From Syntrophobacterales bacterium (lineage in GTDB: Bacteria; Desulfobacterota; Desulfobaccia; Desulfobaccales; 0-14-0-80-60-11), in NCBI GenBank assembly GCA_020060385.1, contig JAGVAH010000017.1, positions 1 through 61,230 on the forward strand: DNA of 61,230 bases. The letters are read 5' to 3'. How positions within the stretch are numbered: the stretch's first letter is position 1; each line of letters begins with the position of its first letter. Below, piece after piece: positions 1-61,230 of the stretch. Position numbers and translations under genes: made by a program. A model generated the notes under the pieces. The model was not told the DNA's origin. It did not search any database and was given only the letters and a program-made list of their open reading frames with translations.

Positions 1-780
1 CAGGACCGCCACCGCCGCGATCATTTGGAGGGTGTTGCGCACCGTCCCCACGATGGCCAACACCGACTTGATCAACTGCTTGTCGGACACCACCGCGACG
101 TTGGCCCGCTCCTGGATTTCCTGGCTATATTGCTCAATCCGGGTGATGTCGTCCACCTTCACCGCGATGAAAGATACCTTGTCCCCCACCCCGTAGAGCT
201 TTTGGGCGGTGGCCAGGTCCAGGTAGATAACCAGGTCGTCCCGGTTGCCCATTTCTTTCAAGATGCCGCTTAAGAGAAACTCGGTTCCCCGGATGGTTAG
301 GTTGTCTCCTGTCTTCAGTTCGAACTGCTGGGCAACGCTGAAGCCAACCATCACGCTCTCCCCGTCCAGGCGGTATTCGCCCTTCTCCACCTGCCAGTTT
401 TTGAACTGCTTCATGGGCCCGGGCTGGATGCCCACCACCGTCACCGGCTGGTTCTTGATGGCGGTGCGCTGTACAAGATAGGGAATGGCGGTGATGCCCT
501 TAACTGAGGCCACTTTTTCCACGTCTGCGTTGGGGATGGCCTCGGGCAGGGTTTCGCCGGTGAGCACGGAGATTTGCTCATAAGCGCACCAGCCCTTGGG
601 GGTGACCACCAGCTCGGCGCCCAACTCCTGGGATTGCTTCTTAACTTGCGCTTCCAGGCCGGTCCCCAGGGACAGCAGGGTCACCAGGGAGGCGATGCCC
701 ACAGCAATGCCCAAGATTGTGAACAGGAACCGGCTCTTTTTGCGAGTTAGGTTCTTGAAGACCAGTTTTCCCCGGGTCAT
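1..780 (-). CDS. MacB-like ABC transporter permease (FtsX family), partial
   Basis: The first 260 residues are inside the window and the frame runs off the left edge, so the C-terminal part is missing. The start is Lys/Arg-rich, followed by a membrane helix at about residues 18-38, a long periplasmic domain of MacB_PCD type (residues about 45-235, with VTVVGIQPG and ATAQKLYG-like segments) and the beginning of a second helix at about 245-260. This is the layout of inner-membrane permeases that act with a separate ATPase in MacB/LolCDE-like mechanotransmission or export. The ATG overlaps the stop of the upstream gene (ATGA), so it is translated as the last visible gene of an ArsR-headed operon. 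The substrate is not evident; lipoprotein, metal-chelate or peptide export are all possible. Confidence 0.85.
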   Translation of the reverse strand, partial: MTRGKLVFKNLTRKKSRFLFTILGIAVGIASLVTLLSLGTGLEAQVKKQSQELGAELVVTPKGWCAYEQISVLTGETLPEAIPNADVEKVASVKGITAIPYLVQRTAIKNQPVTVVGIQPGPMKQFKNWQVEKGEYRLDGESVMVGFSVAQQFELKTGDNLTIRGTEFLLSGILKEMGNRDDLVIYLDLATAQKLYGVGDKVSFIAVKVDDITRIEQYSQEIQERANVAVVSDKQLIKSVLAIVGTVRNTLQMIAAVAVL

Positions 781-1163
781 TTCACCTTGACCTCGCTGGC
801 CTTGAGCACGAAGCCGCCTTTGGCCGATTCATCTTTTTGGATGGCGCCCTTGATCTCCACCACCTTGCCGGATTCGGGCAGCTTGCCGCTGGCGGATACT
901 GTGATCCACTTGGCTGGACAGGTCACACTCTGGCAGGCTACATATTCCCGGTAATCGATGACCAGGAACCGGTTCTTTTCTGGCTCCAGGCTCGCAACCG
1001 CACCCCGGACCTTAATCTCGCCTTTATAGGCGAAGGGGTCCGAGTACACCGTGTCCACGTCCAGTCCCTCGGCTTTGGGGGCCGTAAAGGCGAATGCGGC
1101 AGTTGCGATGGAAAGAGCAATGAGGAAGATCAAACCTATCGAGGAAAGTTTTGGTAAATGCAT
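777..1163 (-). CDS. Small exported protein, possible OB-fold
   Basis: A 128-residue protein with a clear signal peptide (hydrophobic segment about residues 8-25, AFA cleavage-type end). The start at 1163 is chosen because AGGAG lies just upstream; a longer frame to 1244 lacks this. The mature part contains YKGEIKVRGAVASLEPE, a pair of cysteines in CQSVTC, and a C-terminal segment KVVEIKGAIQKDE, giving alternating short strands like a small OB-type barrel. I do not recognise a named family. It lies between the MtrA-like protein and a MacB-like permease, overlapping the latter by four bases, so a periplasmic partner of the transporter is likely. The CxxxxC pair could bind metal or heme or form a disulfide. 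Confidence 0.7.
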   Translation of the reverse strand: MHLPKLSSIGLIFLIALSIATAAFAFTAPKAEGLDVDTVYSDPFAYKGEIKVRGAVASLEPEKNRFLVIDYREYVACQSVTCPAKWITVSASGKLPESGKVVEIKGAIQKDESAKGGFVLKASEVKVK

Positions 1164-1165
1164 GG

Positions 1166-2386
1166 TCAACTCCTTTTGTTCTCCAAAGTTATGGAGAGGG
1201 GATTGATAAACCCCCCTTGATGACATACCGGCTCGCAGGTGCAAGGGCTGGCTGATCTCGTTAGCCGCGGCTGTTCCGGGGCCGCATCCTGAATAAAGGG
1301 GGCCCCCGACCTGAGGGAGTTTTCAGCTTTGGCGAGCTCACGACCCAAATAAGCGGCATGATCCAGGCGGGAAATCAGACGCTTGTCTATAGCCGGGGTA
1401 TAAAGTTCAGCAGCCGAGGTGCCCTCGATCACCACATCCAATAAGCCATCATTGCGGTAATGCTCCAAAGAGAGGATTCCCCTGGTCCGGTCCACATAGA
1501 TCACAAAGTAACCGGCAGGGTCGCCCACCATTCTGGAAGGCAGATAACCGGAAACCAGTTCCACGACTCGACATTCGGAATAAGGCTTGGCAGGTCCAGG
1601 ATTTCGGGCGGCGCACCGTTTTGCCTCAGAAATTACCTTGCTGACCTCCGTTTCGCCGATAAGGTTGATTATCTCCACCACTTCCCGGAAGCGGGCCACT
1701 GCCTCGGGGTCGAGGTTCTTCAGAACTGCCCGCCGTCCTTTGGCACCAATAATCCTTCTGTGGTCATCTATGCCATGCTGTGTCAGGGCCAACAATGATT
1801 GACCCGGATAGTGCCCCACGGACTGCTGGGAGTCGGGGCCGCAGATTATCACAAAGCGGAGGTGAGGGTTGGCCAGGACATTCTGAATGAGGCGCTCTAT
1901 ACCTAAATTTTCGGTGTGCAGCGTCCCTACCAGGGCAATTTCCGGCCCGGCCTCTCTTGCCACAGCCATCGCCAGGTCCTCTGCGGTTAAAGTGCAAACG
2001 GCCACCGGCGCCTGGTAGCGCAGCACCCGGTAGGCTCCGGGAAGTGGGGGCCAACCCCGACGCTCCACCACCGGTTCGCTGGGGCAGACTTCCAGGTCCA
2101 AGACGCTTTCGCCTAAAGCCTGGCCCAAGGCGTTGAGCACCAGCGGCGGAATGCAGACTTCGCACCCCAGACAATCGTAGCGTTGCTCTGCCAGGCAGCT
2201 TCTTGCAGCCTCCATCGCTTCTCGAAGTTCCCCGGGACCTTCTTCGTTCGAGAAAGCCTTCTCCAGAGCCTGGATCAGGTTATGAAAGCAACCGCAGGCC
2301 CGGCATTTCTCCGCAGCCATGGCCTCTTGCAAATACTTCAAGGCTTCCTTAAAAGCCTGCTCTTTTTTTTTGGGGGATAAATTCAT
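1166..2386 (-). CDS. MtrA-like corrinoid-type protein with DUF4346 C-terminal domain
   Basis: A 406-residue soluble protein. Residues 28-35 hold a Cys cluster (CRACGCFH) and a second cluster lies near 64-80 (C, CLGCEVC). Residues about 125-260 match subunit A of tetrahydromethanopterin S-methyltransferase in its order of motifs: PVAVCTL, TENLGIERLIQNV, GHYPGQSLLAL and RIIGAKG. The His in the GHYPGQ segment corresponds to the region that supplies the lower cobalt ligand in MtrA. Residues about 285-365 look like DUF4346 (YFVIYVDR, LDHAAYLGRELAKAE). The tail has CTCEPVCH. No other Mtr subunit is present, so the methanogen reaction is not expected. It overlaps the ArsR repressor gene by four bases. 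A role in corrinoid or metal handling is inference. Confidence 0.75.
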   Translation of the reverse strand: MNLSPKKKEQAFKEALKYLQEAMAAEKCRACGCFHNLIQALEKAFSNEEGPGELREAMEAARSCLAEQRYDCLGCEVCIPPLVLNALGQALGESVLDLEVCPSEPVVERRGWPPLPGAYRVLRYQAPVAVCTLTAEDLAMAVAREAGPEIALVGTLHTENLGIERLIQNVLANPHLRFVIICGPDSQQSVGHYPGQSLLALTQHGIDDHRRIIGAKGRRAVLKNLDPEAVARFREVVEIINLIGETEVSKVISEAKRCAARNPGPAKPYSECRVVELVSGYLPSRMVGDPAGYFVIYVDRTRGILSLEHYRNDGLLDVVIEGTSAAELYTPAIDKRLISRLDHAAYLGRELAKAENSLRSGAPFIQDAAPEQPRLTRSASPCTCEPVCHQGGFINPLSITLENKRS

Positions 2387-2757
2387 CTGCTTCTTGCCTT
2401 GGCATCTTCACTGAGACAGAGGCCGTGGTCCAGGATTTCGATGACGCAGGGATCCACAATCCGGTAATAGATGTTGTTGCCGCTGCGTCGAGACCCCACA
2501 ATGCCCCGATCCGCCAGGCGGATGAGCTGGTTGGAGATGGCCTGGGGCTTCATGGCCAGCAGGTCAGACATTTCAGACACGCGCATCTCTCCGGCCCTTA
2601 CCAGGGCATGAAGCATCCGGAGACGGGTATCATTGGCCAGCGTCTTGAAAAGCGCCACCAGTTCGACCGCCTGCTGTGCAGTTAGTAGTTCCCTTTCCCC
2701 CAGAGGAGGCTTGGGACGGCAGGAAGGCTGCTGAATAGTTGGGCTCAAGGAATCCAT
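2383..2757 (-). CDS. ArsR/SmtB-family metalloregulator
   Basis: A winged-helix repressor of about 124 residues. The typical ArsR core is seen in FKTLANDTRLRMLHAL, the recognition region in MSDLLAMKPQAISNQLIRL, and the wing in GSRRSGNNIYYRI. Cys residues occur near the N terminus (QPSC) and in the last helix (DPCVIEILDHGLCL), which gives a plausible Cys/His metal or metalloid sensor site. The frame is open to an ATG at 2808, but a good sigma-70-like promoter lies between the two starts, so the ATG at 2757 is preferred; this makes a very short leader. The stop overlaps the MtrA-like gene (ATGA). It probably represses its own operon; the inducer is unknown. Confidence 0.85.
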   Translation of the reverse strand: MDSLSPTIQQPSCRPKPPLGERELLTAQQAVELVALFKTLANDTRLRMLHALVRAGEMRVSEMSDLLAMKPQAISNQLIRLADRGIVGSRRSGNNIYYRIVDPCVIEILDHGLCLSEDAKARSR

Positions 2758-2767
2758 ATCAACTATT

Positions 2768-2796
2768 AAATTAACCAATGTAATTATGTATGTCAA
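2768..2796 (-). promoter_or_regulatory. Sigma-70-type promoter for the arsR operon
   Basis: On the minus strand a perfect -35 hexamer TTGACA (2796-2791) is followed after 17 bases by TAATTT (2773-2768). The region is AT-rich. Transcription would start near 2761, almost at the ATG at 2757, so the message would be nearly leaderless. An ArsR operator would be expected to overlap this site, but I see no convincing palindrome. Confidence 0.55.
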
Positions 2797-3138
2797 GTTT
2801 GAGTCCATAATTTTCTAAGGTTGACAGGAGAGAGATGAGCTTAAGGCTGGAATCAGAAATTGGAAAGCGCTTGATAGCTACTAGGATGCTGGAATTATCA
2901 AAAATCTAAAATCGTTCATTATCCAGATCGTACGTGGGCAGTTTCCCCTGTTCCACTGATAAGTCTATCGTGCGGAAAGATATATGGAAGCGAAGTTGAC
3001 AACGAATACTCCGTCACCGATTCACAGGGAGTCTCCCTGCTGCCAAGTTGAGGGGCAAGGTCCTACGGTTCTTGCCCCTCAAATCAAATGACTCTCGCAG
3101 AGGCTTTAGGGGGTGAGAAAGCTCCTTAGCTTATCAAT
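2797..3138. other. Intergenic region without a gene
   Basis: About 340 bases between the arsR promoter and the lipoprotein gene. No coding frame with a ribosome site is seen. The left part up to about 3000 is relatively AT-rich; the right part holds two adjacent hairpins, listed separately. Confidence 0.6.
3026..3082. repeat. Two tandem inverted repeats, possible operon-end terminator
   Basis: Bases 3026-3040 form a 7-base palindrome around one T (CAGGGAG/CTCCCTG). Bases 3048-3059 (TTGAGGGGCAAG) pair perfectly with 3071-3082 across an 11-base loop. They lie 57 bases after the stop of the efflux operon. There is no clear T tract on either strand, so they may be a factor-dependent end or an RNA-stabilising structure rather than a classical intrinsic terminator. 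Confidence 0.5.
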
Positions 3139-3621
3139 TTATTTTTTTCGCCGAGCCTCCCAATAGGGAATGCCTTGGGGGTCCCGCAAAACTAAAGTGT
3201 GGTCCTTATGCATGACCTCAGCGGCCAGAAGTCTTTCCTGGCCTTCCAGTTTATAGCAAAATCCCTGGATGGTCACTTCGTCCCCCCGCTTTAGATCGGC
3301 CTCCTGGCGCTCCAGGAACCATAGGGGCCCTAAATGCACATGGATCAGGCCCTTGTCCGGAGTTTGAACCTCAACCGCTAGCCCCGGCTCCATATCCTGG
3401 GAAAAGGTTTCCACCCGGAGGCGGGTGATGCGCCCGCTGATCTTCCCGGGCACACAGGCATGGACCTCCTGGGAGACTCGATAAGGCAACATGCGGAATC
3501 CCTGTCCTCTACCGCCCTGATAGCCGTATTCCTGAAGGTAACTGTGCTCTTGAAGAGGAGCGCTGCAAGCCATTAAGAAGCCAAAAAAGATAACCATGCT
3601 AAGCGACCGCCAATGGGACAT
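3139..3621 (-). CDS. Periplasmic lipoprotein, possible OB-fold, end of efflux operon
   Basis: About 160 residues beginning with a short signal and a lipobox-like end (FGFLMAC), so it is probably lipid-anchored. The ATG at 3621 is chosen because GGAGG lies at good spacing; an in-frame ATG 12 bases earlier sits inside that ribosome site. The body has an even pattern of strands: GKISGRITRLRVETF, MEPGLAVEVQ, LIHVHLGPLWFLE, GDEVTIQGFCYKL and TLVLRDPQG, which suggests a small barrel. I do not recognise a named family. It follows the PII-like gene in the metal efflux operon, so a periplasmic metal or redox accessory is possible. Confidence 0.7.
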   Translation of the reverse strand: MSHWRSLSMVIFFGFLMACSAPLQEHSYLQEYGYQGGRGQGFRMLPYRVSQEVHACVPGKISGRITRLRVETFSQDMEPGLAVEVQTPDKGLIHVHLGPLWFLERQEADLKRGDEVTIQGFCYKLEGQERLLAAEVMHKDHTLVLRDPQGIPYWEARRKK

Positions 3622-3668
3622 AATTTCCTCCAATTTGAATTTTAAGCCCTGAGATGTCGGTTATAAAT

Positions 3669-4034
3669 TTAGCCTTCTTCTTTTTTATTATTTTTCAGGG
3701 ACCTGATAGCCACCCTATCCTTTTCCCCGGTACGGATGCGCACCGCCTGTTCCACCGGTAAGACGAAGATCACGCCGTCTCCAAGGTTGCCGGTATGCGC
3801 GGCCTTCTGAATGGTGCCCACTACCTCCTCCACCAGCTCGTTTTTGACCACTATCTCTAGACGCACTTTGGGGACAAATTCCCGAACCATCTTGTCTCCG
3901 GGCACCAAAACTTTGCCCCGGCCAAACCCCTGGACCTCCATCACGCTCAGGCCCGGCAGGCCAGCGATTTTCTGCAAAGCGCTGGTTACCTTGGAAAGCT
4001 TGAAAGGCTGGATATAAGCTCTCACTTCTTTCAT
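3669..4034 (-). CDS. PII-like signalling protein linked to metal efflux
   Basis: A 121-residue PII-superfamily protein. The end of the core is clear: PKVRLEIVV, NLGDGVIFVLPVEQAVRIRTGE. The start at 4034 has GGAG at good spacing. The T-loop is unusual: it reads GFGRGKVLVPGDKMVREFVP, shorter than in GlnB/GlnK and without the Tyr that is uridylylated there, so regulation by GlnD is unlikely. A PII subgroup linked to RND metal-efflux genes is known, and the position 10 bases after the pump gene fits it. It may sense ATP/ADP or a metal-related ligand and act on the pump; that is inference. The basic Lys/Glu-rich tail (about 15 residues) is extra. Confidence 0.85.
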   Translation of the reverse strand: MKEVRAYIQPFKLSKVTSALQKIAGLPGLSVMEVQGFGRGKVLVPGDKMVREFVPKVRLEIVVKNELVEEVVGTIQKAAHTGNLGDGVIFVLPVEQAVRIRTGEKDRVAIRSLKNNKKEEG

Positions 4035-4044
4035 GGTTAATCTC

Positions 4045-7000
4045 CTAAATCTCCGGCAGGCGTTCGGCAAAGCTGCCGTACAGCACCGGTAGGATGATCA
4101 GTGTCAACAAGGTGGAGGTGAACAGGCCGCTTACCACTACCACCGCCAGGGGCCGTTGCACCTCCGATCCGGGACCGGTGGCGAAGAGCAAAGGGATTAA
4201 TCCCAGGATGGCCACCAGGGCTGTCATTAAGACCGGGCGCAGCCGCCGGTTGCAACCTTCTTGCACCGCCTCTTCCAGGGGCACGCCCTCCTGCCGCAGC
4301 TGGTTGATCTGGGAGACCAAAACCACCCCGTTCAACACTGCCACCCCGAAAAGGGCGATGAAACCCACCGATGCCGGGACGCTCAGGTAGAGGCCGGTGA
4401 GGAGCAGGCCCAGGATGCCGCCGATGAGCGCCAGAGGCAGGTTCAAGATAATAAGCGCGGCATAACGCACTGAGTTGAAGGTCAGAAAAAGCAGCAGGAA
4501 GATAACGGCGATGGTCACCGGGACAATCAGCATGAGGCGCCGCATGGCCCGTTCCTGGTTCTGGAAGGCCCCGCCCCAGGTGAGGTAATAGCCGGGAGGC
4601 AAGTTCAAGCGGGCTGCCAGGAGGCTCTGGGCTTCGGCGACCAAGCCGCCGATGTCCCGGCCTTCCACGTTGAACTCCACCACGATCCGGCGACGGGCGT
4701 CGTCCCGGCTGATCTGGACCGGGCCCTCTTCTTCAGTGATCGTCGCCAGATCGGCCAAGGGAATGCGGCGGCCGCCGGAGGCCTCCACCAGGATGTTGCC
4801 GATGGTCTGGACGTTGTTGCGGCGTTCTTCCGGGAAGCGCACCAGCACGTCCACCCGTAACTGGCCCTCGATGATCTGCGTGGCCGCCTTGCCGCCCACC
4901 GCTGTTTCAATGATCTCCTGGATATCAGCCACGTTGATGCCGTAGCGGGCAATTTTCCGGCGATCGATCCTGATGTTCAGGTAAGGTTGCCCGGCCACCT
5001 GCTCCACTCGCAAATCAGCGACGCCCTTAATCCCCTTTAGGAGACGGCCCGCCTCTTCGCCCTTGCGCAGCAAGGTTTCCATGTCGTCACCGAAAATCTT
5101 CACCGCCACCTGAGACTTGACCCCGGAGATAAGTTCGTCCACCCGGAGCGCAATGGGTTGGGAGAGGTTAATGCCGATACCCGGAATCTTGGCCAGTTCG
5201 GTCCGCATCTTATCCACCAGTTCTTCGGTGGTGCGGACGGTCTTCCATTCCGAACGGGGCTTAAGCACCACGACGGGGTCGCTGATGTTCGGCCCCATGG
5301 GATCGGTGGCGATTTCCGCGGCGCCGATCTTGGAGACCACCGCGGCCACTTCGGGGAACTGCATCATCACCTGTTGGGCCTGGCGCTCGATTTCCACCGA
5401 CTGGCCCACGGACACGGAGGGCAAACGGATGATCTGGGGGGTGAGATAGCCTTCATCCATGCGGGGAATGAACTCGGTCCCCAGGAAGGGCACCATGGCC
5501 AGAGAAAAGACCAGCAAGCCCGCGGCCCCCAGCACCACAAGGCGGCGATGGCCCATGGCCCAGGCCAGGGAAGGCCGATAGAGGCGCCGGGCCCACTTGA
5601 GGAGCAGGCTTTCCCTTTCGGGGCCGCGCTTGAGCAGGTACGAGCAAAGCGCAGGAACGGCAACAATGGACAGAACCAGGGAGGCCAGCAGCGCAATGGC
5701 CACGGTGAAGGCCAGGGGAGCGAACATCTTGCCCTCCATGCCCTGAAGGGTCATGATGGGCAGGAAGGTGATAGCGATGATCAGTTCCCCGAAGAGGCTC
5801 GGTTTTCGCACCTCCAACACGGCCTCCAGCACGGTGCGCATAAAGCCTCGGCCGGTATCGGTCTCTCCCAGGTGGTGCATGACATTTTCCACCTGGATCA
5901 CCGCCGCGTCCACGATCATGCCGATGGAAATGGCCAGGCCGCCAAAGGTCATGAGATTGGCGGTCAGCCCCGTCAGGCGCATGACAATAAAAGTCATCAG
6001 CGCGGCCAAAGGCAATGTCAAGGCGATGACTGCCGCCCCCTGGAGGCTGCGGAGAAACAGATAAACCACCAAAATGACCAGGACCACCCCCTCGGCGAGG
6101 GCCTTGCTCACCGTCGTGAGGCAGTCCCGCACCAGGCCGGTGCGGTCGTAAAAAGCCTCCAGTTTGATGCCGCCGGGAAGGATGCCGCCCTTATTGATCT
6201 CTTTAACCTTTTCTTTGACCGCGGCCACCACCTCCCGGCCACTGCCGCCCCGGATCATCATAACGATGCCCACCACGGCTTCGCGCTTGCCGTCCTTCAC
6301 CGTGGCGCCCCAGCGGGTGGCCGGGCCTTCCTCGATAACGGCCACATCCCGCACCAGCACCGGGGTGCCTTCGACTTCTTTGAGCACCACTTCCTCGATG
6401 TCTTCTTTGCCCCGCATCAGGCCGATACCCCGCACCATGGCCTGCTCACTCCCCTGGTTCAGAATATTGCCGCCAGCGTTGACGTTGTTCTGGGCCAAAG
6501 CGTTAAATACTTGTTGCAGGGTTAAATCGTACTTCCGCAGGCGGTCGGGATCGACGTTCACCTGGTACTGCCGCACCTGGCCGCCGAAGGAATTGACTTC
6601 AGTCACTCCGGGCACGGTCTTCAAAATAGGCCGGACGATACCGTCCTGCACGGTGCGCAGGCGCATCAGGCGTAATTCTTCCTCCCGGGGCGAGGCCGGG
6701 GGCGGAGCATCCGGTTCTTCCAGGGTATACTGATAAATTTCCCCCAGACCGGTGGATATGGGCCCCATTACCGGTTCGGCGCCCTTGGGAAGCTTTTCCT
6801 TGGCCTCGATGAGCCGCTCCAGCACCAGTTGCCGGGCGAAATAAATATCCACCTTATCCTCAAAGACAATGGTCACCAAAGACAACCCGAACTTGGAAAG
6901 GGAGCGCAATTCCACCATGTCCGGGAGTCCCGCCATCTGGACCTCGATTGGGAACGTGACCTGTTTTTCCACTTCTTCGGGCGACATGCCGGGCCAGGTG

Positions 7001-7155
7001 GCGATCACCTGCACCTGGATATTGGTGACATCCGGGAAAGCGTCCACCGGCAATTTGAGGGCCGCGTAGGACCCATAGCCTACCAGGCCGGCCAGGAAAA
7101 CGAGGATCAGAAAGCGCTGGCGGAGACAGCCTTGAATGATTTTTTCAATGCCCAT
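4045..7155 (-). CDS. CusA/CzcA-family heavy-metal efflux RND pump
   Basis: A 1036-residue inner-membrane proton-driven exporter of normal family length. The N terminus has the family opening (first helix about 14-32, then LPVDAFPDVTNIQVQV and GMSPEEVEKQVTFPIE). Two sets of transmembrane helices surround two large periplasmic loops. The proton-relay helix 4 reads SIGMIVDAAVIQVEN; it lacks the DFGxxxDGA signature of the divalent-cation CzcA type and resembles the IGxxxDAA form of the Cu/Ag class, so monovalent copper or silver is the better guess. The start overlaps the adaptor gene by 11 bases, and GGAGG lies just before it. It works with the adaptor and outer-membrane factor upstream. Confidence 0.95.
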   Translation of the reverse strand: MGIEKIIQGCLRQRFLILVFLAGLVGYGSYAALKLPVDAFPDVTNIQVQVIATWPGMSPEEVEKQVTFPIEVQMAGLPDMVELRSLSKFGLSLVTIVFEDKVDIYFARQLVLERLIEAKEKLPKGAEPVMGPISTGLGEIYQYTLEEPDAPPPASPREEELRLMRLRTVQDGIVRPILKTVPGVTEVNSFGGQVRQYQVNVDPDRLRKYDLTLQQVFNALAQNNVNAGGNILNQGSEQAMVRGIGLMRGKEDIEEVVLKEVEGTPVLVRDVAVIEEGPATRWGATVKDGKREAVVGIVMMIRGGSGREVVAAVKEKVKEINKGGILPGGIKLEAFYDRTGLVRDCLTTVSKALAEGVVLVILVVYLFLRSLQGAAVIALTLPLAALMTFIVMRLTGLTANLMTFGGLAISIGMIVDAAVIQVENVMHHLGETDTGRGFMRTVLEAVLEVRKPSLFGELIIAITFLPIMTLQGMEGKMFAPLAFTVAIALLASLVLSIVAVPALCSYLLKRGPERESLLLKWARRLYRPSLAWAMGHRRLVVLGAAGLLVFSLAMVPFLGTEFIPRMDEGYLTPQIIRLPSVSVGQSVEIERQAQQVMMQFPEVAAVVSKIGAAEIATDPMGPNISDPVVVLKPRSEWKTVRTTEELVDKMRTELAKIPGIGINLSQPIALRVDELISGVKSQVAVKIFGDDMETLLRKGEEAGRLLKGIKGVADLRVEQVAGQPYLNIRIDRRKIARYGINVADIQEIIETAVGGKAATQIIEGQLRVDVLVRFPEERRNNVQTIGNILVEASGGRRIPLADLATITEEEGPVQISRDDARRRIVVEFNVEGRDIGGLVAEAQSLLAARLNLPPGYYLTWGGAFQNQERAMRRLMLIVPVTIAVIFLLLFLTFNSVRYAALIILNLPLALIGGILGLLLTGLYLSVPASVGFIALFGVAVLNGVVLVSQINQLRQEGVPLEEAVQEGCNRRLRPVLMTALVAILGLIPLLFATGPGSEVQRPLAVVVVSGLFTSTLLTLIILPVLYGSFAERLPEI

Positions 7156-8503
7156 GCTCCGCCTCCAGACTCTCTTTCTCCAGTTCGGACTTGAGGGTGA
7201 AGGCGCCCTGGACCACCACCCGCTCGCCTTCCTTCAGGCCCGCCAGCACCTCCACCCGGCCGTCCGCCTTCGGGCCGGACCTGATAACCCGCTTGAGATA
7301 CAGGCCGGGTTCATGTTCCACAAAGACATACTGCTCCCCGCCGCTGCCCACCACCGCGGCTTCGGGCACGTTGAGGGCCATCCGGGAACCGGAGGACACC
7401 TTAATGGTGGCGAACATTCCGGCTTTTAGCTCGCCCTTGGAGTTATCCACCCTGACCCGGGCCCGGGTCATGCGGGTGGCCTTTTCCACCGCAGCGGCGA
7501 TGTAGTCTATGGCGCCGGCAAACTCTTCCTGGGGCAGGGAACTGACCCTGATAACCACGGGAGAGCCAACTTTGACCAGGGGCAGGTCTTTCTCCGGTAT
7601 CTGGACAAAGCACCAGAGGGTGGTGGGGTCGGCCACCGTGAAGAGTTCTTCATCCGGTTTGACCACCAAGCCCGGAGTGGCCTTGCGGTCCACCACCCGC
7701 CCGGAGATAGGCGACCGCAGAGAAAAGGTGCTTTCCACTTCGGCATGAAAGCCGGGACCTTTTTTCCGCTTGCCCTTGAACATGCGCGCGATATCGGCAT
7801 CGGTGAGTCCCAGGAGATGGAGGCGGTTTTCGGCATAGTCCCGTTCCGCCTGCGCCAGTTCGAACTTGGCCTGGCGCTCCTGAAATTCGGCCTGGCTGAT
7901 GGCCTTTCCCTCCCACAGCAGACGCGCTCGCGCAAAGGCCTTCTGGGCCACATTGGCTGAGGCAACCGCCTGCATAAAGGCGGCCTGGGCCTGGCCCAAT
8001 TCCACGCTGTCAATGACGGCCAGCGCTTCTCCCTGCCGAACTTGCGCTCCATAATCAGCGAGAATCTTGACTATCCGGCCCGAAATTCTGGAGCTAACGC
8101 GTGCCATCTTCTCCTCGTTGAAAACCAGTTCGCCGGTAAGCTGCACCCTGTCAGCCAGCGATCCGGCGGTAACCGGTTCCACCTTGAGATTGGCCCGCTT
8201 CACCGCTTCGGGGTTTAACTTTACCTGGCCCGGCGGTTGGTCTCCATGTGGGTGATCATCGTGCTTATCGCCTTTGAGCTTTTGGCCCGCGGTCGGGTGA
8301 TCATCGTGCTTGTGGCCGTCGGGTTTATGAGCTCCCGGTTTTTGGGCTTCATGTTCGTGGTTCTCATGCTGATGGGGCTTTTGTCCCCCATCTTTATTAG
8401 GGTCTTTTTTCTGGGCGCTTACGGGAAAGGAAAGCAAAGCTACCGCCGCCAGGATCAGAACCCCTACGATCATCCCTTTCGGCCTGAAAAAATTGCGAAT
8501 CAT
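7145..8503 (-). CDS. RND efflux periplasmic adaptor (CusB/CzcB type) with His-rich N terminus
   Basis: A 452-residue membrane fusion protein. A signal peptide (residues about 1-30) leads into a roughly 60-residue stretch packed with His, Asp and Lys (repeated HKHDDHP-type units), a likely metal-scavenging tail. Then come the usual domains: biotinyl-lipoyl (GRIVKILADYGAQVRQGEALAVID), an alpha hairpin, a second lipoyl half (SPISGRVVDRKATPG), the beta barrel and a membrane-proximal domain (VPEAAVVGSGGEQYVFVE). It bridges the pump and outer-membrane factor. Its stop overlaps the pump start, and its own start follows the outer-membrane factor gene by three bases. Confidence 0.95.
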   Translation of the reverse strand: MIRNFFRPKGMIVGVLILAAVALLSFPVSAQKKDPNKDGGQKPHQHENHEHEAQKPGAHKPDGHKHDDHPTAGQKLKGDKHDDHPHGDQPPGQVKLNPEAVKRANLKVEPVTAGSLADRVQLTGELVFNEEKMARVSSRISGRIVKILADYGAQVRQGEALAVIDSVELGQAQAAFMQAVASANVAQKAFARARLLWEGKAISQAEFQERQAKFELAQAERDYAENRLHLLGLTDADIARMFKGKRKKGPGFHAEVESTFSLRSPISGRVVDRKATPGLVVKPDEELFTVADPTTLWCFVQIPEKDLPLVKVGSPVVIRVSSLPQEEFAGAIDYIAAAVEKATRMTRARVRVDNSKGELKAGMFATIKVSSGSRMALNVPEAAVVGSGGEQYVFVEHEPGLYLKRVIRSGPKADGRVEVLAGLKEGERVVVQGAFTLKSELEKESLEAEHGH

Positions 8504-8506
8504 GGG

Positions 8507-9742
8507 TTAGATACCTCCCCCGGCTATGCGCCACAGTTCCGCGCGGGCCAGCCAGTATTCCAGGAGCGCCTTATAATAATCCTGCTCCGTGGCCCGGTAG
8601 ACGCGGCGGGAATCCAATAAGTCCAGCAACCCCGTCTCTCCATGCCGGTAGGTGAATTCGGCCAGGCGCAAAGATTCGGCCGCCTGGGGCAGAATATTCT
8701 TCTGATAAGACTCCACCTGGCGCCGGGCCACCATGTAGAGGCTGTACTGAGCCGCCAGCTTCGTTTCCAGTTCCTGGCGGGTGAGGCTGAGGTCGGATTC
8801 GGCCTGACGCCTGGCGGCCGCGGCCTTATCCACTTCGCCGCCCTTGCGGTTCCACAGGGGCAGGGGGATGGAGATGCCCCCGCCCACGGCGCTCAGGTCA
8901 ATATCCCGGTTGTAGAAGGCTTTCACGGTCACGTCCGGCACCCAGGCCTGGCGCTCGGCGGCCAGGGTGCTCTCCGCCTGGCGCACCGCGGCATTTTGGG
9001 CGGATAGGAGGGGGTGGGCGGACAAGGCGGCCTCACGCCAGCGCGCCAAGGGAATGACTTCATCCAGAGCAGTGAATTTGCCGGTAATGGAGTAATCAGC
9101 AGGCAAATTCTCCAGTAAAAACCGGTTCAATACCTGCCGGTCTCCGTCCTGGAGAGTTTTAGCCTTTTGATACTCCCGCTCCAAGGTATGAAACTCCACC
9201 TGGGCCTTAAGCAGTTCCAATTGACGACTCTCACCCAAGCGGACGCGTTTTTCTATCAGATCGAGAAGTTGTTTGGCGGAATCCAGATTCTCCCGGGCCA
9301 CCTTGACGAATTGCTCATCGGCCAGCAACCGGTAGTAGAGTTCCCGCAACTTGGCGATGACATTAAGCTCTTCGTTGGTCACCAACTTCCGGGCGCTATC
9401 TATCCCGAAGCGGGCGGCTTCTTGTCTCCTGGCCCGGCGTCCCGGCCATTCCAGGGTCTGGGAGAGGGCCACCGTGTAACCTACACCAGTTTCAGGTCCT
9501 GGAATCTCCCTTTCCCTGGATGCCGTGCCCTCCACCTGGGGATTGGGATATTGTTTGGCGATGCGCAGTTCGGCTTCGCTTTTTTTGACTTCCTCACCAG
9601 CTTTCTTCAAGCCGGGATGGGTCTTGAGGGCGATCTCCTCCAATTCCTGCAACGAATAGCCCTGGGGACCAGCCGATGCCGGCGCCACAATGAGCAATAC
9701 CAGGCATAAAGCCGCCATAAGGGCCAACCCTTTCGGGGTCAT
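8507..9742 (-). CDS. TolC/CusC-family outer-membrane efflux protein
   Basis: A 411-residue outer-membrane channel subunit with a signal peptide ending at about ASA (residue 24). The mature part has the two repeated helical-hairpin halves of the family: YSLQELEEIALKTHPGLKKA near the start and a second copy around ALSAHPLLSAQNAAVRQAE. The end, LLDLLDSRRVYRATEQDYY, is typical of the CzcC/CusC group. GGAGG lies at good spacing before the ATG. It is the first of the three efflux genes; the adaptor follows after three bases. Confidence 0.93.
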   Translation of the reverse strand: MTPKGLALMAALCLVLLIVAPASAGPQGYSLQELEEIALKTHPGLKKAGEEVKKSEAELRIAKQYPNPQVEGTASREREIPGPETGVGYTVALSQTLEWPGRRARRQEAARFGIDSARKLVTNEELNVIAKLRELYYRLLADEQFVKVARENLDSAKQLLDLIEKRVRLGESRQLELLKAQVEFHTLEREYQKAKTLQDGDRQVLNRFLLENLPADYSITGKFTALDEVIPLARWREAALSAHPLLSAQNAAVRQAESTLAAERQAWVPDVTVKAFYNRDIDLSAVGGGISIPLPLWNRKGGEVDKAAAARRQAESDLSLTRQELETKLAAQYSLYMVARRQVESYQKNILPQAAESLRLAEFTYRHGETGLLDLLDSRRVYRATEQDYYKALLEYWLARAELWRIAGGGI

Positions 9743-9777
9743 AGGCCACCTCCGTTGGCAAAAAGACTAGTAACTAA

Positions 9778-9794
9778 CTAATAGAAGTTATTAG
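9778..9794. promoter_or_regulatory. Short inverted repeat upstream of the efflux genes
   Basis: CTAATA and TATTAG are separated by five bases, within an AT-rich gap of 77 bases in front of the outer-membrane factor gene. It could be an operator or part of a promoter. I see no sigma-54 site here, unlike at the neighbouring small-protein genes. Confidence 0.3.
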
Positions 9795-9819
9795 AAGATT
9801 AAGATTTAAAACAGGTTAT

Positions 9820-10098
9820 TCAATACTTGGGAGGTTGAAAGATGCTATGGGGAAGGAGATTTGATGTTGGATGCAGGGTAATCGGATGGTAAAAAGCGAC
9901 TTGCAAAGGAGAGCGGAGTCCAAAGTTGGTCAAGAGGCAAGACAGGTGGCAGGCACACGAGCAGACGCAAGAAGGTAGGGGGGCCTGGCCCTGGCAGGTT
10001 CCGTCGTCGCAGATTTCCCCGCCAAGCGCCAACGTAGGCAAGAGCATAATGAGGAAAACTGCGACGTAGAGTCCTTTATAACCCCGCATTACCTTCAT
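9820..10098 (-). CDS. Small Cys-rich exported protein
   Basis: About 92 residues, with a signal peptide (hydrophobic MLLPTLALG) followed by a Cys cluster: GEICDDGTC and then CVCSCACHLSC. The rest is rich in His, Pro and Leu without obvious domains. The start is uncertain: ATGs at 10098 and 10089 are both possible, and the frame is open to 10149. It lies between the response regulator and the outer-membrane factor gene, in the same direction. The seven or more cysteines with nearby His suggest periplasmic metal binding. I do not recognise a family. Confidence 0.6.
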   Translation of the reverse strand: MKVMRGYKGLYVAVFLIMLLPTLALGGEICDDGTCQGQAPLPSCVCSCACHLSCLLTNFGLRSPLQVAFYHPITLHPTSNLLPHSIFQPPKY

Positions 10099-10145
10099 GA
10101 CCCACTTTATTATCTTAAATCCGCCAAAATGGCAACCCAGCTTGT

Positions 10146-11540
10146 TCAACTTATATCGGGCTTTTCGTCAGGATCGCCGATCCGATATTCTTGGAGTTTA
10201 TTTAGCAGGGTGCGCCGGGAAATGCCCAGAATCCGGGCCGCCTTCGACTTGTTGCCATGGGTCTCTTCCAGGGTCTTTATGATTAGTTGCTTCTCCATGT
10301 CCCGCATCGACACGCCCGCCTTGATGCCGACCTCGCTGGCAACTGCTGCGGGGCCCAAACTTCGCAAGTTCAGAGGCAAGTCTTCAATGCGGATATATTC
10401 CCGAGGGCACATGATGACCGCCCGCTCGACGGCGTTTTCCAGCTCACGCACGTTACCCGGCCAGTGGTAGCGTTGAAAGGCGTCAAGGACGCCTGGTTCG
10501 AACCCCTTGATGGCACGCCGGTTTTTTTCTACATAAATCCTGAGAAAATAGTCGGCGAGGAGGGGGATGTCCTCCTTACGCTCCCTTAGCTGCGGCATGG
10601 TTAAGGAAACGACGTTCAACCGGTAATAGAGATCTTCCCGGAAACGGCCGGCCTGAACTTCCTGGGTAAGGTCCTTGTTAGTGGCGGCAATCACCCTGAC
10701 ATCCACCTTGATGGTGCGCGTCCCGCCCACCGGTTCGAACTCCTTCTCCTGGAGGACGCGCAGCATCTTGGCCTGGGTATTGAGGGTCATGTCGCCGATC
10801 TCATCCAGGAAGATGGTGCCGCCGTCGGCTTGCTGGAACCGGCCCTCCTTGCGGGTGACCGCACCGGTGAAGGCGCCGCGTTCATGGCCGAAAAGCTCGC
10901 TCTCCAGAAGGCTTTCCTGCAAGGCGGCGCAGTTGAGTTTTACCAGGGGGTTCTTCCGGCGCGGGCTGTTTTGGTGGACAGCATTGGCGATTAACTCTTT
11001 ACCCGTCCCCGATTCACCCAGGATCAACACCGTTGCTTCGGTGGGCGCCACCAAAGCCAGCGTCTCGAATATTTCCACCATTTTGGGGCTGCGCCCGATG
11101 ATCCCAGAAAAATCGAACCTGGCGTCCAGCCTTTCCTGCTGAACCAGAATCCCTTGCTCCAGCTCATGGATATGAAGAACCTTGCGCATCTTTAAGGTAA
11201 GCGCTTCCATATCCAGGGGCTTGGCCACAAAATCCTGGGCCCCGGCTTTGATGGCCTCTACCGCCGACTCGATGGTGCCGTAGGCCGTCATCATGATGAT
11301 GGGCATGGCTGTGCTGATAGCCCTCATCTGGCGCAGGGCCTCCAGGCCGTCCATCCGGGGCATCTTGAGATCGAGCAGAACCAGGTCAAAGGCTCGCTCT
11401 TTCACCGCGGCCACGGCCTGCAACCCGTCTGCCGCCTCGCTTGCCTTGAAGCCCTCGTCTTCCAGGTAGGCCCGCAGCATCTGGCGGTGCCCGGCTTCAT
11501 CGTCCACAATCAGTAAAGACTTCCCGTCCATTTCCACCAC
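10146..11540 (-). CDS. Sigma-54-dependent response regulator, ZraR/NtrC type
   Basis: A 464-residue activator with three parts: a receiver (phosphoacceptor Asp57 in LLDLKMP), an AAA+ domain with Walker A GESGTGKE and the sigma-54 contact loop GAFTGA, and a Fis-type helix-turn-helix at the end (SKAARILGISRRTLLNKL). It will be phosphorylated by the ZraS-like kinase encoded divergently at 12926-14656 and will activate sigma-54 promoters; two perfect ones lie nearby. The start could be GTG at 11540 or ATG at 11531; neither has an ideal ribosome site. The stop abuts the frame of the Cys-rich exported protein. Confidence 0.93.
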   Translation of the reverse strand: MVEMDGKSLLIVDDEAGHRQMLRAYLEDEGFKASEAADGLQAVAAVKERAFDLVLLDLKMPRMDGLEALRQMRAISTAMPIIMMTAYGTIESAVEAIKAGAQDFVAKPLDMEALTLKMRKVLHIHELEQGILVQQERLDARFDFSGIIGRSPKMVEIFETLALVAPTEATVLILGESGTGKELIANAVHQNSPRRKNPLVKLNCAALQESLLESELFGHERGAFTGAVTRKEGRFQQADGGTIFLDEIGDMTLNTQAKMLRVLQEKEFEPVGGTRTIKVDVRVIAATNKDLTQEVQAGRFREDLYYRLNVVSLTMPQLRERKEDIPLLADYFLRIYVEKNRRAIKGFEPGVLDAFQRYHWPGNVRELENAVERAVIMCPREYIRIEDLPLNLRSLGPAAVASEVGIKAGVSMRDMEKQLIIKTLEETHGNKSKAARILGISRRTLLNKLQEYRIGDPDEKPDIS

Positions 11541-11612
11541 GTTCTCGGTTCGGTTTTATTAAGGTTTATAATAGGTATTATAACAGGTCGATCAAGGAGA
11601 GCGCTTCGAAGC

Positions 11613-11651
11613 AAAAACATCCTTCCCGGGGCCTGGCAGCCGCCGGGAAGG
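11613..11651 (-). terminator. Intrinsic terminator after the small exported-protein genes
   Basis: A 9-base perfect stem (11621-11629 with 11643-11651, CCTTCCCGG/CCGGGAAGG), loop 13 bases, followed on the minus strand by a T-rich stretch (11617-11613). It ends the transcript that starts at the sigma-54 promoter at 12518-12533 and separates it from the regulator gene. Confidence 0.8.
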
Positions 11652-11700
11652 ACGTTCAGGATGGTTCAGTGGACCTCATTTATTGGCAGGCCCGTTTTTC

Positions 11701-11808
11701 TTACCAGCCCCAGGGAGGGGGCGGCCCCCAGCAGCAGGCCATCGCCGCGCCAGCACTGAGAGCCAGGACCAGGATTGTTGCCAGAACCACCAGGCTTTTC
11801 TTTTTCAC
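11701..11808 (-). CDS. 35-residue exported peptide, paralogue of the CPM-repeat protein
   Basis: A GTG start at 11808 is preceded by GGAGG at eight bases. The product is a signal peptide (MKKKSLVVLATILVLALS, then AGAAMA) and a mature part of about 11 residues, CCWGPPPPWGW. The signal sequence is nearly the same as that of the 102-residue protein at 12171-12479, which shows duplication. The mature tail shares the Cys/Trp/Gly/Pro bias of its neighbours. It is the last gene before the terminator at 11613-11651, so it belongs to the sigma-54-driven transcript. A metal-binding or envelope-stress peptide is likely, but the function is unknown. Confidence 0.7.
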   Translation of the reverse strand: MKKKSLVVLATILVLALSAGAAMACCWGPPPPWGW

Positions 11809-11852
11809 GGTTTGCTTCCTCCATTTGAAGATATTTGATCAAAGGAACTGCA

Positions 11853-12146
11853 TTACCAACAACCCCAGCCGCAGCCCCACCAACCTGAATATTGGCCGGG
11901 GGCGGCGTTTTTGGAACCGGCGGGATGATAATAACCGCAGGTCCAACCGGGATAATATGCCGAGCCGTGATAATGCGGACCGACCGGGTCGGTGGGGGCC
12001 GCCTGGCTATCGGTCGCTGGAACAGGCTGGACGGCCTGGACAACCGGCTCAGTGTTGCCGGGGTTCTTTTTAGCGGCCATGGCAGTGCCTGCCGCAAGAG
12101 CCAAAGCGAGGATGGTTGCCGCTATTACCATGATTTTCTTAGACAT
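11853..12146 (-). CDS. Small exported protein with Cys/Trp/Tyr-rich tail
   Basis: A 97-residue protein with a signal peptide ending at AMA (residue 24) and GGAGG before the ATG. A Pro/Ala/Thr-rich linker leads to an aromatic and Cys-rich end: HYHGSAYYPGWTCGYYH and WWGCGWGCW. It lies between the CPM-repeat gene and the 35-residue peptide gene, and shares the same transcript from the sigma-54 promoter. No family is recognised. Three Cys and several His fit periplasmic metal binding, in line with the ZraSR-like regulation. Confidence 0.75.
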   Translation of the reverse strand: MSKKIMVIAATILALALAAGTAMAAKKNPGNTEPVVQAVQPVPATDSQAAPTDPVGPHYHGSAYYPGWTCGYYHPAGSKNAAPGQYSGWWGCGWGCW

Positions 12147-12170
12147 GACTTAAACCTCCGTTTATTTTGA

Positions 12171-12479
12171 TTACCGACGACCCCAACCTCTGGCGGTATA
12201 GTACCCGCTGCTGGGGGTGTAATTCTGGGGTGCAGTGTTATCGGTTTGATAGTAGCTTCCCGGAGCGGCCACCATGGGGCAGTAGCCGTTGCCCGTCATG
12301 GGGCAGTAATAATTACCGGGGGTTCCCTTCATGGGGCAGTAGTAACCGGACGATCCGTTCTTGGTATATCCCATCCCCGAGCCGCCCCACATGCCGCAGC
12401 CACCCCAGGCCATGGCCGCGCTGGCCCCGAGAGCCAGGATCAACAGGGTTGCCAGAACAACTAAGCTTTTCTTTTTCAA
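12171..12479 (-). CDS. Exported protein with three YCPM repeats
   Basis: A 102-residue protein starting with TTG at 12479, with GGAGG eight bases upstream. After a signal peptide (MKKKSLVVLATLLILALG, then ASAAMA) it has WGGCGMWGGSGM and three copies of a YCPM motif (YYCPMKG, YYCPMTG, YCPMVA). The motif recalls the YxCPMHP core of the small heavy-metal-binding domain found in Cu exporters, but the following His is absent. Cys-Pro-Met triplets could bind Cu(I). It is the first gene after a perfect sigma-54 promoter, so it should be the most strongly induced member of the cluster. Confidence 0.8.
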   Translation of the reverse strand: MKKKSLVVLATLLILALGASAAMAWGGCGMWGGSGMGYTKNGSSGYYCPMKGTPGNYYCPMTGNGYCPMVAAPGSYYQTDNTAPQNYTPSSGYYTARGWGRR

Positions 12480-12517
12480 GGTCGAAGCCTCCGTTTGTTT
12501 GTTTTGAAAGACATAGA

Positions 12518-12533
12518 AGCAACAGGTGTGCCA
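12518..12533 (-). promoter_or_regulatory. Sigma-54 promoter for the small exported-protein genes
   Basis: On the minus strand TGGCAC, five bases, TTGCT: a perfect match to the -24/-12 consensus. It lies 39 bases before the TTG start at 12479, with the transcript start expected near 12507. The ZraR-like activator encoded next door is the obvious regulator. No clear upstream activator site was found by eye. Confidence 0.9.
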
Positions 12534-12925
12534 AATCGATTTTTTGGCTAATTACAGAAAAATGCAGGTATTTTTATTAGGGAACCAAATTCTGTTAATG
12601 AAACTGACTAAAAATTGCCAAGGGCTGGAATCGGCTGTGAAGATTTTGCGCAACATGAGGTTTTTATCCTGTGGCATCAGGTCTTAAGGGAAAGGCTTCC
12701 TGCCACCACCGAAACCGTCGCTGCCGTAAGACCATCGACGGTGGCGGCGGCAGGGTTTTTTTGATATAAAAAAGGAGTGGAAATAAGAACATACGGCAAA
12801 GGTTGGCATGTATTTGAGGAAAGGATCATTTAGGGCAGCAACAATGATCGGCCAGAACAGCTCAACCTGCCAACCGCATGCAGGCGCAAATTTTTTCAAG
12901 CAATTATAAGGATGATTCCTGACAT
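12534..12925. other. Divergent intergenic region with an orphan terminator
   Basis: About 390 bases between the sigma-54 promoter (minus) and the kinase gene (plus). It is AT-rich at 12534-12620. The only strong structure is the plus-strand terminator at 12700-12762. A minus-strand frame (12684-12899) crosses this hairpin and has no ribosome site, so I do not call it. No promoter for the kinase was clear; only a weak AAGGA lies 13 bases before its ATG. Confidence 0.6.
12700..12762 (+). terminator. Strong plus-strand intrinsic terminator with no gene before it
   Basis: The left arm 12700-12720 pairs with 12736-12753: 7 perfect pairs (ACCGTCG/CGACGGT), a three-base bulge, then 11 pairs with two G-T wobbles, followed by GG and seven T. 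It lies 164 bases before the kinase start. With no gene upstream on this strand it either ends a small RNA starting at about 12540-12690 or acts as an attenuator in the kinase leader. Confidence 0.8.
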
Positions 12926-14656
12926 ATGTCGCAACCTCTGCGCCATATCATCGCAGCTATCGTCGGCTCGGTACTGATACTGGCCGGCGCCTTGGGCTAT
13001 ATAACCTACCGCAATTTCCATCGCGAAGCCGAACTGACTGAAAAGCTCATGTTCGACAAGGGCATCACCATTATTCGCTCGGCAGAGGCGGGCTTTCGAT
13101 GCAATATGCCCGCTGCTTCTTGTATGGCAGAGCCCAGTTGTCGGCGCAGTCTCCAGGAAATGGTGGTCGATTTGGCCCGGGAAAACGATCTGGATTTCCT
13201 GGTGATCTTCGATGCCTCCGGCAAAGTAATGGCGCACAACGACCCGTCAATGCTGGACAAGGAGATTCCCGCCCTGGCTGCCTATGTGGCGAAGCAGGGG
13301 CATCCTGACGGTGATTTCATGGGTCCAGATACCTTCGTTGTCGGCGGCATCTTCAATCCTTCCACCAGAAACCCTGAAATCCTTTCCCCGGACAAGAATC
13401 CCAGGATCGGCGATGGCTTATCAAAGACCGATTTTTTAATTTTGGTGGGCTTGAAAAGGGGCTGGCTGAACGAAGCTCAGCGGGTTGATCTGCGCTACGC
13501 CTTGCTGCAGGGAGGCATCCTGCTCCTGATGGGCCTGGCCGGCTTTTTTTTCATCTTTATTATTCAAAGCTATTACCTCGTCAACCGAACCCTGTCGGGG
13601 GTGACCACCCTCACGCAAAAAATCATTGAAAGCATGCCCAACGTATTGGTGGCTTTTGACGGCTCCGGCAAGGTCATCGAGGCTAACTCGGCTGCCAAGC
13701 AGTTATTGGGCATTACCAGGGGCCAGATGGTGGGGGATGATTTTCATGATTATCTTGGCGCTTCCGCCGGCCCCTTGTTGCGCCGGGTCAAAGACGGCCA
13801 GATAGTTCTCGACCAGGAAATACTCCTGAAAGGAGAGACGGCTATCCCGGCCGCCCTCACGGCTGCGCCGTTGACCTGGGAGGATGGCACCGGAGCGGTA
13901 CTCATTATCCGCGACCTGCGCGAACTGAGGGCGATGGAGCAAAAGGTCAAACGCGCCGAAAGGCTGGCCGCCTTGGGAAGGCTGTCGGCCAGCGTGGCCC
14001 ACGAGATCCGCAACCCTCTGAGCTCCATCAAGGGCTTCATCCAATACTTCAAAAAGAAATTTCCAGCAGGCTCCAAAGAGCAGGCATATACCGAGACCAT
14101 GGTGGCCGAGGTGGACCGCCTTAACAACGTCATCACTAACCTCCTGGACTTCACCCGGGCCAAGGAACCCAAGTTTCAAGAATGCGACCTGGCGGAGGTG
14201 GTTCACCATGCCCTGCGCCTGGTGCGCCCCGATGCCCAGGCCAGAGGGGTAAAAATCCTTGAGAGGGTGCCGGAGCAGCCGCTGCTTGCCAGGGTGGACA
14301 GGGATCAGCTTATCCAGGTGTTCCTGAACCTGTTTCTGAACGGATTGGAGGCAATGCCGGACGGCGGCACCCTTCAGGTCGGCATAGAGACCGGCACTGA
14401 TGGCAATTTCCAGGTAGAAATAACGGACTCGGGGCCCGGAATCAGAGAAGAAGACCTGCCGCAACTCTTCGAGCCGTTTTTTACCACCAAGTCCAGAGGG
14501 ACCGGATTAGGTCTGGCCGTGGCCCTCCAGATCATGGAGAACCATCATGGGGCTATCGGTGTGACTAGCCGGCTGGGCGAAGGCACGACCTTCAAGGTAA
14601 GTCTTCCTGCTGATGGATTATCTGCCTCGGCAAGCGAGCCAGGAGAGTCGGCCTAA
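12926..14656 (+). CDS. ZraS-like membrane sensor histidine kinase
   Basis: A 576-residue kinase: helix 1 at about residues 8-25, periplasmic sensor domain to about 190, helix 2 at about 196-215, a PAS domain (IIESMPNVLVAFDGSGKVIEANSAA, quoted in part), then HisKA with phosphoacceptor His359 (VAHEIRNPLSSIKGF) and the HATPase with DSGPGI and TGLGLAV boxes. The layout is that of ZraS/HydH. The sensor part holds a Cys/Met cluster at about residues 56-69 (CNMPAASCMAEPSC) just after helix 1, a good candidate metal site. It is divergent from its regulator; its targets are the sigma-54 promoters on both sides. Confidence 0.92.
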   Translation: MSQPLRHIIAAIVGSVLILAGALGYITYRNFHREAELTEKLMFDKGITIIRSAEAGFRCNMPAASCMAEPSCRRSLQEMVVDLARENDLDFLVIFDASGKVMAHNDPSMLDKEIPALAAYVAKQGHPDGDFMGPDTFVVGGIFNPSTRNPEILSPDKNPRIGDGLSKTDFLILVGLKRGWLNEAQRVDLRYALLQGGILLLMGLAGFFFIFIIQSYYLVNRTLSGVTTLTQKIIESMPNVLVAFDGSGKVIEANSAAKQLLGITRGQMVGDDFHDYLGASAGPLLRRVKDGQIVLDQEILLKGETAIPAALTAAPLTWEDGTGAVLIIRDLRELRAMEQKVKRAERLAALGRLSASVAHEIRNPLSSIKGFIQYFKKKFPAGSKEQAYTETMVAEVDRLNNVITNLLDFTRAKEPKFQECDLAEVVHHALRLVRPDAQARGVKILERVPEQPLLARVDRDQLIQVFLNLFLNGLEAMPDGGTLQVGIETGTDGNFQVEITDSGPGIREEDLPQLFEPFFTTKSRGTGLGLAVALQIMENHHGAIGVTSRLGEGTTFKVSLPADGLSASASEPGESA

Positions 14657-14659
14657 TTG

Positions 14660-14675
14660 TGGCACCGAAATTGCA
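14660..14675 (+). promoter_or_regulatory. Sigma-54 promoter for the Gly-rich exported protein
   Basis: TGGCAC, five bases, TTGCA: a perfect -24/-12 match, only four bases after the kinase stop codon. The transcript should start near 14686, 28 bases before the ATG at 14714. It matches the site at 12518-12533 and places this gene in the ZraSR-like regulon. Any activator site must lie inside the kinase gene or further upstream. Confidence 0.9.
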
Positions 14676-14713
14676 GAAATATAAATTGACTCAAATTTAC
14701 GATTAGGTAAAAT

Positions 14714-15115
14714 ATGAACTTTTTGCGCCTGATACTAATATCGATGCTCCTGGCGCTCTCAATAATAGGGCGAGCTGATGCAGGTTCTTACTGCGGCTGG
14801 GGTGGCGGGATGCGGGGAGGTCCGGCTCCACAAGTTGGGGGCTCTTCCCCCGGCGCTTGCGGCCCAGGTGGATGGGGCGGCTCAAGCTCCATGAGTTTCG
14901 GCATGTGCGGCCCTCCGAATGGCGGGGCCGCGGCGAGCACCGGGCAGGTCCTCAACCTCCTCAATAATTATCTGAAGAACCAACCTAACCTCAGACCCGG
15001 CAGGCTTACCGCCGTCGGCAACTATTGGGAGGCGGAGATCCTCGACGCTCAAGGCAACCTGGTAAACAAGCTCCGCATCGATCCCCGCACCGGCTGTTTC
15101 TATTACCAGAAATAG
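14714..15115 (+). CDS. Exported Gly-rich protein with PepSY-like C terminus
   Basis: A 133-residue protein with a signal peptide ending near ADA (residue 23). The N-terminal half is low-complexity Gly/Pro/Ser with four Cys (YCGWGGGM, GACGPGGW, FGMCGPP). The C-terminal half is ordered: VLNLLNNYLK and GNYWEAEILDAQGNLVNKL followed by DPRTGCFYYQK, which resembles a PepSY-type strand-helix unit; that similarity is by eye. The sigma-54 promoter at 14660-14675 puts it under the metal-responsive system. It is the last host gene before the phage. Confidence 0.8.
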   Translation: MNFLRLILISMLLALSIIGRADAGSYCGWGGGMRGGPAPQVGGSSPGACGPGGWGGSSSMSFGMCGPPNGGAAASTGQVLNLLNNYLKNQPNLRPGRLTAVGNYWEAEILDAQGNLVNKLRIDPRTGCFYYQK

Positions 15116-15220
15116 GAATTCCGGAGGTCGATGATGGTTATCATCTTAGCCTTTGCAGGCATTTTAAATTTTCCCTCGACCAATCCGAAATGGAAGTTGT
15201 CAGATCATTTTCAATGAAGC

Positions 15221-15279
15221 AGGCCGCCAAGAAACACTGTGACCCTGTAGCTCTTCCAGAGAGGCTTTCTTGGCGGCCT
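15221..15279. terminator. Long perfect hairpin between convergent transcripts
   Basis: A 14-base perfect stem (15221-15234 AGGCCGCCAAGAAA with 15266-15279), loop 31 bases, followed on the plus strand by a TATATTT stretch. It separates the host gene on the plus strand from the phage genes on the minus strand and probably ends both transcripts. Confidence 0.7.
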
Positions 15280-15304
15280 TATATTTCTGACCTTAGGTCG
15301 GTAT

Positions 15305-15493
15305 TTAGGTCCTGGAACCTACAGCATCGAAAAAGCTGGTTGGGTCCGCCAGCCGCAAGGCTTCGAAATCTTCCTTGGTCGGTTCCCGGCCAGCCAGGTT
15401 CTGCTTCCAGGTGGAGGCCAGGTCAAGGGCCAAGGGCACCCCATATTTCAGGGCCAGTTCGGTGATGGCGATCCCCAATTCCACGGCGCCCAT
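15305..15493 (-). CDS. Small phage protein, end of the lysis cassette
   Basis: A 62-residue protein with a mildly hydrophobic first half (GAVELGIAITELALKYGVP) and a polar second half (REPTKEDFEALRLADP). Its ATG overlaps the stop of the lipoprotein gene (TAATG), so it is translationally coupled. It is the last gene of the phage late transcript. Not recognised as a named family; its position suggests a lysis accessory. Confidence 0.6.
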   Translation of the reverse strand: MGAVELGIAITELALKYGVPLALDLASTWKQNLAGREPTKEDFEALRLADPTSFFDAVGSRT

Positions 15494-15897
15494 TATTGTT
15501 TTCCCCCTTTAATCAGATAAGGCTGGACAAAATCCAGCAGTTCGGCAAGGGCCATCGAGACCCCGGAGATGGAACCGAAGTCGTCATTCTCCGCGGCATC
15601 CAGGGCCTTGTTATAGGCTTGCTGGAAAGCAGTGCCGTATTCTATGGCCTTAGCCTTGACCTGCTCATCAATGAGTTTTTGCCGGTAGAGCTCCGCAAGG
15701 GACCTCATGGTGGCGTTATAAGTCTTGTTCATCGTAGCCAAACTCTTATAGGCCACGGTGCGAGGCGAATCCTGGGCAACGGCCTGCTGCAACGGCGAGT
15801 TCGGGGCATTGCCGGTCGTGCCGGCGCAGCCGACTGCCAGAACAAGAGTCAGCAAGATAACCAGGGCAAAAGCTTTTCTTACAAATCCTCTTTGCAT
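15493..15897 (-). CDS. Phage lipoprotein of the lysis cassette, possible outer spanin
   Basis: A 134-residue protein with a signal peptide and lipobox (LVLAVGC, residues about 18-24), so it should be anchored to the outer membrane. The mature part is largely helical (SLAELYRQKLIDEQVKAKA). GGAGG lies before the ATG. It follows the holin-like and endolysin genes. A lipoprotein here could be the outer-membrane spanin subunit, although it is longer and less Pro-rich than typical Rz1. Confidence 0.65.
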   Translation of the reverse strand: MQRGFVRKAFALVILLTLVLAVGCAGTTGNAPNSPLQQAVAQDSPRTVAYKSLATMNKTYNATMRSLAELYRQKLIDEQVKAKAIEYGTAFQQAYNKALDAAENDDFGSISGVSMALAELLDFVQPYLIKGGKQ

Positions 15898-15929
15898 GGT
15901 GTCTTCCTCCTTGGAGTTAGGGTTAGGAA

Positions 15930-16196
15930 TCAGGCTGTCGGGGTAGCCGGAGGTGCCGAAGCCGCCGGTGGTGCGGGAGACGCTTGCTGCACCGGAGGTG
16001 GTGAAGGTTTATTGCTGTTCGCCCCCAGGAGGGCGACCCCGCCGCCACCGAAAATGACGCCGATGATATAATCCACCGGCAGGTTCTGCAGCAGGACCTC
16101 CACCGGGAGCTTGCCAGAGAGGATCAGGATGGTCAGCAAGATCATCGCAAGACCCGGTAAGGTGGTTTTCGAGTCTTTCAGGGCACTCAAGTCCAT
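15930..16196 (-). CDS. Holin-like membrane protein
   Basis: An 88-residue protein with two membrane segments (about residues 14-28 and 40-58, LPVDYIIGVIFGGGGVALL) and an extended Pro/Ala/Ser tail. GGAGG precedes the ATG. Size, two helices and position next to the endolysin fit a class II holin. The long low-complexity Pro/Ala tail replaces the usual short charged tail. Confidence 0.65.
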   Translation of the reverse strand: MDLSALKDSKTTLPGLAMILLTILILSGKLPVEVLLQNLPVDYIIGVIFGGGGVALLGANSNKPSPPPVQQASPAPPAASAPPATPTA

Positions 16197-16260
16197 GGCA
16201 AAACCTCCTCGAATTGGTAAAAACGGCCCGAATCAGGCCGGCATATTTCGGGGAAATACT

Positions 16261-16767
16261 TCAGGCGCTCCTGATCTGGTTGTATAAAAGAACCATGCGC
16301 CGGGTCCAACCTTTGCCGAAATTACCCCAGGTCTTCAGGTCCATGTAGCGGCCCAGACGGAGAAAAATCATGTCCGTGGCCAGCCAAAGCGGATCAGCCA
16401 GCTTCACGGCTCCCAGAGTTTGGGAGCCGTGACGACCGTCCACGGCATCCTCCGGCAAATACCCTTGATTAACCAGGGCTTCCTGCAAGACCTTAACGGC
16501 CGAACTCACCCCCTGATTGACGGCGCAGTCGAAAGACACCAGGGCCACAACATCCGGCAGTTCATCACCAAGGATGGGGGTCCAGTAATCCCGGGCATAG
16601 ATCGCCCTGGCACCATCTCTGGTCAGATGCTCGATGTCCAGATTGGGGTAGGAACGTTTGCAGATGCCGAATTTGGTTTCCCCTCCGGGATCAGCCGGGT
16701 TGCTGACATACCCTCCTTCAATGCTATCCCCCAGGACAAATTCGAGTGCGGCGTTCAGGTCACCCAT
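16261..16767 (-). CDS. Endolysin, glycoside hydrolase family 108 type (ZliS-like)
   Basis: A 168-residue muramidase. The family's catalytic region is seen near the start, EGGYVSNPADPGGETKFGI, where the first Glu is the predicted catalytic acid. The middle has YWTPILGDELP and FDCAVNQG, and the end has the peptidoglycan-binding-3 part (VDGRHGSQTLGAV). The ATG at 16767 is chosen because GGAGG lies eight bases upstream; the frame is open to 16815 without a ribosome site. No signal peptide is seen, so release needs the holin. It cleaves the host cell wall at lysis. Confidence 0.9.
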   Translation of the reverse strand: MGDLNAALEFVLGDSIEGGYVSNPADPGGETKFGICKRSYPNLDIEHLTRDGARAIYARDYWTPILGDELPDVVALVSFDCAVNQGVSSAVKVLQEALVNQGYLPEDAVDGRHGSQTLGAVKLADPLWLATDMIFLRLGRYMDLKTWGNFGKGWTRRMVLLYNQIRSA

Positions 16768-16811
16768 GTGCTCTCTCCTCCTCTCTTTGAACAACCGCCC
16801 GGGATGAGCGG

Positions 16812-17240
16812 TCATTTTACCGGCACAACTTTGATCCCCTTACCTGCCAGGGCCAACACAATAGCCTGTTGGCCTTCCTGTACCCTGGTAAAGCCTTCAT
16901 CCATCTTGTTTTCCAGGCCCTTAAACTTTTCAAACAGGATGTCCACCGCCTTATCGTTGGCTTCCTGCTTGGTCTCCAGCGTCCCGTGGCCTGGGCACTT
17001 GGTAGGGTCGTTGCAAATTACTGCCACGGTCGGCGGCAACGGGTTTGAAGCAGGCGGCTGGCCGAAATGGAAGCGCAGGCCGCTTTTAAACAGCAGAAAG
17101 CCGATAAACACGAAGACGGCTGTAACCCCAAAGCCGCCCACGATGGCGCCGGCGATCATGTTGGCCTGATAGAGATCCACAATATGCTGGCCTGGCGCCA
17201 GGGCCGGAGCAGTTTCCGCAGCCCAGAGAAGGGAAATCAT
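16812..17240 (-). CDS. Membrane protein with C-terminal helix, lysis region
   Basis: A 142-residue protein with one strong membrane segment at about residues 28-50 (AGAIVGGFGVTAVFVFIGFL) and a soluble tail with CNDPTKCPGHG followed by a long charged helix (DKAVDILFEKFKGLENKMDEGF). It lies directly upstream of the endolysin. An inner-membrane spanin or a second holin-type protein is possible; I cannot decide. The CxxxxxC-H segment is unusual for either. Confidence 0.6.
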   Translation of the reverse strand: MISLLWAAETAPALAPGQHIVDLYQANMIAGAIVGGFGVTAVFVFIGFLLFKSGLRFHFGQPPASNPLPPTVAVICNDPTKCPGHGTLETKQEANDKAVDILFEKFKGLENKMDEGFTRVQEGQQAIVLALAGKGIKVVPVK

Positions 17241-17258
17241 CGGCTCATCCCCCCTTTG

Positions 17259-17486
17259 CTATTGGTTTTTCGGCCAGCACCCCATGTGATCCACCGGCCA
17301 GGTTTTCGGCTCCGGGCCATCGAAGCCGTTAATTGCCATAGGTTGCCCGCAGGCGGCACAGAGCCAGTTCATGCAGGTGTCGTTCACCTGTCGGCCTACT
17401 ACCACCGGCAGGATGCAACCCCAGGCACTGGCTTCCGGGTTCTTCTGGAAGCTGCTGCAATGGTCACAGGTCTGAATCTCTGCCAT
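17259..17486 (-). CDS. Small Cys-rich phage protein, zinc-ribbon-like
   Basis: A 75-residue protein with paired Cys: CDHC near the start, one in WGC, a CMNWLCAAC segment, and one near the end. The four to six Cys suggest one or two zinc sites. AGGAGG precedes the ATG. It lies between the tail-fibre genes and the lysis cassette. Function unknown. Confidence 0.6.
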   Translation of the reverse strand: MAEIQTCDHCSSFQKNPEASAWGCILPVVVGRQVNDTCMNWLCAACGQPMAINGFDGPEPKTWPVDHMGCWPKNQ

Positions 17487-17498
17487 GGCGTTGACCTC

Positions 17499-18389
17499 CT
17501 ATTCTCCGAGACAGATCGGGAATTTTCTTTTGCCCCATTGCGACTGGAGCCGCATGATCCGGCTGGGAACCGGGAAAACTCTCCTGGTGAAAACATCCGG
17601 CTCTTCGGCATAGGCCACCTGCACTCCCAAGGCATTTACCTGGACCGTACCCACGTCGGGAATAAGCGAGTAGGCCACCTGAAGGCCCATGGCATTGATG
17701 GAGAGCATCGGCGGTATGCCATAGGCAGCTTGCACCCCCATGGCATTGATTTGGGTTGCGTTTACCCATTGCAGGTTCGCCGAGAATTCTATCCATGGAC
17801 TGAACTGACTGGTGGTGGTTTCGTCCTCAGGCAGATCGCTGGCGCTGGCATCGCCTATCTCTATCGAGTGGGACTGGTTGTTCGGGTTAAAGCTCCGGGC
17901 CCCAATCTCGATAACGAGGATATCTCCATCCTGGCAGGTGACATCGGTCAGCAAAGTGCCTGCCGGTGGTAAGAACCGGTTGGCCCGGTGATCCTCCCAC
18001 GAGTATGCTGGGGGAAACTCCGACACAAGTGCATCGGGGAAATGCGATAGCAGGGTGCCGCGAAATGTCGAGTTTGCCGGGTTGTACACCTTGATCATGA
18101 GTGCACGGCATAGCCTCGAACCTGAGTCCTCCTGGGCCCTGAATTGTCCTTTCACTGTCCCGGAAATCGTCTGGGCCTTGAGCCTGCAAGGACAAACGAA
18201 TTGATAATGGAGGACGTCCCGGGGCGCGGCCCCGGAAAACAGCCAGGGGTTTCTCGAGTGCAGTCCCATCCCCATTTTCATCGGGAAGCAGGGCAGGACT
18301 TCCACATTCCACTTGTGTTCCCAGGCGGCGTCCTGGGCCGGAGTGCAGATAGGAGTCCCGGAGGACTGGAAATAGATTCTCGTGGCCAT
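17499..18389 (-). CDS. Phage tail-associated protein with three NAMG repeats
   Basis: A 296-residue protein. The first 190 residues form a beta-rich domain (LHYQFVCPCRL, GDILVIEIGARSF). The C-terminal third has three copies of a 12-residue unit, NAMGVQAAYG, NAMGLQVAYS and NALGVQVAYA, spaced by about 20 residues, like strands of a repeating fibre. It ends with a basic segment. It is in the receptor-binding end of the tail operon. No named family. Confidence 0.6.
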   Translation of the reverse strand: MATRIYFQSSGTPICTPAQDAAWEHKWNVEVLPCFPMKMGMGLHSRNPWLFSGAAPRDVLHYQFVCPCRLKAQTISGTVKGQFRAQEDSGSRLCRALMIKVYNPANSTFRGTLLSHFPDALVSEFPPAYSWEDHRANRFLPPAGTLLTDVTCQDGDILVIEIGARSFNPNNQSHSIEIGDASASDLPEDETTTSQFSPWIEFSANLQWVNATQINAMGVQAAYGIPPMLSINAMGLQVAYSLIPDVGTVQVNALGVQVAYAEEPDVFTRRVFPVPSRIMRLQSQWGKRKFPICLGE

Positions 18390-18392
18390 GGG

Positions 18393-19379
18393 TTATTCCT
18401 TCGCCTGGACCCCCAGGATAACAGCGTTAGCCGCGGCTACCGACCAGTTGCCTCCGGCCGGGTTCGTGTTGAGGAGGGTCTTCACCTGCCCCTGGGCCAG
18501 AGGGAGATCCTGGGTCGCCTGGATGTAGTCGACTTCGCCCAGCCGGACGATAGGTGCCAGCCTAGTGGGCGCGACAGTGCTCATCTTCAGGCCCCAAAAA
18601 TCCAATTGGACCGCCCTGACGGATTGCGCTTCTGCTGGCAGGGCCGAGAGCTGCACCATCTCGATGTTGCCGACCACATCCGTCTTGACGTTATCCGAAC
18701 CGGAAGGCGGTCGTTCGTCCAGGGCCGTGTAGTGGCCCGGCCCCGGAGTCGGGGTCCACTGCTGTATAGGACCCTCGGAGATCGGCAGGCGAAGGGCGAT
18801 CTTCAGGCCGCCCGGCCACGAGTTATTTACTTCGCCGGAAGGGTCGTTGACGATGACGTCATCGTAGTAGTAGTCGTTGTTTACGGCGATATAGACTCCG
18901 ATCCGGTCTATGGCCGTCTCGGACCCCGGTTTCGTATCACCGATGAAGGCGAACTGGGGGTTGCCGTCGATCCTGATCTCCAGAACCCCGCCTGCGTCGG
19001 CGATCTTGATGTGAACCTCGATCACATACCAGGTCCTATTCAGGATCACCAGGGGGCAGGTGCCGGCCAGGGTGGAGCCGATATATACCTCGATCACGCG
19101 GGTGGAGCTGTTCAACCTGAGGTAGCCGAGTTGCGTCCCCCCGCATCTCCAACCGAATATGCTTCCACCTGATATATAATCGGAGTAGAAAAATGCGACC
19201 TGGCAGAATAGCTCCTGGTAGGGGCCGCCCGGCAAAGCCTTGAACCAGTCGCAATAGGTAATGCCGTACATATAGGCCCCGGTTCTCGGCAAAACCCCGT
19301 TTTTGCTGGTCACGATGGAGCCACCGGCGTCGAACTCGTTGATGCCCCACTCGGCTCCCGTCATAAAGATCATTGCCAT
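18393..19379 (-). CDS. Phage tail fibre-like protein with a lectin-type (LamG-like) domain
   Basis: A 328-residue protein. Residues about 40-190 look like a concanavalin/LamG jelly roll: YLRLNSSTRVIEVYIGSTLAG, WYVIEVHIKIADAGGVLEIRID (each quoted in part), and DDVIVNDPSGE. This is common in phage proteins that bind surface sugars. The C-terminal part has further strands. The start overlaps no neighbour; AGAGG precedes the ATG. Likely part of the adsorption apparatus. Confidence 0.6.
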   Translation of the reverse strand: MAMIFMTGAEWGINEFDAGGSIVTSKNGVLPRTGAYMYGITYCDWFKALPGGPYQELFCQVAFFYSDYISGGSIFGWRCGGTQLGYLRLNSSTRVIEVYIGSTLAGTCPLVILNRTWYVIEVHIKIADAGGVLEIRIDGNPQFAFIGDTKPGSETAIDRIGVYIAVNNDYYYDDVIVNDPSGEVNNSWPGGLKIALRLPISEGPIQQWTPTPGPGHYTALDERPPSGSDNVKTDVVGNIEMVQLSALPAEAQSVRAVQLDFWGLKMSTVAPTRLAPIVRLGEVDYIQATQDLPLAQGQVKTLLNTNPAGGNWSVAAANAVILGVQAKE

Positions 19380-19393
19380 GATGTTTTTCCTCT

Positions 19394-21244
19394 TCAGGCG
19401 AACTGTTCCGCAGTGATGTCCAGCTTGAACGTCCCGGAATGGTTCTGGTCATGGTTGACGATCCGCACCCGCAGCTGCCGGCCGCCTTCGCTGTCATAGA
19501 CCCAGAACGGCAGGTAGTCTTCGAACGGCATGCCCGGGACGATGTTTTCCACCTTATAGAGCAGCTTCGAGAAAGTCTCATCCGCATAGAGGTGCACGTC
19601 ATAGACGTTGACCAACTGGTGGCTAACTTCTTCGATCCCGAAATAATGCACCAGGCCGCGCCTGCAGAAGGCATCGAAGGTGCTGTTCAGAGTGGCTCCG
19701 GCCGCCACCTGGATATTGGTCTGCTGGATGGTCTTCTCCTGGGTGCCCACACCGGCGACCTCTTCAAAGAAGCCCAGGAGGTACACGGCGATGTTGGCGG
19801 TATTGGGGCCGGAGGTGAACAGGAAGAACTCCACCGTGTGGTCGGGGCCCAGGGGCACGATCAGGTCGGCGGCCTTTTGCTCGATGTCCGACTCGTCAGA
19901 CCAGGCGGTGTAGGCGGTAACCGGCGCGGCGCCGCTGCCCCCTTTCTTAAACAGGACCTTGGTGCCGATGCTGGGGGCCGCATCCCGGAAGAAGACCCGC
20001 AGGACCACGGCGGAGACACCGAACTGCGGGGACCCAAGATATGGCGTCAGGTCGACCGGCTCATATTCGCCCGAAGGGCCGCGCTCGGCCTCGGAGTAGA
20101 CCAGGGGCGGATCCTCCTGGGGCACGTATTTGGTGAACTGCTGGGCAGCCAGAGACAGATCCACCTCCCCTAGGGCCCACCAGGAATCGCCGCCGTCGTT
20201 GGAATACTCCCAGCGGTTCGAGTCCCGGTTGTATTTCAGGTAGGCTGCCGGATCATCACCGTTGTTCACCTTGAGCCCGGCATAGCCGCTGGGACTGCCT
20301 GCGGCGTCCCGGTCGATCTCGAACTCCGCGGCCGTGGTGCCCACGTCGGTGTTCTGGGTGTGCCCGGCGCCCCCGCCGCCCCCGGTCCCGGCCACCGCCC
20401 AGGTGCGGGCATCGGTGATGGTGGTCACAGCCCCGTTGGCCGTGGTTACCTGGAAGAGGGGGATGCGGCCGGAAGTGAACCCGTCCACGGCCTTGTGAAT
20501 GATGCCGGTGGCGGCGTCGACCTCCAGGTAGTTGGTGGCATTGTCCGACAAAAGGATGTAGCCGTCCCCGGTGGCGCTGATCACCGAGTCGTTTCGGACC
20601 TTGCCGCCCTTGTAATAGAAGTTGAGGCCGTCGGCGTGATCGTAGGCGTAATAGCCCATCATGGCGCCCAGCAGCTGTTCGATCTCTTCCAACCGGTCGG
20701 CCAACTTGGTAAAAACTTTGCTCCGGGCAGCGCTGTCCAGGCAGTCAGCGTAATCGTCACCATCGAAGAGCACCGACACCCCGGCATAGAGAGCCTTGGC
20801 CGTCACCTGGTGGCTGCCGCTATCCCAGTGAAACTGCCAGATGGTGTCCGGCTTGACCGTGGTGCTGAGGGCCGGATTGCCGGCTGCGTCCAGGTAGAGG
20901 TACACAGTCCCGGTCGCGATGCCGGCCAGAGACAGAGTGCTCGAAGAAATCTTGCTCAAGAAGGTGCTCCCGGACCAATAGGCTCCGGGATTGACCCCCA
21001 GGTTGGTTCCTCCCAGGCTGCCCTCGTTGAACCCGTAAGCAGCAATGCCGATGATCCCCTTGCGATCGAAAATCTCCTGCAAGGCCCTGGGAACCGCCAG
21101 GTCGCCGCCAGCCTGCCCCGTGATCGTGCCCAGAATTTGGTTCAAAGCATTTTCGATCTGGGTATAGTTGGCGTTATGCTTCGCCATGTAATCCGTCATC
21201 CGGGCGGCGAATTCTTTAAACAGGGTGATGAACTGCGCGGCCAT
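19394..21244 (-). CDS. Large tail fibre / receptor-binding-type protein
   Basis: A 616-residue protein. The N terminus is helical (FITLFKEFAARMTDYMAKHN), residues about 65-290 have strand-rich fibre-like repeats (GTVYLYLDAAGNPAL; IPLFQVTTANGAVTTITDAR), then a Gly-rich hinge (about residue 290), and the second half has beta-sandwich-like parts (NRWEYSNDGGDSWWALG). Its ATG overlaps the upstream stop (TGATG). It probably attaches to the tail tip by its N terminus and binds the host surface by its C-terminal half. Confidence 0.7.
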   Translation of the reverse strand: MAAQFITLFKEFAARMTDYMAKHNANYTQIENALNQILGTITGQAGGDLAVPRALQEIFDRKGIIGIAAYGFNEGSLGGTNLGVNPGAYWSGSTFLSKISSSTLSLAGIATGTVYLYLDAAGNPALSTTVKPDTIWQFHWDSGSHQVTAKALYAGVSVLFDGDDYADCLDSAARSKVFTKLADRLEEIEQLLGAMMGYYAYDHADGLNFYYKGGKVRNDSVISATGDGYILLSDNATNYLEVDAATGIIHKAVDGFTSGRIPLFQVTTANGAVTTITDARTWAVAGTGGGGGAGHTQNTDVGTTAAEFEIDRDAAGSPSGYAGLKVNNGDDPAAYLKYNRDSNRWEYSNDGGDSWWALGEVDLSLAAQQFTKYVPQEDPPLVYSEAERGPSGEYEPVDLTPYLGSPQFGVSAVVLRVFFRDAAPSIGTKVLFKKGGSGAAPVTAYTAWSDESDIEQKAADLIVPLGPDHTVEFFLFTSGPNTANIAVYLLGFFEEVAGVGTQEKTIQQTNIQVAAGATLNSTFDAFCRRGLVHYFGIEEVSHQLVNVYDVHLYADETFSKLLYKVENIVPGMPFEDYLPFWVYDSEGGRQLRVRIVNHDQNHSGTFKLDITAEQFA

Positions 21245-21726
21245 CAGTAGGTCTCCACGATCTCAAGAAAGTTGCCTTCAGCATCAAACTTGCCCTGGGC
21301 GCCATAAGGCAGGACGCCATAGCCGTAAGGAACAACCAGGGTTCCCAACTCGCCGTAAGTGAGGGGTCGGATGATATAGCCTCTTAATTGCTTGCGCAAC
21401 ACCTGGTAGGTATCATCGGTGAAGGACATGAAGATGTAGTGCACCGTCGAATTCAAAGACTTGGCGAGACCGGTGATCACCCACTTGCCGTTGTTGAGCC
21501 TGGAGAGGGTCACGGCCCGCCCCTGTTCGGCATAGATCAGTTCCCGGTTGTTGGCGGCCACCGGCACGCACCGCAGCACTCCCAGGTTTTCCCCCAGGTC
21601 AACGTCACAGGCCCAGACCCAATGCCCCCCATAGTCGGAATACTCGTAGAACGGGCTGACGATAGTCCCGGTCATCTGCGAGCGGCTGTCCTCGATGGCC
21701 CAGTCGATGATCTGGCGAATACTCAT
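21244..21726 (-). CDS. Small tail-tip protein, not recognised
   Basis: A 160-residue protein, beta-rich (VVPYGYGVLPYGAQGKFD near the end). It lies between the hub-like protein and the large fibre gene with coupled overlaps on both sides (ATGA and TGATG), so it is part of the tail-tip module. No domain recognised. Confidence 0.65.
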   Translation of the reverse strand: MSIRQIIDWAIEDSRSQMTGTIVSPFYEYSDYGGHWVWACDVDLGENLGVLRCVPVAANNRELIYAEQGRAVTLSRLNNGKWVITGLAKSLNSTVHYIFMSFTDDTYQVLRKQLRGYIIRPLTYGELGTLVVPYGYGVLPYGAQGKFDAEGNFLEIVETY

Positions 21727-23297
21727 GCGGTCAGCACCTTGCAGCCTTCGATCAAGAGGGTGGGGATTTCGCCCCGTTTGATGTTCTTGGATAGAGCCGA
21801 AATGACCAATTTGCGTCCATCAGGGAGACCGATAATGTCGCCCACCTCAAGGCGGGGATCATCGGCCACTGAGACCTTCCGGGGCATACTCAGGCACTTC
21901 TGCCAGGAGAGTTCGGTCATGGCGATGATATCCGCCTGGTCGTGGGTGCCGATGAAGTCATTCTTGATGTCCAGGTTGTTCTCCAGCCAGTAGTCCAGGC
22001 CGTCCTCGACGGCCACCGACTTCTTCTCCAGGTAGGCGAAGTCGTAAGGAGTCCCCCAGACCTCGTACTGGGCGCTGCCGATGGACATCATGATTAGCAG
22101 GATGCCGATCATGGCCTGGGCTTGGATGATACGACCAACCGGGATGGTGATGCCCTCGCTGGCCCCAAACCCAAGGACGATCACGTCATCGGGAATGAAA
22201 GCGGCCGCCAGGTATTCGGCGATCATCACCGTAGCCAGGATCGGCACCCAGACGCTGATTTCCACTTCAATCTGGCCGTGGAACTCGTCCAACTGGGTAT
22301 AGTGTTCGCTTCCCACCGGCAGGATTCCCGAGTTCACCGACTTGATCACTTTCATGCTGGTGCCGTCAGCCCGCTGCTTCCGGTCTTCGGACCACCAGGT
22401 CTCCAGAGTCTCGTGCATGGAGAAAAACCCCGTGGTCACCTGAGCCTGGCCCAGTTTCTGGTAGGGGCCGTCCACCCGTTCCAGTTGCGAATCCAGGAAG
22501 GTCACGGTCACCTTATTGACGGTGTCCTGGCTGCACTCGGGCACCTCCAACTCCTTGATCCGGTCGCCATCCTCGAACAATCGCGCGGCTGGCCGGTGCA
22601 GGCTTTTATTGACGTAGGAGAGTTTCCCTTCGCCGTCAAAAAACGGCTGGTAGCAGACCACTTTCAGCAAAGAGCAGACACCGTCCCAAGGCGTCACCTG
22701 GGCTAGCTGATTCGTCTTGTGCTTGAACTGCCGGCCCAGGGTGAAGGGGATGCGCATCTCTTTCCCGGTCAGCCCCAGGAAGGTCTTGCAGATGTCATAC
22801 AAGGCGATGCCGATGTCAGTGCCCACCGTGTATTCCTGGCTGGTGATCTTCCGGCGCTTGTACGCCTGGGTCTCGCCCCGGCCGAAGACCGTCAACCGGG
22901 AGGTGATCTGGCCGGTGGAACGCGACTGCTTCCAGCCGATCTGCCCGTGCACCTGGCCGGTGAAGGTGATGGCCCAATCGACTTCGGGCACCGTCTCGTC
23001 ACCTTCAAGGAGTCGCAGGATGGCCCCGTCTTTCAAGCAGTGCCGAAGCTCGCCAAAGTCAGGGTGAAACAGGCCGGCGGGGTCCACCAGGGCGAAGGTT
23101 AGCTGGCGGTCCGACCAGCTCACGTCGGAAACATACGGGGTCAGGTCCACCGGAGCCGGATCATCCAAAATGCCGTTAGCGCTCACTACCTCCGAAATGG
23201 TGGCCTCAGCCGGGTCCCAGGCGTAGACTTTATAGTCCGGGCGCCGGGTGCCCCCGCCCAGGATGATATTCTCCAGGGCCGCCGAGATGTTACGCAT
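21723..23297 (-). CDS. Tail-tip hub-like protein (gp27/gpD type by position)
   Basis: A 524-residue protein with an N-terminal segment typical of phage baseplate hubs: VDLTPYVSDVSWSDRQLTFA and FTGQVHGQIGWKQS, followed by GRGETQAYKRRKIT, TVGTDIGIALYDICKTF and QLAQVTPWDGVCSLLKVV. A hydrophobic segment at about residues 385-415 (IQAQAMIGILLIMMSIG) is unusual. The C-terminal end, LEVGDIIGLPDGRKLVISAL, is strand-rich. It overlaps both neighbours. Most likely it forms the ring at the end of the tail tube. Confidence 0.6.
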   Translation of the reverse strand: MRNISAALENIILGGGTRRPDYKVYAWDPAEATISEVVSANGILDDPAPVDLTPYVSDVSWSDRQLTFALVDPAGLFHPDFGELRHCLKDGAILRLLEGDETVPEVDWAITFTGQVHGQIGWKQSRSTGQITSRLTVFGRGETQAYKRRKITSQEYTVGTDIGIALYDICKTFLGLTGKEMRIPFTLGRQFKHKTNQLAQVTPWDGVCSLLKVVCYQPFFDGEGKLSYVNKSLHRPAARLFEDGDRIKELEVPECSQDTVNKVTVTFLDSQLERVDGPYQKLGQAQVTTGFFSMHETLETWWSEDRKQRADGTSMKVIKSVNSGILPVGSEHYTQLDEFHGQIEVEISVWVPILATVMIAEYLAAAFIPDDVIVLGFGASEGITIPVGRIIQAQAMIGILLIMMSIGSAQYEVWGTPYDFAYLEKKSVAVEDGLDYWLENNLDIKNDFIGTHDQADIIAMTELSWQKCLSMPRKVSVADDPRLEVGDIIGLPDGRKLVISALSKNIKRGEIPTLLIEGCKVLTA

Positions 23298-23850
23298 CGG
23301 CCTCTCCCACGATACGAAACTGGAAGACCACTTCCAGGGGAATTTCGCTTGCCTTCAAGGCAATGAAATCGAAGGTGATAATGTCCTGGCCGCCGACGCT
23401 CAGGCCCTCGATCTGGATTTTGTAACCCTTGGTGGTCCGGTCCTTGGGCCACCAGGTGATGTACCGGTCGGCCGGCGGCGGGTTGACGAAGTATTCATAG
23501 AGGCGGCGTAGCATGTAGGCCGTCATCCGGGAGGTGGTGTCCGAGCCCTTCCAATACTCCTTCACCGGTTTGTCCGGCAGATAGCCGCGCCACTGCACGG
23601 CCTGGGCCCAAGAAAGCGTCGGCTCCACCTTCACCTGGGGCCGGTCGGTCATGGGCGCGGAATCGAAGTTCTCCCAGCGGTCCGGGTTTTCCTCGTAAAC
23701 GAAGGGCGGCAGAACATCGCCGGGGTAGCGCAACTCCCGCATGGCGTTTTCGCCCTCGTTTTCCGGGAACAGGTAGAGGTCTACCGCTTCCTCGAAATTC
23801 TCCGGGGCCGCCAGGATATTGAAAGTCGTCTCCGAGGTCAGGGTGGTCAT
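23290..23850 (-). CDS. Tail-tip protein, not recognised
   Basis: A 186-residue protein with many Pro and Trp residues, ending in a strand-rich part (YKIQIEGLSVGGQDIITFDF). It overlaps the hub-like gene by eight bases and the propeller-like gene by four. Probably a structural part of the tail tip. Confidence 0.6.
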   Translation of the reverse strand: MTTLTSETTFNILAAPENFEEAVDLYLFPENEGENAMRELRYPGDVLPPFVYEENPDRWENFDSAPMTDRPQVKVEPTLSWAQAVQWRGYLPDKPVKEYWKGSDTTSRMTAYMLRRLYEYFVNPPPADRYITWWPKDRTTKGYKIQIEGLSVGGQDIITFDFIALKASEIPLEVVFQFRIVGEADA

Positions 23851-24986
23851 ATGGTTTCCTCGACCGTGGTTTCGAGCGCAAGGGTTTCCTCGCAGGCAAC
23901 GTCAGGGGCCTGGTACTGAAAGCAGACCCGGCCACCAAGCTCCGTGCCGGAGAAGGGAGTAATCAGCCGTCCTTCCACCGGCTCCTGCAAGGCGGCGTTC
24001 ACGGTGTAGGGAGTGATCCCCTCGCCCGCCTCCCCGATCAGGTGGGCCGCCAGGATCACTCGCTTCCCCGCCTTGAGCGAGGTCACCGGCACAGGCTGGG
24101 TTAGTTGCGCCGGGCTGACCATCGGGTAGTAAAACTCAAGCTGGTGCTGGCAGGAGCCGTCAGCGGCATCCGGGCGCAACCGCAAGACCACCACGTGCTT
24201 GCGCTTGGTATCGAAGGCGATGGCATAGCCGGTGGATGACACCTCCGGTTTGTTGACCCTGGAAATCATCTCCCAGCGCGGGACTTGGTAGTCCGCCTTC
24301 AAAATCACCCCGTCCTTGGTAATGATCCAGCAGTAGTTGCGGGACTCGTAGGCCAGATAGCCCAGGACGTTGGGGAGCCTGAGTTGGGCGAAGCGCTCCG
24401 GGGTGATGGAGATATTACGCCAGCAATCCAGGGTCCAGGAGCCTACGGCGGCCAGGATGTTATCCGCCCGGTTAGCGATGGCGTAGCCATAGATGGACTT
24501 GAGATTCCAGGTGTAGGGATCGACCGACCAGCCTCCGTCAACGGGCTCGGCGTTTTTCCAGGAGATTTCCCGAATCGCCGTCTCGGAGCGTCGACATGCA
24601 TAAATCTTCCCGTAACTTCCCATGGTGGCCCCGCCGGTCCAGGCCGCCCCCCAGATGCCGATGAAGGTGTCCGGGTCCCGGCTCAGCACCTGGTCGGCAT
24701 TGGTCCACTGGCCGGTTGCGGCGTCGAACTCATAACGGCGGGCGTCCCAGCCCGGCCAATAGGTGGTGGTTAAAATTATGTGGGCGATCAACCGGTCCGC
24801 CCCTGGCTCATAGAAAAAATTCGCCAGGTTCCCGGTCGTCTGCATGTAGTGCCTGGGACAGGTGACCAGGGAGCCGTTATAGATCAGCCCATCGGGACCC
24901 CAGAGCGGCGGCGTGTGCTGATAGCACTTCTTGTAGTCGATGTACCCCAGGCAATTGGGGACGGTCTTCATCAACCAGAGGCTCAT
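23847..24986 (-). CDS. Tail-tip protein: propeller-like repeats plus Ig-like C terminus
   Basis: A 379-residue protein. Residues about 20-265 are a series of short strand units with GPDGLIYNGS, YGKIYACRR, YAIANRADNILAAVG and CWIITKDGVILK, as in beta-propellers. Residues about 290-375 look like an invasin/Big-type Ig domain (SLKAGKRVILAAHLIGEAGE and VCFQYQAPD). The neighbour at 24986-25933 has the same overall plan, so the two may be old duplicates or form a complex. Assignment by eye only. Confidence 0.55.
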   Translation of the reverse strand: MSLWLMKTVPNCLGYIDYKKCYQHTPPLWGPDGLIYNGSLVTCPRHYMQTTGNLANFFYEPGADRLIAHIILTTTYWPGWDARRYEFDAATGQWTNADQVLSRDPDTFIGIWGAAWTGGATMGSYGKIYACRRSETAIREISWKNAEPVDGGWSVDPYTWNLKSIYGYAIANRADNILAAVGSWTLDCWRNISITPERFAQLRLPNVLGYLAYESRNYCWIITKDGVILKADYQVPRWEMISRVNKPEVSSTGYAIAFDTKRKHVVVLRLRPDAADGSCQHQLEFYYPMVSPAQLTQPVPVTSLKAGKRVILAAHLIGEAGEGITPYTVNAALQEPVEGRLITPFSGTELGGRVCFQYQAPDVACEETLALETTVEETI

Positions 24987-25933
24987 CAGTTAAGCACCAC
25001 CCAGGTCCTGAGCCTGCACTGGCCCACGGCGTTGTCATCTGGGCCAAAGTAGAGGTTCCAAGCCCAGCCGTCCTTGTCCGTTTTGCTCACGTACTTGTCG
25101 AGTTCTCCAATGACCCCGCCGCCCATGTCTACCAGTTCCCAATGCACCCACCAGCCCGGGCACGGCTCTCCCTCCTGGCCTGTAAGCCGGACCTTGACTG
25201 TGTTGGCCTTCAGGCCGTAGACCTGGGCCGGCTCGAAAACCGGGTTCGACAGGGCATAAGGCCAGGCCTCTCGGCAGTAAATCCGGGTCTTGTTATCAAC
25301 CCCGATGGTTGCCACCAAATCGAAAGCATTGTCATAAGCCGCCACCCGGTGCGGCTCAACCCGGCCTGATTCCATTACCTTCAGGCCGGAGAGGTATTCC
25401 ATGATCTTGACCTTGCCGCTGTCGGTGCAGATGCCGGCTACCTGGCCCTCCTGCACCCAGGCGATGGTCTTAAAATATTCCCCAGCATTGTGGGTGATCG
25501 AACCCAAAAGAGCCCCGGTCTTGAGGTCATAGACCCCCAGGACGTTGGCGTTTTGCGGCCGCACATACCGCTGGTTGAGGTCGTCGATAAAGCCTCCGAC
25601 GATGCTGCTCGGAGCCAGGCCGTAAGGAATCGCCCAACTCGGATTCAGGACCTCGTTGGGGTTCGGCAACTGGTCGATCTCGTAAGCTCCATAGACATAA
25701 CCGTTGCCATTGTAAAAGCTGGTATAGCCGCCCACTCGCGGGAGCGGGGTGTAGCCACCGGAGGGAGTGGCATAGCCGGCCTTCGTACCGTCCCGGAAGA
25801 CCCGGGCCCACTCCCACAGGCAGGCACAGAAGAAGGCGTCCCACGGGGTCACATAAATCATCTGGGTCCAGTTGGAGGACCCGGCCCCCCCGGGGACGGC
25901 CTGCTTCGTGCTTTCGAAGGTCTTCTCGTACAC
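24986..25933 (-). CDS. Tail-tip protein, second propeller-like plus Ig-like protein
   Basis: A 315-residue protein with a GTG start at 25933. Propeller-like units (VLGVYDLKTGALLGSITH, KTIAWVQEGQVAGICTDSGK, VKIMEYLSGL) fill residues about 90-230, followed by an Ig-like end (LKANTVKVRLTGQEGEPCPG, then SKTDKDGWAWNLYFGPD). The C-terminal domain resembles that of the protein encoded downstream. The stop overlaps that gene (TGATG). Likely a structural or host-binding tail component. Confidence 0.55.
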   Translation of the reverse strand: MYEKTFESTKQAVPGGAGSSNWTQMIYVTPWDAFFCACLWEWARVFRDGTKAGYATPSGGYTPLPRVGGYTSFYNGNGYVYGAYEIDQLPNPNEVLNPSWAIPYGLAPSSIVGGFIDDLNQRYVRPQNANVLGVYDLKTGALLGSITHNAGEYFKTIAWVQEGQVAGICTDSGKVKIMEYLSGLKVMESGRVEPHRVAAYDNAFDLVATIGVDNKTRIYCREAWPYALSNPVFEPAQVYGLKANTVKVRLTGQEGEPCPGWWVHWELVDMGGGVIGELDKYVSKTDKDGWAWNLYFGPDDNAVGQCRLRTWVVLN

Positions 25934-25935
25934 GG

Positions 25936-26361
25936 TTAGTTAGGCCAGCGGAAATTGGTGATGTGGTCCCAGGAATAGCGCCGAATGCAGACCTTGTCGT
26001 CCTGGTTCCCACCCAGGCAGTAGACGCCGTTATCATCCTCATCCAGATAAAGAGCGACATGATTGCCGCCAGGACGGGTCATAACGACCACGCACCCCAG
26101 GCGCTGCTCGCCATCCCCAAGCTCAACCCCCCAATGCCTGAAGTCGGCAGCCGCGGCGCTCCGGGGGCTGCGCACCCTGGCCCGTTCCAACCAGGCGCAC
26201 ATGGTGGAGGCGCACCAGGGAGTAGCGTCATCTTTGGCGTCCAGAGCGGTATAGTGGTGGTAGGCCACGATGTCCGGGTTGTTGCCGGGACCGGGGACCT
26301 CTTCCACGACCTTGTTTAAGTCGTTCAGGGCTTCAACTAACCAGGGTGGATATTGCTCCAT
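25936..26361 (-). CDS. Tail-associated NlpC/P60-CHAP-like peptidase (TIGR02594 type)
   Basis: A 141-residue protein. The Cys-His pattern of cell-wall amidase/peptidases is clear: catalytic Cys in TPWCASTMCAWLE, then GCVVVMTRPGGNHVALYLDE with the His, and LGGNQDDKVCI. The ATG at 26361 has GGAGG upstream; the frame is open to 26433. It lies in the tail-tip module, so it probably opens the peptidoglycan locally during DNA entry and does not serve lysis from within. Confidence 0.8.
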   Translation of the reverse strand: MEQYPPWLVEALNDLNKVVEEVPGPGNNPDIVAYHHYTALDAKDDATPWCASTMCAWLERARVRSPRSAAAADFRHWGVELGDGEQRLGCVVVMTRPGGNHVALYLDEDDNGVYCLGGNQDDKVCIRRYSWDHITNFRWPN

Positions 26362-26372
26362 AGATTCCTCCG

Positions 26373-26696
26373 TTACTCTACGGCCTTGACCGTTACCCGG
26401 TCCCACAGACCGGAAGGCTGGCCCACCTTGCACTCCCCGACCTTATAGTGCATCCCGACCCGGATCACCGGGGTGTGCGGCGGGCCAAGATAGATATTAG
26501 TGGCTCGCATTGAGGCATCGGTTTTCTTGTGGCGCCAGCGAAGGGTGCCCACTGCCGGCCAGGGACCTTCACCTGGACGTGGATCGATGGCTTGCAGGAA
26601 CCAGTAGACTGCCTGGCCCACTGCCGTTCCGATATAGGTCAGCACCCCACCACCCTTTACCCTGGCGATAAAAGGTGCCTTCAGCCTATTCCCCAT
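26373..26696 (-). CDS. Small tail-module protein, not recognised
   Basis: A 107-residue basic protein with GGGVLTYIGTAVGQAVYWFLQ near the start and several strands later. It overlaps the coiled-coil gene upstream by 11 bases and lies directly before the tail peptidase. Function unknown. Confidence 0.6.
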   Translation of the reverse strand: MGNRLKAPFIARVKGGGVLTYIGTAVGQAVYWFLQAIDPRPGEGPWPAVGTLRWRHKKTDASMRATNIYLGPPHTPVIRVGMHYKVGECKVGQPSGLWDRVTVKAVE

Positions 26697-26898
26697 GGGC
26701 CATCTCCTTGAGCTCAGCCTCGGCCTCGGCTTTCAAGCCTTCCAGGTAGGCGATCTGGAACCTGGTACGCCAGATGCGCTCTTGCAGGAAGTCCCGGCGC
26801 AGTTGGGTGACCACTTCCTGGAGGCGCTGGTTCATCATTTTCAGACCGCCGTTTTCTTCCAGGAGGTCTTCCAGAAGTTGCTCAAACTGCTCTTCCAT
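26686..26898 (-). CDS. Small coiled-coil protein
   Basis: A 70-residue, Glu/Leu-rich, fully helical protein with heptad-like spacing (EQFEQLLEDLLEENGGLKMM and YLEGLKAEAEAELKEM). GGGAG lies before the ATG. It is placed between the fibre protein and the small tail-module protein. Possibly a chaperone or linker; no family recognised. Confidence 0.6.
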   Translation of the reverse strand: MEEQFEQLLEDLLEENGGLKMMNQRLQEVVTQLRRDFLQERIWRTRFQIAYLEGLKAEAEAELKEMAHGE

Positions 26899-26907
26899 GG
26901 TATCTCC

Positions 26908-27984
26908 CTATGACAGAAGCCCCAGCCCTTGCTGCCGCGATTCCATCTGCGCCATCCGTGTCTGAAGGTTGGCGATCACCGACATCACGGTCTTGAACTC
27001 GTCGGCAGTAGTAAAACCCCAGCCCGTGTTCTGGAGCGGAGCCGCAATGTCATAGTCGGCCACCCCGGGGGCAACAATGCTCAAAGTGGTAAGCTGAGCG
27101 CTGAGAGCCGCAGGCTTGGCCACCGGGTTGGCCCCGAAGAAGCCCAGCTTGTTCCCAAGAACCTTCAGCATTACGGCCAGGGCGTTATCGTTCGTGCCTG
27201 CCGCCCCAGCCGGGCAGCCGTAGACCTCCACCCCACTTTCGCCGGTGCCGGTGGACACGCCGGGTTGCAGCTTCAAGGTGCCTCCGGCCTTGTCGGTAGC
27301 GCCAGGCGCCGCCCCGCCAGCCTGGACCAGGAAGTTGAAACCAGGGGTATCGGCCGTCAAGCGGCGGTCCTGTTTGATGGACCGGTCGGCCAAGTCGCCG
27401 TCGAAGGTTATGGGGCCGGTGAACTGGCCGCCCAACTTGTCCATCTTCCCCACCGACAGGATGATGTAGGCGTTGTCAACGTAATGCCGGGGCACCAGAT
27501 GGTCGGTGCTCGTCGGGTCCAGGCCCGCCTGGGCCAGGGGCAGGGCGGCGAAGGTCTTGACCCCGGTGATGGTCTCGTTATTGGCGATCCCCACCTTGGC
27601 AGCCAGGCCGTCGGTCACGAACTTCCTGCGAACCAACTGGTTATCCAAGGAGGGGTCTGCGCCAACTTCGGGGATGGTGGTGAAGGTCTTTTTGCCGTCA
27701 ATGGACTGCTCGCCCGTCTTGGTAACCAGGCCCGCCGTATCCGGAGAAGCCGGCGTCCATACGTCCGCCGCCTTGACGAAAACATGGCCATCCTGACCAC
27801 CTGTGAATGCCGACGAGCTATGTTTGTGGCCCGGGTCCACCTGCTGGGGATTGGTCAGCTTGTAGGTGAGTGACTCAGGATCAGTGGAGCCATTGACGCC
27901 GACATAGTTCTCCACCGCATTGAACCACCAAGCCTCCAGTTCGGTGACCCCGTCCACCCAGACGGTCTTGTCATCCGGGTACAT
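26908..27984 (-). CDS. Tail fibre protein with repeated TF-type strands
   Basis: A 358-residue protein. Two units of the common fibre-shaft pattern are seen: EQSIDGKKTFTTIPEVGAD and ETITGVKTFAALPLAQAG, each followed by DNQLVRRKFV or DHLVPRHYVDNA, which matches repeats in many phage side-tail fibres. The middle is Gly-rich and the end is a short helix with RMAQMESRQQGLG, as in trimerising tails. AGGAG precedes the ATG. Confidence 0.7.
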   Translation of the reverse strand: MYPDDKTVWVDGVTELEAWWFNAVENYVGVNGSTDPESLTYKLTNPQQVDPGHKHSSSAFTGGQDGHVFVKAADVWTPASPDTAGLVTKTGEQSIDGKKTFTTIPEVGADPSLDNQLVRRKFVTDGLAAKVGIANNETITGVKTFAALPLAQAGLDPTSTDHLVPRHYVDNAYIILSVGKMDKLGGQFTGPITFDGDLADRSIKQDRRLTADTPGFNFLVQAGGAAPGATDKAGGTLKLQPGVSTGTGESGVEVYGCPAGAAGTNDNALAVMLKVLGNKLGFFGANPVAKPAALSAQLTTLSIVAPGVADYDIAAPLQNTGWGFTTADEFKTVMSVIANLQTRMAQMESRQQGLGLLS

Positions 27985-27987
27985 GGG

Positions 27988-28356
27988 TTACTCCTGCACC
28001 ACCTTGACGTTCTGGCCGTACTTGCCGGCCAGAACGTGGATTTGCGGCCATTCATCTATGGCGACTACTTCCAACACATGGCCGGTGAGGTCATCGGTCA
28101 CCGTGGCCAACCTATCTTTCACGTTGATCGTGTAGCCCCAGACCCCCAGGTCGTCCAGCTTCTCCAGCATCAGGTCCAGGGCCTCCCTGGGACGATTCAT
28201 CATTTCTCTTAGCGCCTGCGGTACGGACAGAAAGACGGCCGGCTTCGCAAGATCAGGGTTCGCCAGTTGATCGGCAGCATTGGTGATGAAGCAGTCCAGC
28301 TTCTCCAGTCCGCCGAACAATACTGCTACCAGATGTTCAGGATTGAGATTCATCAT
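27988..28356 (-). CDS. Small protein next to the tape measure, not recognised
   Basis: A 122-residue protein, mostly helical in its first 80 residues with strands at the end (HVLEVVAIDEWPQIHVLAG). The start overlaps the stop of the tape measure gene by four bases. In this place phages often encode a distal tail protein, but this one is too short and shows no such features. Confidence 0.6.
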   Translation of the reverse strand: MMNLNPEHLVAVLFGGLEKLDCFITNAADQLANPDLAKPAVFLSVPQALREMMNRPREALDLMLEKLDDLGVWGYTINVKDRLATVTDDLTGHVLEVVAIDEWPQIHVLAGKYGQNVKVVQE

Positions 28357-30965
28357 CCCCTGGCTCCCAAGACGAGGTATTCCCGAAAATACCGCTCAAT
28401 GGCGGCGTTAATCTGTTCTTCGATCCCCTTCAGAGTCACGGTGATGTCCAGTCTTCCCCCGCCCAGGCCGCCCCTGCCGCCCCTGGTATTGGCTTCGATC
28501 TGATTAAGAATCGAATTTGTGGGCACCAGGGCGTCCTGGAGGCTTTCGCCGATCTGGGCGATGGGGATGGAGGTCTCTCCGGCAATAATCCCACGGACCG
28601 CCTCGTGCGAGGTGACGCTGGAGGTCACTCCGGAGGAGGACCAGGAAGAGGAGCCGCCGCTGGTTAGCAACATCCCGATGAGACCGATGGCCCCCATGAC
28701 GGCGCTGGCCAAAGCCGAGCCTGCCTCCCCGAAAAGCTGTTTGAAGCCGTTGATCAATAACTGCTGCAACTGGTCGAGCCCCGGCTTGAGGGCAGAGGTG
28801 AACAGGCTCTTGAAGAAGCTGTTCAGGGATTTCAGCAGGTCCTGGCCGCCGCTGGTGATGGCATCCACCAGGGATGAAAACCCCTGAGTGATGCTTGACG
28901 CCATGTTGTTATACTGGTCGCCGGAACGGGCAAAGTTGATTTTGCTCTGGTAATATTGATCGAGCGTTTGGGCATATTCCGGGGTGTAGGCGCCGGCCTT
29001 GACGGCCTCCGCCTTGGCCCGCTGCCAGTCGAGGTAGAGTTTCTGGATCTTGGCCTCCTGCTCGGCGATGGGCCCCCACAGGCCGGCCATCTCGACCCGC
29101 ATGTCCTCGGCTTTTTCCTTGTATTGCTTCTGGACCTCCACCTGCCTTTTGAGTTCCTGGGTGACCTTGACCTCGCCTTCGAGCTTCACCCGGGCCGCCT
29201 CAGCGTTCAACTGGGCCAGGGCCATGCGGTTCTTGATCTCTTCCTCCTGCCGGCGGTAGCCCTTCATCTCGGGGCTCAAGTCCTGGCGCTCGAGGTCGGC
29301 CAGGGCATCCTTATAGGCCGCGGCCTGGGCAGCCTTCTTCTCTTCGATGAGCTTCAGGGACGCAGCAGTTTCCGCCTGCTGCATTTCCTGGAGTTTGGCG
29401 TAATACGTCTGGCCGTCGATCAGCCCCTCGGCCAGCTTCTTTTCCAGTTCGGCCTTCTCCTTCTCATTGCCGGCCTTGAGAATCTCCAGCGAATCTTGGG
29501 CGCCCCGAATCTTGGCCTGACGCTCCTGGTCCAGCATCTTGAGATATTCGCCAAAAAGGTCTTCTTCAGGGCCAGCCTTGCCGCCCTTACCCCCCTTGCC
29601 GATACCAGCCTTCTCCCCCATCAAGTCCTGGTATTTTTGCATGGCGCTATTGACCCGCTGCGCCATGTCATCAGCCATTTCCTGGGGAGAAGTAACCTCC
29701 TCATGGCCGGTATTTTCGGACCCGGGGGTCGTCTCACCGCTGCTGACGGAGGGTAATTCGGTGATCCCGTGGCCGCCCCATTCGATGTAACGTTGACCAT
29801 CCGGGAGGGTAGTGACCGGATTTTTCATAAACTTATAGGCCCCGAGAGCCGCCAGGGCCACGGCTACCTGAATCAGGATCGCCAACCAACCCCCGAAGGC
29901 AACCTTGACTGCGGTAACCCCCGTGGCCAAAGAATAGAGGCCCGATACTACCCCGGGGATGGCCGCACCCAGGGCTACCAGATACCCTGCCAACTTGTAG
30001 GCCACAACCAATTCGATAAAGGTCTTTACCAAGTTGCCATTGGCGACCGTCCAGGAAATCACCGCAGCGATTACGCCCCAGACCAGCTTGACGAATTCAC
30101 CAATGGTCTGGCCCCATTTCTGCAATTCGGCCCGGTTCAAGGTCAGCCAGTTCAGCAAATCCCCCCAGACCTTGATCTTTTCCCCGGTGATGGCCGCCAG
30201 GAGCGGCTGCAGGAAGTCCCATAAGACCTCTTTGGCTTGTGTAGCCATAAATTTGATCTGGCCAAGCTGCCGGGAATAGGACCCCGCGGTAGATTGCGAA
30301 ACTCCCTCCACGGTTTGGGCATATTTGAGGATCAGGTCGATCATGACCTGGGAGCGTTCCTGAGAGGAGAGCTTCAGGTTCTCATCCAGGCTCTTGCCTT
30401 CCGCCAGCACCGAATCCTGGAATTCTTTGATGGGAATCTTCGCCTGGCGCAACGCCCGGGGAGTGCCGGTGACAATGGAATCGATCAGGAGGCTGAACAT
30501 CTCCTGAGGAGATTTGCCGGCCGCCACCGCCAAGTCCCGGGCGGCCTGGGCGATGGAAATCAGTTGCCGGGGGTCAAGGCCGTGGCTGATGAAATTGGAA
30601 ACCGCCTCATACCCATCAACGCTGGATACCTTAAGCTGCTTCAGGTCGGTGACCAGCTTATCGATATTGGCAGAGGTGTACCCGAAGTTCTGCCCCACCG
30701 CATAAGCGGCAAGCTTGGTGGTCTCAAGCCTGGCCCCGACTTCGGTCACTCCTTGCAAGAGGCTCTTTAACTCTCCCAGCAGTGCTCCAATCCCCAGGAT
30801 ACCCACGGTGAAAGTCAGGGCTTTCTTGACCTGGGCCGACAGATCGGCGGAAAAGCTCTTGAAGGATTGCAGCTCATTGCGTCCGACTTGCAGCCCCTTC
30901 TTCAGGTCTGCCACATCCACCGCAATTTTGCTGAGCAAGGTCCCGATGTCTTCCTGGTCGGCCAC
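28353..30965 (-). CDS. Tail tape measure protein
   Basis: An 870-residue protein starting with GTG at 30965 (AAAGGA upstream). It has the family plan: coiled N-terminal region, hydrophobic segments around residues 50-70 and 330-390 (YLVALGAAIPGVVSGLYSLA), a long charged coiled coil at about 480-640 (EKEKAELEKKLAEGLIDGQ, MQQAETAASLKLIEEKKAA), and a hydrophobic C-terminal part (ALASAVMGAIGLIGMLLTSG). It sets tail length; by the usual relation of about 0.15 nm per residue the tail would be near 130 nm. It follows the two tail chaperone frames, as in lambda-like phages. Confidence 0.92.
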   Translation of the reverse strand: MADQEDIGTLLSKIAVDVADLKKGLQVGRNELQSFKSFSADLSAQVKKALTFTVGILGIGALLGELKSLLQGVTEVGARLETTKLAAYAVGQNFGYTSANIDKLVTDLKQLKVSSVDGYEAVSNFISHGLDPRQLISIAQAARDLAVAAGKSPQEMFSLLIDSIVTGTPRALRQAKIPIKEFQDSVLAEGKSLDENLKLSSQERSQVMIDLILKYAQTVEGVSQSTAGSYSRQLGQIKFMATQAKEVLWDFLQPLLAAITGEKIKVWGDLLNWLTLNRAELQKWGQTIGEFVKLVWGVIAAVISWTVANGNLVKTFIELVVAYKLAGYLVALGAAIPGVVSGLYSLATGVTAVKVAFGGWLAILIQVAVALAALGAYKFMKNPVTTLPDGQRYIEWGGHGITELPSVSSGETTPGSENTGHEEVTSPQEMADDMAQRVNSAMQKYQDLMGEKAGIGKGGKGGKAGPEEDLFGEYLKMLDQERQAKIRGAQDSLEILKAGNEKEKAELEKKLAEGLIDGQTYYAKLQEMQQAETAASLKLIEEKKAAQAAAYKDALADLERQDLSPEMKGYRRQEEEIKNRMALAQLNAEAARVKLEGEVKVTQELKRQVEVQKQYKEKAEDMRVEMAGLWGPIAEQEAKIQKLYLDWQRAKAEAVKAGAYTPEYAQTLDQYYQSKINFARSGDQYNNMASSITQGFSSLVDAITSGGQDLLKSLNSFFKSLFTSALKPGLDQLQQLLINGFKQLFGEAGSALASAVMGAIGLIGMLLTSGGSSSWSSSGVTSSVTSHEAVRGIIAGETSIPIAQIGESLQDALVPTNSILNQIEANTRGGRGGLGGGRLDITVTLKGIEEQINAAIERYFREYLVLGARG

Positions 30966-30967
30966 GA

Positions 30968-31359
30968 TTAATCCTTTTCAGTTTTTCGAACCACCGGCCG
31001 GCCCCCGAAAAAGGCCAGGGCCTTGGGAGATAAAGAAGAGCACCGCTGGGGGCGATCCCTCTTTCCGTCCGAGCTATCTACCGCCTTGAACCATTTCTCC
31101 AGTATCTTCCCCTTACCGCCACCGAAGGCCAGGTCCAGGGCGTTGATGACGGCGATGGACAGGCCCAATACCTTCCCTTTCAGTTCTGCCTTGCGGTTCT
31201 CCAAGGCTGCCCGGTGCAGGTTGAGCACCAGGTCGATCGGGTACTCGTGCAGCAGGGCCTGGAGGCTATGGCCCCGGCTAATCAAACTTTCCAAGGCGAT
31301 GGTGAAACCTAAGCCGCCCTGATCACGGCCTGGATCGGCTCCATGATCAGGGGCAAGGA
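30968..31359 (-). CDS. Tail assembly chaperone, -1 frame extension (gpT-like)
   Basis: This frame is open without a stop from 31359 to its end and is in the -1 frame relative to the chaperone gene before it. The only in-frame start candidate is a TTG at 31294 without a ribosome site. With slippage at 31360-31366 it makes a fusion of about 240 residues (110 from the first frame and 130 from this one), as for gpG-gpGT of lambda. The extension has a helical part (RGHSLQALLHEYPIDLVLNL) and a basic tail (DGKRDRPQRC). The extension of such chaperones recruits the tail tube protein. Confidence 0.8.
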
Positions 31360-31689
31360 GTTTTTTAGGCGTTCGATGTTTTGAGAGATGATGGTGAGAC
31401 CGATGGCCGCGGCCTGGCCGAAGTCCATTTCTTCGACCTCCTCTTCGGAGATATCCAGGGTGGCGGCAATCAAGGCGGAAAAGGCCGGAAGTACTGCCCC
31501 CACGATCTCAAATCCTCTTTCCAGCAAGACCTCCTGGGCGTTCTCGGCGGTCAACCCCAGGTCTTTCAGGACCGGAACGATGCCGATCAGGGCCGGATAG
31601 ACCTTCTTAAAGCGCCCGAAGGACCAGGGCTTAATTTTGTATGGGCCGATCTCAGTCTCGTTAAGCAGGACCGCAACTTCATCAGGCAT
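31309..31689 (-). CDS. Tail assembly chaperone, short form (gpG-like)
   Basis: A 126-residue acidic helical protein (FKKVYPALIGIVPVLKDLGL; ISEEEVEEMDFGQAAAIGL). GGAGG precedes the ATG. It lies between the tail tube and tape measure genes, the usual position for the tape measure chaperone. Its last 16 codons follow a slippery heptamer, so it is the product of normal decoding and a longer form is expected at lower level. The upstream leader has a folded RNA element. Confidence 0.85.
   Translation of the reverse strand: MPDEVAVLLNETEIGPYKIKPWSFGRFKKVYPALIGIVPVLKDLGLTAENAQEVLLERGFEIVGAVLPAFSALIAATLDISEEEVEEMDFGQAAAIGLTIISQNIERLKNSLPLIMEPIQAVIRAA
31360..31366 (-). promoter_or_regulatory. -1 programmed frameshift site (A AAA AAC)
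   Basis: In the zero frame the codons read CTA AAA AAC, giving the X XXY YYZ heptamer A AAA AAC. Slippage by one base back enters the frame of 30968-31359, which is open from this point. The site is 16 codons before the zero-frame stop, in the tail chaperone gene where such sites are the rule in tailed phages. Confidence 0.85.
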
Positions 31690-31714
31690 GGCTCCTCCCG
31701 AAATTGGTGATGGA

Positions 31715-31779
31715 GCGTCCGGGCCGGTGTCGCACCGCCGCTCCCCTCCTGGGCGGAGGGGTTAGCCTGCTTCGGACGC
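31715..31779 (-). other. Three-way-junction RNA structure before the tail chaperone gene
   Basis: A 7-base outer stem (GCGTCCG 31715-31721 with CGGACGC 31773-31779) encloses two perfect hairpins: 31725-31737 (CGGTG/CACCG, 3-base loop) and 31743-31761 (CCCCTCC/GGAGGGG, 5-base loop). It fills most of the 108-base gap between tail tube and chaperone genes. The outer stem has tRNA acceptor length, but there is no T-loop sequence, anticodon arm or CCA, so it is not a tRNA. It may stop or slow transcription after the highly expressed tail tube gene, or protect the processed RNA. Confidence 0.6.
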
Positions 31780-31797
31780 TTTACCTTTATCGTTGGA

Positions 31798-32577
31798 CTA
31801 CGACTCGTTCAGGCACTCCCAGTAGCCGTAGGGCGCCGCCGGATTGGTGGCCGAGGCGTCCAGGACCTCCAGGATCATGGGGAGTTCCATGGGTTTCTTG
31901 TCGTCGATGACCATCTTGCCATTCGGCTTCAGTTGGCATTTGGGGATGATGTAATTCCACTGGAATCCCCGGGAAGGCCGGAACTGCAAACGGGCCGCGC
32001 CCTGCTGGTAGTTGTCGCCGGCCACCGGAAACCTGAGGCTCGACCAGGTGGTGTGGGTATAGGAGACCTTGACCTTCTGGCCGTCGGCGATAGCGCCACC
32101 ATTGATGCGGCCGATACGCCCCACTACCAGACCGCCGGCCACTTGGCCCGGGTCGATGACATAATCGACGTTGTGCACGTAGGTGTGATCGCCAGCCAGA
32201 TTGGTGACGGTCACTGCCGAAAGGCCATATTTTCCCAGGGAGACCAGGAGTTCGCCGGTAAGGGTGACTTCCTGATCGGCAACCTGGGCGGTGCCAGCAT
32301 TCACCACCTCGATGGGCCCGCCCTTGAAAAAGGCCTGCATATTGGCGGCTACCAACTCCTGTAGCTTCATGGTCCAGATGACTTCCTCTTCGGTGGTGAA
32401 GGTCTTGACCAGGCGGCGCTTGCCGGAGCGGTTGCTGTAGACCTTGACCTCGGTGGATTTGGGCTCCACGTCCGGCGGTTCTTCGATCAGACCCAGGTCC
32501 CTTTCACCGGTCCCCTGATCGAAAAAGAAGACTACCCCGCCGGCCATGAACAGGTTTTCAACATCAGGCGGTTGCAT
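31798..32577 (-). CDS. Major tail tube protein
   Basis: A 259-residue protein directly before the tail chaperones, with AGGAGG at the start. It is strand-rich (GVVFFFDQG; VTLTGELLVSLGKYG; GLVVGRIGRINGG) with the conserved order of tail tube proteins of siphoviruses: N-terminal strand, a loop with EVKVYSNRSGKRR, and a late segment LQFRPSRGFQWNYIIP. It forms the hexameric rings of the non-contractile tail. Confidence 0.8.
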   Translation of the reverse strand: MQPPDVENLFMAGGVVFFFDQGTGERDLGLIEEPPDVEPKSTEVKVYSNRSGKRRLVKTFTTEEEVIWTMKLQELVAANMQAFFKGGPIEVVNAGTAQVADQEVTLTGELLVSLGKYGLSAVTVTNLAGDHTYVHNVDYVIDPGQVAGGLVVGRIGRINGGAIADGQKVKVSYTHTTWSSLRFPVAGDNYQQGAARLQFRPSRGFQWNYIIPKCQLKPNGKMVIDDKKPMELPMILEVLDASATNPAAPYGYWECLNES

Positions 32578-32591
32578 CGTTTTGGTCCTCC

Positions 32592-33050
32592 TTAAGCGAC
32601 TTGCGTGGTAAAGGCATCGTTGGCCGCGTGCCCATAAGTGAGGCGATATCGCAAGACCAGTTCCCCGAACGATTCGTTGCCGATGGCCTTGCGCCTGGGG
32701 TCTTCCACCGCCTGAATCACCAGGCCGGAGAGAATCGGGCTTGTCTGGATCGCCATGTAGACCCGCCCGGCGATGGTGTCCGCCAAGTCGTAGAAGGCTT
32801 GAAAGCCGTGGTCTTTGCCGGGCTTCAGGCGGATAAAGACAGCCATCTCCACCTGAATAATCCCGAGCCGTAGGCGGTTGTGCCGGGTCCCTGTCTCCTC
32901 TTCCTCATAGAGAAACAGGGCCGGGAGACCGATCTTGTCCAGGTCGGTGCCCACCGGCTCCCGTCGCTCCACCGTCTTGACCTCCGGAATCCCGGCTTTA
33001 AGGACGGCCTCCAGGGCCTTCATCACCTGGGTTTTGACGGTGTCGGTCAT
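32592..33050 (-). CDS. Tail terminator/completion-like protein
   Basis: A 152-residue protein with the alpha-beta plan of the gpU/gp17-type tail terminator: N-terminal helix (VKTQVMKALEAVLKAGIP), strand PALFLYEEEE, RLGIIQVEMAVFIRL, and a helix with DLADTIAGRVYMAI. It lies between the gp10-like and tail tube genes as usual for this function. Caps the tail and joins it to the head. Confidence 0.7.
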   Translation of the reverse strand: MTDTVKTQVMKALEAVLKAGIPEVKTVERREPVGTDLDKIGLPALFLYEEEETGTRHNRLRLGIIQVEMAVFIRLKPGKDHGFQAFYDLADTIAGRVYMAIQTSPILSGLVIQAVEDPRRKAIGNESFGELVLRYRLTYGHAANDAFTTQVA

Positions 33051-33054
33051 GGGC

Positions 33055-33735
33055 TTATCCGGCCCTTAGGAGCCCGGCTTTCTTGATTTCCCCGGTCAAA
33101 ACCGGCTTGGCCCACTGGACCAGGTCCACTATGGGGTCGATCTGGCGCTTGACGACCACGGAATCCTTGAGCACGAACAGGGGCACCAGTTCTCCCTGCG
33201 CCATGGCCCGGCGGGCGTAGGACAGGCTGACCGCATTGCCCTGGCCGCCGGTGACCGTCTTCTGCCGGGTGCCCATGGCCGCCTTGCCGACCTGGTAGCC
33301 CCAGATGATCAGGTTCCCGGCCTTGCTCCGGAAACATTTGGTGGGCCCCCAGATACCCGAAGTGGGTCCGCCCCGGGCCACCCCCGCTCCGGTCTTGGCT
33401 GCGGCCAAGGGGATGGCCAGCATCCTGGCCTTGATCGGCACAATCTTTACTTCGCTCCCCCGGGGACCGAAATGCACCTTGGCGTAGATCACCCCGGCAT
33501 AGAGCTTGGCCGAGATGGTGGTGCTGCCGGCTTCCAGGGCAGCCGGCTCCAGGTGTATGGACCGAGCGGCGGTGCCCGTGCGCCTAGCAAGGGAGTTGTC
33601 TCCGGGGCCGGACATATGTTGCCGGAGCAATTTCTCTTCCACCTTCCGGCCGGTGTTGTTCACCGCCTGGATCGCCTTGGCGATGATCCCCTGCTCGATT
33701 TTCTCCAAAGTGGCTATGGGGTCTTTTGGCGCCAT
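33055..33735 (-). CDS. HK97 gp10-like head-tail joining protein
   Basis: A 226-residue protein. The true start is the ATG at 33735, coupled to the upstream stop (TGATG); the frame is open to 33867 without a ribosome site. The typical pattern of the gp10 group is a helical start (IEQGIIAKAIQAVNNTGRKV) followed by a motif like LARRTGTAARSIHLE and strands (GVIYAKVHFGPRG). It is longer than usual, with an added basic middle part. Adaptor between connector and tail. Confidence 0.65.
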   Translation of the reverse strand: MAPKDPIATLEKIEQGIIAKAIQAVNNTGRKVEEKLLRQHMSGPGDNSLARRTGTAARSIHLEPAALEAGSTTISAKLYAGVIYAKVHFGPRGSEVKIVPIKARMLAIPLAAAKTGAGVARGGPTSGIWGPTKCFRSKAGNLIIWGYQVGKAAMGTRQKTVTGGQGNAVSLSYARRAMAQGELVPLFVLKDSVVVKRQIDPIVDLVQWAKPVLTGEIKKAGLLRAG

Positions 33736-34343
33736 CAGCCGGGCCTCACTCGATAGCGTCTCAGGGTCTTCTCCACCGGCTCCAGCCACTCGCCCACGTC
33801 CATCTTGTTGATGGTGCCGTCCGGCAGGGACACCGAGCGGATGCCAGTATCGTTGCGCCGTCGCCATTCATAGGCCACCTGCCGACAGATGACGCCTTCC
33901 AGGTCAGCGGGGATCGGGGCGTAACCGGCGGGCGGGTCCTGTCCCACAGGTGGGGCTGGATCAAAACCGCCGGTATAGGTCACCCGCAGGGCGTGTTGAC
34001 CCGAGGGCCAGTAAATCCACTTGAACCCCACCATCCCGGATTTAGGTTCGACCAGGGCATAGTCCGAGGGGGCGTAAATGATAGCCGAGTCCCAATCCCA
34101 GGAATAGGAGTACCGGATCTCCTTGATCGTCTGGACCGGCACCTCGTTCAGGTATAGAAAACGCCCGCCGCCGTGGTGATACGAGACCTGTTCACTGCGC
34201 TGGAAAGTCCGGTTGCAAAAGCTTCCGGCCCGGGCCGAGACCTCATTGATCCCGGCCTCGATTTGGGTCCTGGTCTCGGCTTCCATCTCGGCAGGATTGA
34301 GTTCCAATAGCCGGGCCACGCTTTCCAAGGTGGTAAGGTTCAC
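33735..34343 (-). CDS. Head-tail connector protein (gp6/gp15-like)
   Basis: A 202-residue protein with a GTG start at 34343 and AGGGA upstream. The N-terminal helical part (LESVARLLELNPAEMEAETR) and ARAGSFCNRTF, then strands with DYALVEPKSGMVGFKW and TYTGGFDP, and the C-terminal helix ICRQVAYEWRRRN, match the family of DNA-packaging connector proteins found after the capsid gene. Forms the ring below the portal. Confidence 0.75.
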   Translation of the reverse strand: MNLTTLESVARLLELNPAEMEAETRTQIEAGINEVSARAGSFCNRTFQRSEQVSYHHGGGRFLYLNEVPVQTIKEIRYSYSWDWDSAIIYAPSDYALVEPKSGMVGFKWIYWPSGQHALRVTYTGGFDPAPPVGQDPPAGYAPIPADLEGVICRQVAYEWRRRNDTGIRSVSLPDGTINKMDVGEWLEPVEKTLRRYRVRPG

Positions 34344-34353
34344 CGGTTCCCTC

Positions 34354-34584
34354 TCACTTCTGCATCTGAGGTTTCTTGATCATGCGGTCCTGGGGCGGCG
34401 CCTCCACGTCCTTGGTTGACTGCTGCGGTTGCTCTGCCACCGGTTCGGCCTCCTTCACCGGTTCGATCTTCCAGCCCTGGCTATCCAGGACCGCCTTTTC
34501 AGGTTCGAAAACGGCCCCTGGGGATAAGGTCTTGCTGTTCTCCAAGTGGACCACGTAACCTTCCCGCACCCGGTATAGGGACAT
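34354..34584 (-). CDS. Small protein between capsid and connector genes
   Basis: A 76-residue protein with a short strand start (YRVREGYVVHLENSKT) and a low-complexity Pro/Glu/Gln tail. The start lies three bases before the end of the upstream gene's stop and has only a weak ribosome site. Function unknown; similar short proteins are common here in HK97-type phages. Confidence 0.6.
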   Translation of the reverse strand: MSLYRVREGYVVHLENSKTLSPGAVFEPEKAVLDSQGWKIEPVKEAEPVAEQPQQSTKDVEAPPQDRMIKKPQMQK

Positions 34585-34587
34585 GGC

Positions 34588-35025
34588 TCAGCTCACGTTG
34601 AAGGCCAGGTCATTGACCTGGGATACCGGCAGTTCCCGGGCTTGGTGCAGACACACCAGGGCCGCGACTTCGGCCGTTTTGGTGTTGCCGGTGACCGTGG
34701 TCACCACCCGGAGATAGCGTTTGCGGCCCGCCAGATTCAACCGCCCTGCATAGATACCGGAGGTCACCGCAGCCCCGCCGGCGATATTGGCGAAGGCGGC
34801 GCCGGTAATGTCGGCAAAATCCCCGTCGGTCTCGGTGTCGGCTTCCTGGACCTTGGCCGCGAGGGTAGCGCCGTCGACCACGGCGCCATGTTGCAGATTT
34901 ACCAGGGCCTCTTCGAATCCCTTGCGGTCAATGGCCGGACCTTTGACCGTGGCGCCGTCGGCGTCCGCCGTGATGGTCTGTGGGTCAAGGCCGATGGCCG
35001 ATTTGATATTCAGGTTGCCTCTCAT
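34588..35025 (-). CDS. Probable capsid decoration protein
   Basis: A 145-residue Ala/Gly/Val-rich protein with the pattern LDPQTITADADGATV, LVNLQHGAVVDGATLAAKV, and RLNLAGRKRYLRVVTTVTG, as in a group of small proteins encoded next to the major capsid gene in many siphoviruses. AGGAG precedes the ATG. Decoration of the capsid is the likely role by position and abundance-type composition; not proven by sequence. Confidence 0.55.
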   Translation of the reverse strand: MRGNLNIKSAIGLDPQTITADADGATVKGPAIDRKGFEEALVNLQHGAVVDGATLAAKVQEADTETDGDFADITGAAFANIAGGAAVTSGIYAGRLNLAGRKRYLRVVTTVTGNTKTAEVAALVCLHQARELPVSQVNDLAFNVS

Positions 35026-35082
35026 TTGGTTGTTCTCCTATGGGAGCGGGGGCGGGACAATCCCGCCCCTTTGGTTTCAGGG

Positions 35083-36318
35083 TTAGGCGATCTTGGCGTC
35101 GCTGCACAGGCACATGCTCTGTGCATGGCGGAGAGCAATGTCCACCTGGGAGATGATGCGCACCCAGGTCTGGTCCGCCGCAAATGCAGTCCCCGCCACG
35201 TTGGAGGCCAGGATCTCAAACCCCAGCCACTGCCCGATGAGCACCTCGGCCCAGTTCCCGAAGTAGAGCTCGGTGCAGTTGGTGGCGGTGCCCTTCTTCA
35301 GATCTGTGGGGATTTGCGTGGTCATGCCGAACTTGTAGCCCAGGTAGGCTTCCAGTTGGGCATCGCTGAAGGGAGCGATGACGAACTCGCCCGCCGGGTC
35401 GTTGGCATACTGCTTGACCTTCAGCTTCTTGAGCAGGCGCCGGATGGCCGGATGGAAGACGATTCCGAGGTTCCCCCGCAGGGCATTGTCCACGCTCAGC
35501 TCGTATTCCATGTCGGAGAAGGTGTCGAAGTCCGGCGTCGCCCCGTTTTCGCCTAAGATCACGCTGTTGATGCCGGGGGTGTTGGCAATCCCCAGGGGCT
35601 GGTTTTCAGAGCCGGAACCCCGCAGGGTAGCCAGATCCACGGCCAGGCCCAGGGCGATGGCGAAGTCCTGGCGCACCATGGCCTCGGCCCCGGGGTTGGA
35701 CATGCGGATCAGCTCGTTGCTCAGCTTGGTCAGGGCCGCCACCTTCTTGGGGATCATCTTCAACTGGCCGACGGTGAGGGCGCTTTCAGTGATTTCCTTG
35801 TTCTCGCCCACCCAGTAGGCGGTGGCCCCCCCGGTCTGGCGGGTGAAGGTCACCGGTGCCCCAGTGAGTCCGCTGATGACCCGGGCCCCCATGCGGATGC
35901 AAACTGCTTCGGCCCGGAACATCTCGATGAACTCCGGCATGGCCTGGGCGGGTACCAGGTAGCCGCCGTCGCTGTCGTCGCCGGTGGAAAGCGCCCGGGT
36001 CTGTCGGAAGACTTCGGCCTCGAACTGGGCCTTGTCCCAGTTGCCGGTGCGCATGGCGTGGAGCGCCCGGCACAGGGAGAACTTATCCTTCTCCAGCTCC
36101 AAGCCGGCGAGACCGGTGGCCCATTTCCGTTCCTTCGCCTGCTTCTCGAACTCCTCCAGGCGCTTTTCCAGGGAGCTATATTTCTCCTGGAGCACGGGGA
36201 AGGCCTTGAAGATGTCCAGCAGCTTGATGACCTGCCCGTCCTCGGTTTTGGTTTCCAGCTGGCCCTTGACCTCCTCCAGCATGGACTTGATCTGTTCGGC
36301 AAGATTGGTGTCCGGCAT
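35083..36318 (-). CDS. Major capsid protein, HK97 fold
   Basis: A 411-residue protein. The first about 105 residues are a charged coiled coil (KYSSLEKRLEEFEKQAKE), the delta domain that serves as internal scaffold and is cut off by the protease encoded upstream. Mature core: TGDDSDGGYLVPAQAMPEFIEM, VTFTRQTGGATAYWVGENKE (each in part), KKVAALTKLSNELI, ATLRGSGSENQPLGIAN, FHPAIRRLLKKLK, the usual order of the HK97 family. AGGAG lies before the ATG. Confidence 0.95.
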   Translation of the reverse strand: MPDTNLAEQIKSMLEEVKGQLETKTEDGQVIKLLDIFKAFPVLQEKYSSLEKRLEEFEKQAKERKWATGLAGLELEKDKFSLCRALHAMRTGNWDKAQFEAEVFRQTRALSTGDDSDGGYLVPAQAMPEFIEMFRAEAVCIRMGARVISGLTGAPVTFTRQTGGATAYWVGENKEITESALTVGQLKMIPKKVAALTKLSNELIRMSNPGAEAMVRQDFAIALGLAVDLATLRGSGSENQPLGIANTPGINSVILGENGATPDFDTFSDMEYELSVDNALRGNLGIVFHPAIRRLLKKLKVKQYANDPAGEFVIAPFSDAQLEAYLGYKFGMTTQIPTDLKKGTATNCTELYFGNWAEVLIGQWLGFEILASNVAGTAFAADQTWVRIISQVDIALRHAQSMCLCSDAKIA

Positions 36319-36339
36319 ATCGGTTCTCCTATGGCCCGG

Positions 36340-37398
36340 CTAATTGGCCGGGCAGATCATCTGGTGCAGTTCTTTGGTGCCTTCCAGGATTTCCGCCAGG
36401 TTGAGGGCATCCCCCGCCGGTCTCCCCCCAGGAGGCTCTTGGCCGGGGTTCAACGCGAGGGAGTAAATGCTCTGGTTCGGGGCGGCGCCTTTGCCGTTGG
36501 AGGCAGAGCTTTCGGCCGCGGCCAGGACCTGGCCGATCAGGTCCCGGGCCTGGGTCAGGGCCTCTTTGTTCTTGGCGTTCAAAACGGCCCCGGCCCTGGC
36601 CATGGCCTCCTCCCAGGCAGACTTAAGTTCAGCCACCTGCTCATCGGAGAGGGTGAGCTTGAAGCCGATATCGGGAGCCTTCGCCAGCCGCTCTTGCAGG
36701 TCATCCGCCAGGTCGCAGAGGGCCAGGATGGTTTTCATGAAGTCGTAACCGCCTGCGCCCCTGGCCGGATTGGTCACCACCTCCAACGGTGGAAGCCCGA
36801 GCCTGGCCAGTCTCTGGTCGAGGTCGCTGACGGGAGGAGGAACGGGAGCTTCCCTGGGGAAGGCATCGGCCTCCGCTTGGCTGATGATCCCCTTCTGGAC
36901 CGCCAGCATCAAGGCCTCGGGGTTGGCCGGGACTGGCACGGCGCTCAGCTCGTAAAGCTCCTGTTTTAGGAAACGCCATCCCGTCTGGCGGCCATCGTTC
37001 TTCGGGTCGACGATGGGCTCCCGCTCGATGTAGGAGAAGCCCACTGAGGTAGCCCGGAGATAGCCATTCAGATAAAGCAGGTAGACCGTCTCCGGCGACG
37101 GGGCGATGGCCGGCCACTCGCCGCCATACTCTTCCCGGGAGGCGAACTTGATCTGAAAGACCAGGGCTTCGGCGGCCTTCTTGACGCTGACGGCCCGACC
37201 CAGGGGCGGCAGCGAACTGTTGTGCGCCCACAGGAAAATGGGGTTGTTCTTATAGTTCGCCAGGTCCCAGCCTGCCACCTCGATGATGTCGCCGTAGCGA
37301 TCCACCACCGCGGTGGAGCCGATGAACTCCAGGATGCGCTCTGCCGGGTCGCCAACCTGCCGCACCTGAAAATCGAGGGCTTTACGAATCAAGGTCAT
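36340..37398 (-). CDS. HK97-family prohead protease with long C-terminal domain
   Basis: About 352 residues. The serine protease part is N-terminal: AVVDRYGDIIEVAGWDLANY, then the catalytic His in PIFLWAHNSSLPPLG and the catalytic Ser in LRATSVGF. From about residue 180 a second, helical domain follows (KLTLSDEQVAELKSAWEEAM), which may act as scaffold. The ATG at 37398 is favoured by GGAGG; a GTG directly before it is possible. Acts in capsid maturation by removing the N-terminal part of the capsid protein. Confidence 0.93.
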   Translation of the reverse strand: MTLIRKALDFQVRQVGDPAERILEFIGSTAVVDRYGDIIEVAGWDLANYKNNPIFLWAHNSSLPPLGRAVSVKKAAEALVFQIKFASREEYGGEWPAIAPSPETVYLLYLNGYLRATSVGFSYIEREPIVDPKNDGRQTGWRFLKQELYELSAVPVPANPEALMLAVQKGIISQAEADAFPREAPVPPPVSDLDQRLARLGLPPLEVVTNPARGAGGYDFMKTILALCDLADDLQERLAKAPDIGFKLTLSDEQVAELKSAWEEAMARAGAVLNAKNKEALTQARDLIGQVLAAAESSASNGKGAAPNQSIYSLALNPGQEPPGGRPAGDALNLAEILEGTKELHQMICPAN

Positions 37399-37413
37399 CA
37401 CCTGCCTCCGCTA

Positions 37414-39546
37414 TTAGTCGTTATCCAGCACCGGGATGGCCACGCACCGGCAGTTGATCACTTCCTCGGCCGCGCCGGCCGGATCACAGGGATAGGCGCA
37501 GCCGTTGGGAAACAGCTCGCCCCGGGACACCACCATCCCGGCCTGGGCCGCATGGGAATCCCGCACCGTACCGTCCCCGGCCGTGCCCCATTCGATCTTC
37601 TCTACCTTCAACTGATCCATGGCTGCGTCCCTGGCCGCGGCCATGCTCTGGCCCGTTTCCGTCCGGGCGATGGTGAGGCTCCGGGATTCGATGAATTCGA
37701 AGGTGTCCCGCACCCGCTGTTGCAGCTTGTTCGCTGATTCCAGGTTCGCCAGACCCTCAGCCAGGGTATTGCGCAGTTTCTGGCGGGTCAGGTCGTTAAT
37801 CTCCGTGACCTTGATGAGCTTAGCCTTAAGCACCTGGATTGCGGCGCTGTCAGCGATGACGAACTCCGAGGGGTCGACTCCCAGTTCGGCGTAAAGGGCC
37901 TGGCCGGCTTCCTGGCCGATGTTCAGGTAGAGGGACCAGGCCAGTTTTTTGAGCTTGGCGTTGGCCTCCTCCAGGTCGAACAGGAGGTCGTCGGGCTCGA
38001 TCTTTTTGGTATGGTTGACATGATTAAACAGAGCCTTGCCGCCCAGCTTGTCGGCCAGGATCTGTAACTGCAGCTCGCACTGGTCAATGAAATAGCGCTC
38101 GATCCTCTCCTGGAACTTCTCTTCCAGCGCGGTGCGCAGCCGGTTGAAATTCTGCCAGTAGCTCCCTGCGGCCCGTTGGGCTGAGGCAGGGAGATGGAGA
38201 ACGGCGGCACGGGAGGAGGGGAACCCGGCCGCCTTCTCCGGTTGCGAGGGTGCGTCAGCAGACGTAGCCGGAGGCTTAGCCACACCCAACGGCACCATGT
38301 TGAAGGGCAAATAGCCGATATCGCCTCCCGGAATCTTGGGAAAGCCCAGCCCCAGGGTCTCGTTGATGATGTCGAAGGGCACCCCCATGCTCCAGTACTT
38401 CTGGCTGGTATCGGTGAGGCTGGCTAAGTCTTCTTTCAGAGCGTCGATGGCGGTGCGGTCGAACTCGGCCCAAATCTCCGGGCCAGTCAGCTTGGAGAGG
38501 AACTGGGTCCAGAGGATGTTCTCGTAGAGCACCATCTTGGGGAGCAGGGTCTTGGTCCAGAAGACCCGGTCCATGGTCTTGGCGGTGGCGAAGTTGACCT
38601 GTTCGTAAAGCCCCAGTTCGCTCTTGGGGACCTTATAGACTGCCATCACTTCTTCGCGGTTATATTTCCGGCCTTCCAGGAACTCCATGTCCCGCTGGGA
38701 GATGCCGGTCTGCTTGTAGGTCAGGCCGCCCTCTAAAAGAGCGACCTGGTGGCCTTTGGTTACTCCCTGGTGCCGGTCGTTCCACTGGGCCAGCAGCCGG
38801 TCGAATTCCTCCTGGACCAGATTTTCGGAAGTTTCCAGGACTCCGCCGGGCTGGGCGGAATTGAGGAAAAAATTGGAGTTGTATTGGGCGGCATAGTAAT
38901 CCTGGTCGATCCCCAGCTTGGCCGCCTGCAAGGGAGAGAGGCCGCGGTAATCGTCATCCGGATTGAAGTAACGGAAGAACAGGACTTCGTGGGGTAACAG
39001 GGGAATTCGCTTCGCACCCCTGGAATAAATCCAGCCCTTGATCAGGCCGGAGTTTTCGTCCGGGACGTGCTGGAACCGGGAGGGGTGAAAGGTCCAGATT
39101 TCCCGGGGGACCTCGGTGACGTTGTTGCGCTCCAGGATATGAATGGCCTCCCCGGTGATGCCCAGGAAAACATAGGAGGCTTCGATGAGCTGAGACCCGG
39201 ACATCATGGGATTGGGGGATTCCATGACCTGGACCAGGGGCCCGCTGTCCACCAGCTTCTTGTTTTTGCGGCTGCCGGTGAAGAACAGGAGAGGGACGCC
39301 GGAGATGTTCTGGGCGATGGCATTAACGCAGGCGTGCACCCAGACATGCTGCTTATAAGGGTGCGTGACCCCGTCGAACAGCGAACTCCAGCCGCTAAAT
39401 GGAGCCGCAAAGAAAAGCCGGTCTACATTGGGGAAGGATGGACCGCCGGACAGGGGGACGGGCAAAGAAGCGTCAGTACCCTGACGCCTTGTCCCGAGAC
39501 CGCCTAACCGGTGCGCGTAATCGATCCCCCTGCGAATGAGTCCCAC
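37414..39546 (-). CDS. Portal protein fused to a MuF-type minor head protein
   Basis: A 710-residue fusion. Residues about 35-400 are an HK97-type portal (WVHACVNAIAQNISGVPL, LFFRYFNPDDDYRGLSPLQA, PKSELGLYEQVNFATAKTMD). After a linker and a helical part (residues 440-600) comes a phage Mu F/SPP1 gp7 type domain: IARTETGQSMAAARD, WGTAGDGTVRDSHAAQ and a Cys/Asp-rich end CAYPCDPAGAAEEVINCRC. It starts with GTG at 39546. The two functions are usually separate genes. It forms the DNA entry ring and the internal minor head protein. No terminase gene lies upstream of it, which is unusual. Confidence 0.92.
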   Translation of the reverse strand: MGLIRRGIDYAHRLGGLGTRRQGTDASLPVPLSGGPSFPNVDRLFFAAPFSGWSSLFDGVTHPYKQHVWVHACVNAIAQNISGVPLLFFTGSRKNKKLVDSGPLVQVMESPNPMMSGSQLIEASYVFLGITGEAIHILERNNVTEVPREIWTFHPSRFQHVPDENSGLIKGWIYSRGAKRIPLLPHEVLFFRYFNPDDDYRGLSPLQAAKLGIDQDYYAAQYNSNFFLNSAQPGGVLETSENLVQEEFDRLLAQWNDRHQGVTKGHQVALLEGGLTYKQTGISQRDMEFLEGRKYNREEVMAVYKVPKSELGLYEQVNFATAKTMDRVFWTKTLLPKMVLYENILWTQFLSKLTGPEIWAEFDRTAIDALKEDLASLTDTSQKYWSMGVPFDIINETLGLGFPKIPGGDIGYLPFNMVPLGVAKPPATSADAPSQPEKAAGFPSSRAAVLHLPASAQRAAGSYWQNFNRLRTALEEKFQERIERYFIDQCELQLQILADKLGGKALFNHVNHTKKIEPDDLLFDLEEANAKLKKLAWSLYLNIGQEAGQALYAELGVDPSEFVIADSAAIQVLKAKLIKVTEINDLTRQKLRNTLAEGLANLESANKLQQRVRDTFEFIESRSLTIARTETGQSMAAARDAAMDQLKVEKIEWGTAGDGTVRDSHAAQAGMVVSRGELFPNGCAYPCDPAGAAEEVINCRCVAIPVLDND

Positions 39547-39616
39547 AGTACCATCCTGAAACGGATTGTTGAGCTATCTGGGGGAATTATCCGGGGGACT
39601 GAAATTTCCAACAAGC

Positions 39617-39642
39617 GGGTAAAATTGGGGTAAAATTGGGGT
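39617..39642. repeat. Tandem direct repeat at the cargo/portal junction
   Basis: Two copies of an 11-base unit, GGGTAAAATTG, at 39617-39627 and 39628-39638, followed by GGGT. It lies in the 159-base non-coding gap between the portal gene and the AT-rich carbamoyltransferase gene, where base composition changes sharply. It may mark an insertion junction or be a protein-binding site. No matching copy was found at the other end of the cargo. Confidence 0.5.
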
Positions 39643-39705
39643 GTTTTTGGTTAGGACGGAGTATAATGGCGGGAATCAGGTGATTTTAAGACAATTCAGG
39701 ACAAC

Positions 39706-41832
39706 TCAAATGAAGTCGATATTATATATTGAAACATATTCGTCAACCTGTATTTTTCCATAAATTTGAGAGAGCACGCCTTTCAATTCTTCGACTCTAC
39801 CAAAGCCGTCTCTTTGAGCATCAAAATCATCTAAATCCCGGAATTTCTTGACTGAGAATTTCGATATCTTAACCTTTCCTGCCTCTTTGGGTGAAGAATT
39901 TGATGAAAAATCTCTAGTTGGAAATAATGGCATGATCTTGTTAACTGGGTAATCTATACCATCTTTTCGATATCTAACTGTCGTAGCTTTATAACCTCTT
40001 CTCACCCATTCAATAAATTCCTCATATAAGAGGAATTTTTGTCGGTGAAATAATTGTATGTCTGGAAAATTTACTTTTAGCAACTCTTTTAACGCCATTT
40101 CGTCTAATATATCACTTTTAGAAAAATCGACTTGAAAAAAAGGGGATGATAAGTTCATTAAAATATCCTCATTAATTTTATCTATTCTTTTCTCAATCAT
40201 TAATGACCCTGCGGCAAGATACTTTATATCAAGCCTAATGAATGTTTTAAGTGCATCGTCCAAAGTTTCAACGATAGGCTCACCAGGGCCATTAAAAGAT
40301 GTATTTAGTATAAGAGGGATCCCAGTTCTACAAAAGAATTTATAAATTAATTCATAGAAAAGTGGGTTAAATTCCTTCCGCACGGTTTGGATTCTAGAAG
40401 TATCATCGTGATGAAGAACTGATAGGATTTTATCCTTATTGTTCGCTTTGACTTTAAAAGCTGCAGCCATGTAAGGACTTTCTACGCATTGAAAATAATC
40501 ATTCGCGAATTCAGCAAGAACACTTGGAGCAAAAGGCATAAAGCCTTCCCTTCCTTTGAGCCTATTCATTTTTTGCTTATTGGACAAATCACGAGGATCA
40601 GCCAAAATGCTTCTATTTCCAAGAGCCCGAGGTCCATATTCACTTTTACCTTGGAACCATGCAACTATTTCTCGGTTTTCTATTAATTTTGCCACTACTC
40701 CTGTGATATCAGAAGCTTCGTGTATTAGAAATCTATCTCGAAACGTTAGCTGTTCAATTCTATCTTTAGTGATTTCTTCATCTCCTCCTAAATAGGGATT
40801 AAAAATCGTGTTTCTCTTCCAGCTTCTTTGGTTCATTAGATAACCATGTATAGCATTTCCCAAACACTGTCCGTGATCCCCAGAGGCGGGGTGAACATAA
40901 ACATTCTTTGCCTTTGTATGGAAGTGTAATTTACCTATTGCCGAACAATTATAGGCAACTCCGCCCGATAAACAAACATTGGTTATACCTGTTTCATCTA
41001 TCAAATAATTTACTTTTTTGCATATCGCATTTTCAGTTTCCCTTTGAATCCATGCGGCTAAGTCTTTATGGCCCTGAAGGATTTCCCCTTTCGGCTTCCT
41101 CTCTAATATGTCCGCAACTTCGTATTTTCTTAATAATTCTTTCACCATAATTATAGGGTTCGCGGGGTTATTCTTCATGTGTGATAACATTTGGCAACGT
41201 TCATCAAAATAATATATCTCCTTATCTTTAAATCTTTCCCAGTTCCCATAAGCAGAAAGAGCCATAGTTCTATTTGCATATCTCGAAGATTGCCACCCCA
41301 AATAATAAGTAAATGCTCTGTATATTTCTCCAATCCCAGCCGTTTCAGGCTCTTCAAAATCTCTTCCATGTAATAAAACATTGTCATCTTCCGCTATGAA
41401 ATAAGATTGTTGTTCTCTATCCAATCGCCACCATTCAGGACCATCTTGATCATCAATAACTTCCCCTCCAGCATCCATTACCAAAATCAAAGCTTCATTG
41501 AAGCAAGATGTCTGGTAAACACTTAAGGCATGAGAGAGGTGATGATTACAGGCATCGGTTCTTACTTCTCCCAGACTGTCGAAATGAAGAGAGTTGACAA
41601 TATTTTCACAGCAGCTTGAATAAATTAGAAGATCAATATCTTTTTCAGTTAAGTTAAGCTTTTTCATAGCATACGATAAAGATTCCTCATAACCACCAGC
41701 CCTTTTTTTCCGGTTAATCCGTTCTTCAGCAATAGCCATTCTAACTTCACCATCAATTACAACACATACTCCACCATCGTACAATGGTTTGCCAAGCTTC
41801 GTACTTGGTAAGTTAAGACCAACTATGATCAT
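39706..41832 (-). CDS. NodU/CmcH-family carbamoyltransferase with C-terminal extension
   Basis: A 708-residue protein. The N-terminal part has the Kae1-like ATPase fold with the metal-binding HHLSHA motif at residues 97-102, LVMDAGGE, and LSGGVAYNCSAIGK near 290. The C-terminal carbamoyl-transfer part has GKSEYGPRALGNRSILADPR (about 390-410) and LNTSFNGPGEP near 530. Members make carbamoyl-adenylate from carbamoyl phosphate and ATP and transfer it to a hydroxyl. They usually have about 560-600 residues; here about 130 extra residues follow, with no recognised domain. The ATG overlaps the upstream stop (TAATG). Substrate unknown: a hydroxylated base, a nucleotide or a small molecule. Low GC unlike the flanks. 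Confidence 0.92.
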   Translation of the reverse strand: MIIVGLNLPSTKLGKPLYDGGVCVVIDGEVRMAIAEERINRKKRAGGYEESLSYAMKKLNLTEKDIDLLIYSSCCENIVNSLHFDSLGEVRTDACNHHLSHALSVYQTSCFNEALILVMDAGGEVIDDQDGPEWWRLDREQQSYFIAEDDNVLLHGRDFEEPETAGIGEIYRAFTYYLGWQSSRYANRTMALSAYGNWERFKDKEIYYFDERCQMLSHMKNNPANPIIMVKELLRKYEVADILERKPKGEILQGHKDLAAWIQRETENAICKKVNYLIDETGITNVCLSGGVAYNCSAIGKLHFHTKAKNVYVHPASGDHGQCLGNAIHGYLMNQRSWKRNTIFNPYLGGDEEITKDRIEQLTFRDRFLIHEASDITGVVAKLIENREIVAWFQGKSEYGPRALGNRSILADPRDLSNKQKMNRLKGREGFMPFAPSVLAEFANDYFQCVESPYMAAAFKVKANNKDKILSVLHHDDTSRIQTVRKEFNPLFYELIYKFFCRTGIPLILNTSFNGPGEPIVETLDDALKTFIRLDIKYLAAGSLMIEKRIDKINEDILMNLSSPFFQVDFSKSDILDEMALKELLKVNFPDIQLFHRQKFLLYEEFIEWVRRGYKATTVRYRKDGIDYPVNKIMPLFPTRDFSSNSSPKEAGKVKISKFSVKKFRDLDDFDAQRDGFGRVEELKGVLSQIYGKIQVDEYVSIYNIDFI

Positions 41833-42935
41833 TAATCTTGCCTCAAAAATACTTTTATTTCCTTAAGAAGTTCTATTATAATGACTGTAATGCCTATCAG
41901 TGATAAATCTTTTAGAAAAGTTCCAAGGAAACCAAGCGAAGTTTGGGGATGAAAGTGAATGAAGAAATAGGCAAATGTAAAAATACCGCATAATGCAGAT
42001 TTAATTATTAATTTTTTCAACTGCCTATTTATCCTAATAGGAATATAAAGCTTTGGTTCTATGTATTGTTGATTTTCTGTCTTTGGAGTGTGTATGATGT
42101 CGATAAAACTATCATGTCCACCACTTTTTGTCCTAACCCGAAATATAAATGTTAGTACATCATATTTTCCAACAGCACGAGCTTTATTCCTCAATATTTC
42201 AATATACTTGTTATCTGATTTTACTTCAATGTCTCTAGGCTCCGATTTCTCTTGACCACCTTTAGGCACGTGCTGAAGGACCATCAGTTTATAGTCATCA
42301 CCTGCTTTTACGTATAAGTAACCATTTTTAAAGTAAGATTCCCCGCTATCTAATTTCATAGGTTCAGCACCGATCAATTTAATAAATTCAACACCCTCGT
42401 AGAATTTTATATTTCTGGTTAATGTGACAATATTCCCCCATTGCTCATATTCTCTATCCATGGGGTCATTTGTACCATAATGCTGATTTACTATTTCTGG
42501 CTTAAATCCACTCAATAATACAAGAGGCTTCATGTCCTTGCCAGGTTCATTAGAAATGAATTTGCTGCCATGAAATTCTGCAAACTCTTTATTAAAATTC
42601 GTCAGTTGAGTCGATCTCCAATTCTCGTCTGAACTAAAGTCTACAAATTCTCCTAATTCGTATTCGAAGTAGTAAATTATTCCGATGCGTCTTGCAAGTG
42701 ATAGTGTAAAATACCTGATAGGATAAAACTTTGCTTCAGCTTTATCTCGAAAAACAATTAAACCTTTTTTGCCTATTAAAATAGAAATATTATTTTTAAT
42801 TTCATCATGCACCCACTCTTCATCAAAACGAAAACGATATCTAAAACCCTTTGGATATGCCATAATCTTTGTTAATTCATAGCCATAAGGGTTTATAGCA
42901 TTAGGGATTATTATTATAGATTGGTCATCTCTCAT
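41832..42935 (-). CDS. Unknown protein with two C-terminal membrane helices
   Basis: A 367-residue protein with a strong ribosome site (AGGAGG). Residues about 1-120 are strand-rich (YPKGFRYRFRFDEEWV, GLIVFRDKAEAKFYPIRYFT, GIIYYFEYELGEFVDF), a similar strand-rich stretch follows to about 300, and then two membrane segments at about 309-328 and 333-357 and a short basic tail. I do not recognise the soluble domain. It lies in the middle of a coupled four-gene unit with an HD hydrolase, a methyltransferase and a carbamoyltransferase. A soluble sensor on a small membrane anchor would fit a membrane-acting effector in a defence system; that is inference. Confidence 0.75.
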   Translation of the reverse strand: MRDDQSIIIIPNAINPYGYELTKIMAYPKGFRYRFRFDEEWVHDEIKNNISILIGKKGLIVFRDKAEAKFYPIRYFTLSLARRIGIIYYFEYELGEFVDFSSDENWRSTQLTNFNKEFAEFHGSKFISNEPGKDMKPLVLLSGFKPEIVNQHYGTNDPMDREYEQWGNIVTLTRNIKFYEGVEFIKLIGAEPMKLDSGESYFKNGYLYVKAGDDYKLMVLQHVPKGGQEKSEPRDIEVKSDNKYIEILRNKARAVGKYDVLTFIFRVRTKSGGHDSFIDIIHTPKTENQQYIEPKLYIPIRINRQLKKLIIKSALCGIFTFAYFFIHFHPQTSLGFLGTFLKDLSLIGITVIIIELLKEIKVFLRQD

Positions 42936-42947
42936 AAATCGGTCCTC

Positions 42948-44147
42948 CTATTTTCGGAAAATAAGGATTCCTTCATTATGAACTCCGCCGCCCTCTGGGT
43001 GAATAAAAAATTTCTTACTTATATTTCGATCAAAAGATTCAATAAATTCAAGATGCAGATTTTCTGTGATATAAGAAGCTATATTCTCTCTAAGTTGTGT
43101 AAAATATTTTTTTGGTTCTCCCAGAACTAAACATAAATACCCTGATTCCTTCAATACTTTGTTCATTTCAGCAAGGGCATTTTGCATGTCATTGAAATAA
43201 TCATTAAGCCTAGTCCTTTGTTTTCTCCGCCAACGTGCGCCAATCTCCTTTCTTTTTAGATTTTCCATTTCATTAAAATCTTTTACAAGAAAATCATACC
43301 ATAGATAAGCAAGCCTGAACCCTGTTGTATAATCAGTGACATTTAAATAAGGTGGAGAAGTAACGATCAGATCAACTTTGTTGTTGATATATTTACTGAG
43401 GTATCTAGCATCATTATTTATGACACTAAACTGCAAATCTGCCGAAGCAATACGTGAGGTTTTATATTCTTTTAGAAACTTATTTAATTTATGATATAAC
43501 ATTTTTAATGCATTCTTATCTATTTTGTCATTTTTTGGGATTACGTTATCGGCGTAGTAACCATATGGTTTTTTGCTCTGGTAACCAGATGAAGGCATTA
43601 GAATAGAAATAAAGAATACTCTGCAGATATCTCTCGTTAGTCCCTCTAGTAATTCTTCAATAAAGTAAAAAATATGTCCGAGCATTTTGAGTGTGTTGGA
43701 GTGATACCATTTTTGATTTATTTCTCTATTTGGAATATTCTCCCCCTTCAATTCAAGAAATAAACCTGCTTCAAGCTTATCCCAGTGAGATGACAGCTGG
43801 AAAATATAGTCTTTTAGTTCTTCAATTTTCTTTGTATCGACATGTTCTCCAATTACAATTTTACCTTTAGTATTAGATATGAAACAACCAACGGGGCTTA
43901 AATCGATGCCTATGGCATTCCTGTTCTGTTTAAGGGCTTCGATGAGTGTTGTACCCGAACCACAAAAAGGGTCAAAAACAGTTTCACCAGGCTTGCTCAA
44001 TGCTTGAATTAAATATGCAGGAATTATTGGAATGAACCTAGATGGGTACCAACAAAAATTATGAATATACATGACCGAATCTTCATCGGAGAAGTCCCAG
44101 TCTAATATTTTAAAGTGAGAAATATCTTTCTTCTTAGTTATATTCAT
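42948..44147 (-). CDS. DNA methyltransferase with TSPPY motif (N4-cytosine/N6-adenine type)
   Basis: A 399-residue protein. Motif I is at residues about 59-66 (FDPFCGSGTTLIEA) followed by GIDLSPVG; the catalytic motif IV is at about 263-267 (VTSPPYLNVTDYT), which modifies an exocyclic amino group. The order with motif I first and TSPPY second differs from the classical beta class and resembles the Trm11-like/COG1041 group, so an RNA substrate cannot be excluded. No restriction endonuclease gene is adjacent in this unit. The ATG is coupled to the HD gene stop (TGATG). AT-rich. Confidence 0.85.
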   Translation of the reverse strand: MNITKKKDISHFKILDWDFSDEDSVMYIHNFCWYPSRFIPIIPAYLIQALSKPGETVFDPFCGSGTTLIEALKQNRNAIGIDLSPVGCFISNTKGKIVIGEHVDTKKIEELKDYIFQLSSHWDKLEAGLFLELKGENIPNREINQKWYHSNTLKMLGHIFYFIEELLEGLTRDICRVFFISILMPSSGYQSKKPYGYYADNVIPKNDKIDKNALKMLYHKLNKFLKEYKTSRIASADLQFSVINNDARYLSKYINNKVDLIVTSPPYLNVTDYTTGFRLAYLWYDFLVKDFNEMENLKRKEIGARWRRKQRTRLNDYFNDMQNALAEMNKVLKESGYLCLVLGEPKKYFTQLRENIASYITENLHLEFIESFDRNISKKFFIHPEGGGVHNEGILIFRK

Positions 44148-45460
44148 CAGAACAAGAATTCTTTCTGTGCACTTGCATAGTCTGCAAAGTCAACTCTTTC
44201 AAAGCCCTTATAACCCTGCATACCAAGAATTTCTATTGTCTTGTCCGTAAGAATGGATATTGCTTTATTGGAAAGTGGCAGTCTTCCTAAAATCGCAATA
44301 AGAATATATTGTGTATCGTCTCCGATAACCTCTCTTCGAATCACTCCTTTATCCTCTATGTAAATAACTACTTGTCTTTCTGTTTTTCTGTTATCCGTCG
44401 TCAAATGATAGTAAATATTGCCCATTATTTCCTTTGATAGCTTCTGAGATGATACAAGATCATTAGGCACTTCATGCGTTAAGGTTTCCAATATTTTGGT
44501 GTTAATGATGTCACCTTTATAATTGAAGTTTTTAGATCTTATAATCGAATATGTTATAGGTATTTCGTGTAATAGCAATTTTCGTGCGATGCTATTCAAT
44601 TCTGGTACATCTTTCCTTTCATAAAAATACCAAAGAAGCTGCTCGTCACTGAAATGGAAAAGATTACCTAACCCTTCTTTTTCAATGTGCTTTGTATATT
44701 TAGAAATAAGCTCAAATAACAAGTACTCAAAAGCCATATATTCTGGGTTATAAATAAATTTGTGATATATATCGGCTCTCAAATCGTGCCAGACATTAAC
44801 ATACTTCAAAAAATCTTTATCGATGATGAAATTATCATAATCTGCGCTAACTCTTAAATTCTGTGCGAGCATTACAGGAACTTCAACATGATTAGAGATG
44901 ATCCCTAAATATAATCCCATTCTGAAAACATTATCGATATTATCTAAATCAATCCCCTTATTATTTATTACGAAAAGTTCCCTACCTTCTATAAAATGCT
45001 GAATTCTGTCAAAATCCAATTTATACTTTTTATTAAAATTGTATCTTCCAAGACCTGGCTGTTCAATAAAGATTGGTTTTATATCCAACGATGACAATTT
45101 CTCTTTATCCACTAGCCACTTGGTCTTTTTTTCATGATTATAAGGCGTATAGCGATCAATTGCCCATTCGATTGAATGGCCAAAGGAACCGCAATTTATA
45201 TCATGATACAGTGCTGATACTAACAAATCATTTTTGTACTGTGATAGGCCGTTCGCCGCAGAGAATAGTTGTGTCAAATATGCTAATCCAAGTGTATGCT
45301 CTAATCTGGTGATAGATGTTAAAGGTAGCATTCCTATAGATTTAAAATTCATCATCCCCACATACTTGAGCCTTTTTAACTCTGGACACTTACTAACCAG
45401 ATCAAAAACCAGATCCTCCATTTCTATTTTTCCATACAAGGAGTCGTAATAAATTATCAT
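44147..45460 (-). CDS. HD-domain phosphohydrolase, SAMHD1/dNTPase-like
   Basis: A 437-residue protein from the ATG at 45460 (GGTGG upstream; a TTG at 45487 is possible). The HD signature is clear and in dNTPase order: first His in ITRLEHTLGLAYLT (about residue 55), HD in ALYHDINCGSFGHS (about 86-87), and the His after GSFG. The distal Asp is probably in the region around 190-210 (DNVFRMGLYLGIIS). Relatives such as SAMHD1, Dgt and COG1078 proteins cleave deoxynucleotides or cyclic nucleotides. First gene of the AT-rich four-gene unit. Depletion or modification of nucleotides is a plausible action; the substrate is unknown. Confidence 0.85.
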   Translation of the reverse strand: MIIYYDSLYGKIEMEDLVFDLVSKCPELKRLKYVGMMNFKSIGMLPLTSITRLEHTLGLAYLTQLFSAANGLSQYKNDLLVSALYHDINCGSFGHSIEWAIDRYTPYNHEKKTKWLVDKEKLSSLDIKPIFIEQPGLGRYNFNKKYKLDFDRIQHFIEGRELFVINNKGIDLDNIDNVFRMGLYLGIISNHVEVPVMLAQNLRVSADYDNFIIDKDFLKYVNVWHDLRADIYHKFIYNPEYMAFEYLLFELISKYTKHIEKEGLGNLFHFSDEQLLWYFYERKDVPELNSIARKLLLHEIPITYSIIRSKNFNYKGDIINTKILETLTHEVPNDLVSSQKLSKEIMGNIYYHLTTDNRKTERQVVIYIEDKGVIRREVIGDDTQYILIAILGRLPLSNKAISILTDKTIEILGMQGYKGFERVDFADYASAQKEFLF

Positions 45461-45563
45461 TTTCTTATTCCACCCATGGTTTTGCAAACCTATCTAAAAT
45501 CCAGCGCAATTACCTCACACTCCTGCAACGTTAGCCGTTGTCTCATCTTTTTCGACGACTATT

Positions 45564-46193
45564 TCAGGTGTTCCGTAAGATCAATTTATTTTGATCACGG
45601 GCTGATTGAATGACGCTTCGGTTGGCGGTAAAAACCCTTAAGCCGGGTATCGTCGCAAAATCGCCATCGTCGGTAATTATTTGAGAAATGCCGGCCTTGA
45701 TAAAGTTCTCTACCATAAAAAGGTCACTGGGATCGGCGAGATACGGCGTAATATCCTGGCAGGCCTTGTCAGTAATGGGTTCATCCAGCAAAATTTCAAC
45801 AAAACCAGCAAGAGATTTCGCCATGGCCCAGGCGTTTTGAATTTCCGTCACTACGCTTTGCCTTTCGGCCGGTTCGTTATGGCGAAATTCTTTTGGATCA
45901 ATTGGGCCTTTTGATGAGCGGAAAATATCCAGTTCGTTTTTCTCAATTAAATTGCCCAATTCGCTAAAACAAAGGCCGCAGGTAAAGAGCTTTGCTTTCG
46001 CCGCCCTCACCCTTTTAATGTAGGCCGGGTATTCATTAACCTGATATGGCCTGGGGCCTTTATATGCCATGCGGCATCGGGTGTAAGTTAGCCAATACCA
46101 CACGTTTGTATCTACGAAAAAGGCATCTCCCGGCCCGGGCGCGTCGGAGCGCAGGTCGACCACCTCTGCTTTTACGCCATAGCTTACGGCCAT
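45564..46193 (-). CDS. PIN-domain nuclease
   Basis: A 209-residue protein. PIN residues are present: Asp28 in AFFVDTNVWYWL, Glu in CFSELGNLIE, and the late acid pair in DPSDLFMVENFIKAG and ITDDGDFATIPGLRVFTAN. The ATG overlaps the stop of the STAS-like gene (TGATG). No antitoxin of VapB type is next to it; instead it follows a STAS-like protein and a GHKL ATPase, so those may hold it inactive. Likely an RNase effector in a three-gene module. GC content fits the phage and not the AT-rich unit that follows. Confidence 0.85.
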   Translation of the reverse strand: MAVSYGVKAEVVDLRSDAPGPGDAFFVDTNVWYWLTYTRCRMAYKGPRPYQVNEYPAYIKRVRAAKAKLFTCGLCFSELGNLIEKNELDIFRSSKGPIDPKEFRHNEPAERQSVVTEIQNAWAMAKSLAGFVEILLDEPITDKACQDITPYLADPSDLFMVENFIKAGISQIITDDGDFATIPGLRVFTANRSVIQSARDQNKLILRNT

Positions 46194-46540
46194 CAGGCGT
46201 TGGCCGCCTGTTCATCCAAGACTCTATTCACGACCCGGCGATATTTCGGATCGGAATAGTACTTTTTGGAATTCTCGATGACCCGCTTGAGGACGGACCT
46301 CCCCACCGGGTTCAGATTGTCAACCTTGATAAGGCGGTTCAGATCGTCCCCGGGAAGGTCCCTCAAAAGTTGGCCGAAGGCGGCGTTAAAAAACGGGGAT
46401 GCAAAGACGCCGACCCTTTCGAAATCGATTTCCACGGGACGCCCCGCTTTCAATTCCGGCAGGATCAGGTCATGGACCTTTTGCCCGTCATCCAGGGTGA
46501 TGCAATCCTCCCCAATCAAGGCGTGGACATCGATTTTCAT
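46193..46540 (-). CDS. STAS-like DUF4325 protein
   Basis: A 115-residue protein with GGAGG before the ATG at 46540. The pattern VEIDFERVGVFASPFFNAAFG is that of STAS-like DUF4325 proteins, related to anti-anti-sigma factors; the usual phosphorylatable Ser/Thr position after FAS is followed by PFFN. The C-terminal part is a basic helix. Partnered with a GHKL ATPase just upstream, as SpoIIAA is with SpoIIAB. In this module the output is probably the PIN nuclease encoded next. Confidence 0.8.
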   Translation of the reverse strand: MKIDVHALIGEDCITLDDGQKVHDLILPELKAGRPVEIDFERVGVFASPFFNAAFGQLLRDLPGDDLNRLIKVDNLNPVGRSVLKRVIENSKKYYSDPKYRRVVNRVLDEQAANA

Positions 46541-46553
46541 GGCGGGCCTCCTC

Positions 46554-47438
46554 TTAAAATAGCTTATCTGTTTGTTCTTCCGAAACCAAGTGGTAATACG
46601 ACTCATCGCAGTGGAACGTAATGTTGACGACCGTGCCCTCAAAAAAGGTTGAACGGTCGAGAAACCTTTCACGGCCCTCTTTTATCTGGCCGTAGCCTTC
46701 ATGACTATAGATTTCCAGTTCGCCTTGATTGACCTTCACAAATTCCCTCAAGAGGTCCAAACCCAACCCCCGGCCCATGCCATTGGGCTTGGTGGTGTTT
46801 CCCGGCCTGAAAGCCCACCTGAGGGCGGCGGCGGCGCTGACGGTCTCTTTTTTCGTAAACATCCTGACATTGGAGGGAATTCCCACCCCGAAATCCAGTA
46901 CGCAGAGCTTCAGCAGGTGAAGTTGGGGATAGTGTTGGCCGCAACAGAACACCCCCAAGGGCGAAGACCCGTGCTCAAAGGCGTTTTCATAAATTTCCCA
47001 GACCCTGCCGACGATGGCGTCGCGCAAGGTGGGGCTCAGGTTTACCCAGCCACGGCCTAACCATTTTGCCTTCAAATAACTCGTAATGCTGTCTTTCCTT
47101 TTCTCTTGAAACTCCTGGTAGGGGATGGAATTCCCGGACCAAGGGCCTCTGCCTGCTGAGAAACAACCCATGAAGCCGTTTTGCCTCAGGTTAGTGTGAA
47201 TGTCGTCCTGCAAGGTATTCCAGTCGAACGTGGCCTTCCCTCCCCGGTATTCGACTAGGCGGGCCAGGCCCCCCAGGAACGCCACCGCGTTTTGCCTTAA
47301 GAATCGGCACTGGGAGAAATCAAATTCAACCTCAAGATAATCATCGTTCACCAGGTTCCACAAGCGGAACAGCCGGTCGAAATCGGGAGGGTCGTCGTTT
47401 ATCGTGGGAACTGCCAGGACTCTTCGCACAAGGGTCAT
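46554..47438 (-). CDS. GHKL-type ATPase with an N-terminal STAS-like part
   Basis: About 294 residues (start 47438 or 47459; a GGGGAG lies about 12 bases before the first). Residues about 35-95 resemble a STAS fold (YLEVEFDFSQCRFLRQNAVA). The C-terminal half is a HATPase_c domain: N box EIYENAFEHG, G1 box VLDFGVGIPS, and G2 box GMGRGLGLDLL. Such a kinase-like ATPase is expected to control the STAS-like protein by phosphorylation or binding. No HisKA domain is seen, so it is not a sensor histidine kinase. First gene of the ATPase/STAS/PIN trio. Confidence 0.8.
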   Translation of the reverse strand: MTLVRRVLAVPTINDDPPDFDRLFRLWNLVNDDYLEVEFDFSQCRFLRQNAVAFLGGLARLVEYRGGKATFDWNTLQDDIHTNLRQNGFMGCFSAGRGPWSGNSIPYQEFQEKRKDSITSYLKAKWLGRGWVNLSPTLRDAIVGRVWEIYENAFEHGSSPLGVFCCGQHYPQLHLLKLCVLDFGVGIPSNVRMFTKKETVSAAAALRWAFRPGNTTKPNGMGRGLGLDLLREFVKVNQGELEIYSHEGYGQIKEGRERFLDRSTFFEGTVVNITFHCDESYYHLVSEEQTDKLF

Positions 47439-47485
47439 TAGGCTAAAAGCTCTCCCCATAAAGCTTGATCCAGGAGGGCAAAAGG

Positions 47486-48316
47486 TTATTTCCCATATTT
47501 ATAAGCCATATCTAATTTCCTATGGACGAAAGAAATCATTGTCAGAATATCCAAGGCATCTATCTCTTCCATGGGCCATTCGATTTTTGGCTCATGGGCA
47601 ACCGGGTTTCGAACCATGCCGAATAAGCCAACCAGCATATTCACGAAACCTCGCTGCTCTCCTCGCAATGTTTCAGTATCAAGTGGATTTATTGCCAATA
47701 ATGGAGAGTCCGTTTGGCCGAGGCCAAAAGCGTCTTTGACTAAGTTGGCGCCATCTGACGTCAAGTTTGAAAGTGATCGGATTCGGGACGCAATACTTTT
47801 CATAGCCTCGAGTACTGCATGGAAATTGTTATTGGCAATGATCTCCGCTTTGCAAAAACGGATCACCTCTGCGTGAGCGTTGCGACGGCGGAGTTGTTCT
47901 TGCATCCGGTTGGCACGTTCAAGAGCCTCATCGAGGGTATTCGCCTTCTCCGTCCTGCGTATTTTCCCATCCTCGCTAAGCATAAAGCCATTCAGGGCCA
48001 GGACAGCGTTGAGTTTATCTCTTCGGGACCGGAATATATCCGGTGATTCGGTGTAAGAAGCAGGGTTCATGGTCTCATTGATAAGCACAATTACATGGTT
48101 GCCTACGCCATGACGATTTTGAAATTCCGCCAAGGCATTATATAAGCGCTTCCACTTAGTGTTTGAAGGATCACAGTCTGGTATTTTACACTGTTGGAGC
48201 TTATGTCCTATTTCTGAACCTGTCAGGCCCTCATTCGTATCGCCCAATATCTTGGCAATCGCTTCGAGATGTGGCCCTGAAAAAGGCGGAATTATCTGTT
48301 TTGCCTTAATAGACAT
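47486..48316 (-). CDS. TIGR02391/Hypoth_Ymh-family protein
   Basis: A 276-residue protein directly after hsdS (the stop and ATG abut, with a GGGGGAG ribosome site). The C-terminal half shows the family pattern: RIRSLSNLTSDGANLVKDAF, LRGEQRGFVNMLVGLFGMVRNP followed by VAHEP (quoted in parts), and ALDILTMISFVHRKLD. The RNPxAH motif recalls HEPN-type proteins, which include many RNases and abortive-infection effectors. This family is often found in type I restriction loci. The N-terminal half (residues 1-140) is of unknown fold. Confidence 0.8.
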   Translation of the reverse strand: MSIKAKQIIPPFSGPHLEAIAKILGDTNEGLTGSEIGHKLQQCKIPDCDPSNTKWKRLYNALAEFQNRHGVGNHVIVLINETMNPASYTESPDIFRSRRDKLNAVLALNGFMLSEDGKIRRTEKANTLDEALERANRMQEQLRRRNAHAEVIRFCKAEIIANNNFHAVLEAMKSIASRIRSLSNLTSDGANLVKDAFGLGQTDSPLLAINPLDTETLRGEQRGFVNMLVGLFGMVRNPVAHEPKIEWPMEEIDALDILTMISFVHRKLDMAYKYGK

Positions 48317-49558
48317 CTACAACTCCCCCCGGAAGGCTTTGGACAGGAGGGCGGGGGTGAAGGTGGCCAGTTCCAAATCGGTTTCGGCTTGCAGGCGTTT
48401 CAATTCATCGGCTTTGGCCTGGATGCTGTCCAGGTATTCAACGATGCGGCGCTGCTCCTTGACGGGGACAGCAGGGACAGGGATATTCTCCACGTGGCCC
48501 TGGTTGATTTTTTTCATGGACCCGCTGGTCCCGCGGGCCCGGGTCATCAGGTAATTCCTTGCCTCCCAGGTTTGCAGCCAGTAATGGATAAACCTGGTCT
48601 CGGCCTTCTCTGGATCGGCCGTCATCTTCATGATGAGGTCGGGGCAAATGCAAGGTGCCGGGGTTCCATCGTAAATTGCCGCATGTCCGACCAGTTCCCT
48701 GGTATTGCTGCGGGTAATGAGAAGCTCTCCGGGCTTCAGCCAATAATGGGCCAACGGACGAGTCGGTGAAGCCGTCCATTTAACCTTTGTTCCGTCATAT
48801 TTGAAGCCGGTAACTGCCGAAAGGGTAAGAACAGGGACCCCTTTGGCGGCAAAACTATCTCCCGGCGGGGACCAACCATTTCTCGGCCTACCCAAGAGGT
48901 ACTGTTTCAAAGGGGAAAATTTTTCGGTTAATCCCGTGAGAAGCCTATCGATCCGTTCCTGCATGAACGAACCCGCTTCAGCGGCCGCTTCACGGCGCAA
49001 TCGGCGAGTTTCCTCAACGCGGCGGGTCAATTCCTCGATCCGGGTCACCACCCGCTTTTGTTCAGCCAAGGGGGGAATAGGAATTTCAATTTCTTTTAAC
49101 TTGTTTTTGTTAAACGCAGATTGCCCAACAAATTCCACACAATTAGTAGCAAAATAACCTGAAAGCCAAAGTTCCCTAAGACAAACATACAGCCATTCCC
49201 TGTTTAAGACATTTGGGTTGGCTCGTAACCGAGTGAGATGGTTGCTGAAGGTGCAGGGTTCTTGCCATCCGGTAAAAATACACGACTTTCCTACAAGTTC
49301 AGTGCTGTTGGTATTATTGAAGATTATATCCCCAGGCTCCAACCATTTACCGGCGCTGTTGGCCTTTTCTTTGGGAATTCTCCGCACCAAGGTCATATCT
49401 AAGAAGCCATTTTTTGAAACGTTATTCATGCGTAAATGCGGAATCCCGTCGCTGACATCTTTCTTCCCGCAGGCAAAGCCCGGTTGAATATCTTTAATGA
49501 TTCTATTATCTCCAAGTGCTCCCCACCGCCACCCTTCGGGCAACTCATACCGTTCCAC
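48317..49558 (-). CDS. hsdS: Type I restriction system specificity subunit
   Basis: A 413-residue protein with two target recognition domains of equal plan: PEGWRWGALGD with KKDVSDGIPHLRMNNVSKNG and, in the second half, FAAKGVPVLTLSAVTGFKYD. Each is followed by the conserved helical spacer (IPIPPLAEQKRVVTRIEEL; IPVPAVPVKEQRRIVEYLDS). It starts with GTG inside the hsdM end (14-base overlap). It determines the two halves of the split DNA target. The length is normal and both domains are intact. Confidence 0.95.
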   Translation of the reverse strand: MERYELPEGWRWGALGDNRIIKDIQPGFACGKKDVSDGIPHLRMNNVSKNGFLDMTLVRRIPKEKANSAGKWLEPGDIIFNNTNSTELVGKSCIFTGWQEPCTFSNHLTRLRANPNVLNREWLYVCLRELWLSGYFATNCVEFVGQSAFNKNKLKEIEIPIPPLAEQKRVVTRIEELTRRVEETRRLRREAAAEAGSFMQERIDRLLTGLTEKFSPLKQYLLGRPRNGWSPPGDSFAAKGVPVLTLSAVTGFKYDGTKVKWTASPTRPLAHYWLKPGELLITRSNTRELVGHAAIYDGTPAPCICPDLIMKMTADPEKAETRFIHYWLQTWEARNYLMTRARGTSGSMKKINQGHVENIPVPAVPVKEQRRIVEYLDSIQAKADELKRLQAETDLELATFTPALLSKAFRGEL

Positions 49559-51083
49559 TATTGTTGCCCTCCAGCAAAAGCTCCCGCATCTCCCGAATAA
49601 GGTCGAAAATCTTTTCCTCCTTCAAGGCAACGGATTCCAGGATTTCCTCCGGCTCGGAGTGCTCCACTCTCTCCGGGGTCACCAATCCAAGGGCAGACAA
49701 CGACAGGTTGTAGTTCTTTTCCCGGATTAAATCAGCAGGCACCAACCAGGCTCGTCCTTCCTCAATCTCCCGGCTCGGCCATTTGGCCAGGAGATCAGGG
49801 AAATCATTCCTGAACTGGGGCCCGAACTTCCGGGCTTTCTTGAGGGAAGAGCCATCACCCTCCAGGCGGTAGAACCAGACCTGGTCGGTGGCCCTGCCGG
49901 TGTTCTGAAAGACGAAAAAGCAAGTGGGGTTGGGAGTGTAGGGCTCGAACATGCCCTTGGGAAGCATGACCACCGCCTGCAGGTCGAATTCCGCCAGCAG
50001 GCGGCGCTTGACCTCCAGGTGGCTGCCGGTGTCGCCGAAGAGAATACCATTGGGAAAGATGATGCCGCAACGCCCGCCGGGCCTCAGGGACCGCAAGGCA
50101 TAGGCCAGGAAGAGTACGTATTTATCCCCCTTTTCCACCCGCAGGGAGCGTTTGGCGTCGCCCCGGTCACCCGAGAAAGGGGGATTGGTAAGGATCACAT
50201 CGAACTTTACTTCATCCCATCTATCTTCACTGCCGCAGATGGAATCCCGGCAAACCAGGGGGGATTGGTCGAACTGGTGCAACACGGCGTTCATGGCGGC
50301 CATCCGTAAGATGTCTTGGTCGCCGTCGAATCCATGAAGGGCTCCCTTTTGCAGGAACTCCCATTGTTCCCGGCTGAGGCGGTCACCGATGCCGATGTGC
50401 ACCGGCGTGCCGTAGGGGCTCAATTTTTCCCGGATGAAATCCGGGCTGGTGTTGGCCAAAAGAACATGGTCATAAGCGGCGATGAGAAAGCCCCCGGTGC
50501 CCACTGCCGGGTCACACACGGTTTCCCCGATCCTGGGGTCAACCATCTCGGTGATCACCCGGATGAGATGGCGGGGGGTGCGAAACTGGGCCGCCTTCTT
50601 CTGGCTTCCCAGGTCGTTGGCCAGAAGTTCAAAGAGGTCCCCTTTGACGTCGGCGTCCTCGGCCATGAAGGAAATTGGAGCAATGACGTCCACCGCCTTG
50701 CGCAGGGTAGCCCCATCGGGAATCACTATGGAGGCGTTTTGAAAGATGGCCCGGGCTCCCTGGGAGAGCAGCGGGTGCAGGGCCAGCTTGGGCAGGGTGT
50801 CCCGGAGGGTGCGCAGCATGCGCTCATTATCTGGGTCAGAGGTGAGGACGCTCCAACGCAGGGGTTCGAAGTCAATCTCTTGCCCGTCTGCCTTAAACTT
50901 GCGGAATAGGCTGCGGTGATTGCCATTGCCATTTTGTTGGCGGTCGGCGTCCATCTCCTCCAGCATCTTGAGGAAAAGGAGGTAGGAAACCTGGGTCACA
51001 TAAGTGATGGGGTTGCTGACATTGGCCTCCCACATCACCTTGCACAGGCGCTTGAGGGTATTCTGTAATTCTCCTGAATCCAT
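49545..51083 (-). CDS. hsdM: Type I restriction system methyltransferase subunit
   Basis: A 512-residue N6-adenine methyltransferase. Helical N-terminal domain (LKRLCKVMWEANVSNPITYV), then motif I DPAVGTGGFLIAAYDHV near residue 200 and catalytic motif IV as ILTNPPFSGDRG near 305; a late LPKGMFEPYTPNPTCFFVF segment is typical of the family. It works with HsdS to protect host DNA, and with HsdR in restriction. AAAGGA precedes the ATG; hsdR ends nine bases upstream. Confidence 0.95.
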   Translation of the reverse strand: MDSGELQNTLKRLCKVMWEANVSNPITYVTQVSYLLFLKMLEEMDADRQQNGNGNHRSLFRKFKADGQEIDFEPLRWSVLTSDPDNERMLRTLRDTLPKLALHPLLSQGARAIFQNASIVIPDGATLRKAVDVIAPISFMAEDADVKGDLFELLANDLGSQKKAAQFRTPRHLIRVITEMVDPRIGETVCDPAVGTGGFLIAAYDHVLLANTSPDFIREKLSPYGTPVHIGIGDRLSREQWEFLQKGALHGFDGDQDILRMAAMNAVLHQFDQSPLVCRDSICGSEDRWDEVKFDVILTNPPFSGDRGDAKRSLRVEKGDKYVLFLAYALRSLRPGGRCGIIFPNGILFGDTGSHLEVKRRLLAEFDLQAVVMLPKGMFEPYTPNPTCFFVFQNTGRATDQVWFYRLEGDGSSLKKARKFGPQFRNDFPDLLAKWPSREIEEGRAWLVPADLIREKNYNLSLSALGLVTPERVEHSEPEEILESVALKEEKIFDLIREMRELLLEGNNSGTV

Positions 51084-51092
51084 GGGTTCCTT

Positions 51093-53426
51093 TTAAGCGG
51101 CCAGCAGGGAGTTTAGTTCTTCCACGATTTTGGCAAGACCCTCCTTACCGAATAGCCTTTCCATGCGGGCCCGTCCACCCCATAGGGAGAAGGGCGGCTG
51201 GCTAAACAGGCGCATCTCTATCTTATCACCGGCCCGTACCCTGGCCTCCAGGAGCCGCAGCATTTGGGCCTGCTCGGGTACGAGGCCATCGGAGTGCTCA
51301 ACCACCCAGGTGTTGAAGACTTTCCCTATGCGCTCCTCTCGGGTGGGGAACCGATAAATCCCCAGGGCGGCGCGGATGAAGTCGGAAAGTGAGCCGGTGG
51401 GCTGTTCGAAGGCCCGGCGCAGGTTCTTCTCGGTGAAATAGAATTCCGGGGAATCCAGCTTCCGGCCCAGGGCCTCCCATTCCGCTTCGGTCAACTCCTC
51501 GCCGGCAAATATTTTCTGGACCGTGGGGTCGGTGCGATGCAACTCGATAACCTGGGCGGCCCATTTGTCCCGGTAGGTCTTGCGGTCCATGGCCAGTCCC
51601 TCCGGGCCGACAATGATGGTCTCCCGCCGCCGGAATTCATCCTCCAGTGACCCTTCCGGAATTTGCAGGAATCCGGCCGGCTGCGGCGGTTTAGGCGGGG
51701 GCGGCGGCGCCGGTTCGGGACCGGGCTCTGGTTCGCCGGGCTGCCTGGGACCGGGGCGTGGCCCCACCACCCTGGGGCGGTGGTATTCCTCGCCAGGATC
51801 GTTGAAGACGGTGGAGTTGCCCACGAAATCATAAATCAGGAACTCGGTCTTGCCGATGCGGGGGCAGAGCCGGCTGCCGCGGCCCCGCATCTGGGCATAT
51901 TTGATGGCTGATTTGGTGGGGCGCAACATCACCAGGTTCTCCACTTCCTTGTGGTCGTAACCGGTGTCCAGCATGTCCACGGACACTGCCACCACGGGCA
52001 GAGGGTCGTACTTGAATTGGTCTATGGCGGGTTTGGGATTGCCGTTGTTCGTATAACAGGTAATCTTTTTGGCATAGTCCTGCCTCACCTGGCCGGGGGC
52101 GCGGTTGCACTGCCGGGCGATGCGCAGGCAGGCGTCATCCGATAAGTATTTGTTGAAGAGGCGTTCCAGGATCACCGCCTGTTTTTCCGAAACTGCGAAG
52201 ACAATGGTTTTCCGGGGCCGCTCCTGAGAGCGTTCTTCCTCCACGCGATAATATTCATCCAGGATGAGTTTTAGCCGGTCTTCCGATTCTGCGGTGCGCC
52301 CCCAGTCGGCGAAAACTATTTCCTCATCTTCCCAGACTGCTCCCTCAAAGGTCAGCCTGGTCTCGGCCAAATAAATCTTGTAGTTGGCGAGAAAACCATC
52401 CCGGATAGCGTCTTGAATGGCGTAAGAGAAGGTCGGCTTACCCTCTTGTTTGGCGCTGTCCCAGCAGTCGAAAAACAGGTAGGTGCTTTTTACCAACTGC
52501 CGTTCATGTTCGCTGACCCATCGCAGTTCTCCGGGATTGGGAGTTGCGGTCAGGCCGATGTGCACCGCGTCGAAGTGGGCCAACGTGGCCCTATGGGTAT
52601 TGTAAATGGAGCGGTGACATTCATCGGTGACCACCAAGTCGAAGTAGCCATGGCCAAAGCCCCCCGGCCCTAACTGCCCGGCAACGGTATCCAATGTTCC
52701 CACCACGACCTGGCCTTCCAGGCTGCGCTTTCCTCCGTAGAGCAAGGTGGAGGGCCAATCCCGCAGGTAATCGTCGAAGGTTTCCTTGGCCTGCTTGGCG
52801 AGCTCGATCCGATCAGCCAGGAAGAGGACCCGGGAGATGATCGCAGCCTGGAACCAACGTTTCATTAGCATTGCGATGGTCAGGGTCTTTCCCGTGCCCG
52901 TGGCCATCTCAAAGAGCATGCGCCGCCGCCCGGCGATCAAGGCGGAGTCTGCCTTTTGCAGGCAGGTGGCCTGATAAGGGCGGGTCTTTATTTCTTCACC
53001 TTTAAACCCAAACTTTTCTGGGATGGGGATGCTTTTTAAGGAATCCTCCAGGGAACCTTTACGGTGAATCTTTAGGTTGGAGCGGCGTTCCAAGTCGGCC
53101 TGGGTAGGAATTCCTAAAATAGGCCGGGCGTCGCCGTCAGTGTAATCCCAAAAATAATGGTCCTGGCCGTTGCTCAGGATGACGAAAGGTGCTGAAAGAG
53201 ATTTGGCGTAAGCCTTGGCTTGCCCTTTGGCGCTGTATGGATCGATGGAAAAGCGCTTAGCTTCGATCACGGCCAAAGGTTGGCTGCGGGAATTTTTGAG
53301 TAGGTAATCTGCCCTGCCGTCTGATGCGGGTTCTTCAGTGGATACCTGAGCCTTATTTACGATGTCCCAACCAGCATCCTTGAGAAGCTGGTCGATGACA
53401 ATTCTGGCATCGGCTTCAGTTACCAT
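51093..53426 (-). CDS. hsdR: Type I restriction endonuclease subunit (EcoEI-like HsdR)
   Basis: A 777-residue protein from the ATG at 53426 (GTGGGG upstream; the frame is open to 53480). The nuclease part is N-terminal with PD-(D/E)xK residues Asp40, Glu55 and Lys57 (DGRADY and AVIEAKR). The SF2 motor has MATGTGKTLTIAML, TDECHRS (DECH box), and motif VI in YAQMRGRGSRLC. A Pro-rich linker at about residue 590-620 leads to the EcoEI_R_C type C-terminal domain. First gene of the cargo block; hsdM follows after nine bases. Confidence 0.95.
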   Translation of the reverse strand: MVTEADARIVIDQLLKDAGWDIVNKAQVSTEEPASDGRADYLLKNSRSQPLAVIEAKRFSIDPYSAKGQAKAYAKSLSAPFVILSNGQDHYFWDYTDGDARPILGIPTQADLERRSNLKIHRKGSLEDSLKSIPIPEKFGFKGEEIKTRPYQATCLQKADSALIAGRRRMLFEMATGTGKTLTIAMLMKRWFQAAIISRVLFLADRIELAKQAKETFDDYLRDWPSTLLYGGKRSLEGQVVVGTLDTVAGQLGPGGFGHGYFDLVVTDECHRSIYNTHRATLAHFDAVHIGLTATPNPGELRWVSEHERQLVKSTYLFFDCWDSAKQEGKPTFSYAIQDAIRDGFLANYKIYLAETRLTFEGAVWEDEEIVFADWGRTAESEDRLKLILDEYYRVEEERSQERPRKTIVFAVSEKQAVILERLFNKYLSDDACLRIARQCNRAPGQVRQDYAKKITCYTNNGNPKPAIDQFKYDPLPVVAVSVDMLDTGYDHKEVENLVMLRPTKSAIKYAQMRGRGSRLCPRIGKTEFLIYDFVGNSTVFNDPGEEYHRPRVVGPRPGPRQPGEPEPGPEPAPPPPPKPPQPAGFLQIPEGSLEDEFRRRETIIVGPEGLAMDRKTYRDKWAAQVIELHRTDPTVQKIFAGEELTEAEWEALGRKLDSPEFYFTEKNLRRAFEQPTGSLSDFIRAALGIYRFPTREERIGKVFNTWVVEHSDGLVPEQAQMLRLLEARVRAGDKIEMRLFSQPPFSLWGGRARMERLFGKEGLAKIVEELNSLLAA

Positions 53427-53555
53427 TTTGGCCCCACGGATTATCCCTATCCGAATTATGCCACAAGTGAAAAGGTTCATAAATCTTTTTCATCGAAGAA
53501 TTACATTGAGACATGCCGGCAGTGGCATCCTGATTTGGCCTTTAAATGCCTTACC

Positions 53556-53595
53556 CTCAGGGTGTGGGTCTTCCCAAGAAGCACCTCACCCTGAG
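53556..53595. repeat. Inverted repeat between nuclease and hsdR genes
   Basis: CTCAGGGTG (53556-53564) pairs perfectly with CACCCTGAG (53587-53595) across 22 bases. It lies 22 bases after the stop of the RecB-like nuclease gene. No T tract follows on the minus strand. It may be an operator or a weak terminator at the border between phage genes and cargo. Confidence 0.5.
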
Positions 53596-53616
53596 AGTGT
53601 CCCATTGGCTTCCATG

Positions 53617-54723
53617 TCACTTCACCTTGTTGAAACCGATTCTCTCAGTCGGCTTGCTGGGCGCCAGTGCCAAGACCTGGGGGATAAGGTCCTTGCGCTT
53701 GAGCTTCCTCAGGCCGGTTTCCAGGTTGGTCTTGGTGAGATTGAGCAGGTCCCAAACCTGGCCCTGCTCCAGACCGCCCTCATTCAAGAGAAATTCAGTG
53801 ACCTCCTTCGGGTCCAAGTCATAGCTGGTGGAGATTTTGGGGCCGTAGACGACATCTCCCACCGGTACCGAACCGTTTTCGTGGACATAGCGTTTCAAGT
53901 TGTTCTTCAGCTCAGAATCCATCGCCTGGATGGCCAGGAGCAAAGTAGCCGCCTTGACAGCGTCTTCACGGGTGGTGGGGTAGAGGATATTCACCGGCAC
54001 AATGGCCTGGGCCATAACCGGGCAGTGGGCCATAACCCCACACCAACCGCAGAATGACCCGGGAGTCGGCTCAAAGTTTTTCCTGGATTCTATCTGGGTG
54101 ATCCGCTTTTCCAGTTCGTCCGGAACCATGGCAAGGTCATCGGGGAGCAGGATAATTTCCCGCTCTGCGCCATACCTGAGAAAGTGGAGGCGCAGGAGAA
54201 TTTCTTGGGCATCGGGGAAACGGGTCTCCCGCACTCCCCAGCCGTAAATCCGCAGCTGCAGGTTCTTCTCCAACGTCTCGGGGATCGCCCGGTTAGTCTT
54301 CCAATCCTGCACCACTACCAACTCTCCCTGCCTATAGGTCCAGTCCACTGCCATCCTGAAAAAGGCGTCATCACCAAAATACTCAACAGGCTTCCAGTTC
54401 CGGTCAAAGGCCAGCTTCAACTCCACACCCGGTGACTCCATGGGCGGCAGAATGAAGGAGTTGAAGAACCGGGGCCAGATGTCAAACACGTCAGCCGGCG
54501 CTTCCTGGGGGGTGAGCGCTTCGGCAAAGGACCAGTCGGTTTGCAGTTTGGCGCTGATAAGCCGGTCCAGGTATTGCGCTGCCAGGTCATGAAGCATCCT
54601 GCCGATGACAAGGGGTTCCGTTTCCGCCCGCGGGACCCGGTCAAGATAGATTTTCTTATACGCCCACGGGCATTTTTCGTCCGTCTCCAGCTTGCTGAAG
54701 GAATAGCTTGGTTTCTTGGCCAT
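53617..54723 (-). CDS. RecB/Cas4-like PD-(D/E)xK exonuclease with Fe-S type Cys
   Basis: A 368-residue protein. It opens with SFSKLETDEKCPWAYKKIYL, the typical RecB-family start with its first Cys, then GRMLHDLAAQYLD, the active-site region MAVDWTYRQGELVVVQDWKT (Asp, and Asp-x-Lys), and a later FCGWCGVMAHCP with three Cys. The one plus three Cys match the iron-sulfur cluster of AddB/Cas4. Phage members act in recombination or DNA end processing. GGGAGG lies before the ATG. Confidence 0.85.
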   Translation of the reverse strand: MAKKPSYSFSKLETDEKCPWAYKKIYLDRVPRAETEPLVIGRMLHDLAAQYLDRLISAKLQTDWSFAEALTPQEAPADVFDIWPRFFNSFILPPMESPGVELKLAFDRNWKPVEYFGDDAFFRMAVDWTYRQGELVVVQDWKTNRAIPETLEKNLQLRIYGWGVRETRFPDAQEILLRLHFLRYGAEREIILLPDDLAMVPDELEKRITQIESRKNFEPTPGSFCGWCGVMAHCPVMAQAIVPVNILYPTTREDAVKAATLLLAIQAMDSELKNNLKRYVHENGSVPVGDVVYGPKISTSYDLDPKEVTEFLLNEGGLEQGQVWDLLNLTKTNLETGLRKLKRKDLIPQVLALAPSKPTERIGFNKVK

Positions 54724-54735
54724 CCGTGCCTCCCT

Positions 54736-54765
54736 GAAAAAGATAGGGGGCCCGGAAAGGCCCCC
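54736..54765 (-). terminator. Intrinsic terminator after the Gp3-like gene
   Basis: A perfect 7-base GC stem (GGGGGCC 54746-54752 with GGCCCCC 54759-54765) and a 6-base loop, followed on the minus strand by TATCTTTTT. It lies 25 bases after the stop at 54790 and directly before the nuclease gene, so it limits early transcription into the nuclease and cargo. Confidence 0.8.
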
Positions 54766-54789
54766 TACATATAAGGATAAAGTGAAAGG

Positions 54790-56367
54790 TTAAAACAGCG
54801 ACTTGCGGGCGCCATGGGGTCCGGTGTTGCCCCTGCCCTGGGGCGGTGGGGCGGTAACGGCAGGCCCTGCCGTTCCTTCCCACCCCGGAGGCACTTCCTC
54901 ATGGATGGGGCCGGCGCCGGGACAGTTGGCGCACCGATTCATCCCCTGGTCATCCCGCCAGGTGGCGGGCAGATCCGGGTGATAATCACAGGGGCCGGTG
55001 ACCGGGGCCTGCGGTGGGGGAGGTGATGCGAAGTGGTCTTCCGCTCCCAACACCTGGAGATTGGCCACTGTAATCGTGATCCTGGCCTCGGCAAAGGATT
55101 TGATGATCATCTCCGGCGTCAGGCCGTCGGCAATCTCCTTGAGGTTCGGGGCCAGGTCTACCACCAGGGAATAGTGGCCGGTAGCGGGGTCCCGTTCCCA
55201 GCTCTTAAGCCTCCCCAGGTTCTCTACACCGGCTTTGTGTGCCCGGATGCCCAGGGGCACGGTCAGGTCTTGATTCTTGTGGCACAGCTCCATCAGCTCG
55301 GGCAGGGTGACGGCTTGAGGTTCTGGGCGTTTGGTTTCCTGTGGGATGGTAACGACCTTTTCTTGCCCGGGTTTAGCCTTGGTGGTCTTCGGCTTCTTGG
55401 GAGAGCCGTCACCTGCCGGCGCCGCATTCAGACCGGGGGGAATGAAAGGCCCTGGGGATTGATGGTCCAGATCGAGCACCGTGCCCTCCGGGTAATACTC
55501 CTCCGCGGTGGCTCGTTGCTCTTCCACCGGCTCCTGGTGCGGGGCCACCAGCAGTTTGCGGGCTTCCGCCTCCATGGACTCCATCTTGATGCGGTGCTCA
55601 ATCCGGCGCTTGGCGATGTCGTAGCCCAACTCCGCCAGCTTTTCCTCCGGGCCCCGGTATTCCAGGGACATGATATAAACCACCTGGCTCTGCCCCGAGG
55701 TGGGAACGGTGACCGTCTTGGGGCTCAAGACCAGGTGCAACGGTATGCCGGAGAGAATGCCGCCGGTGAGGGTCTTGATCAGCACCAGGGAAGACAGGAT
55801 GGCGTTTACGGTATTCCAGGAGGTGGTGCGGAACCGCCACACACCCCCTACCCGGTCCACCCCCTCCAGAAGCACCTGCAGGGTGCCCATGGGCTTGCAC
55901 TTGTCCTTCGAGGAATAGGTGGCCTCCAGCCGTTCGCAGGGGCAGGGAACTTCGCCGTATTCGTTGGCGCCGACTTGGCGGAACCCCGGGGAAACGGTCT
56001 TGTCTTCGATCCTGCCATCTCCCAGCCTCTGGGCCTTCTCCCCGTCCCCGGTGCACCAGCAGCGGTTTCCCTTGTAGCAGGAATACCGGGTCGGGAAGTT
56101 AAGATCAATGTCATCATAAAGCAGGCGTACCGGGATTTCGGTGATCTTCTGCACGCCCTGGGCCTGCATGATCCGGTCCATCAGTTCCGTGTCCGGCATC
56201 AGGCGCCCGGCCTGGTCCCTTTGCATAGTGGTGATTAAGATGAAATCATACTTCACCGGGAGTTTATAAGTCTCCTGACTGCCCTGCTTTCTACGTTCAT
56301 CGCCCAAACCACCGATCTTGATCTTGCCGCGTTCGGCCAGTTGGGGGGTCAAGCCTTTGATGGCCAT
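54790..56367 (-). CDS. Gp3-like recombination directionality factor family protein
   Basis: A 525-residue protein. The first about 280 residues show the family pattern: MAIKGLTPQLAERGKIKIG, a Cys cluster (SCYKGNRCWC and PCPCERL), GTLQVLLEGVDRVGGVWRFR, TTSWNTVNAILSSL and SGQSQVVYIMSLEYRG. In phiC31 Gp3 this fold controls serine integrase direction; many relatives are annotated as hydrolase or metal-binding proteins and their role is not shown. The C-terminal part has a Pro-rich linker and a second Cys group (CDYHP, RCANCPG). No integrase is visible in the window to support the directionality role. Confidence 0.75.
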   Translation of the reverse strand: MAIKGLTPQLAERGKIKIGGLGDERRKQGSQETYKLPVKYDFILITTMQRDQAGRLMPDTELMDRIMQAQGVQKITEIPVRLLYDDIDLNFPTRYSCYKGNRCWCTGDGEKAQRLGDGRIEDKTVSPGFRQVGANEYGEVPCPCERLEATYSSKDKCKPMGTLQVLLEGVDRVGGVWRFRTTSWNTVNAILSSLVLIKTLTGGILSGIPLHLVLSPKTVTVPTSGQSQVVYIMSLEYRGPEEKLAELGYDIAKRRIEHRIKMESMEAEARKLLVAPHQEPVEEQRATAEEYYPEGTVLDLDHQSPGPFIPPGLNAAPAGDGSPKKPKTTKAKPGQEKVVTIPQETKRPEPQAVTLPELMELCHKNQDLTVPLGIRAHKAGVENLGRLKSWERDPATGHYSLVVDLAPNLKEIADGLTPEMIIKSFAEARITITVANLQVLGAEDHFASPPPPQAPVTGPCDYHPDLPATWRDDQGMNRCANCPGAGPIHEEVPPGWEGTAGPAVTAPPPQGRGNTGPHGARKSLF

Positions 56368-56389
56368 AAGAGCCTCCTTGAAAATGGGT

Positions 56390-56518
56390 TTAAAAAAAGG
56401 GCGACAGGACCCAGGCCAGGATATAGAAGCCGGCCCAGCCGCCGATTAAGAGCAAAAAGAGAGCGACTGCTTTCAGCCGCTCCCTTAAGGTTCCGCCCCG
56501 AAGGGGCCAGAGGTTCAT
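56390..56518 (-). CDS. 42-residue single-helix membrane peptide
   Basis: A short frame between dnaN and the Gp3-like gene, from an ATG at 56518 with GAGG ten bases upstream (inside the dnaN end). The product has a basic start (PLRGGTLRERLK) and one membrane segment (AVALFLLLIGGWAGFYILAW), ending in SPFF. Tight spacing and the typical basic-then-hydrophobic plan support a real phage gene. Function unknown; small membrane peptides in early regions often affect host physiology. Confidence 0.55.
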   Translation of the reverse strand: MNLWPLRGGTLRERLKAVALFLLLIGGWAGFYILAWVLSPFF

Positions 56519-56530
56519 GCAGGATTCGCC

Positions 56531-57667
56531 TCAGGCCGACATGGGCATCACGAGGCTGTAATAGTTGGGGTCATTGGGGTCCAAAAGTTTTGCCGGCCGA
56601 TCGATGTCGTTGATCTCCAAGGTCACCTTCTCGCCGGTCATCATCGCCAGGGGCTCCAGGAGATAGCGGGCATTGAAGCCCATCTCCAAGGGGAACTTCT
56701 CTGGGTCGGAATTTTCCACCGTGAATTGCTGGAGGACCTCTTGTCCCTCGCCCACATCCGGGCTTTGATGAAAGACCTCTGCGGTCTCGGTGGAAATCTT
56801 GAAAAGCACCCCTTTGAACCGGTCGGAAGTGAGCAAGGAGAGCCTTTTCAAGGTGGCAAACAACTCCTCCCGGTTGAATCCCAGCCGGTGCACAAAGCCC
56901 TCAGGGATGATGCGCTGGTATTCGGGGAATTTCTTATCGAGCAGCCGAATGGCCAGGAGCTTCTCCCCGGCCAGCACCGTCAGGGTATTGCCATCCAGAT
57001 TCAGTGAGACCTTCTCTTCTTCCCCCAGGAACCGGATGATCTCCCCGGCTCCCTTGCGGGACACCAGGATTCCTTTCTCCAGACCGGGGAGCAAACCGAG
57101 CAACGGATTCTCCCGTTGAATAAGCGTGAGGCGGTGGCCGTCCGTGGTGACCATTCGGAGAAAGGGGCGCTCGTTCTCTTCCACCGCCACCATAAAGACC
57201 GAGGAGAGGTGGTACTGGTAGTCGTCCCCGGAGCAGGAGAAAATGACCTTCCGCAGCATCTCCTTGAGGACCTTCCCCTCCATCTCGACAAAGCCCCCTT
57301 CCGGCATTGAAGGGAGCGGCGGGAACTGATCCGGGTTGATGCCGGAGAGTTTATAGAGGGAGTCGCCCCGCTTGATCTTCAGGGTGTGCTTGCCGTTGCT
57401 ATTGAGTTCCAGCTCTCCGGCCGGCAGTTCCTTAATCAGGCTGCTGAACTGGTGGGCCGGGACCGTGACGGCCCCTTCCCCGGTGATCTGGGCCGGGCAG
57501 TAGCCCTTGAAGCTTATTTCCAAATCAGTGGCCCCGATCTCCAGGCCGTTGCCGTTGGTCTTGATCAACACGTTGCTCAAAATGGGCATGGTGCCCCGTT
57601 TATCCACCACTCCCAGCACCGCGGAGATGGCCTTCACCAAAGTTTCTTGATCCGCTCTGATTTCCAT
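56531..57667 (-). CDS. dnaN: Phage-encoded DNA polymerase III beta sliding clamp
   Basis: A 378-residue protein from the ATG at 57667 with AGGAGG upstream. The three clamp domains are present: domain 1 with GVVDKRGTMPILSNVLIKT and EIGATDLEIS; domain 2 with FLRMVTTDGHRLTLIQ; domain 3 ending in YYSLVMPMSA, close to the usual VMPMRL end. It should tether a polymerase to phage DNA. No phage polymerase is in the window, so it may recruit the host enzyme. Clamp genes in temperate siphoviruses are uncommon. Confidence 0.93.
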   Translation of the reverse strand: MEIRADQETLVKAISAVLGVVDKRGTMPILSNVLIKTNGNGLEIGATDLEISFKGYCPAQITGEGAVTVPAHQFSSLIKELPAGELELNSNGKHTLKIKRGDSLYKLSGINPDQFPPLPSMPEGGFVEMEGKVLKEMLRKVIFSCSGDDYQYHLSSVFMVAVEENERPFLRMVTTDGHRLTLIQRENPLLGLLPGLEKGILVSRKGAGEIIRFLGEEEKVSLNLDGNTLTVLAGEKLLAIRLLDKKFPEYQRIIPEGFVHRLGFNREELFATLKRLSLLTSDRFKGVLFKISTETAEVFHQSPDVGEGQEVLQQFTVENSDPEKFPLEMGFNARYLLEPLAMMTGEKVTLEINDIDRPAKLLDPNDPNYYSLVMPMSA

Positions 57668-57671
57668 GAGT

Positions 57672-57845
57672 CTATGCCTCCTTAAAATTTGGGCTGTCAA
57701 AATAAGGGGTGAAAAGATCGTCATCCAGGCGCAGCATCAGGCCGCCGCACCTGGAACAGATGGCCATGGCATCGTCAAGCCCGGCGATCACCGGCTCCTG
57801 CTGGCCGCAACTCTCATCCGTGCATTGGTATTGGTAAATCGGCAT
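57672..57845 (-). CDS. FmdB-like small zinc-ribbon protein
   Basis: A 57-residue protein from an ATG at 57845 with GGGAGG upstream; it starts inside the end of the ParB-like gene (32-base overlap). The sequence MPIYQYQCTDESCG and ICSRCGGLM shows the FmdB pattern, with two CxxC-like pairs for one zinc ion; the first pair is CxxxxC. It is followed by an acidic tail. dnaN starts four bases after its stop. Role unknown; related proteins are regarded as regulatory. Confidence 0.75.
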   Translation of the reverse strand: MPIYQYQCTDESCGQQEPVIAGLDDAMAICSRCGGLMLRLDDDLFTPYFDSPNFKEA

Positions 57846-58962
57846 TCTTACCCTCCCGGCTTTCTTGGGCTAAATTGGCCACCTCCTGGCGGCTGACGTT
57901 ATCCAGCAGCGCCTTCTTGATCAGGTTGAGGTGATTGATGATCAGATCGACCTTCTGAATGTTGACAGCGGAGTTGCCGTTTAATACCCGGGCCAGCACC
58001 CGGCAGTCTTCCTGGGAGAATGACTTCACCACCAATCCCGTGACCGCATCCAGGGTCTTTTCCCAGCGGCAGACCGTCTCCAGGTCCTCTTTCTTGGGGA
58101 CCGCGAAGAGGAACTGCTCTTTTTTTGCGTCCACCAGCGCGTTGACGAATCTTCGGAGATGGTTATAACTGGGGAGTTGCCCCGCCTTGACCTTCTGGAA
58201 CACCACCTCCTGCTCCCCGTGATCCTCCAGGCGACTGATTTCGAAAGCCTGGGAGGGCGATATGACCCCGAAAACCAGGGCATCCTGGAACTTGGGGGAC
58301 AGGTTCAGCAGGGACAACCTTTCATTCACTCGCCAGACCTGTTTGAACCCGAGCTTTTGGGCCAGTTCTTCCCTGGTGTAGCCATGGTCCAACATCTCCT
58401 TGAAGGCATTGGCCTCCTCCAGGGGTGTGAGGTCCTGCCTTTGAATGTTCTCAACCAGGGCCATCTCGGCTACCTGACGGTCATCGGCTTCAAGGATGCG
58501 CACCGGAGCGGACGCCAAACCGGCCATCTGGCAGGCCCGCCAGCGCCGCTCCCCGGCAACGAGCATGAACTTTTCGCCTTTGGGCACCACCACCAGGGGT
58601 TCGATCAGCCCCTGCTCCTTGATGGACAGGGCCAGTTCCTCCAGGGACTCCCGCGGAAAAACCTTGCGCGGCTGGTCAGGGTTCGGGTATATAAGGGACA
58701 GAGCAATTTCGTAACCGGGCTTTGACGAGTCCGGGGCAGCGGTTTCGGGGGCCTGGGGAGAGGCCCCCTTTTCTTTTTTGGATTTTTTCTTCCAACCGGG
58801 ATGGGGATCTTTGGGTTTGAAATCCTCGCACAACCCTTCCGGCCTGGTGCATTTCCCGGTTCCTCCCGGGATGAGCCTGCCCTTTACCGGGCTCGACTTC
58901 CGTTTCCAGAAGTCGCAGGTGGCACAGTCGCCCGTAGCAACGGGCTTTTTCCTTCTGGTCAT
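57814..58962 (-). CDS. ParB-family protein with N-terminal Cys cluster
   Basis: A 382-residue protein. A Cys cluster at residues 13, 16, 38 and 45 precedes a Lys-rich linker; then comes the ParB/Srx domain with IYPNPDQPRKVF, SIKEQGLIEPLVVVPKG, the nucleotide-binding VAGERRWRACQMAG and ALVENIQRQDLTPLEEANAF, followed by the helix-turn-helix part (YTREELAQKLGFKQVWRVNE). ParB-type proteins bind CTP and centromere-like DNA; phage versions can act as nucleases or regulators. No ParA partner is seen in the window. GGAGG precedes the ATG; it overlaps the gene upstream by four bases. Confidence 0.9.
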   Translation of the reverse strand: MTRRKKPVATGDCATCDFWKRKSSPVKGRLIPGGTGKCTRPEGLCEDFKPKDPHPGWKKKSKKEKGASPQAPETAAPDSSKPGYEIALSLIYPNPDQPRKVFPRESLEELALSIKEQGLIEPLVVVPKGEKFMLVAGERRWRACQMAGLASAPVRILEADDRQVAEMALVENIQRQDLTPLEEANAFKEMLDHGYTREELAQKLGFKQVWRVNERLSLLNLSPKFQDALVFGVISPSQAFEISRLEDHGEQEVVFQKVKAGQLPSYNHLRRFVNALVDAKKEQFLFAVPKKEDLETVCRWEKTLDAVTGLVVKSFSQEDCRVLARVLNGNSAVNIQKVDLIINHLNLIKKALLDNVSRQEVANLAQESREGKNADLPIPMHG

Positions 58963-59339
58963 GCCGTCCTCCTTTCAAAGAATTCGTTTCCCCGCCTCTC
59001 TACAATGGCGCCCTCCGGAAACTGGGCGGCCACTTGCTGGATCACCCTGATCTCCTGCAGGGCCTGTTCTTCGGCTTCCTCCAGGGGATAGCTCCAACTC
59101 TCGATCAGGTGATCCACCAGCTTGTTGATAAATTCTCCAGCCGGAACATTGGCCACCTTCATGGTGGTGGTGGCCTTCCTGCTATCCAGGCCGGATAACG
59201 ACCGTCTGCACCCGCAAGGGCCGTCAATCGTTTCTCCGTCGCACTCGAAGGGGAAACTCAAGAACTCACCTTCAGTACAGAAGTTGAAGTCGTTTTGCCT
59301 CTGCCCCTGGGTCGCACCAGTGGCCACGAGCAGCTTCAT
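58959..59339 (-). CDS. Small early phage protein with conserved KLLVATGATQGQR start
   Basis: A 126-residue protein with GGAGG before the ATG. The first half, MKLLVATGATQGQRQNDF and GPCGCRRSLSGLDSRKATT, resembles a group of short proteins widespread in actinobacteria and phages (of DUF7715 type, by memory). The C-terminal half is helical. It overlaps the ParB-like gene by four bases. Function unknown. Confidence 0.7.
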   Translation of the reverse strand: MKLLVATGATQGQRQNDFNFCTEGEFLSFPFECDGETIDGPCGCRRSLSGLDSRKATTTMKVANVPAGEFINKLVDHLIESWSYPLEEAEEQALQEIRVIQQVAAQFPEGAIVERRGNEFFERRTA

Positions 59340-59382
59340 GGCTGCACCTCCTTGAATAAATTTGGTTTTTATTTAAAGGGCT

Positions 59383-59658
59383 TCAGCTCAGGTCGATGGC
59401 CCGGCGGTAGGTGAACAGATCGCGGTCGAAATTTTCCACCTTGGGGGCGGGGGTGTTTTGGAAGGCAGACAGCATGCCCTTCAAAAACCAGTTGATGGCG
59501 CCGCCGTGGACGCTCTTGGCCAGGACGGTGTCGTTGCCCAGGATCTCGATGGTCGTCCCTGAGCCGGAGCTGCTCGGCCGGGAGTTCAACTCGATGGCCG
59601 GCTGCCCCACCCTCTTCCGATTTGCATTGATCCTTTGGATCATTTCGGCCAGGCTCAT
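59383..59658 (-). CDS. Small early phage protein, not recognised
   Basis: A 91-residue protein with GGAGG before the ATG. Polar, with GTTIEILGNDTVLAKSVHGG as a possible strand pair and FDRDLFTYRRAIDLS at the end. The start overlaps the upstream gene by four bases. Confidence 0.6.
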   Translation of the reverse strand: MSLAEMIQRINANRKRVGQPAIELNSRPSSSGSGTTIEILGNDTVLAKSVHGGAINWFLKGMLSAFQNTPAPKVENFDRDLFTYRRAIDLS

Positions 59659-59864
59659 AAATCCTCCTGGTCTTCCGGGTCTGCCAGGTCGGCAATACCG
59701 CCCAGCAGATTTAGCAGTCCTTCCCGCTCCTCACAAATCGGTAAACAGTTATCATAGCCTGGAACATTTTCGAGCCAGGCAAGCTGCTCTCCAAGCAGGT
59801 CCAGGTCCACCTTAATCACGCCGTATTCGGGGCGGTCCAAATTGGTTAAGGTTACAATTCTCAT
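59655..59864 (-). CDS. Small acidic early phage protein
   Basis: A 69-residue acidic protein (LGEQLAWLENVPGYDN; LADPEDQEDL at the end) with two Cys in NCLPICEE. CGAGG precedes the ATG. Coupled by overlap to the gene downstream. Function unknown. Confidence 0.6.
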   Translation of the reverse strand: MRIVTLTNLDRPEYGVIKVDLDLLGEQLAWLENVPGYDNCLPICEEREGLLNLLGGIADLADPEDQEDL

Positions 59865-59868
59865 GGCT

Positions 59869-60180
59869 TCATTCCTCGGGTTCTACCGGCTCTAAGACAC
59901 TCGACCCGGGCCGGTCAAAGGCGGCCCAGGCCGGGGTTTGGGCCAGGATGTCGTAATTCTCGTTGTCCGCCTCCAGGCAGTCAGGGACCGAATCTTCCTC
60001 GATGGTGAGGTAGGCCACGCCTTCCAGCAGGTCCTCACGGGAAATTGTGTCCCAACGCTCTTTGGCCCACTCGATTTGCTTTTCCCTGGACCAGGAGAAG
60101 AACCCGGCCGGCAAATCGTCCGGGGAGAGCTTTATCATCCCCTGCGCCAGGAAGCGGATATTCAAACCGTATGCATTCAT
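59869..60180 (-). CDS. Small acidic early phage protein
   Basis: A 103-residue protein with GAGGGGG before the ATG. The pattern WSREKQIEWAKERWDTISRE and acidic tail (ADNENYDILAQ, EPVEPEE) suggest a DNA-mimic-like or regulatory small protein, but no family is recognised. It overlaps the gene upstream by four bases. Confidence 0.6.
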   Translation of the reverse strand: MNAYGLNIRFLAQGMIKLSPDDLPAGFFSWSREKQIEWAKERWDTISREDLLEGVAYLTIEEDSVPDCLEADNENYDILAQTPAWAAFDRPGSSVLEPVEPEE

Positions 60181-60530
60181 GGTAGCCCCCTCACTGTTTC
60201 AATATCGCCCAGATTCTGATTAATGAATCGCTCCCCTTCGTTGCATAAGGGGCAGATACCCCAAACCCGATGGTTCAGCGGACGGGGCCAATCCTTCTCC
60301 TGGGCGCAGTCATCACAATAAAATGTTGGCCCACCAATCGCCCTCACTTTCCCCAGCAGGTCCAGCAGCAGGGCCTCGATCTCTGCCTTGGGACCGGCGA
60401 AATAGATGGGCGGCATGTCAACGTATGGCTTTTTTGATTGGAGGGATATTGAGGCATGAGCTTTGCCGGAAACAAAGGCGGTGGCCTCATGCAACTTGAA
60501 CCAGCCGTTGCGGCCTCGGCATTCGATCAT
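60177..60530 (-). CDS. Early phage protein with a zinc ribbon
   Basis: A 117-residue protein with AGGAGG before the ATG. It has a strand-rich start and a four-Cys ribbon: FYCDDCAQE and GICPLCNEGE. It overlaps genes on both sides by four bases. Probably nucleic-acid or protein binding; not recognised. Confidence 0.65.
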   Translation of the reverse strand: MIECRGRNGWFKLHEATAFVSGKAHASISLQSKKPYVDMPPIYFAGPKAEIEALLLDLLGKVRAIGGPTFYCDDCAQEKDWPRPLNHRVWGICPLCNEGERFINQNLGDIETVRGLP

Positions 60531-60886
60531 GCCCCGGCCTCCTTTAGGTTCAAACCCAGCTCTTCGAGGACCTGAACTATGTCAGCACCGGCGATCAGGC
60601 GCTCATTACCCTCGTACAAGGCCCGGAGCCAGCCGGACCGGAATGCGTCTTCCTCGTCTGAGGAAGGATCGCCGCCCTTAAAACAGATTCCCAAGTGCCA
60701 TTCGTAAGAGCCTTCGGGGTAGGTCCGGCAGACGTGGCACAGGCCGTCGTGAAGTTCATCGGGTTCGTGTTCATCGCCGCAGATCCGACATTCACCGGTC
60801 TCGACAGCGGTATAACTTTCCCGGTCCTGGGTATCGGAGTAAGATTCCCGGTCCTGGCCTTCGGTACCATTCATGTGGTTGCTCAT
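60527..60886 (-). CDS. Early phage protein with a zinc-ribbon-like Cys set and a duplicated QDRESY unit
   Basis: A 119-residue acidic protein from the ATG at 60886 (GGAGG upstream; the frame is open further without a ribosome site). Near the start QDRESYSDT is followed by QDRESYTAV, a tandem copy also visible in the DNA (about 60790-60860). Then CRICGDEH and GLCHVC form a probable zinc site. The end is helical. Function unknown. Confidence 0.6.
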   Translation of the reverse strand: MSNHMNGTEGQDRESYSDTQDRESYTAVETGECRICGDEHEPDELHDGLCHVCRTYPEGSYEWHLGICFKGGDPSSDEEDAFRSGWLRALYEGNERLIAGADIVQVLEELGLNLKEAGA

Positions 60887-61230
60887 GGTTCGGCCTCCGC
60901 TTTCACACAATCCGTCAGAGGAAGATACGTGGGGAATACCTCTTCTATGCAATCCATGATCTCCCGCAAAATCGGGATTTCAGAAATTGCTTTGTCCCCA
61001 ACTGCTCTGATCTTTTTCTTGATTTCCACCACTACGCCGGAGCTTTCGTCGTCCGGGATATCAACATCTAAAGGGGGATCGCCGGGACGGAAAACCCGGG
61101 TAACCGGGGGGCGGTCCCAGTCCATGGAGCTTTCCCGGTCGAAGGGGATGCCTTTCTTGACCAAAAATTCCTCCAGTTCGGCGAATTCGCCATACCGGGC
61201 CTCACCATTCGAGAAAACCAGCAGCCCCTC
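60883..61230 (-). CDS. Early phage protein, 5' end outside the window
   Basis: The frame is open to the right edge, so the start is not seen; at least 115 residues are present. The visible beginning GLLVFSNGEARYGEFAELEE is followed by a Pro/Asp-rich part (DWDRPPVTRVFRPGDPP) and a helical end (ISEIPILREIMDCIEEVF). An internal TTG at 61164 lacks support as a start. It overlaps the next gene by four bases. Not recognised. Confidence 0.65.
   Translation of the reverse strand, partial: EGLLVFSNGEARYGEFAELEEFLVKKGIPFDRESSMDWDRPPVTRVFRPGDPPLDVDIPDDESSGVVVEIKKKIRAVGDKAISEIPILREIMDCIEEVFPTYLPLTDCVKAEAEP

Follow-up and report, generated by a model that had tools for sequence, protein, structure and literature searches.

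The window, i.e. the whole stretch of 61,230 nucleotides that was analysed, carries a locus built around a membrane histidine kinase and an NtrC/ZraR-type response regulator. The kinase gene (12926-14656, plus strand) encodes a sensor region followed by PAS, HisKA and HATPase domains according to domain models, and its product scores highest with the AtoS and ZraS models. The regulator gene (10146-11531, minus strand) encodes a receiver domain (PF00072), an AAA+ domain with the GAFTGA motif (PF00158) and a Fis-type helix-turn-helix domain (PF02954), and the best PDB match of its product is ZraR (1ojl). These matches agree with the first-pass annotation, which had described a ZraSR-like pair. 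The kinase gene lies between two sigma-54 promoters and the regulator gene outside them, beyond three small genes. The NCBIfam equivalog cut-offs are missed by both proteins (518.6 of 760 bits for ZraR and 313.4 of 479 bits for ZraS). Close full-length relatives of the kinase were found in two congeneric genomes only (2/6 other congeners; 2/39 other relatives searched), while two more distant matches also pass an E-value of 1e-60; no relatives were found in viral contigs. The kinase is carried by three of the seven genomes of the genus, three of the other four being less than 92% complete. A Cys pair in the sensor region distinguishes it from related kinases: all three kinases of the genus have Cys59 and Cys72, whereas R-x-G-M or R-x-G-I replaces the first Cys in the six other kinases of the alignment. 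In the model of the sensor region, built from three sequences (mean pLDDT 62.6), the Cys residues lie close to where the first long helix ends.

Downstream of the promoter located on the minus strand, the order is CPM protein gene, YYPGW protein gene, 35-aa ORF, hairpin and then regulator gene. The CPM protein (12171-12479, minus strand; 102 aa, TTG start) is exported, rich in Gly, Tyr, Cys and Met, and contains three CPM motifs. It has an ortholog in L014 (4432-4755), the locus of relative G006, but no Pfam match, and no relatives were found in plasmids. The YYPGW protein (11853-12146, minus strand; 97 aa), also exported, combines a YYPGWxCGYYH motif with a Trp/Gly/Cys-rich tail; its relatives belong to L014 and to L015, the locus of relative G001, and it was found in 2 of 297 genomes of the phylum, both from the window's genus. 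The 35-aa ORF (11701-11808, minus strand) begins almost identically to the CPM protein, and its mature part would consist of the 11 residues CCWGPPPPWGW. A terminator-like hairpin (11596-11652, minus strand; fold z -3.1) marks the end of this small-gene operon. Since it intervenes, the regulator is probably outside the small-gene transcript; a sigma-70-like site lies ahead of the regulator gene (11595-11568). On the other strand, the kinase gene is followed by a gene (14714-15115, plus strand) encoding an exported Gly-rich protein, GLY, whose C-terminal domain is absent from Pfam and consists, in a structure model, of a helix and four strands.

The first product downstream of each promoter has, by eye, a signal-peptide-like start, and Gly, Cys, Met, Trp and Tyr are abundant in it. 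The residues Cys, Met, Gly, His, Trp and Tyr together account for 35-64% of the four small products in their mature form (cleavage sites set by eye). Domain model searches found no metal-specific domain in the small proteins. None of the locus proteins matches PF13801, in line with the initial proposal that the targets are not ZraP. That proposal also considered them as new, which is not supported for GLY, a member of an unnamed and widespread family (24/297 genomes of the phylum), while the YYPGW protein was found in the genus alone.

A CusA/CzcA-type RND efflux operon (4045-9742, minus strand) encoding an outer-membrane factor, an adaptor and a pump adjoins the locus, as reported initially, and the pump passes TIGR00914 with 1162 bits for a cut-off of 701.45. 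Its inclusion in the regulon is not supported: the operon has no -24/-12 site and such a pump is absent beside the locus in G001. A small exported Cys-rich ORF (9820-10098, minus strand) lies between the regulator and the pump. A shorter stretch of it gave a weak DUF6660 match, a similar ORF is found in G006 (L014:80-355), and we take it to be reminiscent of the small proteins that precede czc operons. At the other end of the locus, an endolysin-like gene (16261-16815; phrog_315, E 1.8e-43) lies amid long minus-strand ORFs that extend to about 26000. None of the seven other ORFs scanned near this gene has a PHROG match. The stretch from 16261 to about 26000, right beside the locus, is probably phage-derived.

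The TGGCAC-N5-TTGCW consensus has exactly two matches in the window, one on the minus strand (12533-12518) and one on the plus strand (14660-14675), the latter beginning 4 nt past the kinase stop codon. Dinucleotide shuffles of the window contain 0.09 matches on average. The genome, 4.15 Mb in 175 contigs, contains a single RpoN gene and nine exact matches, compared with two for the reversed pattern. Since several of the other seven sites precede classical sigma-54 genes (flagellar-type, ammonium-transporter-like or response-regulator genes, by eye), the consensus suits the host genome. Furthermore, -24/-12 sites occur at both places in the two kinase-bearing relatives (among the six other congeneric genomes searched). 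The counterparts of the minus promoter (L014 5157-5142 and L015 7631-7616) both have TGGCAC, and those of the plus promoter (L014 9730-9745 and L015 9690-9705) read TGGCAT-N5-TTGCA, where the window has TGGCAC. The two promoters of the first-pass annotation are therefore confirmed, as exact matches, the only ones in the window and at the same places in both relatives. The start codons are located 38 nt past each promoter (TTG at 12479 and ATG at 14714) and not at 28-39 bases, as had been given; the exported nature of the products, predicted at the same time, is consistent with their N-termini. A sigma-70-like match (14686-14713, 10 of 12 positions) that ends at the start codon was set aside. 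The consensus is short and the two sites could in principle have arisen by chance, but this is highly improbable given that none of 100 shuffles reached two matches, that the relatives share the places and that enhancer-like dyads lie upstream of one promoter; chance is refuted in substance for the minus promoter, the case being weaker for the plus promoter.

A search for enhancer sites had been suggested as a check, and it gave a positive answer at the minus promoter only. Two enhancer-like dyads of 17 bp, a proximal one (12605-12621) and a distal one (12636-12652), lie upstream of this promoter with starts 31 nt apart, and both are kept in both relatives. These dyads, the 35-aa ORF and the terminator-like hairpins had escaped the first-pass annotation. 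A scan with a distal and a proximal matrix detected such a pair at each of the five minus-type promoters of the genus, namely the three homologous promoters and two additional promoters of G006. The starts of the two sites are separated by 31 nt at the minus promoters of the relatives and by 32 nt at the two additional L014 promoters. These matrices were built with both sites from two of the five pairs and one site from each of the other three, whose second partner was then detected with them. Because the pairs had supplied sites to the matrices, a matrix-free criterion, framed after the first sites had been seen, was added (TG-N13-CA with at least three of six inner complementary pairs). Dyads of this type were found at -165 to -80 of four of the five genus minus promoters (shuffles: mean 0.21, largest 2, 300 runs). 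Outside the genus, they were found at 18 of 24 sigma-54 promoters of zraP or GLY genes, a set that includes groups of close kin (shuffles: mean 1.39, largest 5). The distal dyad pattern, TGYRAARATYYTGCGCA, has exact matches in the seven congeneric genomes at this locus only (one in G000, one in G001 and two in G006; none for the reversed control), a count that speaks for specificity and not for independent discovery since the pattern was built from the same four sites. Eight of the nine places scanned elsewhere in the genus with a one-mismatch copy of the distal dyad have no -24/-12-like site in the stretch. A one-mismatch copy in L064 is accompanied by three loose -24/-12-like sites, one of them 119 nt off, inside an ORF and with a poor consensus, and was read as chance. 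Altogether, the minus promoter is a well-supported predicted target of the adjacent regulator.

The two further sigma-54 promoters of G006 (L014 5142-7018) precede genes encoding an exported protein with MSGGG repeats (Met/Gly) and an exported protein of unknown kind. Since they carry the same dyad pair, the cassette has apparently been multiplied in this genome. Between the window's dyads and the kinase gene, a terminator-like stem-loop with a T-run (12672-12766, plus strand; fold z -3.2) could be either the end of a short unannotated transcript or a leader attenuator. A hairpin with a T-run is found in a similar place in G001 (L015 7784-7880, z -1.5). In a search for riboswitches and small RNAs, nothing reached the Rfam gathering score in the window, and nothing appeared at E-values up to 1 in 11530-12940.

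At the plus promoter, no enhancer-like dyad was found at -165 to -80 in any of the three genomes (0.15 expected from shuffles). The best place of the distal matrix near this promoter, a dyad-like string at the GLY start codon (14713-14729) whose equivalents are also the best places in L014 (9810) and L015 (9751), is not claimed as a site: it lies downstream of the promoter and is three to four letters off the pattern. The first-pass annotation had grouped both promoters in one regulon; because the plus promoter has no nearby dyad, membership in such a regulon is supported for the minus promoter alone. In this genus, the local enhancer of the plus promoter may have been lost or never have been present. 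The promoter might be served by the dyad pair located 2.0 kb away or by another activator, or GLY might be mainly read through from the kinase gene.

That a different sigma-54 activator serves the plus promoter, or that the promoter is non-functional and GLY mainly co-transcribed with the kinase, is possible but not what we would expect. The position of the promoter immediately after the kinase stop codon and the lack of an upstream dyad are compatible with this, and Desulfobacteria are described as rich in enhancer-binding proteins (PMC12316311). However, the TGGCAY-N5-TTGCA core survives in three genomes despite changes in the five spacer letters, and GLY genes have sigma-54 sites of their own in one or more other lineages. 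Control by the same regulator, with looping over the kinase gene from the dyad pair 2.0 kb upstream, appears unlikely, even though the core promoter is kept where the local dyad is absent and the pair-to-promoter distance is similar in the window (2.0 kb) and L015 (about 2.0 kb) and reaches 2.7 kb in L014. NtrC-type enhancers act from kilobases away in test constructs, but naturally remote enhancers are rare, which argues against looping, as does the presence of local dyads at about -115 and -158 of the GLY promoters of genus g49. Nevertheless, the plus promoter, whose core is conserved in three species that have no operator nearby, is a candidate example of natural activation at long range in bacteria.

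To place the locus in the phylum, related kinases were collected with a nine-sequence profile of the kinase N-terminal half, which matched 108 of 395 genomes at E-values up to 1e-40. The survey covered the 65 best-scoring matches outside the genus, weaker ones being left out; at up to 3.5 kb from the kinase gene, a ZraP-type gene is found in 31 of them, a GLY gene in six and neither in 28. A -24/-12 site lies by the start (between -160 and +60 nt relative to the chosen start) of 19 of the 31 ZraP-type genes and four of the six GLY genes, i.e. 23/37 together, compared with 0/37 for both the reversed pattern and a wrong spacer. The ZraP set, which was obtained with an iterated local model, includes one member with masked bases (L108); of the four members compared with Pfam, three exceed the PF13801 cut-off and the fourth, L072, matches the model below it (E 4.5e-5). 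The window genome has two PF13801 genes elsewhere, and both lack a -24/-12 site in the 300 nt upstream.

The g49 loci (three genomes) are organized as kinase-regulator-[sigma-54]-GLY and the kindred f11 loci as kinase-regulator-[sigma-54]-ZraP, and both kinds of effectors in these groups share a signal and an MMGPGYGG-type leader. Both groups have the same kinds of dyad motifs at about -114 and -156, 42-43 nt apart. In a quick tree of 60 regulators, whose support values should be read with caution, the window group falls in a 20-row set (SH-aLRT 99) with f11 (ZraP) and g49 (GLY). At least three changes between ZraP and GLY are needed on the regulator tree, which does not tell their direction. 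In both the window's genus and a distant one, GLY holds the place that zraP has in related loci, and an effector other than ZraP is found here and at least twice more in the phylum. No such exchange of effectors appeared among the papers listed by literature searches.

Outside the genus, a -24/-12 site was found in the 250 nt upstream of GLY at five of 28 loci (reversed control 0/28); three of these sites come from one genus and one is weak, and two of the 28 reads are short fragments. The GLY model, based on three sequences, has a mean pLDDT of 58; only the region of residues 76-132 approximately, which forms the helix and the four strands, reaches fair confidence. GLY was rejected as a PepSY member by sequence: none of 29 GLY domains matches Pfam PepSY (PF03413), one of them has a weak YPEB_PepSY1-2 match (E 0.047), and comparison of the GLY profile with 11 PepSY domains gave a probability of 0.8%. 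A Foldseek search with the GLY model gave no hit at E-values up to 0.001. In fold comparisons, the C-terminal domain of YpeB (Z 5.7) and UipA (Z 4.2) were tied with unrelated folds. In five other loci (L025, L028, L032, L034 and L043), the GLY domain follows a longer exported domain, for a total of about 300 aa.

Like E. coli ZraPSR, the locus has an NtrC-type GAFTGA regulator, a ZraS-like kinase, a -24/-12 promoter before a small exported-protein gene and, beside the regulated promoter, paired 17-bp operators with a 31-nt step; in E. coli K-12, the zraP-zraS spacer contains two inverted operator copies 31 nt apart, at spacer positions 94 and 125. It differs by the absence of zraP, by the regulator and kinase genes not forming one operon, by an enhanced promoter that heads three other small ORFs and by a second -24/-12 promoter without local operators. 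The purpose of ZraP in E. coli is debated, the protein being viewed as a metal buffer, a chaperone or a kinase brake. DVU3384 of Desulfovibrio vulgaris Hildenborough is presumably a ZraP-type gene. ZraR is reported to control mainly zraP and zraSR in E. coli (PMC8249747), to which ChIP-exo data added mgtA (PMC7657598); the latter report cites a paper whose title presents ZraP as a chaperone and ZraSR repressor. In the sulfate reducer D. vulgaris, the DVU3381 regulon likewise depends on a response regulator of the sigma-54 type; its listed targets are DVU3382-DVU3381 and DVU3384, and the available portion of the source, unlike our locus, names no GLY or CPM-type protein (PMC4641369). DVU3384 is called hypothetical in another report (PMC3333781). 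In D. alaskensis, zraP is reported to drop strongly under copper (PMC8836040), which speaks against a simple view of copper as inducer.

A small periplasmic protein gene beside a two-component system is also found in DbfQRS of Vibrio cholerae and in PepSY-protein two-component modules; DbfQ is reported to act directly on the kinase, and PepSY genes to lie near two-component genes far more often than by chance (PMC12714742). Unlike in these modules, GLY has no PepSY model match, the kinase is ZraS-like and the regulator is of the sigma-54 type. In Microbacterium, UipA is described as a metal-binding PepSY protein encoded beside the two-component system UipRS (PMC8963506); its match with the GLY domain is weak and structural, with no sequence match found, and unlike GLY it has two tandem PepSY domains.

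We propose, with a probability of about two in three, that the locus is a ZraPSR-type envelope/metal-stress module in which the exported effector has been exchanged. The membrane kinase would sense a periplasmic or envelope signal and phosphorylate the regulator, which would bind the two dyads, conserved sites three helical turns apart. Through its GAFTGA motif, the regulator would then activate the RpoN polymerase at the minus promoter (12518), giving two or three small exported Cys/Met/Gly/Trp-rich proteins whose function is most likely metal binding or protection of the envelope. The plus promoter would give the exported GLY protein, whose most plausible function is that reported for ZraP, namely to bind metal in the periplasm as an accessory and to damp the kinase. 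The Cys pair of the sensor makes it possible that the signal has changed along with the effector. Metal stress, named as the signal in the first-pass annotation, is a putative signal suggested by gene company. Such a module would work like ZraPSR, yet without ZraP and below the equivalog cut-offs it is not ZraPSR by those criteria. The surveyed kinase loci with neither effector nearby (28/65) count against our proposal, as do the missing dyad at the plus promoter, the missed equivalog cut-offs, the lack of a metal-specific domain match in the small proteins, the presence of the kinase in only three of the seven genomes of the genus and the drop of zraP under copper in D. alaskensis.

The module may instead answer general envelope damage and not metals, the small proteins being envelope-protective, either structural or chaperone-like; this is a serious alternative, to which we give slightly less than even odds. 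It fits with the activation of E. coli ZraR not only by zinc but also by ethanol and other forms of envelope stress, phosphate starvation being a further activator in the same report (PMC7657598), and with the filing of DVU3381 under envelope stress response (PMC4641369). On the other hand, the products are rich in Cys, Met and His, the kinase has a Cys pair in its sensor region and a CusA/CzcA-type pump adjoins the locus. In addition, an ORF resembling a copper-type P-ATPase (by eye; L067 3371-5647) adjoins a g49 kinase-regulator-GLY locus.

Beyond an exchanged effector at this locus, we tentatively suggest, as a view still short of an even chance, that ZraSR in the phylum could be a fixed chassis (kinase, sigma-54 regulator and tandem 17-bp enhancers three to four helical turns apart) carrying an exchangeable exported effector. 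ZraP and the unrelated GLY would have been swapped at least three times, in g49 within the same slot behind a similar Gly/Met leader, and the window's genus would have added a lineage-restricted small-protein cassette and a second promoter driven from an enhancer about 2 kb away. If this is true, ZraP and GLY are two unrelated solutions to one job, kinase damping and metal binding. Loci that share regulator, kinase type and operators but differ in their effector separate what the system needs from what ZraP is. If GLY damps the kinase, as reported for ZraP and DbfQ, feedback by a periplasmic accessory would be the conserved function.

Moreover, in two other loci, a -24/-12 site precedes tiny Gly/His/Cys-rich lipoprotein-like ORFs (42 aa for L116 8614-8742 and 61 aa for L125 3510-3695). 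Hence, the diversity of effectors may exceed ZraP and GLY.

Follow-up and report, generated by a model that had tools for sequence, protein, structure and literature searches.

The anti-phage system VapKSC consists of a PIN toxin (VapC), its antitoxin (VapS) and a GHKL kinase (VapK), as described by Chambers and colleagues (Chambers et al., EMBO J 2026, PMC13373217; structure PDB 9Z7O). Their report counts 289 vapKSC instances and describes VapS-VapC as a 2:2 complex, in which VapS leaves the active-site Mg of VapC in place, unlike VapB. Escherichia VapC is toxic and the D28A substitution abolishes its toxicity. Escherichia VapS alone neutralises the toxin, while tail-less or S48E VapS does not, and S48E abolishes VapC binding. 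Protection against phage Bas42, of about 2 logs, needs VapK F54, VapS S48 and VapC D28, F54 being a conserved aromatic residue and putative ssDNA contact. Direct activation by ssDNA was demonstrated with the related CapK; VapK itself was insoluble, so that neither its kinase activity nor its activation by ssDNA was observed directly, and RNA cleavage by VapC is inferred in that report too. Among the CapKS relatives, an HTH domain is present in CapK and a winged HTH in CapS. CapK/CapS often lie directly downstream of restriction systems (88 of 443 CapKS), and 36% of VapKSC have another immune gene within 10 kb (PMC13373217).

Here we place a prophage-borne copy of this very recently described system. 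It lies in a 61,230-nucleotide stretch of DNA from a Syntrophobacterales bacterium (contig JAGVAH010000017.1), analysed at its full length and called the window below. Judged by sequence homology, the trio in the window is a member of VapKSC as already published in 2026, so that the idea of a PIN toxin controlled by a partner switch, put forward in the preliminary description of this DNA, is not novel. Homology, gene order, conserved residues, domain folds and evolutionary pattern could be observed directly for this copy.

The three genes are tightly packed on the minus strand in the order ATPase, STAS, PIN. The vapK-like kinase gene (46554..47459) encodes 301 aa, with an N-terminal STAS domain (about 9-101) and a GHKL kinase domain (about 109-287). 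It is followed after 13 nt by the vapS-like antitoxin gene (46193..46540; 115 aa, STAS-like DUF4325 and C-terminal tail), whose stop overlaps by 1 nt (a gap of -1 nt) the start of the vapC-like PIN nuclease toxin gene (45564..46193; 209 aa). This packing, the overlap of the PIN ATG with the STAS stop and an ATPase lacking HisKA had all been described from the letters, and they are borne out here, the last by a Pfam domain scan. The ATPase gene itself also stood, but not its end at 47438, which is an internal ATG at Met8 of a frame reaching 47459; both 47459 and 47438 are possible starts.

The window VapS matches DUF4325 in Pfam (E=4.8e-19) and, in a PDB sequence search, the Escherichia VapS of 9Z7O (chain A, E=2.3e-22), ungapped over residues 2-113. 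Its S48 aligns without gaps to the solved VapS and is identical in residue and number to Escherichia S48; given this and the S/T conservation at this position, the codon 46397..46399 (minus strand) would specify the phosphorylation site. A C-terminal tail appears from the alignment to be present (residues 94-115, aligned to the solved VapS as far as 113). Because the Pfam match of the PIN protein is weak (E=0.03, under its cut-off), its identity was taken from PDB 9Z7O, where it matches the Escherichia VapC (chain C) at E=6.4e-39. VapC residues D28, N30, E78, D154, D157, D176 and D178 are kept in 85 of 85 relatives; the codon of D28, a PIN active-site residue and the one changed in Escherichia D28A, is at 46110..46112 (minus strand). 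Neither PADLOC nor NCBIfam gave a system name for any of the three proteins. No close VapC was found in named phages and plasmids, nor any match to the Pseudomonas operon in a nucleotide search of E. coli genomes. The neighbouring genes, read and domain-scanned, include no VapB-like protein. The earlier remark that no such antitoxin is near is therefore literally right, but the STAS gene itself is the antitoxin.

As the HATPase_c score of the ATPase is just below the Pfam cut-off (E=1.9e-5), its identity was taken from the fold of an AlphaFold2 model (pLDDT 90.3). In a PDB fold search, residues 109-287 resemble SpoIIAB (Z=14.3) and residues 9-101 RsbV (Z=11.3); most rows of this search span the kinase domain alone, and the absence of other families from them is uninformative. 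The model begins at the STAS domain, with no domain ahead of residue 9 and no HTH. N-box residues E155 and N159 and glycines G191, G231, G233 and G246 are kept in 57 of 57 relatives, and F53 is Phe in 52 of these and Trp in two; it is equated with Escherichia F54 by motif only. A PADLOC match to DrmA was set aside, being confined to the GHKL region.

Our comparative survey was made before the VapKSC publication was found, and it agrees with it. A PIN-family scan of 84,980 genomes gave 144 relatives, from which 80 loci were kept; in three of these the contig ends too early for the upstream genes to be judged, which leaves 77 assessable. In every one of the 77, vapS is the gene directly upstream of vapC, with an overlap or a spacing of at most 8 nt; an intact vapK is present in 50, and the other 27 have a broken one or none. 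With the PIN as query the loss of PIN is not measurable in these counts, the comparison of STAS with ATPase being unaffected. The kinase label (intact or lost) changes at least 16 times on the STAS+PIN tree, a run that counted locus L015 as kinase-broken, so that the true number may be one or two lower; L015 has one open kinase frame over q3-294 (tblastn) and is counted intact here. Some kinase breaks are in draft genomes and could be assembly errors. Several of the losses involve large deletions, however, and after others the STAS-PIN pair stands beside unrelated genes. No full-length PIN of the VapC family was found without STAS in the survey, the STAS-less copies being fragments or an unrelated protein. 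One candidate for a STAS-less VapC (L175) was rejected as an unrelated weak PIN beside an AbrB-like gene. A cyanobacterial copy among transposase-like sequence (L159) has lost the STAS gene and retains an ATPase remnant; its PIN lacks the first 60 residues, including D28.

With the ATPase as query, relatives close to that of the window (E<1e-60) are followed by STAS and PIN wherever the contig lets the genes be seen; it is only among distant ATPase/DUF4325 pairs (E about 1e-35 or weaker) that different genes, or no genes, adjoin. Two patterns that would speak against the trio as a unit, a PIN usually occurring without the other two genes and an ATPase/STAS pair found everywhere with other outputs only, are thus ruled out, by the counts above and by these neighbourhoods, respectively. 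The order ATPase-STAS-PIN is repeated in unrelated bacteria and phages well above chance, and a deeper branch with a short PIN also keeps the trio (L091, L092, L097, L098, L111, L138). Distances among the K, S and C proteins co-vary (r 0.82-0.88, n=52).

Some outlying arrangements were seen as well. Streptococcus phage Javan172 (L091, 4001-5793) carries a full short-PIN trio, in which the PIN is annotated only as a small hypothetical protein. In L099 (1453-3475), genes for an MNT nucleotidyltransferase and a HEPN protein begin 65 bp past a distant ATPase/DUF4325 pair, a hint of another toxin pair beside a kinase-STAS switch; a search for further distant pairs of this type found none. An orphan VapS 90% identical to that of the window stands directly after a methyltransferase gene on another viral contig, with neither VapK nor VapC (L008, 4950-5348). 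Two solitary VapS-like STAS genes of Bacillota, with no kinase or PIN adjoining (L130, L131), are possible antitoxin remnants.

The kinase-less loci deserve separate consideration. All 55 loci first scored kinase-intact, and L015 as well, have Ser or Thr at VapS position 48. Of the 27 kinase-less loci, 24 have Ser there, the orthologous L078 and L084 have Ala and L057 has Pro, a covariation with the kinase that comes from two lineages only. The kinase-less pairs L018/L031 and L078/L084 have dN/dS of 0.11-0.39, which falls within that of intact loci, and a search for a VapK elsewhere in these four genomes found none. Judged from these substitution ratios, kinase-less vapSC pairs persist under purifying selection, and they could serve as natural controls for what phosphorylation does.

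As to its setting, the left part of the window carries chromosomal-type genes, e.g. an AcrB-family pump and a histidine kinase, after which come genes for portal, head protease, major head, tail, exonuclease, sliding clamp and ParB-like proteins. The trio is surrounded by these phage genes and therefore lies in a prophage. In three related phages (L180, L183, L184) exonuclease and portal are about 3.6-4 kb apart, with an SMC-like ATPase gene between them; in the window this interval contains about 14 kb of cargo, namely hsdR, hsdM, hsdS, a TIGR02391 gene, the trio and a cluster of HD, methyltransferase, membrane and carbamoyltransferase genes. The type I restriction system upstream and the HD/methyltransferase cluster downstream are as previously claimed. 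The restriction genes are all on the minus strand: hsdR, for the restriction subunit (51093..53480; helicase/nuclease sequence, matching hsdR of related operons), hsdM, for the methyltransferase (49545..51083; PADLOC MTase_I, E=4.7e-110), and hsdS, for the specificity subunit (48317..49558; Methylase_S, E=2e-19). Between hsdS and vapK is a TIGR02391/Hypoth_Ymh gene (47486..48316, minus strand; Pfam E=9.9e-37), which PADLOC calls PD-Lambda-3_B (E=4.9e-102); the scanned neighbours include no further recognisable PD-Lambda-3 component. Locus L076 has a TIGR02391 gene in the same arrangement. Downstream of the trio, 39706-45487 encodes an HD-domain protein, a DNA methyltransferase, a protein that matches no family and a fusion of a carbamoyltransferase with an ASCH domain; this cluster could be a further defence or modification unit.

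Across the survey, 74 loci have at least 2 kb of upstream sequence, and in 22 of them it includes co-directional type I hsd genes, hsdS overlapping or nearly touching vapK in about ten of these 22. Downstream hsd genes were seen only in two near-identical Nostoc loci, on the opposite strand. On the strength of this gene arrangement, a functional link between vapKSC and the upstream restriction operon is plausible.

We consider with high confidence that the window trio is a prophage-carried vapKSC operon in which VapS blocks VapC and VapK frees it via Ser48 phosphorylation. At rest, VapS would bind the PIN nuclease and keep it blocked. DNA damage or phage attack would activate VapK, the trigger probably being ssDNA bound between its STAS and GHKL domains. 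Active VapK would then phosphorylate VapS on Ser48, and phosphorylated VapS would release VapC, which would cut RNA and stop growth. For this copy, we infer that VapS is phosphorylated, that ssDNA is the trigger, that RNA is the target and that the link to restriction is functional.

The survey bears directly on who restrains the toxin. SpoIIAB and RsbW hold sigma factors inactive, and the kinase domain of VapK is most like SpoIIAB; by analogy, VapK itself could hold VapC inactive, with VapS as the antagonist that frees it. Such an arrangement seems extremely improbable to us, since an intact VapC is kept without an intact VapK in 27 of 77 loci and without VapS in none. A kinase so commonly lost, when VapS never is, is unlikely to be the inhibitor, as its loss would unleash the toxin; this distribution is what one would predict for a VapC restrained by VapS and only released by VapK. 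The neutralisation of VapC by Escherichia VapS alone tells in the same direction (PMC13373217). The partner-switch-controlled toxin of the preliminary description thus survives as VapKSC, but not a toxin held by the ATPase, which would be the arrangement of sigma-factor control: the role of antitoxin falls to the STAS protein and that of activator to the ATPase. We have just as little faith in a transcriptional switch of the CapKS kind, where the STAS protein would be a DNA-binding repressor of its neighbours and the PIN gene one of its targets. CapK and CapS are indeed relatives, frequently found directly after restriction systems, but the HTH of CapK and the winged HTH of CapS (PMC13373217) have no counterpart here: the VapK model starts at the STAS domain, and the solved VapS accounts for all 115 aa of VapS. 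The gene that follows vapS is, moreover, the PIN gene in every case, overlapping it or at most 8 nt away.

Alternatively, the locus could act simply as an addiction module for retention of the prophage, with VapK a dispensable modulator and the anti-phage activity incidental. The prophage location fits such a role, as does the persistence of kinase-less vapSC with dN/dS values like those of intact loci in genomes where no VapK was found. Against it, the three residues needed for the published protection include VapK F54 alongside VapS S48 and VapC D28 (PMC13373217); VapK is moreover intact in 50 of 77 loci and in the window, and co-directional type I restriction genes precede 22 of 74. Overall, we judge the addiction module unlikely.

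The preferred reading, antitoxin VapS released by kinase VapK, gains independent evolutionary support from an antitoxin never lost before the toxin, a kinase lost often, and a phosphorylation site free to change only once the kinase has gone. We also propose, tentatively, that hsdRMS-vapKSC may form a recurrent two-tier unit: restriction would act first, and its DNA ends or ssDNA, or those of a surviving phage, would trigger the kinase and then the toxin. In a second branch, vapSC without a kinase, where two or more lineages have lost the phosphorylation site, would be a plain toxin-antitoxin pair. The recurrent 3' position after type I restriction operons makes the suggested coordination of restriction and growth arrest a testable design. 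Relative to the published text, the prophage cargo, the type I hsdRMS upstream in 22 of 74 loci and kinase-less vapSC under purifying selection are additions.

The window trio thus shares with the described VapKSC the same three genes in the same order, VapS S48 and its C-terminal tail, VapC D28 and the STAS + GHKL architecture of VapK, and differs in being prophage-borne, after type I restriction genes and a TIGR02391 gene. With CapK and CapS it has in common a GHKL kinase with a STAS domain, a STAS substrate with a conserved Ser and the association with restriction, but its kinase lacks the HTH and its STAS protein the winged HTH, and the output of VapKSC is a bound toxin, whereas that of CapKS is transcription. 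SpoIIAB/SpoIIAA and RsbW/RsbV offer the kinase fold and a STAS substrate with a conserved hydroxyl residue; in contrast, the window kinase has an extra N-terminal STAS domain, no sigma factor is involved, and the output would be inhibited by the STAS protein and relieved by the kinase. Finally, as in VapBC, a PIN nuclease with catalytic acid residues is encoded beside its antitoxin, which here is a STAS protein instead of VapB.
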